Below are positions 1 through 41,199 of a stretch of DNA of 41,199 bases, piece by piece. The notes under the pieces are model-generated. The model was not told the origin of the DNA. It made no database searches and saw nothing but the letters and a program-made list of their open reading frames with translations. Position 1 is the stretch's first letter; every line of letters starts with the position of its first letter. A program made the position numbers and the translations under genes. The stretch is from a virus. Where the stretch lies: positions 1 to 41,199 of the IMG/VR virus record IMGVR_UViG_3300043395_001343; one strand, written 5' to 3'.

Positions 1-2
1 CT

Positions 3-437
3 GTCTCTGAGCGTGATGCCCAGATTGTTGACCTGAAAGCACAACTCGCGTCCGTGACCGAGAACGTGGCTCAGGAACGGTTGAAGGCCGCTGCTACACA
101 GCAGCTCAGCCAGGCCAGTGCGGTGAATCCTACGCAGCTGTTCCAGCTGTTATCGCCGCAGCTTCGTGTTGATGACGAAGGCAATCCAGTGGTGCTCAAC
201 GGGGGCGTCGAGCAACCACTGAATGACTACGTTGCCAACCTGAAGCAATCGCCTGATTGGCAGCACCATTTCGGACCATCTGCTGGTGGTCGCGGGATGG
301 GTGCATCGCCGACTTCAACTGTGGCGCCAGGGATGAACAACCCCTATCGCAGCGGCAACCTCACTGAGGCGCTGTTGCTTGAAGCGCAGAATCCTGAACT
401 TGCCAGGGCCTTAAAGGCTGAAGCGCAAAGAGGGTGA
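3..437 (+). CDS. Capsid scaffolding-like protein, C-terminal part (5' truncated)
   Basis: The reading frame is open from the left edge of the window, so the gene is cut and the GTG at 54 is probably internal. About 144 residues are visible. The first part is charged and heptad-like (ERDAQIVDLKAQLA), followed by a Gly/Pro-rich linker and a short C-terminal helix (LTEALLLEAQNPELARALKAE). This layout, directly upstream of the coat protein, fits a scaffold that guides procapsid assembly and leaves before packaging. Function is inferred from position and composition; no catalytic motif is visible. The missing 5' part probably lies beyond the right end of the window if the genome is circularly permuted. 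Confidence 0.6.
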   Translation, partial: VSERDAQIVDLKAQLASVTENVAQERLKAAATQQLSQASAVNPTQLFQLLSPQLRVDDEGNPVVLNGGVEQPLNDYVANLKQSPDWQHHFGPSAGGRGMGASPTSTVAPGMNNPYRSGNLTEALLLEAQNPELARALKAEAQRG

Positions 438-465
438 TCCACGGTAAGCCCTACTAAAGAAAACA

Positions 466-1554
466 ATGGCTGCACCTTTTCAGAACTACACAGGTGGCTC
501 GTTTTTGAGCGACATTGTGACGAGGCCGGAGTTTTTGTCCTATGTGGCAGAAGCTATTTATGAACAGTCCGCAATGCTGCGCTCCGGCGCTGTCGTGCGT
601 GATGCCAGCCTTGACGCCCGCGCTGGTGGTGTGAAGGTTGAAGTGCCCACCTGGAAGCCGATCGCTCCGACCGAAGAGCGCATCGAGTCCAATGCCACAT
701 GGGGCACCAGCGGCAAAGGTTACCTGACTCCTCAGAAGATCACCGCCGGCAAGCAAACCGCTCCGATCCTGCATCGTGGCTTTAGCTACGCCGTAGATGA
801 CCTGAGCCGCCTTGGCTCTGGCGCTGATCCGATGGCTGCCATTCGCGGCTATCTGGCTGATGCCATCAACAAGCTGAAGATGGCCACCGTGCTGTCTCAA
901 CTTGACGGTCTGTTTGCCACTGCTTACAAGGCACTTGAGACCGATGTTTCGGCTGACGTTGCTCCTACCGCTCTGACTGCAGCTAACTACCTGTCGGCTG
1001 CTTCTGCAATCGCTGCTAAGTCGAAGCTCGGTGAGCGTGCTGATCGCCTCTCGGTGATCGTCATGCACTCCTCCTGCTACTTCTACCTGCAGCAGGTGGG
1101 GATGCTCACCTTCAGCTCCAGCTCCCTGAGCGGCGGCCAAGGCATCCAATGGGGTGGCGGCGGCGTTGGTATCACCAACGATCAGATCGCTTACTTCGCT
1201 GGGATGCGCGTCATCGTTGATGACAACATCAAAGGCGTGAACGGCGCTGGCGGTACTGCAGGCAATGCCCTGAAGTATCCAGTGTATATGCTCGCGCAGG
1301 GCGCGATCGCCGAGGGAGTTCAGCAGGAACTTCGGATCGAGGCAGATAGAAACATCCTCTCTAAGCAGGATGTGATCTCCGTGGATTATCACTACGGCTA
1401 TCACGCCTTCGGTTCCAACTACACCGGCGCTGATAATCCTGCGAACAGTGTCCTGGCGGCTGCTGGTTCCTGGGCCAACATCTACACGGACGTGCGCAAC
1501 TTCGACATCGTGCGGCTGTATTGTAATTCTCCCTTTGGGGCAACAACCCCTTGA
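466..1554 (+). CDS. Major capsid (coat) protein
   Basis: This 362-residue protein has the size and position of an HK97-fold coat protein, just after the scaffold-like gene and before head-tail genes. The N-terminal part has a flexible arm and an extended loop region (residues about 50-110). The C-terminal part carries a conserved-looking segment QDVISVDYHYGYHAFGSNY, similar to a group of siphovirus coat proteins I recognise by pattern. It would form the icosahedral shell. The start ATG at 466 follows the upstream stop by 28 nt without a strong ribosome binding site. A rho-independent terminator follows at 1580-1605. The fold assignment is inference; identity as coat protein is fairly secure from context. 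Confidence 0.85.
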   Translation: MAAPFQNYTGGSFLSDIVTRPEFLSYVAEAIYEQSAMLRSGAVVRDASLDARAGGVKVEVPTWKPIAPTEERIESNATWGTSGKGYLTPQKITAGKQTAPILHRGFSYAVDDLSRLGSGADPMAAIRGYLADAINKLKMATVLSQLDGLFATAYKALETDVSADVAPTALTAANYLSAASAIAAKSKLGERADRLSVIVMHSSCYFYLQQVGMLTFSSSSLSGGQGIQWGGGGVGITNDQIAYFAGMRVIVDDNIKGVNGAGGTAGNALKYPVYMLAQGAIAEGVQQELRIEADRNILSKQDVISVDYHYGYHAFGSNYTGADNPANSVLAAAGSWANIYTDVRNFDIVRLYCNSPFGATTP

Positions 1555-1579
1555 GACGGGGAGTTCTACATTTTATACT

Positions 1580-1605
1580 GGAGGGGTTCACGCCCCTCCT
1601 TTTTT
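1580..1605 (+). terminator. Rho-independent terminator after the coat gene
   Basis: A 7-bp GC-rich stem (1580-1586 with 1593-1599, loop TTCACG) is followed by six T residues. The T run ends exactly at the base before the ATG of the next gene. The left arm can also pair with AACCCCT at 1545-1551 near the coat stop codon, giving an alternative stem that would break the terminator. Confidence 0.85.
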
Positions 1606-2136
1606 ATGGCTGCATGGAAAACGGTCGCTTGCGATAGTGCATACGAGGTAAGCGATGAGGGCTTTGTCCGCAGCGTGGACAGGGTTATTGAGCGTAGAGG
1701 AAAGCCGGCAAGGCTCAAAGGCAAAGAGCTGAAGCTGCTGGCTCATTCGCAAGGCTATTGGAGCGTTTGCCTAAGCAACCAAAAGCGCCATCTCGTTCAT
1801 TCACTGGTAATGGAGGCTTTTGTAGGGCCACGCAAAAAAGGAATGGACATAAACCACAAAAACGGCGACAAGAAAGACAATCGCCTAGAAAACCTTGAAT
1901 ACTGCTCACGCAGCCAAAATATGGCTCACGCTGTCCGAACTGGGTTGATGCCGCCTCCCCCTAACAAGAGAGGCGCAAGCCAGCACCTAGCGCGATTGAA
2001 TGAAGCTGATGTTCGCGGCATTCGCCAATGGCACAAAGAGGGGGGAGGCGTTGCTCAGATGGCTCGATTCTTTGATGTAGGCGAAAGCACCGTCAGGAAC
2101 ATCATTAAGCGAAACAGCTGGGCTTGGCTTGACTAG
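1606..2136 (+). CDS. HNH homing endonuclease (NUMOD4-HNH type)
   Basis: The 176-residue protein starts with a NUMOD4-like segment (WKTV...YEVSDEGFVRS, residues 4-23). It continues with an HNH core (VHSLVMEAFVGP and DINHKNGDKKDNRLENLEY, roughly residues 64-102) and ends in a helix-turn-helix DNA-binding part (residues about 128-172, ending NIIKRNSWAWL). Such proteins cut a specific DNA site and copy their own gene into it. It sits between the coat gene and fibre-type genes, flanked by terminators on both sides, and its ATG directly abuts the T run of the upstream terminator with no visible ribosome binding site. It is a mobile insertion rather than a structural gene. Confidence 0.9.
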   Translation: MAAWKTVACDSAYEVSDEGFVRSVDRVIERRGKPARLKGKELKLLAHSQGYWSVCLSNQKRHLVHSLVMEAFVGPRKKGMDINHKNGDKKDNRLENLEYCSRSQNMAHAVRTGLMPPPPNKRGASQHLARLNEADVRGIRQWHKEGGGVAQMARFFDVGESTVRNIIKRNSWAWLD

Positions 2137-2160
2137 GGGGCCGTTTGGCCCCCTTTTTTT
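2136..2160 (+). terminator. Rho-independent terminator after the HNH gene
   Basis: A perfect 7-bp stem GGGGGCC/GGCCCCC with loop GTTT (2136-2153) is followed by seven T residues (2154-2160). It overlaps the last base of the HNH stop codon and also faces the end of the small minus-strand gene. Confidence 0.92.
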
Positions 2161-2164
2161 GTGC

Positions 2165-2302
2165 CTAGAGCAGGCCGCAGAGCTTGGCGACGATCATCTG
2201 GTCGTGGGTCAGCTCAGCCTTGGCGGGTTCTTTTGCCTTTGGCGCTGGCTTTGATTCCTCGACTGCAACCTCTTTGTCTGCTGCTGTCTTTTTCGTGGCC
2301 AT
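2165..2302 (-). CDS. Small Lys/Ala/Glu-rich protein (45 aa)
   Basis: A minus-strand frame runs from ATG at 2302 to TAG at 2165. It encodes 45 residues beginning MATKKTAADKEVAVEE, then a Pro/Lys/Ala stretch, and ends in a short helix (AELTHDQMIVAKLCGLL). The composition is coherent: charged disordered linker plus hydrophobic C-terminal helix. It lies between the HNH gene and fibre genes, opposite to the surrounding morphogenesis genes, and its 3' end abuts the plus-strand terminator. No function can be assigned. It could be a minor virion or regulatory peptide, or a chance frame. Confidence 0.5.
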   Translation of the reverse strand: MATKKTAADKEVAVEESKPAPKAKEPAKAELTHDQMIVAKLCGLL

Positions 2303-2364
2303 TGTGATCTTGTGAAAGGCTTTCCAAGTCTGTCTAGCGACCACTTCTACACTTCGCCTATCTC

Positions 2365-2377
2365 GGGACTAGGCCAG
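2365..2377 (+). promoter_or_regulatory. GGGAANCTAGG box, short variant
   Basis: GGGACTAGGCCAG is a shortened copy of the recurrent box, just before the small gene that starts at 2377 or 2380. Confidence 0.4.
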
Positions 2378-2379
2378 TG

Positions 2380-2541
2380 GTGGGGATCACTCGGTTGTAT
2401 ATCGAGCCGCGTGAGAGCATCCCTGCGAGCAACCGCCCACCGATCACGACGCCGATCATCGACTGCGATCCGTCAGAGGCGACAGAGATCAGGCGGCGTC
2501 TGCAGTCTCGTGGGTATTCAGTGTTGAGGGTCGACCTCTGA
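2380..2541 (+). CDS. Small hypothetical protein (53 aa)
   Basis: The frame from GTG 2380 (or the preceding GTG 2377) to TGA 2541 encodes about 53 residues, starting GITRLYIEPRESIPASNRPP and ending in an amphipathic EATEIRRRLQSRGYSVLRVDL-like tail. The tail resembles the end of a small alpha/beta unit. No ATG is available and no strong ribosome binding site is seen. The gene is sandwiched between a short box variant at 2365 and a full box at 2544, which supports it being a real transcription unit. Function unknown; probably a minor virion protein by position. Confidence 0.5.
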   Translation: MGITRLYIEPRESIPASNRPPITTPIIDCDPSEATEIRRRLQSRGYSVLRVDL

Positions 2542-2543
2542 CC

Positions 2544-2558
2544 GGGAAGCTAGGCCAG
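2544..2558 (+). promoter_or_regulatory. GGGAANCTAGG box
   Basis: Consensus copy GGGAAGCTAGGCCAG, 13 nt upstream of the GTG start at 2572 and 2 nt after the upstream stop codon. Confidence 0.6.
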
Positions 2559-2571
2559 TAGGAGAGAAGCG

Positions 2572-2853
2572 GTGCCAGTCCCGTCACCACGTACCCCGAT
2601 CCTCCCGGCGAGGGGCAATAAGTCTGATCTGCTGTCAAATATCGGCAGCCTGCAAGAGGGCGAGATCTGCTACGCCCAGGACGAAGACGCCCTGTATGTG
2701 AAGGAAGGTGGGGTTCTGGTGCGGACCACTGCTGTCCCTGTGACTTGGCAGACGATCCCAGGGCGCCCATCCGGCACGCAACTGCTTGATCTGATGCAGT
2801 GGAACGGGACTGACTGGGTGGCTGATCGTCGCCTAGATGGGGGCAATTTCTAG
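2572..2853 (+). CDS. Short fibre-type virion protein with tropism-determinant-like domain
   Basis: This 93-residue protein uses a GTG start preceded by GGAGAG. Residues about 20-50 (LLSNIGSLQEGEICYAQDEDALYVKEGG in outline) resemble the N-terminal domain of major tropism determinant and fibre proteins, where a GE-x-Y-x-D-x-x-LYvG pattern is typical. The C-terminus reads WNGTDWVADRRLDGGNF. The closing DGGNF recurs in the proteins at 18014 and, as DCGTF, at 2891. It is likely a short tail or head appendage or a fibre attachment piece. Role is inferred from the domain pattern and the adjacent larger fibre gene. Confidence 0.6.
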   Translation: MPVPSPRTPILPARGNKSDLLSNIGSLQEGEICYAQDEDALYVKEGGVLVRTTAVPVTWQTIPGRPSGTQLLDLMQWNGTDWVADRRLDGGNF

Positions 2854-2862
2854 CCCTCAATC

Positions 2863-2877
2863 GGGAAGCTAGGTCAG
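2863..2877 (+). promoter_or_regulatory. GGGAANCTAGG box with hairpin
   Basis: GGGAAGCTAGGTCAG lies 13 nt before the ATG at 2891. Its CTAGGTC (2869-2875) pairs perfectly with GACCTAG (2881-2887) around a 5-nt loop. Confidence 0.6.
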
Positions 2878-2890
2878 CGAGACCTAGACC

Positions 2891-4087
2891 ATGCCTGCCA
2901 CTATCAGAATTAAGCGTCGTGCTGCTGGTGGTGCTGCGGGCGCGCCGGCAACCCTTGCTGCAGCTGAGCTTGCTTTTAACGAGCAGGACAACACGCTGTA
3001 TTACGGCAAGGGTGATAACGGCAGCGGTGTGGCGACAAGTGTTGTTGCCATTGGCGGTTCGGGAACGTTCCCGAGCACTGGCACGGGCAACACATGGTCT
3101 GGCACAAATAATTTCACCGGCAACGTTTCACTCGGCGGCACCACAGCGGTCACCGGCACGATCAACTTTGCCGGCGCCACGATCCAGAACTTCCCTCTGG
3201 ACAGCCTGACCGATGTGAATCTCGGCAAGACCATCGCCCTGGCGACTGGTCACATGATTGCCTGGGACGGCACCGACTGGGTGAATGTCCCCGCCCCGAG
3301 CGGTGGTGGTGGCGGCACGCTGACCTCTGTGGTGGCCGCGGCCAACAGTGGTGTCAGCGCCACGGAGCTGTCGGGTGTCGTCACGATCGCCGGCATTGAC
3401 GCAACAACGGCGGCTAAGGGTGTTGTCCGCCTTGCCGATGCGACGGCCGTGACGGCTGGCACCGCTGGGCTTGTTGTCGATGCTGCTCAGCTAAAGGCCG
3501 CGGCCTACACGCTGCCCACTGCATCTGCCACCGTCTTGGGTGGCGTGAAGGTTGGCACCAACCTGGCGATTGATGGCACAGGCGTTCTTAGCGCCACGGT
3601 GCCTGGCGCATTGGTGTTTAAGGGCGCAGTCCTGCCCACTGCCGCGGCACCCACAGGTGCGGCTAAAGGCGACACCTATGCGATGAGTGCTGCGGGCACG
3701 CTCGACGCGAGCTGGGGTCTAGGCGCCAAGGCCGTCGATGCCAGCGACCTGATGATGTACACCGGCACGGCCTGGGATCACGTCGGCAACAACCACGCGA
3801 CGGTGGTGGACATCACCGCGACGCTGCCGATCTCGGTCGACAAGACCAACCCCGCTCAACCGGGTCTGAGCATTGCCGATGCAACCGCCGCGGCAAAGGG
3901 TGTTGTTCAGCTAGCGGATGCCACCGCGATCACCGGCGGCACTGCAAGTCGGGTTGTTGATGCAGCGCAGCTGAAGGTGGTGAACGACCGCCTGCCTGTC
4001 GGCACTGTCGCCGATCAGATGCTCAAGTGGGACGCCACTAATACCAAGTGGGTGGTGACAGCTGTGATTGATTGCGGCACCTTCTGA
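2891..4087 (+). CDS. Fibre-like structural protein with tropism-determinant-type N-terminus
   Basis: The 398-residue protein opens with a domain (residues about 1-45: IRIKRRAAGG...AELAFNEQDNTLYYGKG) that matches the N-terminal domain of phage tropism determinant and fibre proteins. The remainder is a long Gly/Ala/Thr/Val-rich beta-repeat shaft. It contains two clear copies of the unit T-x-AAKGVVxLADATAxTxGTAxxVVDAAQLK (residues about 174-205 and 330-365). The C-terminus carries KWDATNTKWVVTAVIDCGTF. This is typical of trimeric tail or head fibres that display receptor-binding tips. Its position close to the coat gene could mean a capsid-borne fibre rather than a tail fibre. Confidence 0.7.
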   Translation: MPATIRIKRRAAGGAAGAPATLAAAELAFNEQDNTLYYGKGDNGSGVATSVVAIGGSGTFPSTGTGNTWSGTNNFTGNVSLGGTTAVTGTINFAGATIQNFPLDSLTDVNLGKTIALATGHMIAWDGTDWVNVPAPSGGGGGTLTSVVAAANSGVSATELSGVVTIAGIDATTAAKGVVRLADATAVTAGTAGLVVDAAQLKAAAYTLPTASATVLGGVKVGTNLAIDGTGVLSATVPGALVFKGAVLPTAAAPTGAAKGDTYAMSAAGTLDASWGLGAKAVDASDLMMYTGTAWDHVGNNHATVVDITATLPISVDKTNPAQPGLSIADATAAAKGVVQLADATAITGGTASRVVDAAQLKVVNDRLPVGTVADQMLKWDATNTKWVVTAVIDCGTF

Positions 4088-4096
4088 GGAGGTTGT

Positions 4097-4276
4097 ATGG
4101 CGAACGCACCGGGTCTTGGCCCCAAGCTTGATCCTTCTCAGGAGTTCGCCTTAGAGGTCACAACACGGCTGGCATTGCATGGCTCTCGTGATGAACTCGC
4201 GAGGGTTATGCGCCAACTGCATCACGACAACATGCTGTTGCGGCAGGCGATCATGGAGTTCTTTGATGCGGATTAA
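4097..4276 (+). CDS. Small hypothetical protein (59 aa) in the head-tail operon
   Basis: ATG at 4097 follows a strong ribosome binding site (GAGGAGG, 8 nt upstream). The frame ends at TAA 4276 and overlaps the next gene by 11 nt. The product is a soluble, mostly helical 59-residue protein (MANAPGLGPKLDPSQEFALE...LHHDNMLLRQAIMEFFDAD). Tight overlap with the connector gene places it in the head-completion operon. Function not recognised. Confidence 0.7.
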   Translation: MANAPGLGPKLDPSQEFALEVTTRLALHGSRDELARVMRQLHHDNMLLRQAIMEFFDAD

Positions 4277-4682
4277 GGCTGAGCTGAAGCTGACGAACTG
4301 GAACGGGCCACGTCTCGCGCAGCGTGCCCGTTTTGTTTTTGGGGACTACTGCACGCAGCTGTTCCCCAAGTTTCAGGACAGCATTGTCCAGCAGCGTTAT
4401 GACTGGCCGCAGATCACGATCAGGAAAAACGGTCAGGTTGTTACCAGCCCGAGGAACATCGTCGACAGTGGGGCGTTCAAGCTGTCGCAGGAGCGCACAA
4501 TGCTCAACGCGACGACATGCCTGTTCACCTGGAACGTGCCGTATAGCAGCCTGATCCTGACTGGATATACGACCAAGGCGGGGAACATCATGCCCCCACG
4601 AGACTGGATCACCCCAGTGCTGCGTGATGAGTTCCCGATGGCGCGGTTCTTTGAAAATGAGTGGAAACGGCTGGGGTACTGA
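4266..4682 (+). CDS. Tail-completion / head-tail joining protein (HK97 gp10-like)
   Basis: The start ATG at 4266 overlaps the previous gene by 11 nt and gives 138 residues, a better start than upstream codons lying inside that gene. The segment RNIVDSGAFKLSQERT, followed by FTWNVPYSSLILTGYTTKAG and MPPRDWITPVL, recalls the gp10-type tail-component family, in which a D(S/T)G..L start, a Y..y...G strand and a PPRpf motif are usual. It ends at TGA 4682, overlapping the ATG of the MuF gene by one base. It likely forms part of the head-tail interface. Family match is by eye. Confidence 0.6.
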   Translation: MRIKAELKLTNWNGPRLAQRARFVFGDYCTQLFPKFQDSIVQQRYDWPQITIRKNGQVVTSPRNIVDSGAFKLSQERTMLNATTCLFTWNVPYSSLILTGYTTKAGNIMPPRDWITPVLRDEFPMARFFENEWKRLGY

Positions 4683-5632
4683 TGACTGACCTTGAAGAGT
4701 TCCTAGCCCTTGCGATCCGTCAGCGCCGTCTGGAACAGAAGCTGACGAAGCACGCGCTCAAGCGACTGCGTGAAGCACTCGGCTGGGTGCGTGGCCAGAT
4801 CGAGTTTCACGGTCTCAATCAGATCGGTCCCAACCGTGCTGAGCGGCTCAAGATCCTGCGGCTTGAGGTCGAGGCTTACATGCGCGAGCAGTACGCCACC
4901 CCACTGATGCGCACGATGCAGGCCAGTGAGGTGATGAATGACTTCATCGATCAGCAGTTGAAGCTGGCCAGGCAAGTAGTGGTCAGCACTGGTGGCGTGA
5001 CGACAGGTTCATTGACTGCCGCGGCCGTGCTGCCTAAGGCGTTTGAGCAGGTGATCGTCAACGGTGTGCCGTGGGGTGAGTTGCTGTCAGACCGTTTGCC
5101 ACGGTCGGTGGCCGACAAGGTGAGCCGGATGCTCGGATTGTTCCCTGACGATGTGGGCAAGGTGTTTGCTGACGCGGTGATCAGGCCAACTGAACGCCAC
5201 GTCGAAGCGATCATCACCACCGGCGTGCAGGACACCGGCAGCATTGCCCAGCAGCTGCTGTGGCAGATCGAGACGAGCCCTGCATGGCAGGAAGACAACG
5301 AGCAGGTCTGGTCGGCAATGCTCGATAGCGCCGTCTGTGCAACCTGTATGGGGCTCGATGGGAAACGGTTCCCGATGGATTACGTGAAGGTCAGCCCGCA
5401 CCCGAACTGCCGTTGTGTGCTGCTGCCTGAGAGTTTCTTCACGCAGGACCGCCCGGCACGTGGCGATGGCGGCAACACCGTCGATATTCCAACGACGAAA
5501 AAGGGCGTTGAGGCCTGGCTGCGGCAGAACCCAGCTACAGCGTCCAAGATCCTCGGCAAGAAGCGAAGCGAGGCATTTGTTGCCGGAAAACTAAGCCTCG
5601 ATGCTGCTATCAAGGCAGCTGGGGGAACCTAG
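4682..5632 (+). CDS. Minor head protein, phage Mu gpF-like (MuF)
   Basis: The coupled ATG at 4682 gives 316 residues. The C-terminal half holds the MuF signature: WSAMLDSAVCATCMGLDGKRF (in outline) followed by SPHPNCRCVLLP, with the Cys pair and the HPNCRC box near residues 222-250. MuF proteins sit inside or at the portal of the capsid and are needed for morphogenesis or DNA injection. The N-terminal 200 residues are helical. The C-terminal tail (KKGVEAWLRQNPATASKILGK) resembles the small helical domain often appended to MuF proteins. The stop TAG is itself part of a GGGAANCTAGG box. Confidence 0.88.
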   Translation: MTDLEEFLALAIRQRRLEQKLTKHALKRLREALGWVRGQIEFHGLNQIGPNRAERLKILRLEVEAYMREQYATPLMRTMQASEVMNDFIDQQLKLARQVVVSTGGVTTGSLTAAAVLPKAFEQVIVNGVPWGELLSDRLPRSVADKVSRMLGLFPDDVGKVFADAVIRPTERHVEAIITTGVQDTGSIAQQLLWQIETSPAWQEDNEQVWSAMLDSAVCATCMGLDGKRFPMDYVKVSPHPNCRCVLLPESFFTQDRPARGDGGNTVDIPTTKKGVEAWLRQNPATASKILGKKRSEAFVAGKLSLDAAIKAAGGT

Positions 5633-5635
5633 GAG
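5623..5635 (+). promoter_or_regulatory. GGGAANCTAGG box overlapping a stop codon
   Basis: GGGAACCTAGGAG; the TAG inside it is the stop codon of the MuF gene, and the next ATG is 7 nt downstream. Confidence 0.55.
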
Positions 5636-5642
5636 AAAGGCA

Positions 5643-6230
5643 ATGTCGCTGGCAAAGCTTGCGGGATCGACTGTCGATAACAGCTATCTATCCGTAGCTG
5701 AAGCCGATTCAATCGCCGCCACGATGCTCGGGACCCTGAAGTGGAACGACCCGGCGACAACCACTGCAGACAAGGAAAAGGCCCTTGTTCAGGCCACGTT
5801 GCAGCTGGACACTCTGGGATGGGTAGGGACTAAAGCTGCGGCTTCGCAGCCGCTGGACTGGCCTCGCAAGGATGCCGTCTGTGGTGAGAAGTCCTACGGC
5901 GACACAGTGATCCCCCGTGAGATCGAGCTGTCGACGTTTGACCTGGCCGAGGGTCTGCTGAACAACCCTGCTCTGATCACTGGCATCGGTGGTGCAGCAG
6001 GTGGCGGCGGCAGCCCTGGTGAGCTGGTGCCTGGTGTGCCCAATGCAGACCTGAAGCGCCTGAAGCTGGACGTGATGGAACTGGAATGGCGTGATGCAGC
6101 GTCCAGCAGTGGGGTGACGATCAAGACCCCGCTTTCTGTGATGCCTCACCTGACCAGCATCCTGGGATGCCTGACCACCAGCGTGATCCCTGGCGGTCGT
6201 AGTTGGGAAGTGCCTGTTATCCGTGGGTAG
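5643..6230 (+). CDS. Head-tail connector / adaptor protein (DnaT-like phage family)
   Basis: ATG 5643 is preceded by GAGAAAGG and begins a 195-residue protein. The N-terminal segment (STVDNSYLSVAEAD...LQLDTLGWVGTKAAASQPLDWPR in outline, residues 8-79) follows the pattern of a family of phage head-completion adaptors labelled DnaT-like in domain databases: an SYLSVAEAD start, a repeated ATLQLD-type helix and a QPLDWPR end. Such adaptors sit under the portal and link the head to the tail. A Gly-rich linker (residues about 117-125) precedes a C-terminal part with no motif I recognise. Position between MuF and tail-tube genes agrees. Confidence 0.7.
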   Translation: MSLAKLAGSTVDNSYLSVAEADSIAATMLGTLKWNDPATTTADKEKALVQATLQLDTLGWVGTKAAASQPLDWPRKDAVCGEKSYGDTVIPREIELSTFDLAEGLLNNPALITGIGGAAGGGGSPGELVPGVPNADLKRLKLDVMELEWRDAASSSGVTIKTPLSVMPHLTSILGCLTTSVIPGGRSWEVPVIRG

Positions 6231-6248
6231 GGCTCATAACATGGCCCT

Positions 6249-6812
6249 ATGGGTTCGTATGAGCAGCCGTCGCTGAATCTTGAGGAGGCGAAGCAGAAGC
6301 CTCGGCGGCGGAGTTCATCACACCTTGCCAAGCCGTTAAGCAGAGAAGAGCAACGGCGTTTTGGTGAGATGTATGTCGAGCACCAGGGGCTGATCAGGCT
6401 CTTGGGCTCAAAGCTTTGCAGGAAGTATCCAGTCGTCGACAAGCTCGATGTCTATAGCTGCATCGACATTGGGTTCCTGAAGACCTGTCGTGCGTTTGAT
6501 CCCAGCCTTGGCTTCAAGTTCTCAACGCTGCTGACCAAGTTCTGCGAGGGCACGATCCTTCACTTCATCCGTGACCACAACTGGCATGTCAAAGCACCGC
6601 CGAAGGTGCGACAGCTGGGGCAGGCGGCACGAAAGCTGGCAGCAAAGGGGCATTCCATCGCTGAGGTGATTGAGCTGTTGGCGACCAGCAGGGAAGAGCT
6701 TCGGTTGGCCCTCGCCGCCACTGCTGGCATGTATCACGAGCAGAACGAGTGGGAGGGTCACTGCTGCTCAAGGCCAACTCCGATGGAACTGCTGGAGCGG
6801 GAAGAGGGCTAG
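6249..6812 (+). CDS. Sigma-70-like protein with regions 2-3 only (SigB/F/G-like)
   Basis: The 187-residue protein aligns by pattern with sigma-70 region 2 (residues about 38-110: EHQGLIRLLGSKL, then DIGFLKTCRAFDPSLGFKFS). It continues through region 2.4 into region 3 (IRDHNWHVKAPPKVRQLGQAARKL, residues 107-130). The IRD...KVP-R-KEL-like stretch is characteristic of the SigB/SigF/SigG subfamily rather than the housekeeping type. No region 4 helix-turn-helix is present; the C-terminus has HCCSRPTP. It could redirect host RNA polymerase to -10-like sequences only, or act as an anti-host factor. It sits unexpectedly inside the head-tail operon. Structural identity is well supported, activity is inference. 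Confidence 0.78.
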   Translation: MGSYEQPSLNLEEAKQKPRRRSSSHLAKPLSREEQRRFGEMYVEHQGLIRLLGSKLCRKYPVVDKLDVYSCIDIGFLKTCRAFDPSLGFKFSTLLTKFCEGTILHFIRDHNWHVKAPPKVRQLGQAARKLAAKGHSIAEVIELLATSREELRLALAATAGMYHEQNEWEGHCCSRPTPMELLEREEG

Positions 6813-6820
6813 CTTTGTGT

Positions 6821-6849
6821 GAGATGGCGGTGCGTCAACACCCCATCTC
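6821..6849 (+). other. Hairpin upstream of the homing-endonuclease-like gene
   Basis: GAGATG at 6821-6826 pairs with CATCTC at 6844-6849, and an inner GGTG/CACC stem closes the loop CGTCAA. No T run follows, so this is more likely an RNA structure or weak terminator than a strong one. Confidence 0.4.
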
Positions 6850-6874
6850 GTGACCAACCTGAGGAGACAGGCTG

Positions 6875-7381
6875 ATGGGAGCCTTTATAGACCGAACAGG
6901 GCAGCGTTTTGGGCGCCTTGTTGTTCTTGGCGTTGAAGGCCGGGACAGATGGGGAAAGCTTCTCTGGCTCTGTCAATGTGATTGCGGCCGCACCATCTCA
7001 GCAAGAGCCTCGAACTTAAAAGCCAAGACTTCGAGCTGCGGATGTCGGAGGAGGGAGGTCGCGGCAGCGCTGAAAACCAGTCATGGCTTGCGTGGTACGC
7101 GGACTTATCGAATTTGGGGCAACATGAAAACCCGAGTCACCAACCCAAACTTCAAGGACGCGGAGTTGTATTCAGGGCGTGGCATTGACTGCGATCCGCG
7201 CTGGCTTGCAAGCTTTGAGGCGTTCTTGGCTGATATGGGCGAATGCCCAAGCGATAAGCACAGTCTTGATCGCTGGCCTGACAACGATCGGGGTTACTGG
7301 CCTGACAACTGCCGATGGGCAACAGATATTGAACAGGCCAACAACCGCCGCCCTCGCCGGTCACGGGAAACTAGGCCATGA
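6875..7381 (+). CDS. Homing-endonuclease-like protein with N-terminal Cys-rich domain
   Basis: The 168-residue protein follows a common phage and mobile-element pattern. An N-terminal RTGQRFGRLVVLG is followed by a zinc-binding-like CxCxCG...SCGC segment (residues about 33-57), then YRIWGNMKTRVTNP, YSGRGIDCDPRW, FLADMG and a DRWPDNDRGYWPDNCRWAT core with terminal NNRR. Proteins of this form are usually annotated as HNH-type endonucleases of selfish elements. A GAGGAGA ribosome binding site lies 9 nt upstream of ATG 6875. The 3' end overlaps a GGGAANCTAGG box just before the tail-tube gene, suggesting insertion in front of that gene. Confidence 0.75.
   Translation: MGAFIDRTGQRFGRLVVLGVEGRDRWGKLLWLCQCDCGRTISARASNLKAKTSSCGCRRREVAAALKTSHGLRGTRTYRIWGNMKTRVTNPNFKDAELYSGRGIDCDPRWLASFEAFLADMGECPSDKHSLDRWPDNDRGYWPDNCRWATDIEQANNRRPRRSRETRP
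7365..7378 (+). promoter_or_regulatory. GGGAANCTAGG box before the tail tube gene
   Basis: GGGAAACTAGGCCA lies inside the last codons of the endonuclease gene and 4 nt before the proposed TTG start of the tail tube gene. Confidence 0.6.
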
Positions 7382-7382
7382 G

Positions 7383-7898
7383 TTGGCCGCTTTTGGCCGG
7401 GAGACCAAAATCGGGTTCTTCAACGCATTCGGCTACAAGTTCTTCGCCAAGAAGGGCACCAGCAGCTCGACGGCTCCGACCGTCAGCACTGGCATGACTG
7501 AGGTCAAGAACCTTTCCAACGCTGGCCTGAGTTCCACCACGGATACTCAAGAGGTGATCACCTACGACACCTCGACGAATGGCTGGAAGCAGCAGATCGT
7601 CACCGCCAACAGCTACACCATCAGCTGCGAGCTGAACATTGACACAGCCGACGCTGGCTACAAGCTGCTGAAGCAAGCAGCTCGTGACTCGGCTACCGGC
7701 GTGATGATCGAGTGGTTCCGCGAAACTCCTGCTCCTGCTGTGAGCGGTGGTGGCACCAGCACTGCTGAAACCCACGCAGGCGTTGCCGCTGTGGGCAACT
7801 TCTCAGAGGACATCCAAGCCGGCAACGTGGCCAAGGTGACCTTTGACCTGGTGGGTTACGGCCCCTACGTGCTGACTGAGGCGACCGTTACGCCTTGA
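7383..7898 (+). CDS. Major tail (tube) protein
   Basis: The 171-residue product from TTG 7383 reads (M)AAFGRETKIGFFNAFGYKFFAKKG and continues with the beta-rich, Thr/Ser-rich sequence of tail tube proteins, including SYTISCELNIDTADAGYKLLKQA and a C-terminal VAKVTFDLVGYGPYVLTEATV. Longer starts upstream would read through the endonuclease gene in another frame, so I chose the TTG right after the GGGAAACTAGGCC box. The subunits stack as hexamers around the tape measure to form the non-contractile tail tube. A strong terminator follows. Position before the tape measure gene supports the call. Confidence 0.8.
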   Translation: MAAFGRETKIGFFNAFGYKFFAKKGTSSSTAPTVSTGMTEVKNLSNAGLSSTTDTQEVITYDTSTNGWKQQIVTANSYTISCELNIDTADAGYKLLKQAARDSATGVMIEWFRETPAPAVSGGGTSTAETHAGVAAVGNFSEDIQAGNVAKVTFDLVGYGPYVLTEATVTP

Positions 7899-7926
7899 CG
7901 GTCGCGGGCGAGGGAGGAGCCTGTAG

Positions 7927-7948
7927 CCCCGCTTCGGCGGGGTTTTTT
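7927..7948. terminator. Rho-independent terminator between convergent genes
   Basis: CCCCGC/GCGGGG stem with TTCG tetraloop (7927-7942) followed by six T residues (7943-7948). It ends transcription of the tail tube gene; its T run overlaps the stop codon of the opposing minus-strand gene. Confidence 0.92.
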
Positions 7949-8363
7949 ATTGCTGCCAGTAGCGCACCAAGCGCACCTTGTCCCCGAGCACCTGTTGGAG
8001 GGTGGAACCAAGGAGGCCGGTGGTGCCGTAGTTGAAGCGGAGATCTTCAACCACGCAGTCCATTTCAGGATCACCGGCGAAAGTCAGGCGTGCGGTGGTG
8101 CCTTGAACGATGCGCTGATCAAGAGCTTGGGGGTTGATGCAGTAGCCCTCAAAGACATTGCTGATGACATCAACGCCAGGCTGATTGCGCTCTAGAGCGC
8201 CGCCAGATTTACGCAGGAACAGCTCATAGGAAACGGTCGTGGTGTTGGCGACGACGTTGCCGGTGTCAGGGTCAACCGTGGTCCCAGCATCTGAGACGGT
8301 GAAGACGACTGTTGCGTTCTTAAGAGCGACCAGTGCAGACGCCACCTTCTTACCCCTTTCCAT
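7947..8363 (-). CDS. Hypothetical tail-associated protein on the opposite strand (138 aa)
   Basis: A minus-strand 138-residue protein (MERGKKVASALVALKNATVVF...KVRLVRYWQQ) with beta-rich, soluble composition and no signal peptide. Residues about 26-45 (TTVDPDTGNVVANTTTVSYELF) look like a beta-hairpin, and GYCINPQALD and FAGDPEMDCVVEDLRFNYG follow. The protein looks genuine: good amino-acid balance, and a GGGAAGCTA box immediately before its ATG on the minus strand. It fills the slot between tail tube and tape measure where tail terminator or chaperone genes usually lie, but reads against them. Function not recognised; a tail accessory protein is plausible. Confidence 0.75.
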   Translation of the reverse strand: MERGKKVASALVALKNATVVFTVSDAGTTVDPDTGNVVANTTTVSYELFLRKSGGALERNQPGVDVISNVFEGYCINPQALDQRIVQGTTARLTFAGDPEMDCVVEDLRFNYGTTGLLGSTLQQVLGDKVRLVRYWQQ

Positions 8364-8371
8364 AGCTTCCC
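8361..8371 (-). promoter_or_regulatory. GGGAANCTA box on the minus strand
   Basis: On the minus strand the sequence is GGGAAGCTATG, running straight into the start codon of the gene that begins at 8363. It faces a plus-strand copy 7 nt away. Confidence 0.55.
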
Positions 8372-8378
8372 GGTGACG

Positions 8379-8394
8379 GGGAACCTAGGAGCAG
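8379..8394 (+). promoter_or_regulatory. GGGAANCTAGG box before the tape measure gene
   Basis: GGGAACCTAGGAGCAG, 15 nt upstream of the GTG start of the tape measure gene, divergent from the minus-strand copy at 8361-8371. Confidence 0.6.
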
Positions 8395-8409
8395 CAAGGG
8401 AAATGAGTT

Positions 8410-10290
8410 GTGGCGGGGAGTCTCGGCGAAGCTCAGCTACAGCTCAGCGTTGACAACAAGTCGTTCGAGGCGGGGCTTAATTCTGCCAAGCGGCAGATCG
8501 ATGGCTTTAGTTCAACCGGCGTAGCTGGGTTCCAGCGCCTTGGTTCAGCGGTCTCAGGCTTCGCCGGCACCGTGGCTGCGCTCGCGGGTGTTGTCGGGAT
8601 TGGGGCCTTAGCGCAACAGATTTCTTCTGTTGGTCAGGCGTCTGAGCGGAGCAAGATTCAGCTATCGGCATTGGCTGGCGCCTATGGCGAAGCAGAAGCC
8701 GCAATGGCTTCGGCGGCACGCATCGCCAAGATTCTTGGCATCAGCAACCTGGAAGCGAGAAACAGCTTTTCTCAGCTTTATGGTTCGCTCCGTGGGACCG
8801 GCATTGGCCTCAAAGAGCTTGAGGTGCTCTATGTCGGTCTTAACAAGGCGGCGCGACTGTCGGGTGCTGGTTCCGCTGAAGCTGCGTCCGGCATCCTGCA
8901 GCTGAAGCAAGCCTTCGCCTCAGGTCGAGCACAGGGCGATGAGCTTCGCTCTGTTCTTGAGAACTTGCCTGTCTTCGCGCAGGCGGTTGCCAAGGAAATG
9001 AAGGCGAACGTCGGTGAACTGAGGCAGCTCGGCGCTGACGGCAAGATCACCAGCGACATCTTGTTCAAGGCAGCAAAGAGCCTGGCCAGTGGCGTAGCGC
9101 CGGGGAAAACGCAGCTTGAGTCGTTGGCAGCAACGTTTGAGAACGTCAAAGAAACTGCAGCTGAGGCATTTGGTCCGGCACTGAACAGTGCCCTGCGGAG
9201 CATCTCTGTCGGGCTCCGTGTTGTCGGCAATTATCTCGCGGAGAACAAGGAATCGATCGTCGGGTTCGCTAAGGGTGTGGTTTCAACGGCTAAAGCGATT
9301 GCACCGTTCGCGGCCGGGATCGGGATCGTCGTCGCTGCGTTCCGCGCATGGCGTATTGCGGCCACCGCTGCGGCCACTGCGCAAGCTGCATTACTGGCGC
9401 TAACTGGTCCGAAGGGTTGGGCGATCTTGGCCGGTGCCGTGGTGGCGACAGGTGTCGCCATGGCCGGTTTGAACAAGATCAGCGGCGACGCCGAAAAGGC
9501 GATGGCGAAAGCCAGTGATGAGGCCAAGAAAGCTGCTGCAGAATTTGACGCCCTGATTGGCGGGACCAACGTCAATGGTTCCAATGCAATCGACAAGGAG
9601 ATTGCGAAGAAGGCCAAGGCGTCTCAAGACGAGTACCGCATGGCCCTCAGGCTGCAAGGGCTTGAGGGAAGCGCACGCCAAGCTGCCGAGGCCCAGCTGC
9701 AGATTGACGCTGCTCGCCTGAAGTACAAGGAAGCGATCGCGGCGGCTAGCGCTGCTCCCGGCAATGCCAACCTTGAGGCATCAGCTCAGGCTGCAGCAGA
9801 TGAGCTGAAGTCTGCGCTTGTTAATGCCGGTGATGCGATGAAAGCTGCGGCTAAGGCCGCGGCGGATGAGCTGAAGAGTGCCAGTGATTCGCTGAAGGGA
9901 TCACTCCGCAGCAACCTCGATCTGCTTAACGGCGATCTGCGTAAGAAGGTGATTGCAGACGCTCAAGCGAGCCTCGGTAAATCACTGGCCACTGGTCGCT
10001 TTGATACGGCCACGATCGACGCCGGGATCAAGACCAACCAGGACCTGCTCGATATGGCCAGCAAACTGGAAGGCATCAATGCCAGCTTCGACGCTTATGA
10101 CCAAGCGCAGAAACAGGTCGCTCAGACACAAGAGCAGCTTGGTGTCAGCTTCACGGACCTCGGCGTGAAGCTTGATCAGACGGCAAACGAAATGGCAGCC
10201 CTCGCTAAGAAGGACTGGAACGTCTACGTCAACGGCGAAAAGGTTGACGGCTACTCAGGCATGGTCAACGCCATGAACAGGGGCTTCTGA
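8410..10290 (+). CDS. Tape measure protein
   Basis: At 626 residues this is a long Ala/Lys/Ser-rich helical protein with the usual tape measure layout. The N-terminal LGEAQLQLSVDNKSFEAGLNSAKRQI and the following region up to residue 220 resemble the conserved tape-measure core (a GIxLKELEVLYxGLNKAAR-like helix and a GDELRSVLENLPVFAQAVAKEM-like segment). Hydrophobic stretches at about 290-355 could be membrane-active during DNA entry. The C-terminal third is coiled-coil-like. It sets tail length and is ejected on infection. At about 0.15 nm per residue the length suggests a tail near 90 nm (inference). The GTG start follows a GGGAACCTAGG box; the stop overlaps the next ATG (ATGA). Confidence 0.9.
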   Translation: MAGSLGEAQLQLSVDNKSFEAGLNSAKRQIDGFSSTGVAGFQRLGSAVSGFAGTVAALAGVVGIGALAQQISSVGQASERSKIQLSALAGAYGEAEAAMASAARIAKILGISNLEARNSFSQLYGSLRGTGIGLKELEVLYVGLNKAARLSGAGSAEAASGILQLKQAFASGRAQGDELRSVLENLPVFAQAVAKEMKANVGELRQLGADGKITSDILFKAAKSLASGVAPGKTQLESLAATFENVKETAAEAFGPALNSALRSISVGLRVVGNYLAENKESIVGFAKGVVSTAKAIAPFAAGIGIVVAAFRAWRIAATAAATAQAALLALTGPKGWAILAGAVVATGVAMAGLNKISGDAEKAMAKASDEAKKAAAEFDALIGGTNVNGSNAIDKEIAKKAKASQDEYRMALRLQGLEGSARQAAEAQLQIDAARLKYKEAIAAASAAPGNANLEASAQAAADELKSALVNAGDAMKAAAKAAADELKSASDSLKGSLRSNLDLLNGDLRKKVIADAQASLGKSLATGRFDTATIDAGIKTNQDLLDMASKLEGINASFDAYDQAQKQVAQTQEQLGVSFTDLGVKLDQTANEMAALAKKDWNVYVNGEKVDGYSGMVNAMNRGF

Positions 10291-11030
10291 TGACACTCAC
10301 GATCGGCACTTGGGTCTATAGCGGGAACCGCTACACCGTTCAGCCTTATGGCTATGACGAGGTGGATGTACGCCGCGGCCTGACCGCACGCAAGTGTCTT
10401 CTGCAGGCGCTGATGACTGCTGCTGAATGGCAGGGCCTCTTGGCGGTCTACAACACGTGGCGGGACACGCGAATCACGGATCCTGACAGCGTGACTTCAA
10501 ACAGTGTTGGGACGACTGTTGACGTGACGGCCGCGGCCAATGGCGTCACCTGGACGGCGGTGCCGTGCTGGTTCTTGTCTGCTCCTGTTGGTGAGCAGGT
10601 CGGAGCGTATGTGCAGGCTTCTGTTGATTTGGTGGATGCTGCCCAGTCTCTACAGGTGCTGCAGCACGAGAGGACGCTATCTAGCGCCAAGTATCACTTC
10701 GGCACCTGGACGCTTGGGACAACGGTTATTCAGCTGACGAAGCCTGCGGAGACCTATCAAGACATCCCACAGCTGGCATTGACGGCAGGTGGGGCGAGTT
10801 ACATCACCGGCCCGTTGACTGCCACCAGGGTGAGGGAACTAGAGGGTGACACTGATGCAGCGGGCTGGGCTGCTATTCAGACGTGGTACGAGGCAACGAT
10901 CCAGGCGACACCTGCTGCTGGTGATTGGTATCCGATCAGCGCACCATCAGCCTCAGCTGAGGCTCAGATCGTGGCAGGCGCCAGGACTGACATCTATACC
11001 GTGTCCATCGCACTGGGGCAGGCGAAGTAA
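10290..11030 (+). CDS. Distal tail-like / minor tail protein
   Basis: The 246-residue protein begins at an ATG that overlaps the tape measure stop and ends at TAA 11030, overlapping the next ATG. It is rich in Trp, Tyr and Thr with a beta-strand pattern (TIGTWVYSGNRYTVQPYGYDEV at the start; two YHFGTW/AIQTWYEATIQ-type stretches later). It contains a duplicated look, with WxxLLAVYNTWRD in the first half and WAAIQTWYEATI in the second. In siphoviruses the gene after the tape measure usually encodes the distal tail protein joining tube and tip. That role is inferred from position. Confidence 0.55.
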   Translation: MTLTIGTWVYSGNRYTVQPYGYDEVDVRRGLTARKCLLQALMTAAEWQGLLAVYNTWRDTRITDPDSVTSNSVGTTVDVTAAANGVTWTAVPCWFLSAPVGEQVGAYVQASVDLVDAAQSLQVLQHERTLSSAKYHFGTWTLGTTVIQLTKPAETYQDIPQLALTAGGASYITGPLTATRVRELEGDTDAAGWAAIQTWYEATIQATPAAGDWYPISAPSASAEAQIVAGARTDIYTVSIALGQAK

Positions 11031-14000
11031 TGGCGACAATCGATATTCGCGCAACGGTCACCTGCAGCCTGGGCCCGCTGATCAGCGGCAGCATCAGCGA
11101 CGACTACCTGCAGAACAGCGGGCTAGTGATGACCCGCGGCAGCTGTGAGATCACCGGGATTCACACCCCTGCGGTAGGGACTGGCGTCACGTTTAGCTAT
11201 ACGGGTCCTGCGGGGAACCAGACGGTGCCGCGTGAGCTGCTGGTGCTGAGCAGCTTTGCCGATCCGTTCCGCAATACCACCACGGTCGAGCTGGGTTGCC
11301 GGTTGACCTATCTGAAGGACACATCACCGGCTCCCAGTGTTGATGGGGTGTCGTCGCTGATGACAGGTCGCAGGCAGCAGTGCCTCAACGGTTATGTGGA
11401 CTATCCAGCGAATAGCAAGGTTGGGTTCCCAATCAGCGCCGCAGCGTTGATGAATACCTGCTTGGGAGCACTGGGCATCACGGCAAGCCGTAACCCGCTC
11501 ACCAACATGTTCAACCGTGATTCGGTGGACCTGAGCGCGGGTTATGTGCCTGTATTGGGTGACCTGCTGTTGTCTGAGGGCTTTGCGGGCTACATGGATG
11601 CAGCAGGCACGCTGCAGATCCTTGACCTAAGCACCGAGGGTGGCGGCGGCCCCCAGGTCACGAGCGATCACATCGTTGATCTCGGCGCGATCGGCGTTGG
11701 CGACCTGCCCGGTGAAGCGGTGATCGTGCGGTACAACAGCACGAAGCTCAAGGGTGCTCTTGATACCACTGACAGCGCTGAGCTGAAGCTCAAGAACTGG
11801 GAGGAAGAGGAGGTCGAAGGAGACCCTCAGACCTTTGAGGTCCGCTACACCAGCGGCACCGGCACTCAAACACAGACTGCCACCTATATCCCGTATAGCA
11901 AGACGATCACCAAATACGGGAAGGACGGGTCGTTTGATGAGACCGCCTGTGTGATCTCAGGCCGTGAAGGCGCCGACCTGAGCAATTCAGTGTTGTCCCG
12001 TGAAACGAAGGAGCGCAGTGTCATTGGCGTTGATGCCAACAATTACTGCACCGAGCTGTTGAGCGCTGGCCTGACGGTCGACATCTCGTTTCAAGGCACC
12101 AGCCGCAAAGTCGAGACCTATGAGTACGACGACAAGGGTCAGCTGGTGAAGCAGACCAGCGAGGTGTACGAACCGCATTTCAAGTGGCTGGGTGGGATCG
12201 ACGTTGATTACGTCTATTACGACAGCAATGGTGCGGCGGAGGCCGTCGCCGCCTTGTCTTCCGAGGTGTTGGTCGAGCGGACGATCGTCGAATACGACTG
12301 GATCTATGGCCGATCGGTGACCTACCTGAAGGCGGGCGAGACCTACGACCCGCCGGTGTTGGCAGAGAAGGTCACCACCACAGTGTTTCAGAACTGGACG
12401 CTGACTCAGCAGGGTCAGCAGGGTGCTGCGCAGATCAAGGAATCAGCGCCGTTTGCCAATAGGCAGGAAGCAGAGGACTGGCTGGCACGTACTGCGAAAC
12501 GGCTGGTGCTGGCTGATACCCAGGTGCGAACCAACCGGCCCCGTGAGATTGGCGGACAGGTGCGTCCTGCGGCGGAAAACCTGCTGAGCAAAGCGGACAA
12601 CACAAGCACCGAAACCACCGCGAGCATTGCCTATGCGATGGGTTCTGCGCAGGCGGATCGCTACAAGAGCTTCTCGATGCCGTACCAAAGCGACGACATA
12701 TACCTGTCGAGTGGGGCGGTGCGTCGTGGTGACGCCGCTTCTAAGGCGCTGCGGTTTGGTCGTATCCAGAACCGCCTGCTGATGGGCAACCGCAATGGCG
12801 TGAACCTGCAGCTGCATCCAAGCAAGATGCCAGCCAATCCATTTGACCCGCTGTATCTGACGCAGGGCGGGCTCACGGTTCAGTACAGGGCGAATGGAAT
12901 CGCCTGGGCGTTTGACGACAACGGCATCGTGGCCAGTGTTGATGCCTTGTATTGGGGCGTCGCTGGTGGGACGGGAACAGCGTGGGTGCCGGTAGCCCCT
13001 GGCGTGACGACGTTCCCACCTGCACCCCCAGTTGTGGGGGGTGTGATTGATGTGCCGTCCGTGGTGCCACCGTGGAACGAAACGGTGCCGCTTGAGGGTG
13101 TGACGCGCACTGTCGCTGAGGTCAAGGATTATGCCTATGCCATTGGCAGCCTTGGCACGACTGACATCGGCTATGCGGTGACGCATACCGAGATGCAGTA
13201 CACGATCCGCCTGGTAGCCGACTCACGGGTCTTCAATGTCGCGGGTCAAGATTCAGGTTCGAGGTACACCCGCGGTGTGGCTGCGAACGTCGGGACCTTC
13301 AACCTGACTGGAATGGACGCCGGCAGTGTCGGCTTCTATGTGCTGCACGCTGAGAACCCGTCTTATGACATCAGCGGTAAGGCTGCGCTGTTCCGTTATC
13401 AGCGGAACCCCATGCCACTGGATGTTGGCACCTTCAATCTGACGGGCATGGATGCCGGGAAGTTCATCGGCAAGGGAATGGAACTTGAGGGCGCGACCTT
13501 CAATTTGACCGGCATGGATGCGGGTTATGCCTTGTCAAGAGGTCTTCTTTCAAGCGCCGGGACATTTAATCTCACGGGTCAAGCGGCTGCGCTGAAGAAA
13601 TCGTCGCCAGTCAAGTTGCAGCTGCGAATGGATGGGACAGCTGGCAGCACTGTGTTCCCAGACGTAAGCCCTTCGGCCCATACTGTTACCGCGAATGGTG
13701 CGGCACAGGTTGATACGACAACGGTCAAGTTTGGAACTGGCTCACTTTTAGGCGTAGGAGGCTCTGGTTCTGCAGGGTTCCTTTCTGTGCCTGACAGTGA
13801 TGACTTTGAGTTTGGATCTGGTGATTTCACGATTGAGCTTTGGGTGAGATTTACCAGTGTCACTGGCATCCAGGCGTTAGTTTCCAAGGGTCACACCGGG
13901 ACAGGAAACCTGTCTTGGACATTCCTGCGAGATGGGTTCAGGGGTACACTTCAGCTGCTTGTAAGTGGGGACGGATCTGGAGATACCCGAAAGGAATGTT

Positions 14001-14266
14001 CGTGGTCTCCGACTACGGGGCAGTGGTATTTCTTGGCCGTAACACGGAGGCTGGGAACGCTTCGCTTCTTTATCGACGGAGTGATGCCTCCTGATGGGCA
14101 GCTAAGTTCCAGCGAGACCTATTTCAACGGTTCTGCGGCGGTTCGCGTTGGGTGGGCGGCGAACTTTGGCCTCAATGGCAACATCGATGACCTGCGGATC
14201 ACGAAGGGGATCGCAAGATACACAGCCAATTTCACGCCACCTACGGCTGCGTTCCCTGACCCCTAG
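11030..14266 (+). CDS. Tail tip / baseplate hub protein with adhesin repeats and LamG-like end
   Basis: This is the largest protein in the window (1078 residues). The N-terminal 650 residues are beta-rich and resemble tail-tip hub proteins in size and position after the distal tail gene. From about residue 735 it carries four copies of a GTFNLTG(M/Q)xAxx unit, at residues about 758, 804, 822 and 844. The last 210 residues look like a concanavalin/LamG-type domain (LQLRMDGTAGSTVFPDVSPS...FTIELWVRF...GQWYFLAVTR...FFIDG...NGNIDDLRITKGIARYT), a common carbohydrate-binding fold in phage adhesion proteins. It is therefore likely both hub and receptor binder. Translation is coupled to the upstream gene. 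Confidence 0.75.
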   Translation: MATIDIRATVTCSLGPLISGSISDDYLQNSGLVMTRGSCEITGIHTPAVGTGVTFSYTGPAGNQTVPRELLVLSSFADPFRNTTTVELGCRLTYLKDTSPAPSVDGVSSLMTGRRQQCLNGYVDYPANSKVGFPISAAALMNTCLGALGITASRNPLTNMFNRDSVDLSAGYVPVLGDLLLSEGFAGYMDAAGTLQILDLSTEGGGGPQVTSDHIVDLGAIGVGDLPGEAVIVRYNSTKLKGALDTTDSAELKLKNWEEEEVEGDPQTFEVRYTSGTGTQTQTATYIPYSKTITKYGKDGSFDETACVISGREGADLSNSVLSRETKERSVIGVDANNYCTELLSAGLTVDISFQGTSRKVETYEYDDKGQLVKQTSEVYEPHFKWLGGIDVDYVYYDSNGAAEAVAALSSEVLVERTIVEYDWIYGRSVTYLKAGETYDPPVLAEKVTTTVFQNWTLTQQGQQGAAQIKESAPFANRQEAEDWLARTAKRLVLADTQVRTNRPREIGGQVRPAAENLLSKADNTSTETTASIAYAMGSAQADRYKSFSMPYQSDDIYLSSGAVRRGDAASKALRFGRIQNRLLMGNRNGVNLQLHPSKMPANPFDPLYLTQGGLTVQYRANGIAWAFDDNGIVASVDALYWGVAGGTGTAWVPVAPGVTTFPPAPPVVGGVIDVPSVVPPWNETVPLEGVTRTVAEVKDYAYAIGSLGTTDIGYAVTHTEMQYTIRLVADSRVFNVAGQDSGSRYTRGVAANVGTFNLTGMDAGSVGFYVLHAENPSYDISGKAALFRYQRNPMPLDVGTFNLTGMDAGKFIGKGMELEGATFNLTGMDAGYALSRGLLSSAGTFNLTGQAAALKKSSPVKLQLRMDGTAGSTVFPDVSPSAHTVTANGAAQVDTTTVKFGTGSLLGVGGSGSAGFLSVPDSDDFEFGSGDFTIELWVRFTSVTGIQALVSKGHTGTGNLSWTFLRDGFRGTLQLLVSGDGSGDTRKECSWSPTTGQWYFLAVTRRLGTLRFFIDGVMPPDGQLSSSETYFNGSAAVRVGWAANFGLNGNIDDLRITKGIARYTANFTPPTAAFPDP

Positions 14267-14270
14267 GTCT

Positions 14271-14285
14271 GGGTAAGCTAGGCCA
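14271..14285 (+). promoter_or_regulatory. GGGAANCTAGG box (one-base variant)
   Basis: GGGTAAGCTAGGCCA lies 13 nt before the ATG at 14299. CCTAG at 14262-14266 can pair with its CTAGG. Confidence 0.55.
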
Positions 14286-14298
14286 AAGGGCGCAACAG

Positions 14299-14733
14299 AT
14301 GGCCACCTTTCAGAAGTTCAACTCCTTCGTGGAGGCGTTGGCGGAAAAGAAGCATGACCTGGGCACGGACACGCTGAAGGTGATGCTGACCAATACAGCG
14401 CCTGCCGCCACTGACACGCGATACGCAACGCCTGGGCTTGCGGACAATGAGGTCGCCAACGGCAACGGCTACACCACTGGCGGCAACACCGCGGCCGTCA
14501 CCACTAGCTCCCAGACTGGTGGCACCTACAAGCTGGTCCTGGGCGACCCTGCTACCTGGACGGCTGCCGGTGGCTCCCTGGGCCCGTTCCGCTATGCCGT
14601 GCTCTACAACGACACCGCTGCCAACAAGGAGCTGATTGGTTTTTGGGACTACGGCAGCAGCATCACCTTGGCTGCAGGTGAGTCTTTCGCCGTTGACTTT
14701 GATCCTGCCACCGGCGTCCTCACCATCGTCTGA
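14299..14733 (+). CDS. Virion structural protein (tail-associated, 144 aa)
   Basis: The protein starts MATFQKFNSFVEALAEKKHD and follows a widespread pattern in phage tail regions: a short helix with xFxxFxEALAEKxHxL, then DTLKVMLTNTAP, a Gly/Asn-rich NGYTTGG loop and a beta-rich end (GPFRYAVLYND...LIGFWDYGSSITLAAGES). It sits directly after the tail tip gene with an independent GGGTAAGCTAGG box and before a second small virion protein. Probable role: adhesion-complex or tail decoration protein. The family pattern is recognisable; exact function unknown. Confidence 0.65.
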   Translation: MATFQKFNSFVEALAEKKHDLGTDTLKVMLTNTAPAATDTRYATPGLADNEVANGNGYTTGGNTAAVTTSSQTGGTYKLVLGDPATWTAAGGSLGPFRYAVLYNDTAANKELIGFWDYGSSITLAAGESFAVDFDPATGVLTIV

Positions 14734-14738
14734 TCGCC

Positions 14739-15140
14739 ATGGCAGTCGCTCTAACCATCAGCACCAAGGAACTGGAGCGCCAAGCCAAGCTGGTGTTCGA
14801 GGGCAAGACCTACAAGCTGTTTCTTGCTACTAACAGTGGCAGCCTGACGGCTGATTCCACCGCAGCAGCCTGGGAAGCTGTTGAGGTGAGTGGCGGTGGG
14901 TACACGGCAGCCACAGGCACCATCGGTGCTGGCAGCTACAACTCCGGCAACGCTCGCTATGAGCTGCCGACGATCAACGCGACCTTCACAGCGGGTACAG
15001 GCGGCTTTTCGTACAACACGATCTGCCTGCGGATCGGTACGGAGCTGTACCTGCATAGCGTCACGGTCGAGAACCCGTCGATCACCCTGGCCTCAGGCCA
15101 GAGCAAGAGCTACACCATCACGCTCGCTCAAGACGACTAA
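14739..15140 (+). CDS. Virion structural protein (tail-associated, 133 aa)
   Basis: A 133-residue beta-rich protein, MAVALTISTKELERQAKLVF at the start and NPSITLASGQSKSYTITLAQDD at the end. It shares its general plan with the preceding protein (LFLATNSGSLTAD versus VMLTNTAPAATD; GGGYTAATG versus NGYTTGG; SITLASGQS versus SITLAAGES), suggesting an old duplication. It overlaps the next gene by one base (TAATGG). Probably part of the tail adhesion apparatus. Confidence 0.65.
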   Translation: MAVALTISTKELERQAKLVFEGKTYKLFLATNSGSLTADSTAAAWEAVEVSGGGYTAATGTIGAGSYNSGNARYELPTINATFTAGTGGFSYNTICLRIGTELYLHSVTVENPSITLASGQSKSYTITLAQDD

Positions 15141-16735
15141 TGGCGACTTACGTCAACGTCACGGTTGGCGGTGATGACCTGTTGAACCGCGATCGTCAGC
15201 TGCGGCAGGCGACGCGGTTTGATGCGTTGGACAGGCAGAAGGACAAGGAAGTCGAGAAGGAGAAGGAAAAGCAGGAACAGGAACCGCAGGGGAAATCACT
15301 CAAGCCACTGCCGTATAAGCGCGAACCGGCTGCTCATCGGTTCCTGACTGGCATGGCTGCGGCGCAGGTCGAGACACGCACTGAGGGCAACGATCTGATC
15401 ATCAAAGTTTCGACGCCTAGCGGCAATGCCAAAGTTGAGGTCAGACATGCAGACGCAGTAATTAGCGAGGCGCTGCCTGCACTGCCCGCCAATATCGACA
15501 TTGCCGTCGACGACCACCCTACCAGTGGGTATCTAATTGACTTCAGTGAATACATCACTGCAGACAGTATCCGGCATAAGAAGACATACGCCTATGCGAA
15601 CAAGTCATTCTCTGACAACAGGGACAGGATTTATGTGTTGCCGGCGGGTGGTGATAAGTGCATTGTTGTGTATCGGTTAAATCGTCTAAATGTGCGCCAT
15701 GCCTGGGCGCTCGTGGACGAGTACAAGCGCACCTGGAAAGTCGAGGGTTCTCTGACCTACTACGAACACACGTACACGGACAATACTGTCGTCCCGCCGC
15801 GGGATTACACAACGACCACTTGGTGGTATCCCTTTACGGGGGCCAGCTTTCCAGACACTGTTGTTGGCCTTAAGAACTTCCGGGCCGGGGCGACCCGATA
15901 CAACAAGATCAGCGAGAGCTGGGTGGACAGTGGAACCTATTTTGAAAAGCTCGCGGAGCCAATAGAGCGCATCAACGCTGCGGTCTATTGCTTCTCTGTC
16001 TCGAAGAACCGCGTAAAACGCATCAGCCCTCCCGCTGCTGTTACAGCATGGCTGAACACGCACCACCCGCCGCTTGCATTGAATTGGAACAACTACTTGG
16101 TGGGCGGCAATTTCTTTGATAAGCGTCATTCTGTAAGCACTCCAAACCCCTATGGGCCCAATGGGGGGCCGCCGTTCCTTGACCGGCCAGAGCTGAGGGC
16201 CACGGCGTACGACTGGGATAGCCAGGTGACTCCAGATCGAAGTGGTTTCTTTATTACTGGCTATACGCCCAATAATTACAGCTCGGATATTGATAAGCTG
16301 ACAAACGCGAAGAAAGCGCTGCCGTTCCACTTTGGCTTTGGAAACATCAATACGACCAGCCATTACAGCGGGTCATATTTCACGCCGGCGATCTTTGAGA
16401 CGTTGGCGGGAAACGTATCATTGAGCGATACCAAGCTTAATGAATACGCCCACATGAGGAGCACGCACTATGCAGCTGCTCCGCAGCAGTACATCGGCAA
16501 GTGCCTGCAGGCCGGGTCGTGTACAACGAGTCAGCGCACGGAGTTTTTTGGTACGCGCCAGACTCCGGTCAACACTACGACGATTGTTCCTGGGCCTTAT
16601 TCCCCTCTGCGTTCTTACGATGTGGAGCACACAAGCCCTAACGCGATGTACTACGCCTGGGACTGGGGCCGCCCTTCCTTGTGCCAGGGTGCGTGTATCG
16701 CCTTGGGCTTTTCTGCGGCAGACTTAAGGCCATGA
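15140..16735 (+). CDS. Large tail protein, receptor-binding candidate (531 aa)
   Basis: The 531-residue protein has an N-terminal basic and acidic helical stalk (residues about 25-60: RFDALDRQKDKEVEKEKEKQ), then a long Tyr/Trp/Asn-rich body. Aromatic density is high (WALVDEYKRTWKVEGSLTYYEH, TTTTWWYPF, PNPYGPNGGPPFL). C-terminal Cys residues (CLQAGSC, LCQGAC) may form disulfides or bind metal. It lies between tail-tip and chaperone genes and is coupled to both neighbours. Such aromatic-rich, low-repeat proteins with an N-terminal stalk are often receptor-binding subunits. I do not recognise a domain. Confidence 0.55.
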   Translation: MATYVNVTVGGDDLLNRDRQLRQATRFDALDRQKDKEVEKEKEKQEQEPQGKSLKPLPYKREPAAHRFLTGMAAAQVETRTEGNDLIIKVSTPSGNAKVEVRHADAVISEALPALPANIDIAVDDHPTSGYLIDFSEYITADSIRHKKTYAYANKSFSDNRDRIYVLPAGGDKCIVVYRLNRLNVRHAWALVDEYKRTWKVEGSLTYYEHTYTDNTVVPPRDYTTTTWWYPFTGASFPDTVVGLKNFRAGATRYNKISESWVDSGTYFEKLAEPIERINAAVYCFSVSKNRVKRISPPAAVTAWLNTHHPPLALNWNNYLVGGNFFDKRHSVSTPNPYGPNGGPPFLDRPELRATAYDWDSQVTPDRSGFFITGYTPNNYSSDIDKLTNAKKALPFHFGFGNINTTSHYSGSYFTPAIFETLAGNVSLSDTKLNEYAHMRSTHYAAAPQQYIGKCLQAGSCTTSQRTEFFGTRQTPVNTTTIVPGPYSPLRSYDVEHTSPNAMYYAWDWGRPSLCQGACIALGFSAADLRP

Positions 16736-16848
16736 ACCCACAGCAACTCGCTGCTCAGCTCAAGATGTTGACGCAGGCGAACCGCTTTGCGTTCTTGCAG
16801 AAAAGCAATAGGGACAAGATCATCAAATCCACGAACAAGCCTGCATGA
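16732..16848 (+). CDS. Tiny coupled protein (38 aa)
   Basis: ATG at 16732 overlaps the upstream stop (ATGA) and the frame ends at TGA 16848, itself overlapping the next ATG. The product is a basic amphipathic helix (MNPQQLAAQLKMLTQANRFA, then FLQKSNRDKIIKSTNKPA). Double overlap is strong evidence that it is translated. Function unknown; possibly a small tail-assembly factor. Confidence 0.7.
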   Translation: MNPQQLAAQLKMLTQANRFAFLQKSNRDKIIKSTNKPA

Positions 16849-17489
16849 GTTCGCTCCCTTTCATCCAGCCTCCGCAAGAGCGTGAGAAGCGTCGTTGCGG
16901 CACCCCAGCAACTGGTGTCGTTGAGTTTGAGGTGTATGGCGGGCTGACGGTCGCAGAAGCTGCGGACATCAATGTGCTGCAGGCATCAGGCGACAGTTCC
17001 TTCACGAAGGGAGCGCAGATTGCAGAAGCGATCGCACAGGCTGAGGACATCAGCTTGCTTGAGGCGTTCAACTTGATCCAGGACGCAGTGATGGGCAAGC
17101 GGCTCGAACCTGCAGCGGATCTTTTGAGGGTTAAGCATTCCGAAGCGATTGAGCAGGTTGCTCAGATTTATGCCGCGGCCGGTGAGCGCAGCATGGTTGC
17201 GACTGTGACGGCATTGATCCGTCATCGCTTGGCGCAGCCCAGCTGGACGGTTGAGGAAACCAAGCAGCTGCCGCGTGCGTTGTTCCAAGCGATCTGGGAA
17301 TTTGCCGAAAGTGAGATTGCAGCGGAGGGAGTAGAGCAGGCGCCACCGACTGAGGCTGATCTAAAAAAGCCGCAAGCGGAGAACGGCAAGAAGCGACGGA
17401 CTGGGAACGGATCTTCTGGGACCTCTGCCGTGGGTTCCCAGGGCAATGGGACCGCCGCACCTTCGGCCGTGAACTCCGCCAGTGCGTGA
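16845..17489 (+). CDS. Tail assembly chaperone, short form (gpG-like)
   Basis: The zero-frame product of 214 residues has a helical core (residues about 30-130: GGLTVAEAADINVLQASGDS, then LLEAFNLIQDAVMG and AEAIAQAEDISL) and a low-complexity, charged C-terminal tail after the slippery site. This is the expected form of a gpG-type tail chaperone, which coats the tape measure during tail assembly. The last 40 residues (KKPQAENGKKRRTGNGSSG...) are disordered, which agrees with the alternative frame being the meaningful one past position 17369. It overlaps the upstream tiny gene by 4 nt. Its place after the fibre genes, not before the tape measure gene, is unusual. Confidence 0.7.
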   Translation: MSSLPFIQPPQEREKRRCGTPATGVVEFEVYGGLTVAEAADINVLQASGDSSFTKGAQIAEAIAQAEDISLLEAFNLIQDAVMGKRLEPAADLLRVKHSEAIEQVAQIYAAAGERSMVATVTALIRHRLAQPSWTVEETKQLPRALFQAIWEFAESEIAAEGVEQAPPTEADLKKPQAENGKKRRTGNGSSGTSAVGSQGNGTAAPSAVNSASA

Positions 17490-18010
17490 TTAGCGCTTGG
17501 GGTCATCTCCAGCGGATTAAGAAGGAAGAGGCATCGATCACAGAAATGCCGCTAGCGCAGCTGACTGCATTGACGGCCAATATCAATCGGGATTCAAAGA
17601 AAGCGCCAAAACCGTTTGGGGTAGAGGACTTCTGTCTATTCGCCGACAAGAACCGCAAGAACGATCAGTTCCCACCAGAGGCGGCCGCCATTGCGCTGCA
17701 GCTTCGTCATGAGGGCGAGTGCCCTGAAGCGCTCATAGGGTGTTGGCAAGCTGTGTTGTCGGCTGCTCAACAGACGACAAAGCTGCCTGATGTGCGTGTC
17801 TTGTGGAGCGATGACCGAGCGGTTGCGATCCTGGCCCCAGTTTGGGAAGGCAAGAACATCCGGGGCACGCTGGTGGTCTCGTCAATGGTTGATGGGCCGG
17901 TGGTACTTCGCGATCGTGATCGCCCGCTATTGACGTACACGGTGCGTGTTCCAGCGCGACCGCACTTCGCTTACGTCTCAGCAGGGGAGCTGTTGTTGGC
18001 GGGAAGCTAG
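16845..18010 (+). CDS. Tail assembly chaperone, -1 frameshift product (gpGT-like)
   Basis: At A_AAA_AAG (17363-17369), correctly phased, a -1 slip joins the first frame to a frame that runs open to TAG 18010. The new sequence immediately after the site is strongly protein-like (TDWERIFWDLCRGFPGQWDR, then RTFGRELRQCVISAWGHLQRI) and flows into the frame that starts at GTG 17486, so that GTG is probably not a true start. The T part is about 215 residues and includes FGVEDFCLFADKNRKNDQFP and an EALIGCWQAVLSAA helix. In siphoviruses the fused form makes up a minor share of chaperone and recruits tail tube protein. The stop TAG lies inside a GGGAAGCTAGG box. Confidence 0.75.
17363..17369 (+). other. 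Programmed -1 ribosomal frameshift site
   Basis: The heptamer A_AAA_AAG is in the X_XXY_YYZ register of the upstream frame (codons CTA AAA AAG). It is the classic bacterial slippery sequence, as used in dnaX, and leads into a long open frame 3' of it. Confidence 0.75.
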
Positions 18011-18014
18011 GCCA
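18001..18014 (+). promoter_or_regulatory. GGGAANCTAGG box overlapping stop and start
   Basis: GGGAAGCTAGGCCATG contains the stop codon of the chaperone gene (TAG) and runs into the ATG at 18014. Confidence 0.55.
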
Positions 18015-18556
18015 TGAGGGTGACCATCCGGCAACTACGGGACGACCTGGAGGCCTTTCTTGCGGGGTTTCTCGGTTCCTACACTTTGTCGAATGGGACG
18101 GTCACCCCTGCTGTTGCAGTAAGGGCAGACAGCGAAGGTCTGCCTGCTGGGACGAAGGTTTCAGGCCTGGAGATGGTGATCAATCGCCACCCTGGGCTTG
18201 ATCCTGTTCGGCAGTATTTCATGGAGGAATGCCAGCGCACCTATGAGGTGTGGCTGCTGGCATGGTCTGCTGATGCGCAGATCCGGGAAGCTGCGGCTTC
18301 GATTGTGATCGCCTATCCGGGCACCACGGTCGAGGTGATCACGCTGCCTGAGGGTTGGGGCCCGAAGCGTCAGATGAAACTGACGCTGCTCGAACCGCAG
18401 GACATGCCGTTTGATCACTTGGATGTTGATGGTGGCAATTTCCGCTATGGGATCGCGCGGGCACGTGTCGCTGCAATTTTGGATGGGGGCAATTTCTTCG
18501 ATGGCAGCACGCTGAACACGTTCGCCGGAAGTGGCGACGGCGGACTGTTTGTCTGA
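18014..18556 (+). CDS. Tail-region protein, possible tail terminator/minor tail (180 aa)
   Basis: The 180-residue protein starts MRVTIRQLRDDLEAFLAGFL and has a mixed alpha/beta middle (TYEVWLLAWSADAQIREAAASI and TVEVITLPEGWGPKRQMKLTLL), reminiscent of tail-terminator-type proteins of about this length. The C-terminal quarter carries DVDGGNFRYG and ILDGGNFFDGST, two copies of the DGGNF element that also ends the protein at 2572. It follows the chaperone genes directly. A tail terminator or fibre-attachment role is possible; I cannot separate them. Confidence 0.55.
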   Translation: MRVTIRQLRDDLEAFLAGFLGSYTLSNGTVTPAVAVRADSEGLPAGTKVSGLEMVINRHPGLDPVRQYFMEECQRTYEVWLLAWSADAQIREAAASIVIAYPGTTVEVITLPEGWGPKRQMKLTLLEPQDMPFDHLDVDGGNFRYGIARARVAAILDGGNFFDGSTLNTFAGSGDGGLFV

Positions 18557-18557
18557 C

Positions 18558-18572
18558 GGGAAGCTAGGGCAG
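18558..18572 (+). promoter_or_regulatory. GGGAANCTAGG box before the S74 fibre gene
   Basis: GGGAAGCTAGGGCAG, 34 nt upstream of ATG 18607. AGGG and CCCT inside and after it can form a small hairpin. Confidence 0.6.
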
Positions 18573-18606
18573 CCCTGAATAGGGCGGTTGTTTGCCTGTA
18601 TAGGCC

Positions 18607-20022
18607 ATGCCTCCGAAGATTCAGCACAAGCGCAGCGCTGTTGCCGGGAAAGCCCCACAGCCTGCGGATCTGGACTACGGCGAGATTGCAGTCAATTATG
18701 AGGCGACAGATCCTGCGCTGTATGTGAAGGACAGCGCGGACAACATCGTCAAGCTGGCGGGCAGCGGCTCGGTGGGGGATGACTGGACCCGCACTGGCAC
18801 TGATCTGAGCCCGAAGACCAACGGCGACAGCCTGCAACTGAAGGACGGCACTGGCACGGTGTCCGTCGACCTGGATGCAGGTGCATCTGCCAGCCCCTTA
18901 GTTAGGGACTCTAGTGGCCGACTAGGGATTGGCACTACTTCGCCTACTCGTTCTTTACAAGTCTACGATTCATCCAACGCAATTATTTCAGCCAAGGCGG
19001 GCTCCGCTGAGGGTTTTATCAATACGACTTCGACTGCAGTTAATTTTGAATCCTCGTCCGGAATACCTCTAACCTTTAGTCCAGCTGGTTCACTTAAGGC
19101 GACGTTAGATACATCAGGACGCCTATTAGTTGGCACGTCTTCTGCGCGCACTGATTTTAGTGATTCTCGCCTCTATACGATTTCTCAAATAGAGTATGCA
19201 GAAAACGATAAACAAACTGCGCTATCAATTACAGCTAATGCCGGCACATCAAATACACAACTTACTGGCGCTACGTTGGCGCTTTCGCGCAGTAACGGTA
19301 CAACTGTCGGCTCAAATACTTTAGTAACAAGTGGCGCCCGACTTGGCACAGTTAGTTACAGAGGCGCTGATGGATCGAACCTCCATGCCGCTGCCACAAT
19401 CGAGGCTTTTGTAGACGGCACCCCTGGCGCTGATGACATGCCAGGCCGCCTAGTGTTCTCCACTACTGCCGACGGAGCGAGCGGCACGACGGAGCGGATG
19501 AGGATCGCACAGGATGGCGCTTGTCAGTATTATGCCAATACTTCTTTTAACGTTCGCACTGCTCGAACTTCAACAACTGCAGACGCTTTTTCTGTCCATA
19601 AAGGCGCCAGCAGCACAACTACCGGCACTCTGGTTTTCCAGGTTATGGCCGATGGAGACTGCGAAAATACAAACAATGCGTACGGTGCTATCTCCGATGT
19701 CAAGCTGAAAGAGAACATCGTTGACGCCAACTCCCAATGGGATGACCTTAAAGCTCTCCAAGTTCGGAACTACAGCTTCAAGAAGGAGACAAGCTACGAA
19801 ACACATCGGCAAATCGGTCTGATTGCCCAAGAGGTCGAGCAGGTCTCACCTGGCCTTGTTACCGAATCCCCTGACCGCGACGCTGAAGGCAATTACCTTG
19901 GCACCGTCACCAAATCGGTGAACTACTCCGTGCTTTACATGAAGGCGGTCAAGGCGCTGCAGGAAGCAATGGAGCGCATCGAAACCCTTGAGGCCAAAGT
20001 TGCTGCTCTTGAGAGCGCATAG
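18607..20022 (+). CDS. Tail fibre with C-terminal S74 intramolecular chaperone
   Basis: The 471-residue fibre has three parts. Residues 1-50 (IQHKRSAVAGKAPQPADLDYGEIAVNY..DPALYVKDS in outline) resemble the tropism-determinant N-terminal domain seen at 2572 and 2891. The shaft (residues 60-355) includes short SSGRLGIGTTSPTRSLQVY-type repeats. The end (about 362-471) is a peptidase S74 / endosialidase-type chaperone: SDVKLKENI with the expected Ser and Lys dyad, NYSFKKE, and QIGLIAQEVEQVSPGLV, then a trimeric coiled coil (ALQEAMERIETLEAKVAALES). The chaperone trimerises the fibre and cuts itself off. The DNA of the shaft (about 18900-19700) looks richer in A+T than neighbouring genes. Confidence 0.88.
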   Translation: MPPKIQHKRSAVAGKAPQPADLDYGEIAVNYEATDPALYVKDSADNIVKLAGSGSVGDDWTRTGTDLSPKTNGDSLQLKDGTGTVSVDLDAGASASPLVRDSSGRLGIGTTSPTRSLQVYDSSNAIISAKAGSAEGFINTTSTAVNFESSSGIPLTFSPAGSLKATLDTSGRLLVGTSSARTDFSDSRLYTISQIEYAENDKQTALSITANAGTSNTQLTGATLALSRSNGTTVGSNTLVTSGARLGTVSYRGADGSNLHAAATIEAFVDGTPGADDMPGRLVFSTTADGASGTTERMRIAQDGACQYYANTSFNVRTARTSTTADAFSVHKGASSTTTGTLVFQVMADGDCENTNNAYGAISDVKLKENIVDANSQWDDLKALQVRNYSFKKETSYETHRQIGLIAQEVEQVSPGLVTESPDRDAEGNYLGTVTKSVNYSVLYMKAVKALQEAMERIETLEAKVAALESA

Positions 20023-20029
20023 TCACCTT

Positions 20030-20039
20030 CTCTAATCAC
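20030..20039 (+). promoter_or_regulatory. CTCTAATCAC element (plus strand)
   Basis: Exact copy of a 10-mer otherwise found before minus-strand genes at 28-30 kb; here it ends 5 nt before the ATG at 20045. Confidence 0.5.
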
Positions 20040-20044
20040 CTGCG

Positions 20045-20182
20045 ATGAAACCCAAAAGCAGTCCAACCAAGACGCAGCACAAGGAGGGAGTGCCAAAGCT
20101 CACATCAGTGGGCAATGGCAGAAGGAAGGCTGGCAGCTTCAAGAAGCAGCGCACCAAGCCTCGCCGTGGGCAAGGTCGCTAG
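20045..20182 (+). CDS. Small, very basic protein (45 aa)
   Basis: ATG 20045 to TAG 20182 encodes 45 residues dominated by Lys, Arg, Gly and Thr (start MKPKSSPTKTQHKEGVPKL, end QRTKPRRGQGR). It is preceded by the CTCTAATCAC element. The 3' end overlaps the convergent RHH gene by 4 nt. Composition suggests nucleic-acid binding or a DNA-packaged peptide. Small size makes it uncertain, but the upstream element and clean frame support it. Confidence 0.6.
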   Translation: MKPKSSPTKTQHKEGVPKLTSVGNGRRKAGSFKKQRTKPRRGQGR

Positions 20183-20355
20183 TCCTTGATCTTCCCTCTG
20201 CGTTGCTCAGCTCCGACCTCCAGGAGGTGACAGCAGAGGGAACTCAGCGACCTGCCCTCATAGTCCGCGATCTCTTGCAGTTCCTCAAGCAATAGCTCGG
20301 GCACCGTGACGTTAATGCGCTTGGGCTTGCGGAACATCACCTGAGAGGCAGCCAT
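20179..20355 (-). CDS. Ribbon-helix-helix transcriptional regulator (58 aa)
   Basis: The minus-strand frame from ATG 20355 to TAG 20179 gives 58 residues. KRINVTVPELLLEELQEIAD followed by YEGRSLSSLCCHLLEVGAEQ is the standard RHH pattern: a beta strand with alternating residues (RINVTV), helix A, a G-R-S turn and helix B. Such small proteins bind operators as dimers. The region just upstream (20356-20450) holds several inverted repeats, consistent with autoregulation and control of the divergent secreted-protein operon. It is not similar enough to the other RHH proteins here to call them copies. Confidence 0.82.
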   Translation of the reverse strand: MAASQVMFRKPKRINVTVPELLLEELQEIADYEGRSLSSLCCHLLEVGAEQRRGKIKD

Positions 20356-20514
20356 CGGAGGGTATGTGCCCTATACAACAAGCCACCCAAGAATGCCTCC
20401 TCCATCACTCACATGCGATGAGATGTGAGCTAGAGCACTCACGGGTGATGCATCTTGGCGGGGACAACAACGAGGCTCTTCAACCAGCCTTGTGCTGTTC
20501 CTTCTGGGCTACCC
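20356..20514. promoter_or_regulatory. Divergent control region with nested inverted repeats
   Basis: This 159-nt gap separates the RHH gene (minus) from the secreted-protein operon (plus). It contains GTAT/ATAC half sites (20362-20376), CTCACAT/ATGTGAG (20408-20414 and 20423-20429), an outer CATCAC/GTGATG pair (20403-20408, 20445-20450) and two CACTCAC direct repeats (20406 and 20436). TATAGG on the minus strand (about 20375) could be a -10 for the RHH gene. I see no gene in it. Confidence 0.55.
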
Positions 20515-21015
20515 ATGAAGACTTTGTTCCTGGCTGCTGCAGCTGCCCTCGTGGCTGCTCCCGCCATGGCTGGTGACATCACCAGCACCCACTCTGTTCA
20601 AACCGTGCTCGGCGTTGATGCCCTGTCGGTGAAGAACGAGCGTCTGGGCTCCTCCGTCAGCGTGTCTGGCGAGAACGTCACTGTCACCAGCCTGCCTTCC
20701 CTGGGTGCTGGCGCTGCTGGCACGGCTGTTGCTTCCACCGCTGGTGTGACCGCTGGCCTTGCCACTGCTGGCTCTCCTTTCAGCTACAGCGAGTCGGCCT
20801 TCGCTGGTTCGACTGCTTCTGCCATGACTCCCACTGTGGCCGCTGGCGCTGTCACCGCTCTGGGCGCTGCTGACGTGCAGACCGTCACCAACGGTGGCGT
20901 GGCTGGCACTCTGGCTGGCACCAACCTGGCCACTGGCATTGCGACCATCACCGCTGGTGGCGCTGGCACCCAAGCCACCCTCACCCGCAGCAACACCCTC
21001 TCGGTGTTCCAGTGA
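20515..21015 (+). CDS. Secreted protein A of a three-gene operon (166 aa)
   Basis: From ATG 20515 the product has a classic signal peptide (MKTLFLAAAAALVAAPAMAG, cleavage after AMA). The mature part is small-residue rich (Gly, Ala, Thr, Val), beta-prone and free of Cys. Elements SVSGENV, SPFSYSESAFAG and the C-terminal NTLSVF match, in the same order, ATGENI, EPFQFSETYQPAG and NSLSVF in the next protein, so the two appear paralogous. I chose this start over an upstream GTG because it begins the signal peptide exactly. The stop overlaps the next ATG (TGATG). Exported to periplasm or outer membrane; function unknown. Confidence 0.8.
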   Translation: MKTLFLAAAAALVAAPAMAGDITSTHSVQTVLGVDALSVKNERLGSSVSVSGENVTVTSLPSLGAGAAGTAVASTAGVTAGLATAGSPFSYSESAFAGSTASAMTPTVAAGAVTALGAADVQTVTNGGVAGTLAGTNLATGIATITAGGAGTQATLTRSNTLSVFQ

Positions 21016-21407
21016 TGCAGAAGCGCCTACTCCTGGCGCTGATCGTGGGGGCCGTCATGGCCCCCCTTTCTGCAAGCGCCCAGATCTACAACTATTGGTA
21101 TGGCCCTGGCACGTTGCGGGCTGGGACCACAACGGGCACATCCACCAGCACCAGCACTGAGACGGTCAACTCTGTGCAGCAGGTGTATGGCGGCACCACC
21201 TACAGCGCCACTGGAGAGAACATCCAGCCTGGCGGTGCTTTAGGCCCTGGTCAGACCTACACGGTGGCTCGCCCTGGGGAGCCGTTCCAGTTCAGCGAGA
21301 CCTACCAGCCTGCAGGCATCGTGAGCATCACGACCACGGGCAAGACCGCTGTCACCAACACGCTCACCAATTCGTTGAGCGTCTTCTCTGAGATCGGGAC
21401 CAACTGA
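21015..21407 (+). CDS. Secreted protein B of the operon, paralogue of A (130 aa)
   Basis: ATG 21015 overlaps the stop of gene A. The product has a signal peptide (MQKRLLLALIVGAVMAPLSASA, cleavage after SASA in outline) and a Thr/Ser/Gly-rich mature part (TSTSTSTETVNSVQQVYGG). It shares ordered elements with protein A (see that entry). It ends with SLSVFSEIGTN, and the stop overlaps the ATG of gene C. Likely an envelope-located or virion-borne protein; function not known. Confidence 0.8.
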   Translation: MQKRLLLALIVGAVMAPLSASAQIYNYWYGPGTLRAGTTTGTSTSTSTETVNSVQQVYGGTTYSATGENIQPGGALGPGQTYTVARPGEPFQFSETYQPAGIVSITTTGKTAVTNTLTNSLSVFSEIGTN

Positions 21408-21946
21408 TGCGTCGCCTCCTTGCCCTGCTGTTGTTGTTGGCTGGTCCTGCAATGGCGCAGACCACAGCGCCGATCGCTAACAGCATCAACACCACCAACG
21501 CAGGACAAGCGTCGGGCACGGTGCTCAATAGCAACACTCAGCTCAACCAACTGCCGATCATGCAGCAGGAATACGGAGCTGGTTTCCGCTGTCAGAACAG
21601 CACCGTCAGCTTCTCGCCCTACTACGTCGGCAGCGACACCAGCTATTCCAGCTACGTCGGGGCCAGCGGTTACGGCGGGATGGTGACGGTGAGTGTGCCG
21701 CTCGATGGTCGCGGCGTTGAATACTGCATGGCGATGGCCAAGGCCAGGGTCGAGAAGGAACAGTTCGACCTTGTGATCGTCCGTGCGCTGAAGTGCGCTG
21801 ACCTGCTGCGTGCAGGCATTGTCTTCACTGACGAGAACACCAAGAAGCTGTGCGACGGACTGGCCTACATCCCGCAACGCGACAGCACCAAGGGTGTTGT
21901 GTTGCCTGGTCCGCAGAAGACGCCGCAGCTGATCCTGACCCAGTAG
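21407..21946 (+). CDS. Secreted protein C of the operon (179 aa)
   Basis: The 179-residue product has a signal peptide (MRRLLALLLLLAGPAMAQ, cleavage after AMA) followed by a Thr/Asn-rich linker and a more ordered part with four Cys residues (FRCQNSTVSFSPYY, VEYCMAMAKARVEKEQFDLV, ALKCADLLRAG, KKLCDGLAYIP), presumably two disulfides. The layout resembles secreted proteins of unknown role that I associate with cyanophage genomes, but I cannot confirm homology here. It is translationally coupled to protein B and is the last gene before the convergent minus-strand block. Confidence 0.75.
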   Translation: MRRLLALLLLLAGPAMAQTTAPIANSINTTNAGQASGTVLNSNTQLNQLPIMQQEYGAGFRCQNSTVSFSPYYVGSDTSYSSYVGASGYGGMVTVSVPLDGRGVEYCMAMAKARVEKEQFDLVIVRALKCADLLRAGIVFTDENTKKLCDGLAYIPQRDSTKGVVLPGPQKTPQLILTQ

Positions 21947-22016
21947 GTCTCGCTAAACTTGCTGTCCGTCCTTTCTTTGAGGGGAACGGGTGGTCCGCTT
22001 TGGCAGGACGCGGTGA

Positions 22017-22041
22017 GGCCAGCGGTGCGAGAGCCCTGGCC
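22017..22041. terminator. Possible hairpin between convergent operons
   Basis: GGCCAG at 22017-22022 pairs with CTGGCC at 22036-22041. No T run follows on either strand, so this is at best a weak or factor-assisted terminator in the 107-nt gap that otherwise shows nothing clear. Confidence 0.3.
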
Positions 22042-22053
22042 ACCTGCCACCCT

Positions 22054-22371
22054 TTAGACCACCATCCGCGTGTTGTCGGTGTCCACGTCATGCGCCAGGG
22101 GGTCGAAGCTCCCCTCGACGTTGGCATCACCCACAGGCAGTTCAATGACGCCCCTGCGGGCTGCATCAGCCGCTTCCCAGGCGTCTAGCTGCTCACGCAC
22201 TGCATCCCCTGTTGGGGTCTTGGTGGGCCAGGAGATGAAGCGCAGCACCTCCTTCCGCGAGCGGCAGAAGATCGAGACGTTGGGCTTCCAGACCACATAG
22301 CAGCGGCCGTCGAAGTCGCGCCAGGTTTCGATGCGGAGGCCACCAGCCTCGAATCGTTCGCGTCTAGCCAT
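22054..22371 (-). CDS. Hypothetical protein downstream of the endolysin (105 aa)
   Basis: This 105-residue minus-strand protein begins MARRERFEAGGLRIETWRDF, overlaps the endolysin stop by 8 nt, and has a beta-rich first half (RCYVVWKPNVSIFCRSRKEV) and an acidic C-terminus (DPLAHDVDTDNTRMVV). No signal peptide or membrane segment. Coupling to the endolysin suggests co-expression late in infection. Function not recognised. Confidence 0.7.
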   Translation of the reverse strand: MARRERFEAGGLRIETWRDFDGRCYVVWKPNVSIFCRSRKEVLRFISWPTKTPTGDAVREQLDAWEAADAARRGVIELPVGDANVEGSFDPLAHDVDTDNTRMVV

Positions 22372-22963
22372 GCTCGTGCATGATGCGGATCAGCTTCTCG
22401 GGATAGGCGCTGTCTGTCGCGTAGCCCTGCCGCTTGAGGTCGTAGGCAGCGTCCTCGGCGGTGTTGTTGTGGTTCACCCCGCGATAGCCGCGATAGTCGA
22501 GATACCAGCGGGTCACCAGGTAATTGATGCAGTCCTTGAGGGTTGGGAAGTCAATGAAGCCTGCAGTGATCGTGACCATGTGGCCATCGACCTCCTCTTG
22601 AGTCACATGCTGAGACCCACCCCCTGAAGATTTGAGGCCAAAGAAATTATTTTTCCCGCTGACAGCCGTGCCGTGGGCGGATTCCAGGGACCACTGAGCG
22701 GCTACCAACTGCGGGAACTTGGCACCACAAGCCTGAGCCGCGGCCTTCACCCCGTCCCAGTTGTTGGGATAGTCAGGCGGAGCGGGCGGGCGTTCGCGGA
22801 ACTTCTCGATCCACTCAGAGTTCTCCGCTAGCAGTGCAGGGTCGCTCTGCTTGAGGTGTTCAAACAGAATCCAGATGGCAGAGACCTGCTGCGGCTCTCC
22901 TTTGTACGCCTCAAAGAAGTCCTGGAACTTCTGGGGCGTGATCAGCACTTGGTCGATTGTCAT
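22364..22963 (-). CDS. Endolysin, N-acetylglucosaminidase type (GH73-like)
   Basis: The 199-residue protein carries the pattern of FlgJ-type glucosaminidases. FPQLVAAQWSLESAHGTAVSG (residues about 83-103) contains the catalytic-type Glu in a QWxLESxxG motif. NNFFGLKSS, FIDFPTLKDCINYLV and the C-terminal YATDSAYPEKLIRIMHEHG follow, as in this family. It would cleave glycan strands of peptidoglycan to release progeny. No signal peptide is present, so a holin or host export is needed; candidate holins lie at 27.5-28.5 kb. It overlaps the start region of the downstream gene and abuts the sigma factor gene by 4 nt. Confidence 0.88.
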   Translation of the reverse strand: MTIDQVLITPQKFQDFFEAYKGEPQQVSAIWILFEHLKQSDPALLAENSEWIEKFRERPPAPPDYPNNWDGVKAAAQACGAKFPQLVAAQWSLESAHGTAVSGKNNFFGLKSSGGGSQHVTQEEVDGHMVTITAGFIDFPTLKDCINYLVTRWYLDYRGYRGVNHNNTAEDAAYDLKRQGYATDSAYPEKLIRIMHEHG

Positions 22964-23880
22964 GCCGAAGCAAGGGCCATTTTGACCCTCAGCTTATGGA
23001 CAATCCTCTTCTCGCATTGCTGGACGTACTGCCTCGAAACACCCAGCTGCTGGGCGACGACATGTTGTGCGTTGCTAAAAAAATCAACCACCTCGGGATC
23101 CTCCCCCAACATCGGGAACCTGAGCTGAATCACCTTCTGCTCCTTCGGGCTGAGCGAGTTGGCAAAGCTCTTCAGCTGACCAAAGCTCTCACGCTCTGCT
23201 TCCTTGTCCAGGTATTCCCACGGCGTTTCGCGCTCGCAGGGGATCAGGTCAACCAGTGCGCTGCGATCCTTCCCGTGCTCATTCGCTACCGCCTCGTCCA
23301 GTGAACGGGCGTTGTTGTTGTGCAGCAGGTAGTTGGTCATCACCTCCTTCGTCACACCGCATTCCTCCGCGATCTCCTCGATGCGTGGTGCGCGGCCATT
23401 GGCCTCGGTGAACCTGGGGATGAAGTACCGCGCTTTGGTCAGTACATCAACGGCATTGATCGGCAGCCTGATGCTGCGGTCAAACTGGCTGACAGCACGA
23501 CCCACACCCTGGCGGATCCACCAGTAGGCATAGGTCGAGAACTTATAGCCCTTCTCAGGGTCGAACTTCTCAACGCCACGAATCAGACCGATCACGCCCT
23601 CCTGCAGGAGGTCCGCCATGTCCAGGGTCTTACAGCGTGCGCAGTATTTCTTGGCGAGCAGTGTGACCAGTCTGAGGTTCGCGAGGATCATCCGATCCTT
23701 CGCTCGCTTACCAGTGCGAAGGATGCGGCGTTCGGTCATTTCATACGGACCGCTGGGCTTCTCTTCCAGCAGGCGCATCATGCGCTGAACAGAGTGGCCC
23801 AGTGTGATCTCTTCCGCAGGTGTCAGCAGAGGGACGCGACCTGCGTGGTTTAGATAAAACTGAGTGGATGAATCGGCCAC
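22960..23880 (-). CDS. RNA polymerase sigma factor, cyanobacterial RpoD-like (group 1/2)
   Basis: The 306-residue protein has regions 1.2 to 4. Residues about 7-28 (FYLNHAGRVPLLTPAEEITL) match region 1.2 of cyanobacterial principal sigma factors. ANLRLVTLLAKKY and FDPEKGYKFSTYAYWWIRQG (about 100-125) are region 2. AEECGVTKEVM lies in region 3. SLSPKEQKVIQLRF and LGVSRQYVQQCEKRIVHKLR form region 4. It should direct host RNA polymerase to phage promoters. In region 4 the text between the two motifs (GEDPEVVDFFSNAQHVVAQQ) is longer than usual. It is coupled to the endolysin gene, so it is probably expressed with lysis and DNA genes on the minus strand. Confidence 0.92.
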   Translation of the reverse strand: MADSSTQFYLNHAGRVPLLTPAEEITLGHSVQRMMRLLEEKPSGPYEMTERRILRTGKRAKDRMILANLRLVTLLAKKYCARCKTLDMADLLQEGVIGLIRGVEKFDPEKGYKFSTYAYWWIRQGVGRAVSQFDRSIRLPINAVDVLTKARYFIPRFTEANGRAPRIEEIAEECGVTKEVMTNYLLHNNNARSLDEAVANEHGKDRSALVDLIPCERETPWEYLDKEAERESFGQLKSFANSLSPKEQKVIQLRFPMLGEDPEVVDFFSNAQHVVAQQLGVSRQYVQQCEKRIVHKLRVKMALASA

Positions 23881-23906
23881 GGGGCGAGTTAAGCAGATGG
23901 AGGGAA

Positions 23907-23924
23907 GGGGCGCAACAGCGCCCC
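23907..23924 (-). terminator. Hairpin between SSB and sigma genes
   Basis: GGGGCGC and GCGCCCC form a 7-bp stem with a 4-nt loop. There is no T run on the minus strand, so it may be an attenuator or RNA-stability element rather than a full terminator. Confidence 0.5.
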
Positions 23925-23931
23925 AGGTCGA

Positions 23932-24258
23932 TCAGAAGGGAAAGCCGTCCTTGTTCTCGCCACCTTCACGAGGGGGAAGGCTGAAGTCTGAGACGTTCAG
24001 TTCAAGTGACTGCCCTTCGGTGCCGTCCTTCTTCTGGTAGGTGCGGAGTTTGGCCTGACCTGCGACGGTTACTTGGCTGCCCTTCTTGAAGAAGCGCATC
24101 ACGGTCTCGGCACGCTTGCCCCAGACGGAGCAGTTGATCCAGGTGGTCTCGTCTTGCCCTGTGCGGACACCAAGCGAGAAGCTGGCCACCTGAGAGGAGC
24201 CTGCATCGCGAAGTTCAGGGTCGCGGCCAAGGTTGCCGACAGCTGCAATGTTCAACAT
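23932..24258 (-). CDS. ssb: Single-stranded DNA-binding protein
   Basis: The 108-residue protein matches the OB-fold SSB family: MLNIAAVGNLGRDPELRDAG, SLGVRTGQDETTWINCSVWGKRAETV, FFKKGSQVTVAGQAKLRTYQKKDG, and a short tail ending DGFPF, resembling the acidic SSB tip that recruits partner proteins. It is shorter than host SSB because the linker is nearly absent. It would protect single-stranded DNA during replication and ERF-mediated annealing. It overlaps the upstream RHH gene by 7 nt. Confidence 0.92.
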   Translation of the reverse strand: MLNIAAVGNLGRDPELRDAGSSQVASFSLGVRTGQDETTWINCSVWGKRAETVMRFFKKGSQVTVAGQAKLRTYQKKDGTEGQSLELNVSDFSLPPREGGENKDGFPF

Positions 24259-24467
24259 TTGGAGGATCCGAAGAATTGGGAGATAATCGTGTTCAATGCT
24301 TGGTTTGCATTGATGTCGCGGCTGGCCATGAAATGACGCAGCTGCTTAGCTAGTTCTGGCGAGAGCCTGCACTGAAAGTGGTTTTCTCGCCGCTTGTCAT
24401 CAGCAAGGGCTTGACCCTGCTTCGCTATCTCGACAGCCATAAGGGCGTGCATTTGCTCGTCAGTCAT
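24252..24467 (-). CDS. Small RHH-type DNA-binding protein (71 aa)
   Basis: The 71-residue protein has a helical N-terminus and a C-terminal RHH-like unit (residues about 30-67): FQCRLSPELAKQLRHFMASR then DINANQALNTIISQFF. The strand-helix-turn-helix order and spacing agree with Arc/MetJ-type domains. It is embedded between the ERF-side gene and ssb, overlapping ssb. It may regulate this minus-strand operon. Confidence 0.65.
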   Translation of the reverse strand: MTDEQMHALMAVEIAKQGQALADDKRRENHFQCRLSPELAKQLRHFMASRDINANQALNTIISQFFGSSKC

Positions 24468-24469
24468 CC

Positions 24470-24664
24470 CTAGGCCGCGGCGGTTACTGCTGTGGCTTTG
24501 GGTGTGGGCTCGGGTCTGACGTGCCGCTCCAAGATCGAAGCGGCGAGTCTGACATCGTGGGCAGTTAGTGACGCTTGCTGCCAGCGCACGAACCTGTTCT
24601 GGAAGAACAGCTCGTCGGTTTCATCTGAGGCGATGTAGTCATTCAGCAGAGCCAGAGCTTGCAT
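24470..24664 (-). CDS. Hypothetical protein (64 aa, or 80 aa with upstream start)
   Basis: I prefer ATG 24664, preceded by AGAGG, which overlaps the ERF gene by 26 nt and gives 64 residues (MQALALLNDYIASDETDELF, then FQNRFVRWQQASLTAHDVRL and a Pro/Thr/Ala tail). An upstream ATG at 24712 would add 16 Ser/Ala-rich residues and a 74-nt overlap. The middle part looks like a compact helical domain. Function unknown. Confidence 0.6.
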   Translation of the reverse strand: MQALALLNDYIASDETDELFFQNRFVRWQQASLTAHDVRLAASILERHVRPEPTPKATAVTAAA

Positions 24665-25370
24665 AAGCCTCTGGGGGTTGTTCGCTGACGCGCTCCTGGA
24701 TGAAGCTGACATGGGCTGGCAGTGTGATGTGTTGGGTGATGAGTGCGTCGCTAGGCAGACCGAACTGCTTCTTGAAGGCAGTGATGATCTGATTCCGAGG
24801 TTCCGTTTTCAGTTCAGTCAGAAGCTGGCGGCACAAGGCACGCTCTTCATCGCTGATCGGCTGCTCCTCGGGCGGGAGGGTTGCGGCGCTTGACTCTGCT
24901 GGTGGTTTAGCAGGGGTCTTTGCCTTAGCGGGTGCTGCTTTGGCCTTTGTTTGGGAAGGCTTCACCTCCTGTTGCAGAGGTGGTTGCGGCACGTCATCAA
25001 CGACCCCATCGGTGTCGATGTCGGCTACCAGGTTCAGCATCGCCAGCAGTGAGTACCGTCGCAGGTAAGTGCAGGCAGCACCGAAGTCATGCAGAGCGTT
25101 CCGTCCCTTCTGGATGACCATCGGAAGGACGCTCTCGACCGATTCGCCCGACGTATGGCGCAGGGTGGTGATGAGGTTGATGCCCTCACCCTCGCCGCTG
25201 CTGACAAACGTCTGCGTGATAGCCAAGCCCTGTTTGCTGAGCGGTGGCGTGATAGTTGAGAGAACGGTGGCGAGATCGGCGAAATTGCCGTATTGAGCGC
25301 GGGCTTCCTTGTGGATAGTGCCCACCTCACGTTGGAAGGCACAGAGCGCCTTCGTTAGCTCGGAAGTCAT
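24639..25370 (-). CDS. ERF-family single-strand annealing protein
   Basis: The 243-residue protein has the ERF core in residues about 1-120: LTKALCAFQREVGTIHKEAR, YGNFADLATVLSTITPPLSK, GLAITQTFV, then ITTLRHTSGES and ALHDFGAACTYLRRYSLLAMLNLV, the most conserved stretch of the family. A Pro/Ala/Lys linker and a helical C-terminus follow. ERF proteins anneal complementary strands in phage recombination, working with SSB (two genes downstream) and a nuclease. A GGTATGCCA promoter-like element lies 25-34 nt upstream of the start. Confidence 0.92.
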   Translation of the reverse strand: MTSELTKALCAFQREVGTIHKEARAQYGNFADLATVLSTITPPLSKQGLAITQTFVSSGEGEGINLITTLRHTSGESVESVLPMVIQKGRNALHDFGAACTYLRRYSLLAMLNLVADIDTDGVVDDVPQPPLQQEVKPSQTKAKAAPAKAKTPAKPPAESSAATLPPEEQPISDEERALCRQLLTELKTEPRNQIITAFKKQFGLPSDALITQHITLPAHVSFIQERVSEQPPEAYASSGSAE

Positions 25371-25395
25371 GGGTTGTGGTGACTCGAATGGATGG

Positions 25396-25404
25396 TGGCA
25401 TACC
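25396..25404 (-). promoter_or_regulatory. GGTATGCCA element upstream of the ERF operon
   Basis: One of four exact copies of this 9-mer, 25 nt upstream of the ERF start; the next bases (CCAT) are also shared with the copy at 27125. Confidence 0.6.
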
Positions 25405-25419
25405 CTTAGGGGTTATGCC
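25397..25419 (-). terminator. Hairpin between the rusA-like and ERF genes
   Basis: GGCATAACCC and GGGTATGCC form a stem of about nine pairs with one bulge. It starts within the stop codon of the RusA-like gene and contains the GGTATGCCA element, so terminator and promoter functions may be combined or it may be an operator. Confidence 0.4.
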
Positions 25420-25862
25420 GTGGGCCTTAACGGAATGAGAGTGATCAGTGCCCCTGGCGTCTCGTTCGGCGTGCAGTAACGCTTCGTCAGGTGCCATTCC
25501 ACGATCTGCTGATCCCCTCGCACGATGCCCCCCTCTTCCAGGGAGTCACCGATTGAGCGGCCCAGCTTGTCCGCGTCTGGCTTAACAAAGTGGTGCTCGG
25601 GCGCGGACTTCTTCAGCACCCCGCTGTTCTTCCCCGTCCCGTAGTGGCTCTGTGGCCTGGGGAAGCGGAACACCACCGAAACGGTCAACGGCAGAGACGG
25701 GTCCCAGCCTTCAGGCAGCTGCTGCAGGATCACCTCGGCGACATGGAATCGCCACGGCTTCAGTTCCTTGTGGTTGCTATGGCGTAGGCCGCGGCCGTAG
25801 CCATTGCTCACCAGACTGCCCTGCGGTACTGGCACCCCGATCACGTCAATCGTGACGCTCAT
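25413..25862 (-). CDS. rusA: RusA-family Holliday junction resolvase
   Basis: The 149-residue protein follows the RusA pattern: IDVIGVPVPQGSLVSNGYGR at the start, TVSVVFRFPRP, and the catalytic region KPDADKLGRSIGDSLEEGGI then VRGDQQIVEWHLTKRYC (residues about 96-132), with the Asp residues at DxD and GDQQIV that bind magnesium. It resolves four-way junctions made by annealing and replication, and may trim DNA before packaging. The start overlaps the upstream gene by 4 nt. Confidence 0.92.
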   Translation of the reverse strand: MSVTIDVIGVPVPQGSLVSNGYGRGLRHSNHKELKPWRFHVAEVILQQLPEGWDPSLPLTVSVVFRFPRPQSHYGTGKNSGVLKKSAPEHHFVKPDADKLGRSIGDSLEEGGIVRGDQQIVEWHLTKRYCTPNETPGALITLIPLRPTA

Positions 25863-26167
25863 TCCTTGGGCATTACGAAGCGCAGATAGGTTGACACCTT
25901 CTTGGTGGCAGCACCCGTGTTCTCTTCCTGCTCTTTGAGTGTCTTCACCGCGTCGGAATAGGTCCAGGTCGTTTTTGAGACCCGCTTGATAGAGCAGCCC
26001 TCGCAGACGTAGGTGCCTTCACCGTCGGCGATGTAGTCATCCAACTCGCCAAGGTTGATCGCGCCCTCAAGTTCCTGCAGGCGGGTCTTGAGGCGGTCAT
26101 CGAGTGACTTGATTGCCAGCTTCAGCTCGGCGATCCCGTGGACCAGTGACTCAGCCGTTCCTGACAT
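25859..26167 (-). CDS. Hypothetical protein with Cys pair (102 aa)
   Basis: The first 45 residues form a coiled-coil-like helix (AELKLAIKSLDDRLKTRLQELE). The second half has YVCEGCSIKRVSKTTWTYSD followed by a helix and strand (AVKTLKEQEENTGAATKKVSTYLRF). The CxxC could bind a metal. It is coupled on both sides (overlaps of 1 and 4 nt) in the recombination operon. I have the impression of having seen this TTWTYS-AVK pattern in other phage recombination clusters but cannot name a family. Confidence 0.7.
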   Translation of the reverse strand: MSGTAESLVHGIAELKLAIKSLDDRLKTRLQELEGAINLGELDDYIADGEGTYVCEGCSIKRVSKTTWTYSDAVKTLKEQEENTGAATKKVSTYLRFVMPKE

Positions 26168-26436
26168 CAGCTTCTCCGATCGCGCAGGTGGTGGAAGATC
26201 GCGGTGCGGGTGTCGCTGTCGATCAGCTGGTTGATGCGGAAAATGTTCAGCTCGATCAGGACGTCTGTGTTCTCCTTGATCTCGTTGTACTGAGCGCCGT
26301 GGCGGAGGATGTTGGAGATCATGCTCACGGTGTCCGCCATGGTGACGGGCGATTCGAGCAGATCAGCGAGGGTGATGGTCTCAGCCAGCTTTAGGGCTTC
26401 GTCGGAGATGGTTAATCGCGAGATGTCAGTGGTCAT
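26167..26436 (-). CDS. Hypothetical helical protein (89 aa)
   Basis: From ATG 26436 the product is 89 residues (MTTDISRLTISDEALKLAET, later NILRHGAQYNEIKENTDVLI and a basic end HHLRDRRS). A TTG five codons upstream would also work. It appears all-helical and soluble. Stop and next start overlap by one base (TGATG), placing it firmly in the operon. Function not recognised. Confidence 0.65.
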   Translation of the reverse strand: MTTDISRLTISDEALKLAETITLADLLESPVTMADTVSMISNILRHGAQYNEIKENTDVLIELNIFRINQLIDSDTRTAIFHHLRDRRS

Positions 26437-26671
26437 GTTTTGAGGGTTCAAGGCTGAAACAGTGTTCGAGATAGGCCAGGGTCATGTGAGATTCGAGAGC
26501 CTCCTGACTTGGCCAGTCGTCAGGCTGATCGAGATCAGAGTCATCGACATAGCCTGCGTAGCCCATGATCTCATCATCATCAGGGTCCTGTCTGGAGGCC
26601 ATTCGCGTAGACATGTGGACGGTGGGGCAGAGGCTCAGTAGTAGCAGAAGAAAACGGGTGAGTAGTCCCAT
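26426..26671 (-). CDS. Acidic hypothetical protein, possible N-terminal membrane leader (62-81 aa)
   Basis: The long form from ATG 26671 has a hydrophobic leader (LLTRFLLLLLSLCPTVHM) before an acidic, soluble body (DPDDDEIMGYAGYVDDSDLD, then WPSQEALESHMTLAYLEHCF). The short form from ATG 26614 lacks the leader. The leader region overlaps the frame of the 52-residue membrane peptide at 26580-26738, so one of the two readings of that stretch is probably not used. The acidic body is the credible part. Function unknown. Confidence 0.55.
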   Translation of the reverse strand: MGLLTRFLLLLLSLCPTVHMSTRMASRQDPDDDEIMGYAGYVDDSDLDQPDDWPSQEALESHMTLAYLEHCFSLEPSKHDH

Positions 26672-26738
26672 AGATGATGGCGGCGGATGACATCAGGATG
26701 GACAGGCCCAGCCCGAACAGGAAGTAAGGGTTTCGCAT
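26580..26738 (-). CDS. Small membrane peptide (52 aa)
   Basis: ATG 26738 to TGA 26580 encodes a single-span peptide: MRNPYFLFGLGLSILMSSAA then a polar His/Pro-rich tail. It starts 6 nt after the stop of the RlpA-like gene and overlaps the following frame. Size, topology and location next to a wall-active protein are compatible with a holin or anchor, but evidence is thin. Confidence 0.45.
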   Translation of the reverse strand: MRNPYFLFGLGLSILMSSAAIIYGTTHPFSSATTEPLPHRPHVYANGLQTGP

Positions 26739-26744
26739 GGTGAG

Positions 26745-27077
26745 TTAGTAAGTGATTTGGACGGTGGCGACACCATCAACAGGAACACCAAGCCGCCTGG
26801 CGGCACCTGCTGAGAGGTCGATCGAGTTGCACTCACACCGATCGGTGATGGGCACAAGGAGGGATCGACCTTTGTAGGAGACGCGGACCTTGGTGCCACA
26901 AGGGAGCCAAGGATGGGCGGCGCTGATGCCGTGGTGGTCGTATGCGTTGCCACCGCAGTAGACAGGGCGACCGTGAAACCAGCCGTCGTAGACGGTAGCT
27001 AGGACGGGCCTAGCGTGAGACGGGACGGCGACTGATGCAGAGAAGAGAAAGGAAGGGATGAGTAAGCGTTTTTTCAA
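26745..27077 (-). CDS. Secreted RlpA-like double-psi beta-barrel protein (110 aa)
   Basis: TTG 27077 starts a signal peptide (KKRLLIPSFLFSASVAVPSHA, cleavage about residue 22). The mature part is one double-psi beta-barrel of the RlpA type: ATVYDGWFHGRPV, YDHHGISAAHPWLPCGTKVRV (residues about 46-66) and VPITDRCECNSIDLSAGAAR (75-94), with Asp79 at the position of the catalytic-type Asp in the family's NDRGP motif. Four Cys (41, 60, 81, 83) replace usual residues, suggesting disulfides. RlpA proteins cleave or bind peptidoglycan, so this may aid lysis from the periplasm. It shares a 22-bp leader repeat with the secreted HExxH gene at 29660. Confidence 0.8.
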   Translation of the reverse strand: MKKRLLIPSFLFSASVAVPSHARPVLATVYDGWFHGRPVYCGGNAYDHHGISAAHPWLPCGTKVRVSYKGRSLLVPITDRCECNSIDLSAGAARRLGVPVDGVATVQITY

Positions 27078-27084
27078 GAGTGGC

Positions 27085-27106
27085 TGTGAGTAGTGAGTGA
27101 CCGGGA
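27085..27106 (-). repeat. 22-bp direct repeat, copy 1 (leader of the RlpA-like gene)
   Basis: Identical over 22 bp to 30161-30182. It lies 7 nt upstream of the TTG start and exactly 18 nt from the GGTATGCCA element at 27125. Confidence 0.75.
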
Positions 27107-27124
27107 ACCCCGATGCGCCAATGG

Positions 27125-27133
27125 TGGCATACC
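27125..27133 (-). promoter_or_regulatory. GGTATGCCA element upstream of the RlpA-like operon
   Basis: Exact 9-mer copy; paired with the 22-bp repeat at a fixed 18-nt distance, as at 30201. TTGACA lies further upstream on the minus strand (about 27145-27150). Confidence 0.6.
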
Positions 27134-27169
27134 GGGGACAGGTGTCAAGAGGCAGGGACTAGCCTGATG

Positions 27170-27187
27170 CCATACGCATCGGTATGG
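27170..27187. promoter_or_regulatory. Palindrome CCATAC-6-GTATGG before a basic-protein gene
   Basis: Inverted arms separated by GCATCG, ending 3 nt before ATG 27191. A near copy lies at 39819-39835. Candidate operator or -10 region. Confidence 0.5.
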
Positions 27188-27190
27188 GCA

Positions 27191-27550
27191 ATGGCTGGTC
27201 GTTCCTACAAGCGCGACAGGAACGGACGGTTCGCCAGTACAGGTGGCGCTAGCTATGGCAACAGGAGCGACCGGGATTCGGATCAGCGGTGGGCGCGTAG
27301 CGAGACAAAGCGTCTGACCAAGGAGCAAGATGGGCTGAAGGCAAAGAAAGCAAAGCTCGAAGCGAAGAAGCCTGAAGCGAAGGTGGCAAAGGCAAAGGCT
27401 GGGTTAGATGCAGCGCGTGCGAAGAAAGCAGAGGCCGGCAAAGCGAAGGCCGCGAGTCAGTCGAGACTGGCTGAACTGAAGAAGCAGCTTGAGGAGAGCA
27501 AGGCCCGGCTGGGGGGACATTCAGCGACGAAGCGCGGCTCGCGTCGGTAG
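27191..27550 (+). CDS. Basic coiled-coil protein with RDxxGRF N-terminus (119 aa)
   Basis: From ATG 27191 the product begins MAGRSYKRDRNGRFASTGG, the signature shared with the genes at 35809, 36132 and 37531. The rest is Lys/Ala/Glu-rich heptad sequence (KRLTKEQDGLKAKKAKLEAK, then AKAKAGLDAARAKKAEAGKA) predicted as a long coiled coil, ending in a basic tail ATKRGSRR. An earlier GTG or ATG would run through the control region, so this start is preferred. It is the only plus-strand gene in a 9-kb minus-strand block. The composition suggests DNA binding or virion packaging; role unknown. Confidence 0.8.
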   Translation: MAGRSYKRDRNGRFASTGGASYGNRSDRDSDQRWARSETKRLTKEQDGLKAKKAKLEAKKPEAKVAKAKAGLDAARAKKAEAGKAKAASQSRLAELKKQLEESKARLGGHSATKRGSRR

Positions 27551-27560
27551 GTGATTAGAG
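27551..27560 (-). promoter_or_regulatory. CTCTAATCAC element with no minus-strand gene behind it
   Basis: Minus-strand copy located after the stop of the gene at 27568. The downstream minus-strand sequence is now the end of the convergent basic-protein gene, so the element may be a relic. Confidence 0.4.
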
Positions 27561-27567
27561 GGGAGGA

Positions 27568-27873
27568 CTAGAGGGTGCCGAGTTTTTCGCGTGCGTCGCG
27601 CTTGTTCTGACTGACCAGTGCTGCACAGAGCCCGCCTTGTGCGGAGTGCCCGAGGACTTTGAAGAGAGCTTTTTGGAAGCTGTCGTTCTGGAGTTCGGCC
27701 AGGGCGAGGAGGGAGACAGCAGCGATGAAGGGATAGGTCCAGATTTTCCAGTCTTTTTGACGGATGGAGATGGGGACTGAGGCGAAGAGACCAAAGAGCC
27801 CAGCGAGGATGCCGACGTTGATGATTTTGGCGTCGGAGCGGATGGCGAGTGTTGCGGGGGTGAGTTCTTTCAT
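27568..27873 (-). CDS. Small membrane protein, holin candidate (101 aa)
   Basis: ATG 27873 gives 101 residues with two hydrophobic segments: IINVGILAGLFGLFASVPIS (residues about 17-36) and WTYPFIAAVSLLALAELQ (about 45-62). A basic, soluble C-terminus follows (QNKRDAREKLGTL). Two spans with a charged tail is a class II holin-like plan. It is the last gene of a run of small membrane proteins starting 4 nt after the previous stop. Holin identity is inference; endolysin lies elsewhere at 22364. Confidence 0.6.
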   Translation of the reverse strand: MKELTPATLAIRSDAKIINVGILAGLFGLFASVPISIRQKDWKIWTYPFIAAVSLLALAELQNDSFQKALFKVLGHSAQGGLCAALVSQNKRDAREKLGTL

Positions 27874-27877
27874 TGGG

Positions 27878-28024
27878 TTAGAAGGAGCGAGGGGTGCAGA
27901 AGAGGACTTGACGATCGAAGGGGTATGAGAGGGCGCGATCGAGTGCGGGGTTGTAGCAGCGTGCGTAGAAGAAAGCGGTGCCACCTGCGAGTAGGGATAG
28001 GAGGACGAGTGCAGGTCGTGTCAT
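27878..28024 (-). CDS. Single-span membrane peptide (48 aa)
   Basis: ATG 28024, directly preceded by CTCTAATCAC, opens a 48-residue peptide with an N-terminal span (TRPALVLLSLLAGGTAFFYA) and a polar tail containing two Cys and YPFDRQVLFCTPRSF. It follows a lipoprotein-like gene and precedes the two-span protein. It could be part of a holin/spanin set. The shared upstream element is the best support. Confidence 0.6.
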   Translation of the reverse strand: MTRPALVLLSLLAGGTAFFYARCYNPALDRALSYPFDRQVLFCTPRSF

Positions 28025-28034
28025 GTGATTAGAG
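28025..28034 (-). promoter_or_regulatory. CTCTAATCAC element adjacent to ATG 28024
   Basis: Exact minus-strand copy, touching the start codon with no ribosome binding site between. Confidence 0.5.
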
Positions 28035-28041
28035 AGCATCA

Positions 28042-28164
28042 CTAGCGGTAGTAGGAGGGTTGAGCTTGGTAGGAGAGGCCGTTGTAATCACGCCAGAAGG
28101 TGTAGCAGCCAGCCATGACACCCAGGGCTGCAGCGATACCAAGGATGCGGAGGAGTGGGTGCAT
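28042..28164 (-). CDS. Small lipoprotein-like peptide (40 aa)
   Basis: ATG 28164 begins MHPLLRILGIAAALGVMAGC, a short signal with a lipobox-like VMAGC, followed by a 20-residue tail rich in Tyr (YTFWRDYNGLSYQAQPSYYR). If lipidated, the tail would sit in the periplasm at the membrane, as an outer-membrane spanin partner does. The ATG lies 1 nt after the upstream stop (TGACATG). Longer readings in this frame run into the Gly-rich gene in another frame and are unlikely. Confidence 0.6.
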   Translation of the reverse strand: MHPLLRILGIAAALGVMAGCYTFWRDYNGLSYQAQPSYYR

Positions 28165-28165
28165 G

Positions 28166-28456
28166 TCACTTGTCGTCTTTGCCCCAGGTGGAGCCGGCTG
28201 CTGCGCCGCCGATGCCATAGAAGAGAGCGCAGAGGATGCCACCACCGAGGGCAAAGAAAAAACAGGTGGTGATGACGACGCCAATGAAGCCAGCGAAGCC
28301 ACCACCTGTTGCGAGGTTGATGAGGCCAAAGACGATGCCGAGAGGGATACCGAATTGGACACCACCCATGGCACCACCCATGAAGCCGAGGGTGGTACCA
28401 GCGGCGGCACCACCGACAGCGCCTGTGATGCCTTTAGCGAGACGTTTATTTGTCAT
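28166..28456 (-). CDS. Gly-rich multi-span membrane protein, holin-like (96 aa)
   Basis: The 96-residue protein is almost entirely hydrophobic and small-residue rich: ITGAVGGAAAGTTLGFMGGA, GIPLGIVFGLINLATGGGF, AGFIGVVITTCFFFALGGGI, then a short charged end TWGKDDK. Three or four spans with glycine zippers are compatible with a pore-forming holin. CTCTAATCAC lies 2 nt before its ATG. It lies between the RTX gene and the lipoprotein-like peptide. Holin function is inference. Confidence 0.65.
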   Translation of the reverse strand: MTNKRLAKGITGAVGGAAAGTTLGFMGGAMGGVQFGIPLGIVFGLINLATGGGFAGFIGVVITTCFFFALGGGILCALFYGIGGAAAGSTWGKDDK

Positions 28457-28458
28457 GA

Positions 28459-28468
28459 GTGATTAGAG
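28459..28468 (-). promoter_or_regulatory. CTCTAATCAC element before ATG 28456
   Basis: Exact minus-strand copy, 2 nt from the start codon of the Gly-rich membrane protein. Confidence 0.5.
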
Positions 28469-28475
28469 ATGGGGG

Positions 28476-29642
28476 CTAGATGAAGGAGGAGGTTGAGGTA
28501 TCGAAGATTGCGCCTGCGACAGCGATTTGTTCGATGTTGGTGAAGGTGCCGCCTTGCCAGGTGAAGGAATCAGAGCGGTCGTTACCGACAGAGCCAAGCT
28601 GCTTGTTTTGGATGTCGAATTGGCGAGCGAAGTAGGACTGTTCAGCGGATAGGCCTTGACGTCCAAATGCGCCACCTTGTCCGTAGAGGGATTCGAGCTG
28701 ACCCAGGCGGGAGTCCTTTGCGGCGACGAGTTCGTCCCAGCGACTAGTGTTGATCACTAGTTGGTCAATACCTGCGCCGCCGTCGATGGTGGAGCGAAGG
28801 AAGTCGGTTTGGGACTGACTGCCGTAGCAGGTGAGGGAGTCGTTGCCGTCGCCAAGGTTGATGCGTGAGTCACGCATGGTTCCGATGAGGATGTCGTCGT
28901 CACCGGCGCCGGCGTCGACAGTCGAGTACTGCATCCCGAAGGACTCCGTGCCTGATTTTGAGCCTGTGATGTCAGTGATGAAGCTGGCGCGATCATTGCC
29001 GTCGCCGAGGTTCATTTTTCCTTGGAAGGCGATGGCTTCGCCCCAGGTGACAGCGTTGGCTTTTGCAGTGAGGGAAACGGTGTCATCACCGGAGCCCATA
29101 TCGATGGTGCCGCGAGCAGCGATTGAGGTGCCACGAACGCCGTATAGGAAGTGTTGGAACTTCGTGCTGTCGACTTGTGTTGTGATGCTGAGGGAGTCGT
29201 TGCCGGCTCCCATGTTGATGGTGCCGCCCTCAAAGCCTTTGGCGACGAGGCTTTCGAGATAGCCAAAGTTGACTATTTCTTTGACGTTGATGGCTAGTCG
29301 ATCGTCAAGGCTGGTGCCTGTGATGGTTGAGCGACTGAAGCCAATAGCGGGGTCAGCAGGAGCGCGGAAGATGACCCACTTATTGACATTGAAGCCGTCT
29401 GCGAGGTTGGTGAGGTTGAGCGAGAGGTCTAGGGGACCGTTGGCACTGGTGATGGAGGACGAGCGGAAGGCAGTGGTGTCGGGTGCGTAAGCAGTGTGAT
29501 GGAGGTTGATGGAGACAGGGCCTTGAGTTTCAAGGGACTGCCTGTCAAAAGCGATGTGTGTGTATGGGGTTGACGTGAGCCAGTGTCCTGTGGCGGCTTT
29601 GCGGCCAGAGAGCTTCAGGGAGAGGGAAGAGAGGAGTGTCAT
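28476..29642 (-). CDS. RTX-type calcium-binding repeat protein (388 aa)
   Basis: The protein contains at least six GGxGxDxLx-like nonapeptides: MGAGNDSLS (about residue 144), MGSGDDTVS (182), LGDGNDRAS (212), AGAGDDDIL (244), LGDGNDSLT (263) and GGAGIDQLV (288). A related TGTSLDDRL lies at 108. They are spread 19-38 residues apart rather than in tandem. Such repeats bind calcium and fold after export by type I secretion. There is no N-terminal signal peptide; the C-terminus (TFTNIEQIAVAGAIFDTSTSSFI) looks like the uncleaved end used by type I systems. It is preceded by CTCTAATCAC and follows the secreted HExxH gene. A phage-encoded RTX protein may be a virion surface or secreted factor. Confidence 0.8.
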   Translation of the reverse strand: MTLLSSLSLKLSGRKAATGHWLTSTPYTHIAFDRQSLETQGPVSINLHHTAYAPDTTAFRSSSITSANGPLDLSLNLTNLADGFNVNKWVIFRAPADPAIGFSRSTITGTSLDDRLAINVKEIVNFGYLESLVAKGFEGGTINMGAGNDSLSITTQVDSTKFQHFLYGVRGTSIAARGTIDMGSGDDTVSLTAKANAVTWGEAIAFQGKMNLGDGNDRASFITDITGSKSGTESFGMQYSTVDAGAGDDDILIGTMRDSRINLGDGNDSLTCYGSQSQTDFLRSTIDGGAGIDQLVINTSRWDELVAAKDSRLGQLESLYGQGGAFGRQGLSAEQSYFARQFDIQNKQLGSVGNDRSDSFTWQGGTFTNIEQIAVAGAIFDTSTSSFI

Positions 29643-29652
29643 GTGATTAGAG
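29643..29652 (-). promoter_or_regulatory. CTCTAATCAC element adjacent to ATG 29642
   Basis: Exact minus-strand copy, touching the start codon of the RTX gene and 7 nt after the previous stop. Confidence 0.5.
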
Positions 29653-29659
29653 GTGATGA

Positions 29660-30157
29660 CTACTTGCCGAGTTGTTTGGCGCAGGTTCCTTCGAAGTAGG
29701 AGATGACATCAGCGGGGTGCTGAAGTTCCATCCAAAAGGCTTCGGCTTCCATGATGGAATCGTTGGAGCCGTAGTTGGAGTTGAGGATCTTTGCGTAGTG
29801 AGGGGCTTGGACTTTGATGTCACGCCAGATGCCGGGGTGCTCTTCCTCAACGAAGGCGGTGTTACCGAGGCATGCCTGCATCACGTGAGTGGATTCGTGA
29901 GCGAGGGTTTCCCAGACGGCATTGGCGTTAGCCATGTCGATGTTGTTTTCGCAGAGGATGAGGCGATCGACCTTGGTGTCTTTGTCGTATTCGTAGTAGC
30001 CGGCGTATTTGTTGGGGCATTTGCGGACGAGGACATCGGTGCCGGTTTGGGCGACGAGGTTGGAGAGGGTTTGGATGTCCTTTGGAGTAGCTGCCTGCGC
30101 TGGGGCTGCAAGGCCGATAGCGAGGAGGAGAGGGAGGAAAGAGGTTCTGTAATCCAT
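29660..30157 (-). CDS. Secreted zinc metallopeptidase-like protein (HExxH, 165 aa)
   Basis: ATG 30157 opens a signal peptide (MDYRTSFLPLLLAIGLAAPA, cleavage near AQA at about 22). The mature domain has WETLAHESTHVMQACLG with HESTH at residues 87-91, the HExxH zinc site. A second acidic helix, SIMEAEAFWMELQ (about 134-146), supplies a Glu as third ligand in gluzincin fashion. Two Cys pairs (C47/C69 and C96/C159) could be disulfides. It would act in the periplasm or outside. It leads the minus-strand operon with RTX and membrane genes and shares a 22-bp leader repeat with the RlpA-like gene. Peptidase family not identified; activity inferred from motif. Confidence 0.78.
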   Translation of the reverse strand: MDYRTSFLPLLLAIGLAAPAQAATPKDIQTLSNLVAQTGTDVLVRKCPNKYAGYYEYDKDTKVDRLILCENNIDMANANAVWETLAHESTHVMQACLGNTAFVEEEHPGIWRDIKVQAPHYAKILNSNYGSNDSIMEAEAFWMELQHPADVISYFEGTCAKQLGK

Positions 30158-30160
30158 GTG

Positions 30161-30182
30161 TGTGAGTAGTGAGTGACCGGGA
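30161..30182 (-). repeat. 22-bp direct repeat, copy 2 (leader of the secreted HExxH gene)
   Basis: Identical to 27085-27106 over 22 bp and separated by the same 18 nt from a GGTATGCCA element. Confidence 0.75.
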
Positions 30183-30200
30183 CCCCCGGTGAATCAATAA

Positions 30201-30209
30201 TGGCATACC
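30201..30209 (-). promoter_or_regulatory. GGTATGCCA element upstream of the secreted HExxH gene
   Basis: Exact 9-mer. On the minus strand TG precedes it, giving TGGTATGCC, an extended -10-like form. Confidence 0.6.
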
Positions 30210-30302
30210 ACCTAAAAGCGGGAGGGGGCCTTAACAAACGGTCACGGGTTCGTTAGCGAATCTCGGAGCGAGTCGCATGGGACCGAAGAACCGTACACCG
30301 TC

Positions 30303-30311
30303 TGGCATACC
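30303..30311 (-). promoter_or_regulatory. GGTATGCCA element, second copy in the 30.2-kb control region
   Basis: Exact 9-mer, 29 nt before the stop of the gene at 30341 seen from the right, so it could drive the same operon from a second start or act as an operator. Confidence 0.5.
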
Positions 30312-30340
30312 CTCCCGTCAGGCGAAATCAATCGCAACCA

Positions 30341-30514
30341 TCACGGATCAGGGTTCATGTGCTTCAGCCCCGTGTAGTGCGCCCGCTTTCCCTTGCTGCG
30401 CCCACGCCTCCGCGGCTGAACTTCCCGCACTTGGGACACTGCCTCCTCGTACCCAGGCGGCCTCAGGTCAGGACGGCGCTCGAAGATCCCGTCCCAGTCC
30501 ACTGGCCTCACCAT
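30341..30514 (-). CDS. Small basic protein coupled to the RecB-type nuclease (57 aa)
   Basis: ATG 30514 overlaps the nuclease stop by 7 nt. The product begins MVRPVDWDGIFERRPDLRPP, continues GYEEAVSQVREV, and ends in a basic tail (RRRGRSKGKRAHYTGLKHMN). The tail could bind DNA. Coupling suggests it works with the nuclease. No family recognised. Confidence 0.65.
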   Translation of the reverse strand: MVRPVDWDGIFERRPDLRPPGYEEAVSQVREVQPRRRGRSKGKRAHYTGLKHMNPDP

Positions 30515-31200
30515 GGGCACTCCAATAGCTGAAACGCATCCCACGCATCGCTCCAAGCCATCAGCCCGTCGCTTACGTCGTCGCTAATCACGCGGCTATT
30601 GCCAGGGGCAATCACGCAGGTCACCAGCTTGTCGATCGTGATGTGCGGGAACCAATCAATGAGCATCGAGGCGTACCCGCCCAGCTGTTTCGTCGCTGGC
30701 TTGCGCGTCGACATCGACTTGGTGCTCGACACGCTCTTGAAGTCCACCAAATTGACGTTGCCCTCGGGCATTCGGATCAAAGCATCGAAGCTGCCCGCGT
30801 ACCGCTTGCGCTGCTTGTCCACCAGCTTGAACTCGGTAGCTAGCACCTCGGCACCGTCGAACAGCCAGCAGCCTTCCATCCCTTTGACCCAGCTGCTGTA
30901 GTAGCCCTCTGGGTCAGGCGGGAGCTCCTGGCCCAGCAGCTTGGCCTCAGCAGCAGCGTGGACCCAGTTCCCCCTGGCCTCCCAGCCGAGCGGGCCATCC
31001 TTGTAGCGGTTGATCTGTTCGCGGTCTTCAGCACTCAATGGCTGGGCGATGGCGCTGACCGACCAGGGGATCCACTCACCTTGGTAGCGGTATCGGTGGA
31101 GGTCGTCGAAGAAGTCGAGCGATTGGATAGCGGATAGCAACTGCAGCACTTGCGCGGCACTTCCGCAGTGTATATCATCCGCTAGCAAACGCAAGGGCAT
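30508..31200 (-). CDS. RecB/Cas4-like PD-(D/E)XK nuclease (230 aa)
   Basis: The protein carries the RecB-type nuclease pattern. GNWVHAAAEAKLLG gives the early His (motif I, residues about 77-90). AGSFDALIRM then NVNLVDFKSV (about 136-158) give the D...(D)xK catalytic core. KQLGGYASML gives the QxxxY motif. These exonucleases resect DNA ends and, next to ERF-type annealing proteins, provide single strands for recombination. It reads divergently from the RHH gene at 31211 with only 10 nt between start codons. No Cys cluster is seen, so it is not an iron-sulfur Cas4. Confidence 0.82.
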   Translation of the reverse strand: MPLRLLADDIHCGSAAQVLQLLSAIQSLDFFDDLHRYRYQGEWIPWSVSAIAQPLSAEDREQINRYKDGPLGWEARGNWVHAAAEAKLLGQELPPDPEGYYSSWVKGMEGCWLFDGAEVLATEFKLVDKQRKRYAGSFDALIRMPEGNVNLVDFKSVSSTKSMSTRKPATKQLGGYASMLIDWFPHITIDKLVTCVIAPGNSRVISDDVSDGLMAWSDAWDAFQLLECPW

Positions 31201-31210
31201 CAGCTACCCA

Positions 31211-31798
31211 ATGGCTACCGCTCAGCTAAACGTTCGTATCAGCGACGAGGAGCATCAGATCCTCGAGGACCTCGCTTCACAAACTGATGGGATCCTTACA
31301 AAGGCAGCCGTGGTCAGGGTTTTGATCCGCCACGCCAAGGCCATTGGCTGGGACCCATTGACAAGGGCACCCGCCACACAAACAATGGGAGAACCAGCCG
31401 CCCGCAGGGCTTCTTATTCTTCTTCTACTTCTTCTTCTAATTCTTCTAATAGAAGTATCTCTATGTCGATTCCAGCAGAGCTGGAACCACAGAGCGAGTT
31501 GATCAAGGAGTTCTGGAAGGTCAAGAAAGGCAGCAAGGGCCAGACCGCTTGGAAGCTCCTGATCGGTGAGCTTGAAAAGATCCGCGCCGCTTACGGCCTC
31601 CCCGTCGTTGGCGAGCAGCTAGAGCTCGGCATCAACGGCAAGTGGCAGGGCGTCACCCTGAAGAACTACGAGCAGTTCAAGCCCAAGGCCGCGGCCAAGG
31701 AGCCTGAGCACCGTCACCCTGCTAGCCGCGTCTTCACAGCCGCCAAGGGCTTTGATGACGGCCCTACGACTAACCCTGCCTTGGAGGGCTTGTTTTGA
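31211..31798 (+). CDS. RHH-domain protein with Ser-rich linker (195 aa)
   Basis: Residues 3-45 form an RHH domain (AQLNVRISDEEHQILEDLAS then TDGILTKAAVVRVLIRHAKA). A Ser/Asn linker (residues about 68-83, coded by a TCT-type microsatellite near 31410-31440) leads to a second, helical domain (SELIKEFWKVKKGSKGQTAW, LLIGELEKIRAAYGL). The C-terminus is charged. It may be a regulator or a replication-control protein; the second domain is not one I can name. It is divergent from the nuclease gene. The stop overlaps a TTG start (TTGA). Confidence 0.7.
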   Translation: MATAQLNVRISDEEHQILEDLASQTDGILTKAAVVRVLIRHAKAIGWDPLTRAPATQTMGEPAARRASYSSSTSSSNSSNRSISMSIPAELEPQSELIKEFWKVKKGSKGQTAWKLLIGELEKIRAAYGLPVVGEQLELGINGKWQGVTLKNYEQFKPKAAAKEPEHRHPASRVFTAAKGFDDGPTTNPALEGLF

Positions 31799-32472
31799 AA
31801 AAGCCCAGCAGAGCAAACAGAACCGCTCGATATGTCGCGTACAGGAACGAGGGCCTAACCCTGGCTCAGATAGGTGGAAGGTGTGGCGTAACAGCGTCTG
31901 CCGTTGCGGCAAAGCTCAAAAAAGCGAACTGCTGCCTCTATCCAAGCAATCCAACGAATACGGGCCTCAACAAGCGAACCTCTAATGCAACTGAGGCTGT
32001 CAGGCTGCGAAATAACGGTTCTTCAAATGCTGAAGTCGCCATCGCGCTCGGCATCAGCCGTGAGCGCGTTCGACAGCTGCTTGAACGCGAGGGCTACCAC
32101 GGGAAGCCGGACTTGTTCAGGCAGCAAACAGACCCTGAGCAGCTGGCTATAAAAAACAAGCTGCGCACCAACTTCGTTCAGCGCCTTCGCGTTGCACTCG
32201 ATCGTCAAGGCGCAAGCAAGTCAAGCCGCACGTTTGATCTGGTCGGATGCTCTCTCGACTTCGTGATGAGCCATCTGGAGGCCCAGTTCCTTCCTGGGAT
32301 GGGATGGGACAACTGGGCTGTCGACGGCTGGCATGTGGATCACATCCGCCCCTGCGCCAGCTTTGATCTCACGGACCCACACCAGCAGCGCATGTGCTTT
32401 CACTACAGCAACTTGCAGCCCCTCTGGGCTGAAGACAACCTTCGCAAGGGTTCCAAATGGCAGGCCGCTTGA
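31795..32472 (+). CDS. HNH-type endonuclease with N-terminal HTH units (225 aa)
   Basis: TTG 31795 overlaps the upstream stop. The N-terminal half holds two helix-turn-helix-like units (GLTLAQIGGRCGVTASAVAA at about 20-39 and SSNAEVAIALGISRERVRQL at about 75-95). The C-terminal half has FDLVGCSLDFVMSHLEAQF then WHVDHIRPCASFDL and HYSNLQPLWAEDNLRKGSKW (about 180-222), a His-Me finger HNH core often seen in mobile endonucleases. It sits between two early genes and overlaps the next by 16 nt. Likely a homing endonuclease. Confidence 0.82.
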   Translation: MKKPSRANRTARYVAYRNEGLTLAQIGGRCGVTASAVAAKLKKANCCLYPSNPTNTGLNKRTSNATEAVRLRNNGSSNAEVAIALGISRERVRQLLEREGYHGKPDLFRQQTDPEQLAIKNKLRTNFVQRLRVALDRQGASKSSRTFDLVGCSLDFVMSHLEAQFLPGMGWDNWAVDGWHVDHIRPCASFDLTDPHQQRMCFHYSNLQPLWAEDNLRKGSKWQAA

Positions 32473-32798
32473 ACCAAGCCTTCGACATCACCTCCGTCCG
32501 CCTCACCCTCCGCTCGATGGTCAATAAGGGCTACCTCACCCTTGAAGACCTCGACACACCCTCCTCGGGCTGGCGGGAAAACGCAGAACGCTTCCGCCGT
32601 CATCACCCCAAATACCAGCAACCCGTCTACGTCAACCCGCTCCGTGAACCAGAGGTCGCTGAAGCCATCTCCCTCTCCGATCCGCGGGACTTCACACCCG
32701 TCACTGGCCAAACCCCCGCTCTAGAGCCTCTCAGCCCCCTCTCAGAGCCTTCAGATGATCACCGCCCACCCTCCGACCCTGAACCCCTCCCCTTTTGA
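32457..32798 (+). CDS. Hypothetical early protein (113 aa)
   Basis: From ATG 32457 (overlapping the HNH gene by 16 nt) it encodes 113 residues: ITSVRLTLRSMVNKGYLTLE, then LDTPSSGWRENAERFRRHHP and a Pro/Ser-rich disordered tail ending PSDPEPLPF. ATG 32517 (MVNKGYLTLEDLD) is an alternative start outside the HNH gene and may be the ancestral one. The coding strand is markedly C-rich. Function unknown. Confidence 0.6.
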   Translation: MAGRLNQAFDITSVRLTLRSMVNKGYLTLEDLDTPSSGWRENAERFRRHHPKYQQPVYVNPLREPEVAEAISLSDPRDFTPVTGQTPALEPLSPLSEPSDDHRPPSDPEPLPF

Positions 32799-33070
32799 TG
32801 TCCACCTCCCGCAATGCCGTCAAGGTATACCTCACACCTCAAGAGATCCACACCATCGACGCTGAGGCACAACTCAATGAGCTCCCTCGATCCGAATACA
32901 TCCGCGACCGACTCCTTCACCCCGTCTCTGAACCGCCCAAACTCCCCTCCGTCGCCGTCTACCAACGCGCCGTCGTCGCTGCCCTCAAAGCCTCCAACGG
33001 TGCCATTAACCGCACCACCGCAGAAGCCATCGTCGCCACCATCATCACGAACTTCTACGGCAATCCTTGA
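32798..33070 (+). CDS. RHH-type DNA-binding protein (90 aa)
   Basis: ATG 32798 overlaps the upstream stop (TGATG). Residues about 7-45 (AVKVYLTPQEIHTIDAEAQL then NELPRSEYIRDRLL) form an RHH unit, followed by a Pro linker and a C-terminal helical part (AVYQRAVVAALKASNGAINR). Such proteins are often mobilisation or regulatory DNA binders. The end (CCT TGA C) may allow a +1 shift into a protein-like frame, see findings. Confidence 0.7.
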   Translation: MSTSRNAVKVYLTPQEIHTIDAEAQLNELPRSEYIRDRLLHPVSEPPKLPSVAVYQRAVVAALKASNGAINRTTAEAIVATIITNFYGNP

Positions 33071-33203
33071 CCCCTACCAAACCGATCGCATCCTTGAGCT
33101 ACGTCAGCTCTTCGACGATTACCTCTGGCACCTTTACTGTGATGTCCACAATCCCGCGGGACCGCCTGCAAGCGACGATCGAGCAAGCCGCAATGGCCCT
33201 TGA
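33066..33203 (+). other. Protein-like open frame without a start codon
   Basis: In the frame +1 to the RHH gene, CTT GAC CCC TAC reads LDPYQTDRILELRQLFDDYL then WHLYCDVHNPAGPP before TGA 33203. It has no ATG, GTG or TTG of its own. It could extend the RHH protein by 45 residues through frameshifting or reflect an indel. Confidence 0.35.
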
Positions 33204-33327
33204 ACCTGTCATCACCAACCTTCCTGACGATTGCGTGCGGGTCTGCGTCGGTGACATCTGCACCACATGCAGCAGCCACCACCTCGTCCCTGACAAAATC
33301 GCCCAACTTCGCCGCTACCCACGATGA
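33142..33327 (+). CDS. Small Cys-rich protein (61 aa)
   Basis: ATG 33142 gives MSTIPRDRLQATIEQAAMAL, then ITNLPDDCVRVCVGDICTTC and a His-rich end (SSHHLVPDKIAQLRRYPR). Four Cys and two His in the middle could bind zinc. A TTG at 33067 would add 25 Ser/Thr-rich residues that look like read-through of another frame, so I prefer the ATG. The stop overlaps the next ATG (ATGA). Confidence 0.6.
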   Translation: MSTIPRDRLQATIEQAAMALEPVITNLPDDCVRVCVGDICTTCSSHHLVPDKIAQLRRYPR

Positions 33328-33524
33328 ACAAACTCACCCCCGAGGAACAAGCTCGCCTCCTCCGCACTACACCCAACTCCTACGGCGCTAACGACACCTT
33401 GGCCATGGCAAACCGCCAAGCCGTCCTCGACGCCCTCTACTACCTCGATGGCCGTCACCTCAAAGAACACCCCAAACACGGCCTCTACACAGGTCTCAAT
33501 CAGTCCCTAAATGAGAACCGCTAG
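33324..33524 (+). CDS. Small hypothetical protein (66 aa)
   Basis: ATG 33324 overlaps the upstream stop by 4 nt. The product, MNKLTPEEQARLLRTTPNSY then ANDTLAMANRQAVLDALYYL and a His-containing tail, appears as a small helical, soluble protein. It is the last gene of the C-rich early group before the terminase module. Function unknown. Confidence 0.65.
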   Translation: MNKLTPEEQARLLRTTPNSYGANDTLAMANRQAVLDALYYLDGRHLKEHPKHGLYTGLNQSLNENR

Positions 33525-33549
33525 CATTTAGCCAAGATTTACTGCAAAG

Positions 33550-33867
33550 GTGGGAAGAAGCACCGCTACTGAAACCAAGTTCAGAGTGGATGCCGTCTAC
33601 AAGCTCCTCTCTGAAGCTTGGTCGCGTCAGCAGATCTTGCAGTTCGCCGCAACTGAGTGGGGAGTCTCTCAGCGCATGGCTGATGAGTACATCGCTCGCG
33701 CTCGTGAACTCCTCCTCGCTGACGCTGAAATGCAACGGCCCGCATGGCTTGCTGAAGCTTTAAGCCGTTTGCGTAATTACGAACAGCAAGCCGCACGCCG
33801 TGGCCAAATGCAGGTTGCGGTCAACGCTTTGGGGATGCAGGCCAAACTCATCGGCATGGATGTCTGA
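33550..33867 (+). CDS. terS: Terminase small subunit
   Basis: The 105-residue protein (GTG start) has a helix-turn-helix N-terminus (YKLLSEAWSRQQILQFAATE and WGVSQRMADEYIARARELLL) and an oligomerisation-type C-terminus (AEALSRLRNYEQQAARRGQM, AVNALGMQAKLIGMDV). This two-part plan and the large terminase gene just downstream identify it as the DNA-recognition subunit that starts packaging. The stop overlaps the next ATG by one base. Confidence 0.82.
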   Translation: MGRSTATETKFRVDAVYKLLSEAWSRQQILQFAATEWGVSQRMADEYIARARELLLADAEMQRPAWLAEALSRLRNYEQQAARRGQMQVAVNALGMQAKLIGMDV

Positions 33868-34028
33868 TGGAAATCGAAGTGCTGGACGCTGAACTGATCA
33901 AGGTCACCCTCACCCGTGACGGCTTCAGCGCTTCAGCCTTTGTCACCAGTCACCACCTCGTTGAAGACAAGCGCCGTCAGCTTGAAGCTGCCATCGATAG
34001 GGAAGCCCTAGATGCCTTCAATCCTTGA
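33867..34028 (+). CDS. Small protein between terminase subunits (53 aa)
   Basis: ATG 33867 is coupled to the small terminase stop, and the frame ends at TGA 34028, overlapping the large terminase by 17 nt. The product starts MEIEVLDAELIKVTLTRDGF and has a strand-strand-helix pattern (SHHLVEDKRRQLEAAIDREA). Coupling on both sides indicates translation. Probably a packaging accessory protein; unnamed. Confidence 0.7.
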   Translation: MEIEVLDAELIKVTLTRDGFSASAFVTSHHLVEDKRRQLEAAIDREALDAFNP

Positions 34029-35334
34029 CGCCTGCCCTGGTGGTCTCCTGCTTGAAGAGCCCATCTCTGTCAGTAACGAACAAGACTGGACTCCCTTCGC
34101 TCATCAGCTCTATGACTCCCTGACTGAACCGCAGCGACAGGTCTGGGACAGCCCTGAGCGCTTCAAGCTGCTGTGCTCAGGTCGACGCTTTGGAAAGACC
34201 TATCTCTGTATTGCCCGTTTGGTGGCTTGGGCGATTGAAAACCCTGGCAGTCTCAACTGGTACGTCACCCAGAACTACAAGTCAGCCAAACAGATCGCAT
34301 GGCGGCAGTTGCGCTCGATGATTCCTGTCGAGATGTTCGCCAAGAAGAACGAAGCTGAACTCTCTGTCGAACTCAGTAACGGCAGCATCATTGCGTTGAA
34401 GGGTGCAGAGAATGCCGACTCCCTTCGTGGTGTTTCGCTCAGCAGCCTGATCGTCGACGAGGCGGCCTACGTCAAGCAGGAAGCCTGGGAGATGGTGCTG
34501 CGTCCTGCACTGTCTGACCAAGGCGGCCCTGCTTGGTTCATCACGACCCCTGCTGGTCTCAACTGGTTCCACGATTTGTGGGAGGCAGCCCAAGAGCAGG
34601 ACGACTGGACGACCTTCAGCTTCACCACGATCGAAGGGGGCAACGTCCCGCCTGATGAGGTAGCCGCGGCCAAGCGCACACTTGACGAGCGCACCTTCAG
34701 GCAGGAGTACCTCGCCAGCTTCGAGACACTCACGGGCAGGGTCTATCCAGACTTCAGCGATGACAACATCAGCGCCGATGTGGTCGACACTGGCGGCGAC
34801 ATCCTCTGGGGCACTGACTTCAACGTCAGCGTGATGGCTGGCGTTCTGGCTTCCAGGGTGGGTGACACCATCCACATCTGGGATGAGGTGACCGTGAAGC
34901 AGTCGAACACTGATGAGGTGTGCGCAATGCTCAAGCAGCGCTTCCCTGATCGGCGGATCGTTGCTTACCCGGACCCCACGGGGTCAGCACGTAAGACCAG
35001 TGCCGCTGGCGAGACTGATCACGGCATCATTAGGCGCTATGGCTTCAGCTGCATTAGCCCCAAGCATCCGTGGGCAGTGAAGGACAAGATCAACAGCACG
35101 AACTGGATGATCCGCACAGCTGACACCCAGATCAGGCTGTTCATCCACCCACGTTGCAAGCACACGATCAAGGCACTGAAGAACGTGACCTACAAGGAGG
35201 GCGCGGAGGACTACGTGATTGACAAGACAGCTGGCATCGAGCACTGGACTGATGGCCTGGGGTATTTGATTCTGGGTGCGTTCAACCAGGTGAAGCCGTG
35301 GAAGACAGGCGGCACGGGCTGGCGTGTCTACTGA
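34012..35334 (+). CDS. terL: Terminase large subunit
   Basis: The 440-residue motor protein has a Walker A at residues 56-63 (SGRRFGKT), a Walker B at 146-153 (LIVDEAAY), a coupling motif (WFITTPAG, about 175-182) and a C-terminal RNase H-like nuclease with acidic residues at GTDFN (D269), YPDPTG (D321) and a late WTDG. The ATPase pumps DNA into the procapsid through the portal and the nuclease cuts concatemers. It follows the small subunit and a tiny coupled gene. Length is typical for a compact TerL. Confidence 0.95.
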   Translation: MPSILDACPGGLLLEEPISVSNEQDWTPFAHQLYDSLTEPQRQVWDSPERFKLLCSGRRFGKTYLCIARLVAWAIENPGSLNWYVTQNYKSAKQIAWRQLRSMIPVEMFAKKNEAELSVELSNGSIIALKGAENADSLRGVSLSSLIVDEAAYVKQEAWEMVLRPALSDQGGPAWFITTPAGLNWFHDLWEAAQEQDDWTTFSFTTIEGGNVPPDEVAAAKRTLDERTFRQEYLASFETLTGRVYPDFSDDNISADVVDTGGDILWGTDFNVSVMAGVLASRVGDTIHIWDEVTVKQSNTDEVCAMLKQRFPDRRIVAYPDPTGSARKTSAAGETDHGIIRRYGFSCISPKHPWAVKDKINSTNWMIRTADTQIRLFIHPRCKHTIKALKNVTYKEGAEDYVIDKTAGIEHWTDGLGYLILGAFNQVKPWKTGGTGWRVY

Positions 35335-35356
35335 TCCCCTGCTACGGTTGTGGGGT

Positions 35357-35440
35357 ATGGGATCAAAGGTCAGGCAGAAGCCAGCCAAGGTCGCCCGAAA
35401 GGCTGCCCCTGGGGGAACCCTGATCTCCCTGTTGGTCTAA
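35357..35440 (+). CDS. Tiny basic peptide (27 aa)
   Basis: ATG 35357, 22 nt after the terminase stop, encodes 27 residues (MGSKVRQKPAKVARKAAPGG, then a hydrophobic end TLISLLV). A terminator follows 9 nt after the stop. It is highly basic like the proteins downstream, but lacks their RDxxGRF start. Short length keeps confidence low. Confidence 0.45.
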   Translation: MGSKVRQKPAKVARKAAPGGTLISLLV

Positions 35441-35449
35441 TCGACCCTT

Positions 35450-35474
35450 GAAAGCCGCCTCAAGGGCGGCTTTC
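35450..35474. terminator. Bidirectional terminator
   Basis: A 10-bp stem GAAAGCCGCC/GGCGGCTTTC with a 5-nt loop. A and T runs on the two arms allow it to act for the plus-strand terminase operon and for the convergent minus-strand gene at 35481. Confidence 0.85.
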
Positions 35475-35480
35475 TTGTGC

Positions 35481-35678
35481 TCACTCCCACTTCGGCTTAT
35501 CGGGCTGCAAGGCGTCCAGCTTCTTCCTTACCGCCTGCGCCTTCCGGTTCAGATTGCTACCAGGGCGGTACTCGTCGATCAGTACCCGCACAAACTCTGA
35601 GTCGAGCCCACCGGCGTAAGCGCTCGTGAGGATGTCGAGTGCGGTGTGCAAGATGGTGACTTCTTCTTCACTGAACAT
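35481..35678 (-). CDS. Hypothetical protein (65 aa)
   Basis: A 65-residue minus-strand protein starting MFSEEEVTILHTALDILTSA and ending in a basic helix (NLNRKAQAVRKKLDALQPDK). Helical and soluble. It is a lone opposite-strand gene between terminase and the basic-protein cluster, ending at the shared terminator. Function unknown. Confidence 0.7.
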   Translation of the reverse strand: MFSEEEVTILHTALDILTSAYAGGLDSEFVRVLIDEYRPGSNLNRKAQAVRKKLDALQPDKPKWE

Positions 35679-35791
35679 TGTTTAAGAGTGGCTTGGTAAT
35701 GGTCTAATTGAAGGACATAGTCAAGGGGAGAGAAGGGCCGCACGCCGGGCGGATCTCGCGGCCTCTTCCCCCCAACCCCTACGGATACCTA

Positions 35792-35806
35792 GGGAAACCT
35801 CGTCAG
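35792..35806 (+). promoter_or_regulatory. GGGAANC box before basic-protein gene 35809
   Basis: GGGAAACCTCGTCAG, 2 nt before ATG 35809; preceded by CGGATACCTA at the same spacing as the CGTAT element of the boxes at 36102 and 37500. Confidence 0.5.
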
Positions 35807-35808
35807 AC

Positions 35809-36060
35809 ATGGCATTCCGCAGCTACCGACGCGACGCCAACGGGCGCTTTTCCGGCTCTGGCGGCCAGCGCAAGCAAGAAGCACGCCTTGCTGCCAATGA
35901 AAAGCGCGCCTCACAACGCGCCAAGACCGTGACTGATGCTGCTGTCCTGGGCGGCAAGTCCGGCACGCTCAAGACGATGGCCAAGAAGGCAGAAAAAAGT
36001 GCCAAGGTCAACGCCAAGGCACGCAACGTCTACAAGAGCAAGCGCCTCAGGAATCGCTAA
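35809..36060 (+). CDS. Small basic protein with RDxxGRF N-terminus (83 aa)
   Basis: The product begins MAFRSYRRDANGRFSGSGG and is then almost entirely Lys/Arg/Ala (AANEKRASQRAKTVTDAAVL, KTMAKKAEKSAKVNAKARNV, KSKRLRNR). It is a short version of the family shared with 27191, 36132 and 37531. Strong positive charge suggests DNA contact inside the capsid or nucleoid binding in the host. Its upstream region has the GGATAC...GGGAAAC arrangement seen before its relatives. Function unknown. Confidence 0.78.
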   Translation: MAFRSYRRDANGRFSGSGGQRKQEARLAANEKRASQRAKTVTDAAVLGGKSGTLKTMAKKAEKSAKVNAKARNVYKSKRLRNR

Positions 36061-36067
36061 GACGAGC

Positions 36068-36106
36068 GATTAGTGAATGTCACTAGTGCTCCGTATGCTG
36101 AGGGAA
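36068..36106 (+). promoter_or_regulatory. Spaced intergenic element, copy 1
   Basis: GATTAG (36068), CACTAG (36081), CGTAT (36092) and GAGGGAA (36100) have exactly the same spacing as in copy 2 at 37466-37504. Promoter candidate for the peptidase-bearing basic protein. Confidence 0.6.
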
Positions 36107-36114
36107 GCTAGGCC
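36102..36114 (+). promoter_or_regulatory. GGGAANCTAGG box before gene 36132
   Basis: GGGAAGCTAGGCC, 17 nt upstream of the ATG; flanking CCGTA (36091-36095) and TACGG (36115-36119) can pair. Confidence 0.6.
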
Positions 36115-36131
36115 TACGGCTGGATAGTGCA

Positions 36132-37343
36132 ATGGCTGGACGCCGCTACGTCAGAGACGCCAAAGGGCGATTCGCTTCTAAGGGCGTAGGCGGAATCGGC
36201 GGTTACCAAGGACAGACCAGTGGTGAAGGTGCCCGACTGAAAACGAAAGGCCACGTTCGCGAAGGTGGTGGTTCAAAACGTTCTTTGAAGACCAGTGGGC
36301 AAGGAGTAATCGCGAAGCCCAAAGGGTTGGCTCCTCAGTCTTCAAGGTCACTGCGTACAGGCGTGGCTGTGAATCGGCTGAATGGTGTCAACGCAAGGAT
36401 GGGCACTCGCCCTGACACAGCGGCACAGAACATCCCGATGAGCGGTTCGCGTGGGCGTGCCCTTGATCGGGACATCTCCCGCAGCGTGAGTCAGCAGAAG
36501 GCAGCTGCACGCACTGCTGATCGCGCTAGGAACAGCAAGTTCAAGACTGAGCAGTCACGAGCGAAGAAGCTGCGTGACGCGCATGTTGGGGCGATTGCTC
36601 AGGCGAAAGGCTTGCCCAAGTCGCAGGTGGAAGCTGCGTTGAAGGCACAGACTCCATCGACCCAGATCAAGGCGCTGAAGAACTGGGTCAAGCAAAACCG
36701 CACTGCCAAGCCTGCTGCTGCACCTGCTCCGACCTCGACTGGTCGTCAGCGCGTGCGTGGCAACTTCAGGCCGCAGAACCTCTATAGCGGCACTAATCGG
36801 AGTGCAGCCAAGGGCTATGGGACTGACGCCGCGGCCAATGTGCGTGAAGCGCGTCGTCGTATTGAAGCCAGCGGCGCTCAGTCAGCACTGAAGAGCAACA
36901 AGCGCAGTAGATCGGTCGCCAGCGTTAACGAGAAAACGCCAAACAAGGTCGATGTCAACGCGTCGCATAGCGCCTGGAAGAACCCTCGCGCGGACATGAT
37001 CCAGTCGCGGCGTAAAAACGAGTTTTCGACGTCGTCTCCCAATCACTACGTCGCGCACGAGCTAGGGCACATCCGAAACCCCAGTAGCCAGATGGCAAAG
37101 AGCTGGGACACCCAGTTGCGCGGCAAAGGGCAGATCTATGCCGATGCCGACAAGGTGTTGAACGCCAAGCGAACTGCGCGTCGAGTTAGCCGATATGCAA
37201 TGACGCAGCCAGCTGAGTTTGCAGCTGAGGTGTCTGCCGGCCTGTCTTTAGGCAAGAAATACGACTCTCGTGTGATGCGTCAATACCGGCAGGTGAACGG
37301 GCGTAGAGCCCGCAGCCTGCGCTCTCAACTCAAGAACAAATGA
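36132..37343 (+). CDS. RDxxGRF basic protein with C-terminal HExxH metallopeptidase domain (403 aa)
   Basis: It starts MAGRRYVRDAKGRFASKGV like its three relatives. Residues 20-265 are Arg/Lys/Gly/Gln-rich and probably disordered. The last 130 residues form a compact domain with NHYVAHELGHIRNPSSQ (HELGH at 309-313) and SRYAMTQPAEFAAEVSAGLS (about 353-372), where Glu362 or Glu366 would be the third zinc ligand, the usual gluzincin arrangement. I infer a zinc peptidase carried behind a packaging-like or DNA-binding leader. It could be a capsid maturation protease or an internal virion effector delivered to the host. The stop overlaps the next ATG (ATGA). Confidence 0.78.
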   Translation: MAGRRYVRDAKGRFASKGVGGIGGYQGQTSGEGARLKTKGHVREGGGSKRSLKTSGQGVIAKPKGLAPQSSRSLRTGVAVNRLNGVNARMGTRPDTAAQNIPMSGSRGRALDRDISRSVSQQKAAARTADRARNSKFKTEQSRAKKLRDAHVGAIAQAKGLPKSQVEAALKAQTPSTQIKALKNWVKQNRTAKPAAAPAPTSTGRQRVRGNFRPQNLYSGTNRSAAKGYGTDAAANVREARRRIEASGAQSALKSNKRSRSVASVNEKTPNKVDVNASHSAWKNPRADMIQSRRKNEFSTSSPNHYVAHELGHIRNPSSQMAKSWDTQLRGKGQIYADADKVLNAKRTARRVSRYAMTQPAEFAAEVSAGLSLGKKYDSRVMRQYRQVNGRRARSLRSQLKNK

Positions 37344-37471
37344 ACAAGCCTGAAGTCACCGCCGTTGGCCGCCTCCTCAAGGCGAAGCCTGGTGTTCCTC
37401 GTGTTCAGAAGGTGATCGCGATCAATCCTGACGGCAAGATCAAGACGGTGATCAACCGTCCGTGTGATTAG
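37340..37471 (+). CDS. Small basic protein coupled to the peptidase gene (43 aa)
   Basis: ATG 37340 overlaps the upstream stop by 4 nt and the frame ends at TAG 37471. The product is MNKPEVTAVGRLLKAKPGVP then VQKVIAINPDGKIKTVINRP, with a strand-turn-strand look around NPDGKI. Its coupling to the peptidase suggests a partner, for example an inhibitor or assembly factor; this is speculation. The end falls in the GATTAG element. Confidence 0.65.
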   Translation: MNKPEVTAVGRLLKAKPGVPRVQKVIAINPDGKIKTVINRPCD

Positions 37472-37504
37472 TCGCTTTCACTAGCCCTACGTATCCCGAG
37501 GGAA
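37466..37504 (+). promoter_or_regulatory. Spaced intergenic element, copy 2
   Basis: GATTAG, CACTAG, CGTAT and GAGGGAA at the same spacing as copy 1. ATCCCGAGG (37493-37501) and CCTCGGGAT (37506-37514) form a 9-bp stem closed by a GAAA tetraloop. Confidence 0.65.
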
Positions 37505-37512
37505 ACCTCGGG
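37500..37512 (+). promoter_or_regulatory. GGGAANC box before gene 37531
   Basis: GGGAAACCTCGGG, 18 nt upstream of the ATG; lies in the hairpin described for copy 2. Confidence 0.55.
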
Positions 37513-37530
37513 ATATGCCTCCCTGTTGCC

Positions 37531-38085
37531 ATGGCCCGCACCTACAAGCGTGATCAGAACGGTCGGTTCTCATCGGGCGGTGGAGGCGGCGGCAAGCTCG
37601 GCAAGAGCGCCAAGAACGAGAAGGCGCGGAAGGCTTACAAAGAGGCAAGCAGCAAGGCGCGTTCTGCAGCTAAAGAGTTTGGTGGTAATAGCCCTGCGGC
37701 TGGCAGCAAGTTCGCCAACCGTCAGATTGCTGGGGCCAAGTCTGGCCTGACTCGTGTCACCAAGAAGCTGCACGGCGGCACAGCTAACAACGTTGGCCGC
37801 AATACGAGCGACAAGATGCGCGAGGCTCGCCAGAACCTCGGCGGTATGGCCAAGACTCAGCGACGCAGAAAGGCCGAAGGGGTCGCCAAGCCTTCTGCTG
37901 GTCTGGCCCGTAATCAAGTGGCCAAGGGCCGTGCTGCCAAGGCCGCTTACAAGTCCAAGTCCGCTAGCAAGCGCAAGGCTGCAGCGGCACGCAAAGGTGG
38001 AAGTTTCACCGAGACCCGTACCTTCAAGAACAGCTTGAAAGGGAAGCAGGCCAAGGCGCGTGCTGCCAAGAAAGCAGCCAAGTGA
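37531..38085 (+). CDS. Histone-like basic protein with RDxxGRF N-terminus (184 aa)
   Basis: It begins MARTYKRDQNGRFSSGGGG and continues as a Lys/Arg/Ala/Ser-rich chain (KARKAYKEASSKARSAAKEF, GRAAKAAYKSKSASKRKAAA, ending AKARAAKKAAK) resembling the tail of histone H1 or bacterial Hc1 in composition. It almost certainly binds nucleic acid. In this position, between terminase and portal, it may be packed with DNA or condense it. It shares its leader and upstream signals with the genes at 35809 and 36132. Confidence 0.78.
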   Translation: MARTYKRDQNGRFSSGGGGGGKLGKSAKNEKARKAYKEASSKARSAAKEFGGNSPAAGSKFANRQIAGAKSGLTRVTKKLHGGTANNVGRNTSDKMREARQNLGGMAKTQRRRKAEGVAKPSAGLARNQVAKGRAAKAAYKSKSASKRKAAAARKGGSFTETRTFKNSLKGKQAKARAAKKAAK

Positions 38086-38101
38086 TTAGTCGGAACGACT
38101 G

Positions 38102-38269
38102 ATGGACTGGAAGCCGCCGCGCAAGGCCCGCCCCCGCGATCAGTGGGGGCAATTTCGTTCTCGGGCTGACATCGCAGCAGAGCAAAGGGCGTCGCGTTTT
38201 GATTCTCTTTTGATCGCAGCAGAAGATCTGTACTGGCAGGCCGAAGAAGAACGCGAGACTGATCCCTAG
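38102..38269 (+). CDS. Small hypothetical protein before the portal (55 aa)
   Basis: ATG 38102 to TAG 38269 encodes 55 residues: MDWKPPRKARPRDQWGQFRS, then a helix (ADIAAEQRASRFDSLLIAAE) and an acidic end. It fills the gap before the portal and its stop is followed by a GGGAACCTAGG box. The frame has good composition. Function unknown; a virion accessory protein is possible. Confidence 0.6.
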   Translation: MDWKPPRKARPRDQWGQFRSRADIAAEQRASRFDSLLIAAEDLYWQAEEERETDP

Positions 38270-38284
38270 GATTAGGCAGGGATA

Positions 38285-38297
38285 GGGAACCTAGGTC
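38285..38297 (+). promoter_or_regulatory. GGGAANCTAGG box before the portal gene
   Basis: GGGAACCTAGGTC, 14 nt upstream of ATG 38312; CCTAGG is repeated at 38265-38270. Confidence 0.6.
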
Positions 38298-38311
38298 TAA
38301 GGGTTTGAGCG

Positions 38312-39811
38312 ATGCAGATTCCGCCTCCGAATGTGCTTCCTGGCATCCCTCTTGGTGGAGCAGTCCAGTTAGGCATTGAAGGTGGGGCCCAGGACGACCC
38401 GAGTGTTCGGGACCTTCAGATCCTGTCGATGATGCCCGCGTGGGAACGGGTGCGGATGGCGCTGACCGATTCGTCCTCGTTACGTGGCATCGGTTCTCGT
38501 TTTATCCCGCAGCTGCCAGGGGAAGACTCAGACGGGTACGCAGCGCGCAGCAGCAAGTTTGTCCATGTCCCTTGGTTCGAGGAACTGACTGAGCTTGCGG
38601 TTCACAAGCTGTTCCGCAAGACGCTGAATTTCACGACGGAAGACAAGGACCTAGAGGAATGGACTAATGACGTGGACGGGTCTGGCACCGACCTAGAAGC
38701 GTTCTGGAAACTGGTCACGAAGGTCGCGATTCAATACGGCCACTGCCATGTCCTCGTTGATATGGCCACAGACGTGAAGCCACGGACGCTGCGTGAAGAG
38801 CAGGAGTTCAAGGTGCGTCCAAACCTGTTCGTGATTCGCCCTGACCAGGTGGTTGGGTTCAGGACGGAGCGCAAGGGTGGGCGTGAGCGCCTGGTGCAGT
38901 TCAGATATATGGAATACGCGCAGAAGGAAGAAGGTCGCTATGGCTCGAAGTGGGTCGAGCGTGTGCGCGTGCTGGAACCAGGGAAGTTCGAGCTGTGGGA
39001 AGCGCCGGAACGTGGCAGCAAGAACTGGCAGCTGATCGAATCTGGCAGCTATGGCCTGGGTGAGATCCCGCTCACGACGGTTTATGGCCGCAAGGAAGGG
39101 AGCCTAGTGAGCAGCCCACCGCTGCTTGAAGTGGCGAATTTGAATCTGCTGTATGACCTGGCGCTCTGTGATCACTCTCATCAGATGTCAGTTGCTGCGA
39201 CGCCAATCCTTGTCCTGAAAGGGTTTGACGAGCACCAGCCGAAGCTGACGGTGAGCGTGAATCGAGCGCTGGCGATGCCTCCTGAGGGCGACGTGAGCTA
39301 TGTGACGAGTGATTCGGCTGCTTTTGAAGCGCAGGAGAACTACCTGCAATACCTGGCCGAACGGATGAATCAGGTAGCGATCGTCGGGTTCAAGGAGCAG
39401 AAGAACGCGGCTGAGGCTGCCGCGGCCAAGCGCATGGATCACTCGGATGAGGATTCAGCGCTGAGCACGATCGCGACGAGCATCGAGCACGCTTTGGAAG
39501 AAGCGGTCGATTGGGTTCTGGAGTACATGGGCAGCAGTGCTGACTATGACTATGGGATTCCTGACAACCTGAGCGATGAGATGCTCGATGCGCAGGATGT
39601 GGCGCAGCTGTTGGCGTTGCAGACCAGCGGTGTGATCACGAAGGAGACGTTGCTGAGCACTTTGGTGAAGGGAGAGGTGCTTGATATTGATCCGACAGAG
39701 GAAGCGGAGCTAGCGAGCCAAGAGTCGCTGGACGACTTGGTAGCGAATCAGGAAGTGATGCAGCAGTTTGCGCCCGACCCACAAGAGGCGGGCACTAATG
39801 GCCCTGCATAA
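38312..39811 (+). CDS. Portal protein
   Basis: The 499-residue protein fits a portal family found with MuF-type heads (DUF4055-like by pattern): VPWFEELTELAVHKLFRKTL, a RPNLFVIRPDQVVGFRTE strand region, PLTTVYGRKEG-like segment (residues about 250-265), LLYDLALCDHSHQMSVAATP, and the long NYLQYLAERMNQVAIVGFKE then KRMDHSDEDSALSTIATSIE helices. The dodecameric ring is the DNA gate at the capsid vertex and docks terminase. The C-terminus is acidic. It is placed downstream of terminase after the basic-protein insert, in the usual order. Confidence 0.88.
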   Translation: MQIPPPNVLPGIPLGGAVQLGIEGGAQDDPSVRDLQILSMMPAWERVRMALTDSSSLRGIGSRFIPQLPGEDSDGYAARSSKFVHVPWFEELTELAVHKLFRKTLNFTTEDKDLEEWTNDVDGSGTDLEAFWKLVTKVAIQYGHCHVLVDMATDVKPRTLREEQEFKVRPNLFVIRPDQVVGFRTERKGGRERLVQFRYMEYAQKEEGRYGSKWVERVRVLEPGKFELWEAPERGSKNWQLIESGSYGLGEIPLTTVYGRKEGSLVSSPPLLEVANLNLLYDLALCDHSHQMSVAATPILVLKGFDEHQPKLTVSVNRALAMPPEGDVSYVTSDSAAFEAQENYLQYLAERMNQVAIVGFKEQKNAAEAAAAKRMDHSDEDSALSTIATSIEHALEEAVDWVLEYMGSSADYDYGIPDNLSDEMLDAQDVAQLLALQTSGVITKETLLSTLVKGEVLDIDPTEEAELASQESLDDLVANQEVMQQFAPDPQEAGTNGPA

Positions 39812-39818
39812 ACTGAGT

Positions 39819-39835
39819 CCATACGCCTTGGTATG
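39819..39835. promoter_or_regulatory. Palindrome CCATAC-6-GTATG, near copy of 27170
   Basis: Arms CCATAC and GTATG with spacer GCCTTG, just after the portal stop and 1 nt before ATG 39837 of the small Trp-rich gene. Confidence 0.45.
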
Positions 39836-39836
39836 A

Positions 39837-39983
39837 ATGGCCTGTTGGTATCCGTCACCTTGGTGGCCTCCTGTGCAAGTGCCAGCTGAGTCGCCCCATC
39901 AGGCGGCGATTGCTGATCGTGACGCTGAGGTGACCGAAGTGAAGACGAAGACACGTCGTCGCACTACAAAAGAGGCGGACTGA
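39837..39983 (+). CDS. Small Trp/Pro-rich protein (48 aa)
   Basis: ATG 39837 opens MACWYPSPWWPPVQVPAESP, followed by a charged tail (DRDAEVTEVKTKTRRRTTKE). The stop overlaps the ATG of the collagen-like gene (TGATG), good evidence of translation. The Trp/Pro start resembles a surface-binding or capsid-binding tag. Function unknown; a decoration or anchor for the next protein is plausible. Confidence 0.65.
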   Translation: MACWYPSPWWPPVQVPAESPHQAAIADRDAEVTEVKTKTRRRTTKEAD

Positions 39984-40720
39984 TGGCTGGCGTTGCGTCT
40001 GCTGCGATCGTTTCCGGTGAATTGATCATCGGTTTAGATGACGGCAGCTTGATTCGAGCTGGTTATGTCCAGGGACCGACTGGACTGACTGGTGAACGTG
40101 GCCCGATGGGTGCGACGGGCCCTGCTGGGCGTGATGGGAACGGGTTGCTGCATGGTGCAGGGCTCCCGCAGTTTGGTGATGGAAAGGATGGTGACTTCTA
40201 TATCGATATAAAGGAATGGAAGGCATACGGGCCGAAGACTGGCGGCAAGTGGGGTTCAGGTGTTGCCCTGCTGCCTAAGGATCGTGGGATGGAACTGCCT
40301 ACGGGCATGAAGGCTCAGGGCAGTGGTGCTTCCGGGCGTTTCTTTGCTGGTGGCATCTCAGGCCCTAGCTCTGGCGGTATCCCAACTGGCAGTGGCACTG
40401 GCGGTCCTTCGCCAATCCTGACCAACGGCACCCCGATGGTGGCTGGCGTTTCAACGCTGATAGCTGAAGACTCGTCAGGTGACGCCATGATCGTTGACCT
40501 GTGGGCACAGTCCGCACAGGGCACACTGTTCACTGAGGTTGCCGTTAGCAAGGGCAACGGCACTGATACCGGTTACAGCGTTGTGTATGAAATCCAGATG
40601 GGCGTGCAGCCGCCGGTTTTGACCTTCACGCCAGGCGTGACGGCAAGGGGTGCGCTGCAACTCAGCATCAGCAGTGATGTTGCATTGACCAACATCCGCG
40701 GCCGCGTGATGTACCTGTAG
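39983..40720 (+). CDS. Collagen-like virion surface protein (245 aa)
   Basis: Residues about 27-52 hold Gly-x-y triplets (GPTGLTGERGPMGATGPAGR) that form a trimeric collagen-like stalk. The N-terminus (SGELIIGLDDGSLIRAGYVQ) is a common attachment domain in such phage proteins, and the C-terminal 100 residues form a beta-rich head (FTEVAVSKGNGTDTGYSVVY and LQLSISSDVALTNIRGRVMY). Likely a trimeric head fibre or decoration attached to the capsid. Coupled to the upstream Trp-rich gene. Confidence 0.78.
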   Translation: MAGVASAAIVSGELIIGLDDGSLIRAGYVQGPTGLTGERGPMGATGPAGRDGNGLLHGAGLPQFGDGKDGDFYIDIKEWKAYGPKTGGKWGSGVALLPKDRGMELPTGMKAQGSGASGRFFAGGISGPSSGGIPTGSGTGGPSPILTNGTPMVAGVSTLIAEDSSGDAMIVDLWAQSAQGTLFTEVAVSKGNGTDTGYSVVYEIQMGVQPPVLTFTPGVTARGALQLSISSDVALTNIRGRVMYL

Positions 40721-40723
40721 ATC

Positions 40724-40740
40724 GGGAATCTAGGGGGCAG
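40724..40740 (+). promoter_or_regulatory. GGGAANCTAGG box before the last gene
   Basis: GGGAATCTAGGGGGCAG, 35 nt before ATG 40776; GGGCAGC (40735-40741) can pair with GCTGCCC (40761-40767). Confidence 0.55.
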
Positions 40741-40775
40741 CGTCGGGGCGAAGTGGCTCGGCTGCCCTCATAGTC

Positions 40776-41199
40776 ATGACGCTTCAGCCTTTCCACGTTC
40801 GCGGCGGGTTGAACGCGGACGGGCAGCGGGTGATGAAGATCGCCGATGCTCTTGCGCCGGACGATGCAGTCAACCTGCGGATGCTTCGGGCGAATGCCGG
40901 CGTTCACTTCGTCGCCAGGCTGAGCAACTTACCCAGCCCGCAGGATCCAGTAGCAGCCAATCGTCCGCTGGACGGTCAGCTGTATTTCGTGAAGTTCGAT
41001 CTGGCGGGCAACCGTATTGATCGTCTCTACGCCTTTGACGACAGCGTGGGTCACACCGGCCCGATCGCCACGCTGCTGGTCGAGAGCGACAACCCAGCGG
41101 ACGCTGCCACGATCACCGCGCTGGCTGGCAACCAAGACGCTGGCAGGGTGATGACGCTCTCCGGTGGTGGCACCGGCGCTATTGCTGACCTGACGGCAC
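40776..41199 (+). CDS. Virion protein, N-terminal part (3' truncated)
   Basis: The frame from ATG 40776 stays open to the window edge (141 residues seen). It begins MTLQPFHVRGGLNADGQRVM, with PDDAVNLRMLRANAGVHFVA and a beta-rich following part (GQLYFVKFDLAGNRIDRLYA). The GLxADxxxV...I(A)D(A)xxxDDAVN pattern is usual at the start of phage fibre and appendage proteins. It follows the collagen-like protein and presumably belongs to the same surface structure. The rest of the gene lies beyond the window. Confidence 0.6.
   Translation, partial: MTLQPFHVRGGLNADGQRVMKIADALAPDDAVNLRMLRANAGVHFVARLSNLPSPQDPVAANRPLDGQLYFVKFDLAGNRIDRLYAFDDSVGHTGPIATLLVESDNPADAATITALAGNQDAGRVMTLSGGGTGAIADLTA

Follow-up and report, generated by a model that had tools for sequence, protein, structure and literature searches.

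The gene at 6249..6812 (+ strand, ATG start, 187 aa) of a 41,199-base IMG/VR virus record encodes a sigma factor without region 4. We refer to the whole record as the window and number all positions on it. With a probability of roughly 70%, judged from sequence comparisons, we read this gene as a late-transcription sigma factor of the phage, which belongs to the SigF/SigB class, has lost region 4 and would read a single −10-type element.

Sigma-70 superfamily region 2, which serves core binding and −10 recognition, is present in the 187-aa protein. The Pfam Sigma70_r2 model matches aa 42-112 (6372..6584, + strand) with an E-value of 5.9e-5 and 23.2 bits, 0.8 bit below the 24-bit cut-off; several members of the family score above it, and at E<=0.01 the model is matched by 26 of 28. 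The PHROG_351 profile (RNA polymerase sigma factor) covers aa 34-156 at 8.8e-16 and the NCBIfam SigBFG model aa 66-159 at 1.7e-9. The NCBIfam models most often matched in the family are cyanobacterial-type SigF (NF005644, 27/28) and SigBFG (TIGR02980, 26/28), with scores that stay far under the curated cut-offs for full-length sigmas, which the lack of region 4 would lead one to expect. A profile of the 28 homologues matches the Staphylococcus aureus SigB chain 8x6g_H over regions 2 and 3 (2.4e-8), and Sigma70_r4 matches none of the 28 family members. The sequence-only reading of the window had described sigma regions 2 and 3 of SigB/F/G type and no region 4, and the profiles bear this out. 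Regions 2 and 3 are nearest to those of the SigB/SigF/SigG group 3; region 4 and a full-length curated score, which membership of that group also calls for, are absent.

Conservation within the family falls on the parts of the protein expected to contact DNA and the polymerase core. The residues S92, T93, G101, H105, R108, N111, W112, A116, P117, R121 and G124 are invariant in the 28 homologues, and positions assigned to regions 2.3-2.4 and 3.0 by the SigB alignment are among them. A116, P117, R121 and G124 belong to a region 3.0/3-like stretch at aa 113-156 (6585..6716, + strand), which the alignment to 8x6g_H traverses. The AlphaFold2 model of the window protein is of moderate quality (pLDDT 70, pTM 0.50). 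The PDB matches listed by Foldseek for this model are sigma factors or sigma-containing models and complexes, and a viral-library search with the same model matched many phage sigma factors. Where region 4 would start, the protein carries a conserved C-terminal peptide (aa 175-186; 6771..6806, + strand), which reads RPTPMELLEREE in the window and RPTPWDVLEAEE in other members. Its family pattern, P-T-P-M/W-E/D-x-L-E, is hydrophobic-acidic, with P, L and E invariant in the 28 homologues.

The gene occupies a fixed place among structural genes. Loci were collected by means of the head-tail adaptor Ad1, the tail-tube protein and the sigma profile, and were collapsed to 133 distinct loci. The sigma gene lies between the Ad1 and tail-tube genes in 124 of the 125 distinct IMG/VR loci that have both flanks. 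The order in the window is Ad1 (5643..6230, + strand; PHROG_477 at 6.4e-22 on the open frame from 5601, with the start at 5643 taken from relatives), the sigma gene, an HNH gene and the tail-tube gene (7383..7898, + strand), which has same-order homologues in relatives; the place of the latter ahead of the tape-measure gene suggests that it encodes the major tail protein. The sigma gene was thus correctly located inside the head-tail operon by the sequence-only reading, whose remark that structural operons seldom carry sigma genes stands as a general statement but fails for this family of cyanophage-like viruses. Two HNH endonuclease genes sit amid the structural genes of the window (1606-2136 and 6875-7381), the second of them overlapping the box of the tail-tube gene at 7365. 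Elsewhere, for example in L005, L009 and L011, the tail-tube gene directly follows the sigma gene.

Relatives of the 187-aa protein share 43-56% identity with it, and dN/dS against five of them is 0.04-0.11, which indicates that the gene is maintained under purifying selection. The synteny and the dN/dS values led us to reject a chance open reading frame. A search for the family in 84,980 bacterial and archaeal genomes gave one match, a contig of 3,283 bases in a Rhodoferax MAG (L188), probably a misbinned phage fragment.

The strict place between the head-tail connector and tail-tube genes, together with a conserved C-terminal tail that has no sigma counterpart, would also suit a protein whose fold derives from sigma but which serves in the virion, in assembly or as an injected factor. 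We regard this as highly improbable. In region 2, the stretches that bind core and DNA are still recognisable and conserved, and the association with the boxes described below would be left unexplained. In addition, the distant P-SS2 counterpart, ORF 003, is reported with 0 peptides in purified virions (PMC2784084).

The structural genes of the window and its relatives are preceded by a short box with the consensus GGNAANCTAGG and the core GGNAANCT (234 nonredundant sites). Since the selection of sites for the consensus table demanded GGNAANCT, the table is informative solely at the flanks and at positions 3, 6 and 9-11. An exact-word search for boxes in relatives was unsuccessful because positions 3, 6 and 9 vary, and the boxes were recovered by aligning the sequences that precede orthologous genes. 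In distant relatives such genes carry variants at the matching place, such as GGAAACCTCGG, GGAATCCTAGG and GGCAACCTAGG, and the divergent gene of relatives is preceded by the variant GGAAACCTTGG. The third base is free across relatives (GGNAA), so that the earlier description of late boxes as starting with GGGAA fits the window but not the wider family.

The boxes are situated about 28-33 nt upstream of structural-gene starts and are oriented with the gene, including in the divergent pair. A start codon is found 22-36 nt past the first G at 59% of sites, compared with 11% for random positions. No position between −45 and −1 exceeds 0.2 bit, and hence there is no −35 or −32 element upstream of the boxes. 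Downstream, an A-rich spot at box positions 14-15 reaches 0.54 bit when sequences are aligned on the box and at most 0.23 bit when they are aligned on the start codon, and it stays at 14-15 for most box-start spacings of 27-36 nt. As the spot follows the box and not the start codon, it is unlikely to be a ribosome-binding site, and a Shine-Dalgarno origin is disfavoured. Taking A4 as −11 and T8 as −7 puts the start point at box position 14-15. This anatomy argues for a single-element promoter. The proposed match of the boxes to SigB-type −10 sites is partial: they contain a SigF-like −10 core, but GGNAANCTAGG exceeds a SigB −10 in length and lacks a −35 partner.

On the + strand of the window the pattern GGGAANCTAGG is found as GGGAAGCTAGG at 2544..2554 and 2863..2873 (each 28 nt ahead of a start, at 2572 and 2891), 18001..18011 (before 18014), 18558..18568 (before 18607) and 36102..36112 (before 36132); as GGGAACCTAGG at 5623..5633, before Ad1 and at the head of the transcription unit with the sigma gene, at 8379..8389, before the tape-measure gene (8410), and at 38285..38295, before the portal gene (38312); as GGGAAACTAGG at 7365..7375, before the tail-tube gene and overlapping the 3' end of the HNH gene; and as GGGAATCTAGG at 40724..40734, close to the right end of the record. 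Near variants are GGTAAGCTAGG at 14272..14282 (+ strand, before 14299), GGAAACCTCGG at 37501..37511 (+ strand, 30 nt ahead of 37531) and GGGAAGCTATG at 8361..8371 on the − strand, which precedes the divergent gene and stands back to back with the tape-measure box. The 16-base form CGGGAARCTAGGYCAG has 10 matches in the window at up to 3 mismatches, where 1.0 is expected and shuffled sequences give at most 4. For the leftward 138-aa open frame (− strand, called start 8363), the box placement and the relatives indicate that translation probably begins at a GTG some 28 nt past the box; the called ATG falls inside the box. Box-like sequences with one extra base, GGTAAGCCCTA and GGGAAGCCCTAG, precede the genes for the major capsid protein and the terminase (~444-466; 34000-34012) and may be degenerate boxes.

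The window also contains other repeats. The element CTCTAATCAC occurs near upstream of start codons of mostly leftward, presumably early, genes (motif starts at 27560, 28034, 28468 and 29652 on the − strand and at 20030 on the + strand) and is possibly the equivalent of the late box for early genes. Two copies of a 49-nt repeat with 86% identity (27085-27133 and 30161-30209) directly precede two leftward genes; on the − strand the repeat ends in CACTACTCAC, which is related to CTCTAATCAC.

Across the family the boxes are both abundant and consistently placed. Sites recovered near starts with a position weight matrix amount to 3.3 per 10 kb in gene-bearing loci and 0.09 in reversed sequences, a 37-fold difference; since the matrix was derived from the loci scanned with it, the evidence lies in this contrast with the reversed control and not in the absolute score. 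Boxes recur at orthologous places, before the tail-tube gene in 123 of 128 loci and before Ad1 in 87 of 118, at a protein divergence of about 50%. The sigma gene itself is preceded by a box in 1 of 125 loci, a figure that doubles as an internal background. The free positions of the box share letters within a genome more than chance predicts (465; shuffles average 411 and peak at 439, so that 0 of 2000 reach the observed value), and position 3 is mostly G in the clade of the window and C in the group of L083. That the boxes of one genome drift together implies a trans-acting reader, and the set behaves as a regulon would under such a reader. Shared ancestry of neighbouring promoters offers no easy explanation because the sites precede unrelated genes; per-genome composition bias may add to the likeness of boxes within a genome.

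The presence of the boxes follows that of the gene. In the locus L015 the sigma gene is missing, while Ad1 and the tail-tube gene are kept with 49 nt between their open frames. This locus has zero boxes in 6.1 kb, compared with 1-5 in each of the 63 gene-bearing loci (63/63) with a comparable interval. An unrooted tree of Ad1 and the tail-tube protein puts L015 on the branch separating two gene-bearing groups. In an Ad1 tree rooted with AG-345-A17, L015 joins the group of the window (97/94), where the long outgroup branch makes the root uncertain; the nested position points to loss of the sigma gene in L015. Among gene-less outgroups, S-2L has zero sites near starts and KBS-S-2A has one, and the AT-rich AG-345-A17 has merely three low-scoring sites. 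A scan for more gene-less relatives of L015 returned just L015 itself and one 33% match. The linkage between gene and boxes is correlative, with a single nested gene-less relative known from a 6.1-kb fragment. The idea that the protein reads the boxes was open to refutation by relatives that keep the boxes without the gene, and it came through this comparison.

A different account of the same linkage is that the boxes are operators or start-associated regulatory sites, resembling mycobacteriophage stoperators or start-associated sequences (SAS), read by another protein or acting at the mRNA level, and that the short gene is linked to them by descent alone. The gene and the boxes could each be ancestral features, and a precedent for asymmetric, gene-oriented short sites by gene starts exists in the 13-bp SAS of cluster K mycobacteriophages (PMC3203893), whose sequence GGGATAGGAGCCC is not matched by the consensus GGNAANCTAGG and whose reader is unknown. 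We nevertheless find this account quite unlikely: the box resembles a SigF −10 element with its A(−11)/T(−7) spacing, the A-rich spot at the expected +1 is fixed to the box, and L015 appears to have lost gene and boxes together.

If the boxes are promoters, they might have another reader. The window encodes a full-length sigma factor with regions 1.2, 2, 3 and 4 at 22960..23880 (− strand), so that the gene at 6249..6812 is rightly called the second; a recent duplication of one from the other was rejected, as they share 30% identity over 66 aa only. Either this full-length sigma or the SigF of the host could recognise the boxes, with the short protein in an auxiliary role at the beta' clamp, such as that of an appropriator or competitor. 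The full-length sigma is found in 16 of 20 long gene-bearing contigs, and this conservation in most relatives counts against the late-sigma reading, as the full-length sigma could be the reader of the boxes in those phages. Promoters of the host SigF have GGTAA as their −12 element, and the short protein is missing the part by which sigma normally holds on to the beta flap and the −35 element. We consider such a reader unlikely. A −35 or −32 element would be expected before the boxes for a sigma with region 4, and there is none. KBS-S-2A has the full-length sigma and essentially no boxes, and loss of the short gene accompanies loss of the boxes. Furthermore, the short gene and the boxes are kept in G005 (45.5 kb), G009 (45.8 kb) and G015 (40.1 kb), contigs in which a full-length sigma was not detected and which are not certified complete and may be incomplete. 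Against a helper role, few residues of the protein are as well conserved as those of regions 2.4 and 3.0.

The late-sigma reading has a well-studied parallel. T4-related phages have thoroughly characterised late sigma factors that are without region 4 and recognise one −10-type box, and their gp33 is a co-activator that mimics region 4. The T4 factor gp55 has 185 aa, sigma domain 2 only and a conserved hydrophobic-acidic C-terminal clamp epitope, and T4 late promoters consist of a single −10 box and show no conserved −35 (PMC2988020). The 187-aa protein is alike in size (about 185 aa), in having sigma region 2 and in lacking region 4, and the genomes are alike in having single −10-type boxes without −35 elements before virion genes, the pairing of box and protein being inferred in our case. 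The C-terminus of gp55, SPSLDFLYEAND, recalls RPTPMELLEREE in position and composition, a by-eye resemblance that we take as a lead only. The differences are that the box here is GGNAANCTAGG and that of T4 is TATA-type, and that the 187-aa protein, unlike gp55, keeps a region-3-like stretch; neither a counterpart of gp33 nor a phage clamp came to light in the analysis. Descent from gp55 was rejected, with an hhalign probability of 0.2% and with gp55 in PHROG_234 and the 187-aa protein in PHROG_351. Most likely, the protein works like gp55 without being a detectable homologue of it.

The closest cellular models are cyanobacterial. Promoters of Synechocystis SigF have TAGGC at −32 and GGTAA in the −12 region (review PMC2758279). 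The GGNAA half of the box equals this −12 element, and regions 2 and 3 of the 187-aa protein are matched best by cyanobacterial SigF and group 3 models. In contrast to cyanobacterial SigF, the protein has no region 4, and the boxes have no −32 element and run on with CTAGG.

A more distant case is that of P-SS2, a cyanophage isolated on Prochlorococcus MIT9313. It encodes a sigma factor of the same class (group 3) with 213 aa, in which Pfam recognises region 2 only and no region 4; the similarity to the 187-aa protein is weak (37% identity over 74 aa), the C-terminus differs, and the gene adjoins the terminase gene, outside the head-tail cluster. According to the part of the P-SS2 publication used here, the phage also has a second, group 2 sigma, and its authors proposed a special regulon for the group 3 sigma, with no box described in that part (PMC2784084). 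We found five GGNAANCTA[GA] sites 24-40 nt before annotated starts of P-SS2, against 0.15 expected (17615, 27957 and 44092 in L213, which is P-SS2; 13224 and 23094 in L214); the starts in question are those at 17648, 27986, 44129, 63255 and 73129. The full matrix gives a weak signal of 0.4 per 10 kb; the core pattern at annotated starts is clear. A P-SS2-like version of the protein (PHROG_36098) was also observed on the related contig L130, which has box-like sites and, 9 kb ahead of its tail-tube gene, a gene (551-1672) for a sigma-like protein of 374 aa with long additional sequence at both the N- and the C-terminus.

From the sequences we infer polymerase binding, box reading, start point, timing and feedback of the short protein as follows. 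It would dock on the beta' clamp of the host RNA polymerase through region 2 and read GGNAANCTAGG as a lone −10-type element upstream of virion genes, with no −35 contact, and transcription would start at box position 14-15, on the A-rich spot. Positive feedback is expected because the sigma gene has no box of its own and lies within the unit opened by the Ad1 box, so that it would amplify its own expression together with that of the head and tail genes; the gene layout makes such feed-forward wiring plausible. To be made before its own operon is switched on, a sigma factor encoded there requires a different promoter or read-through; none was identified, and this counts against the late-sigma reading. 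Read-through from earlier genes and the full-length sigma are candidates for supplying the first molecules. We also entertain, as a tentative and rather doubtful extension, that the C-terminal peptide docks on a sliding clamp, probably that of the host, which would couple late transcription from GGNAANCTAGG to DNA replication in these siphoviruses and make this an independent counterpart of the T4 late system.

In the open-access literature we found no earlier description of such a phage sigma lacking region 4 or of a late promoter of cyanosiphoviruses. If our reading is true, the phage provides a second, unrelated case, of the SigF class, and phages would be able to arrive repeatedly at a dedicated late-promoter system by dropping region 4. 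The sigma factor and its box may also serve as a compact orthogonal sigma-promoter pair for cyanobacteria. The idea can be tested in P-SS2, which has a cultured host. For a widespread and little-studied group of phages, the boxes would define a late regulon, and late genes and corrected start codons would become predictable from sequence.
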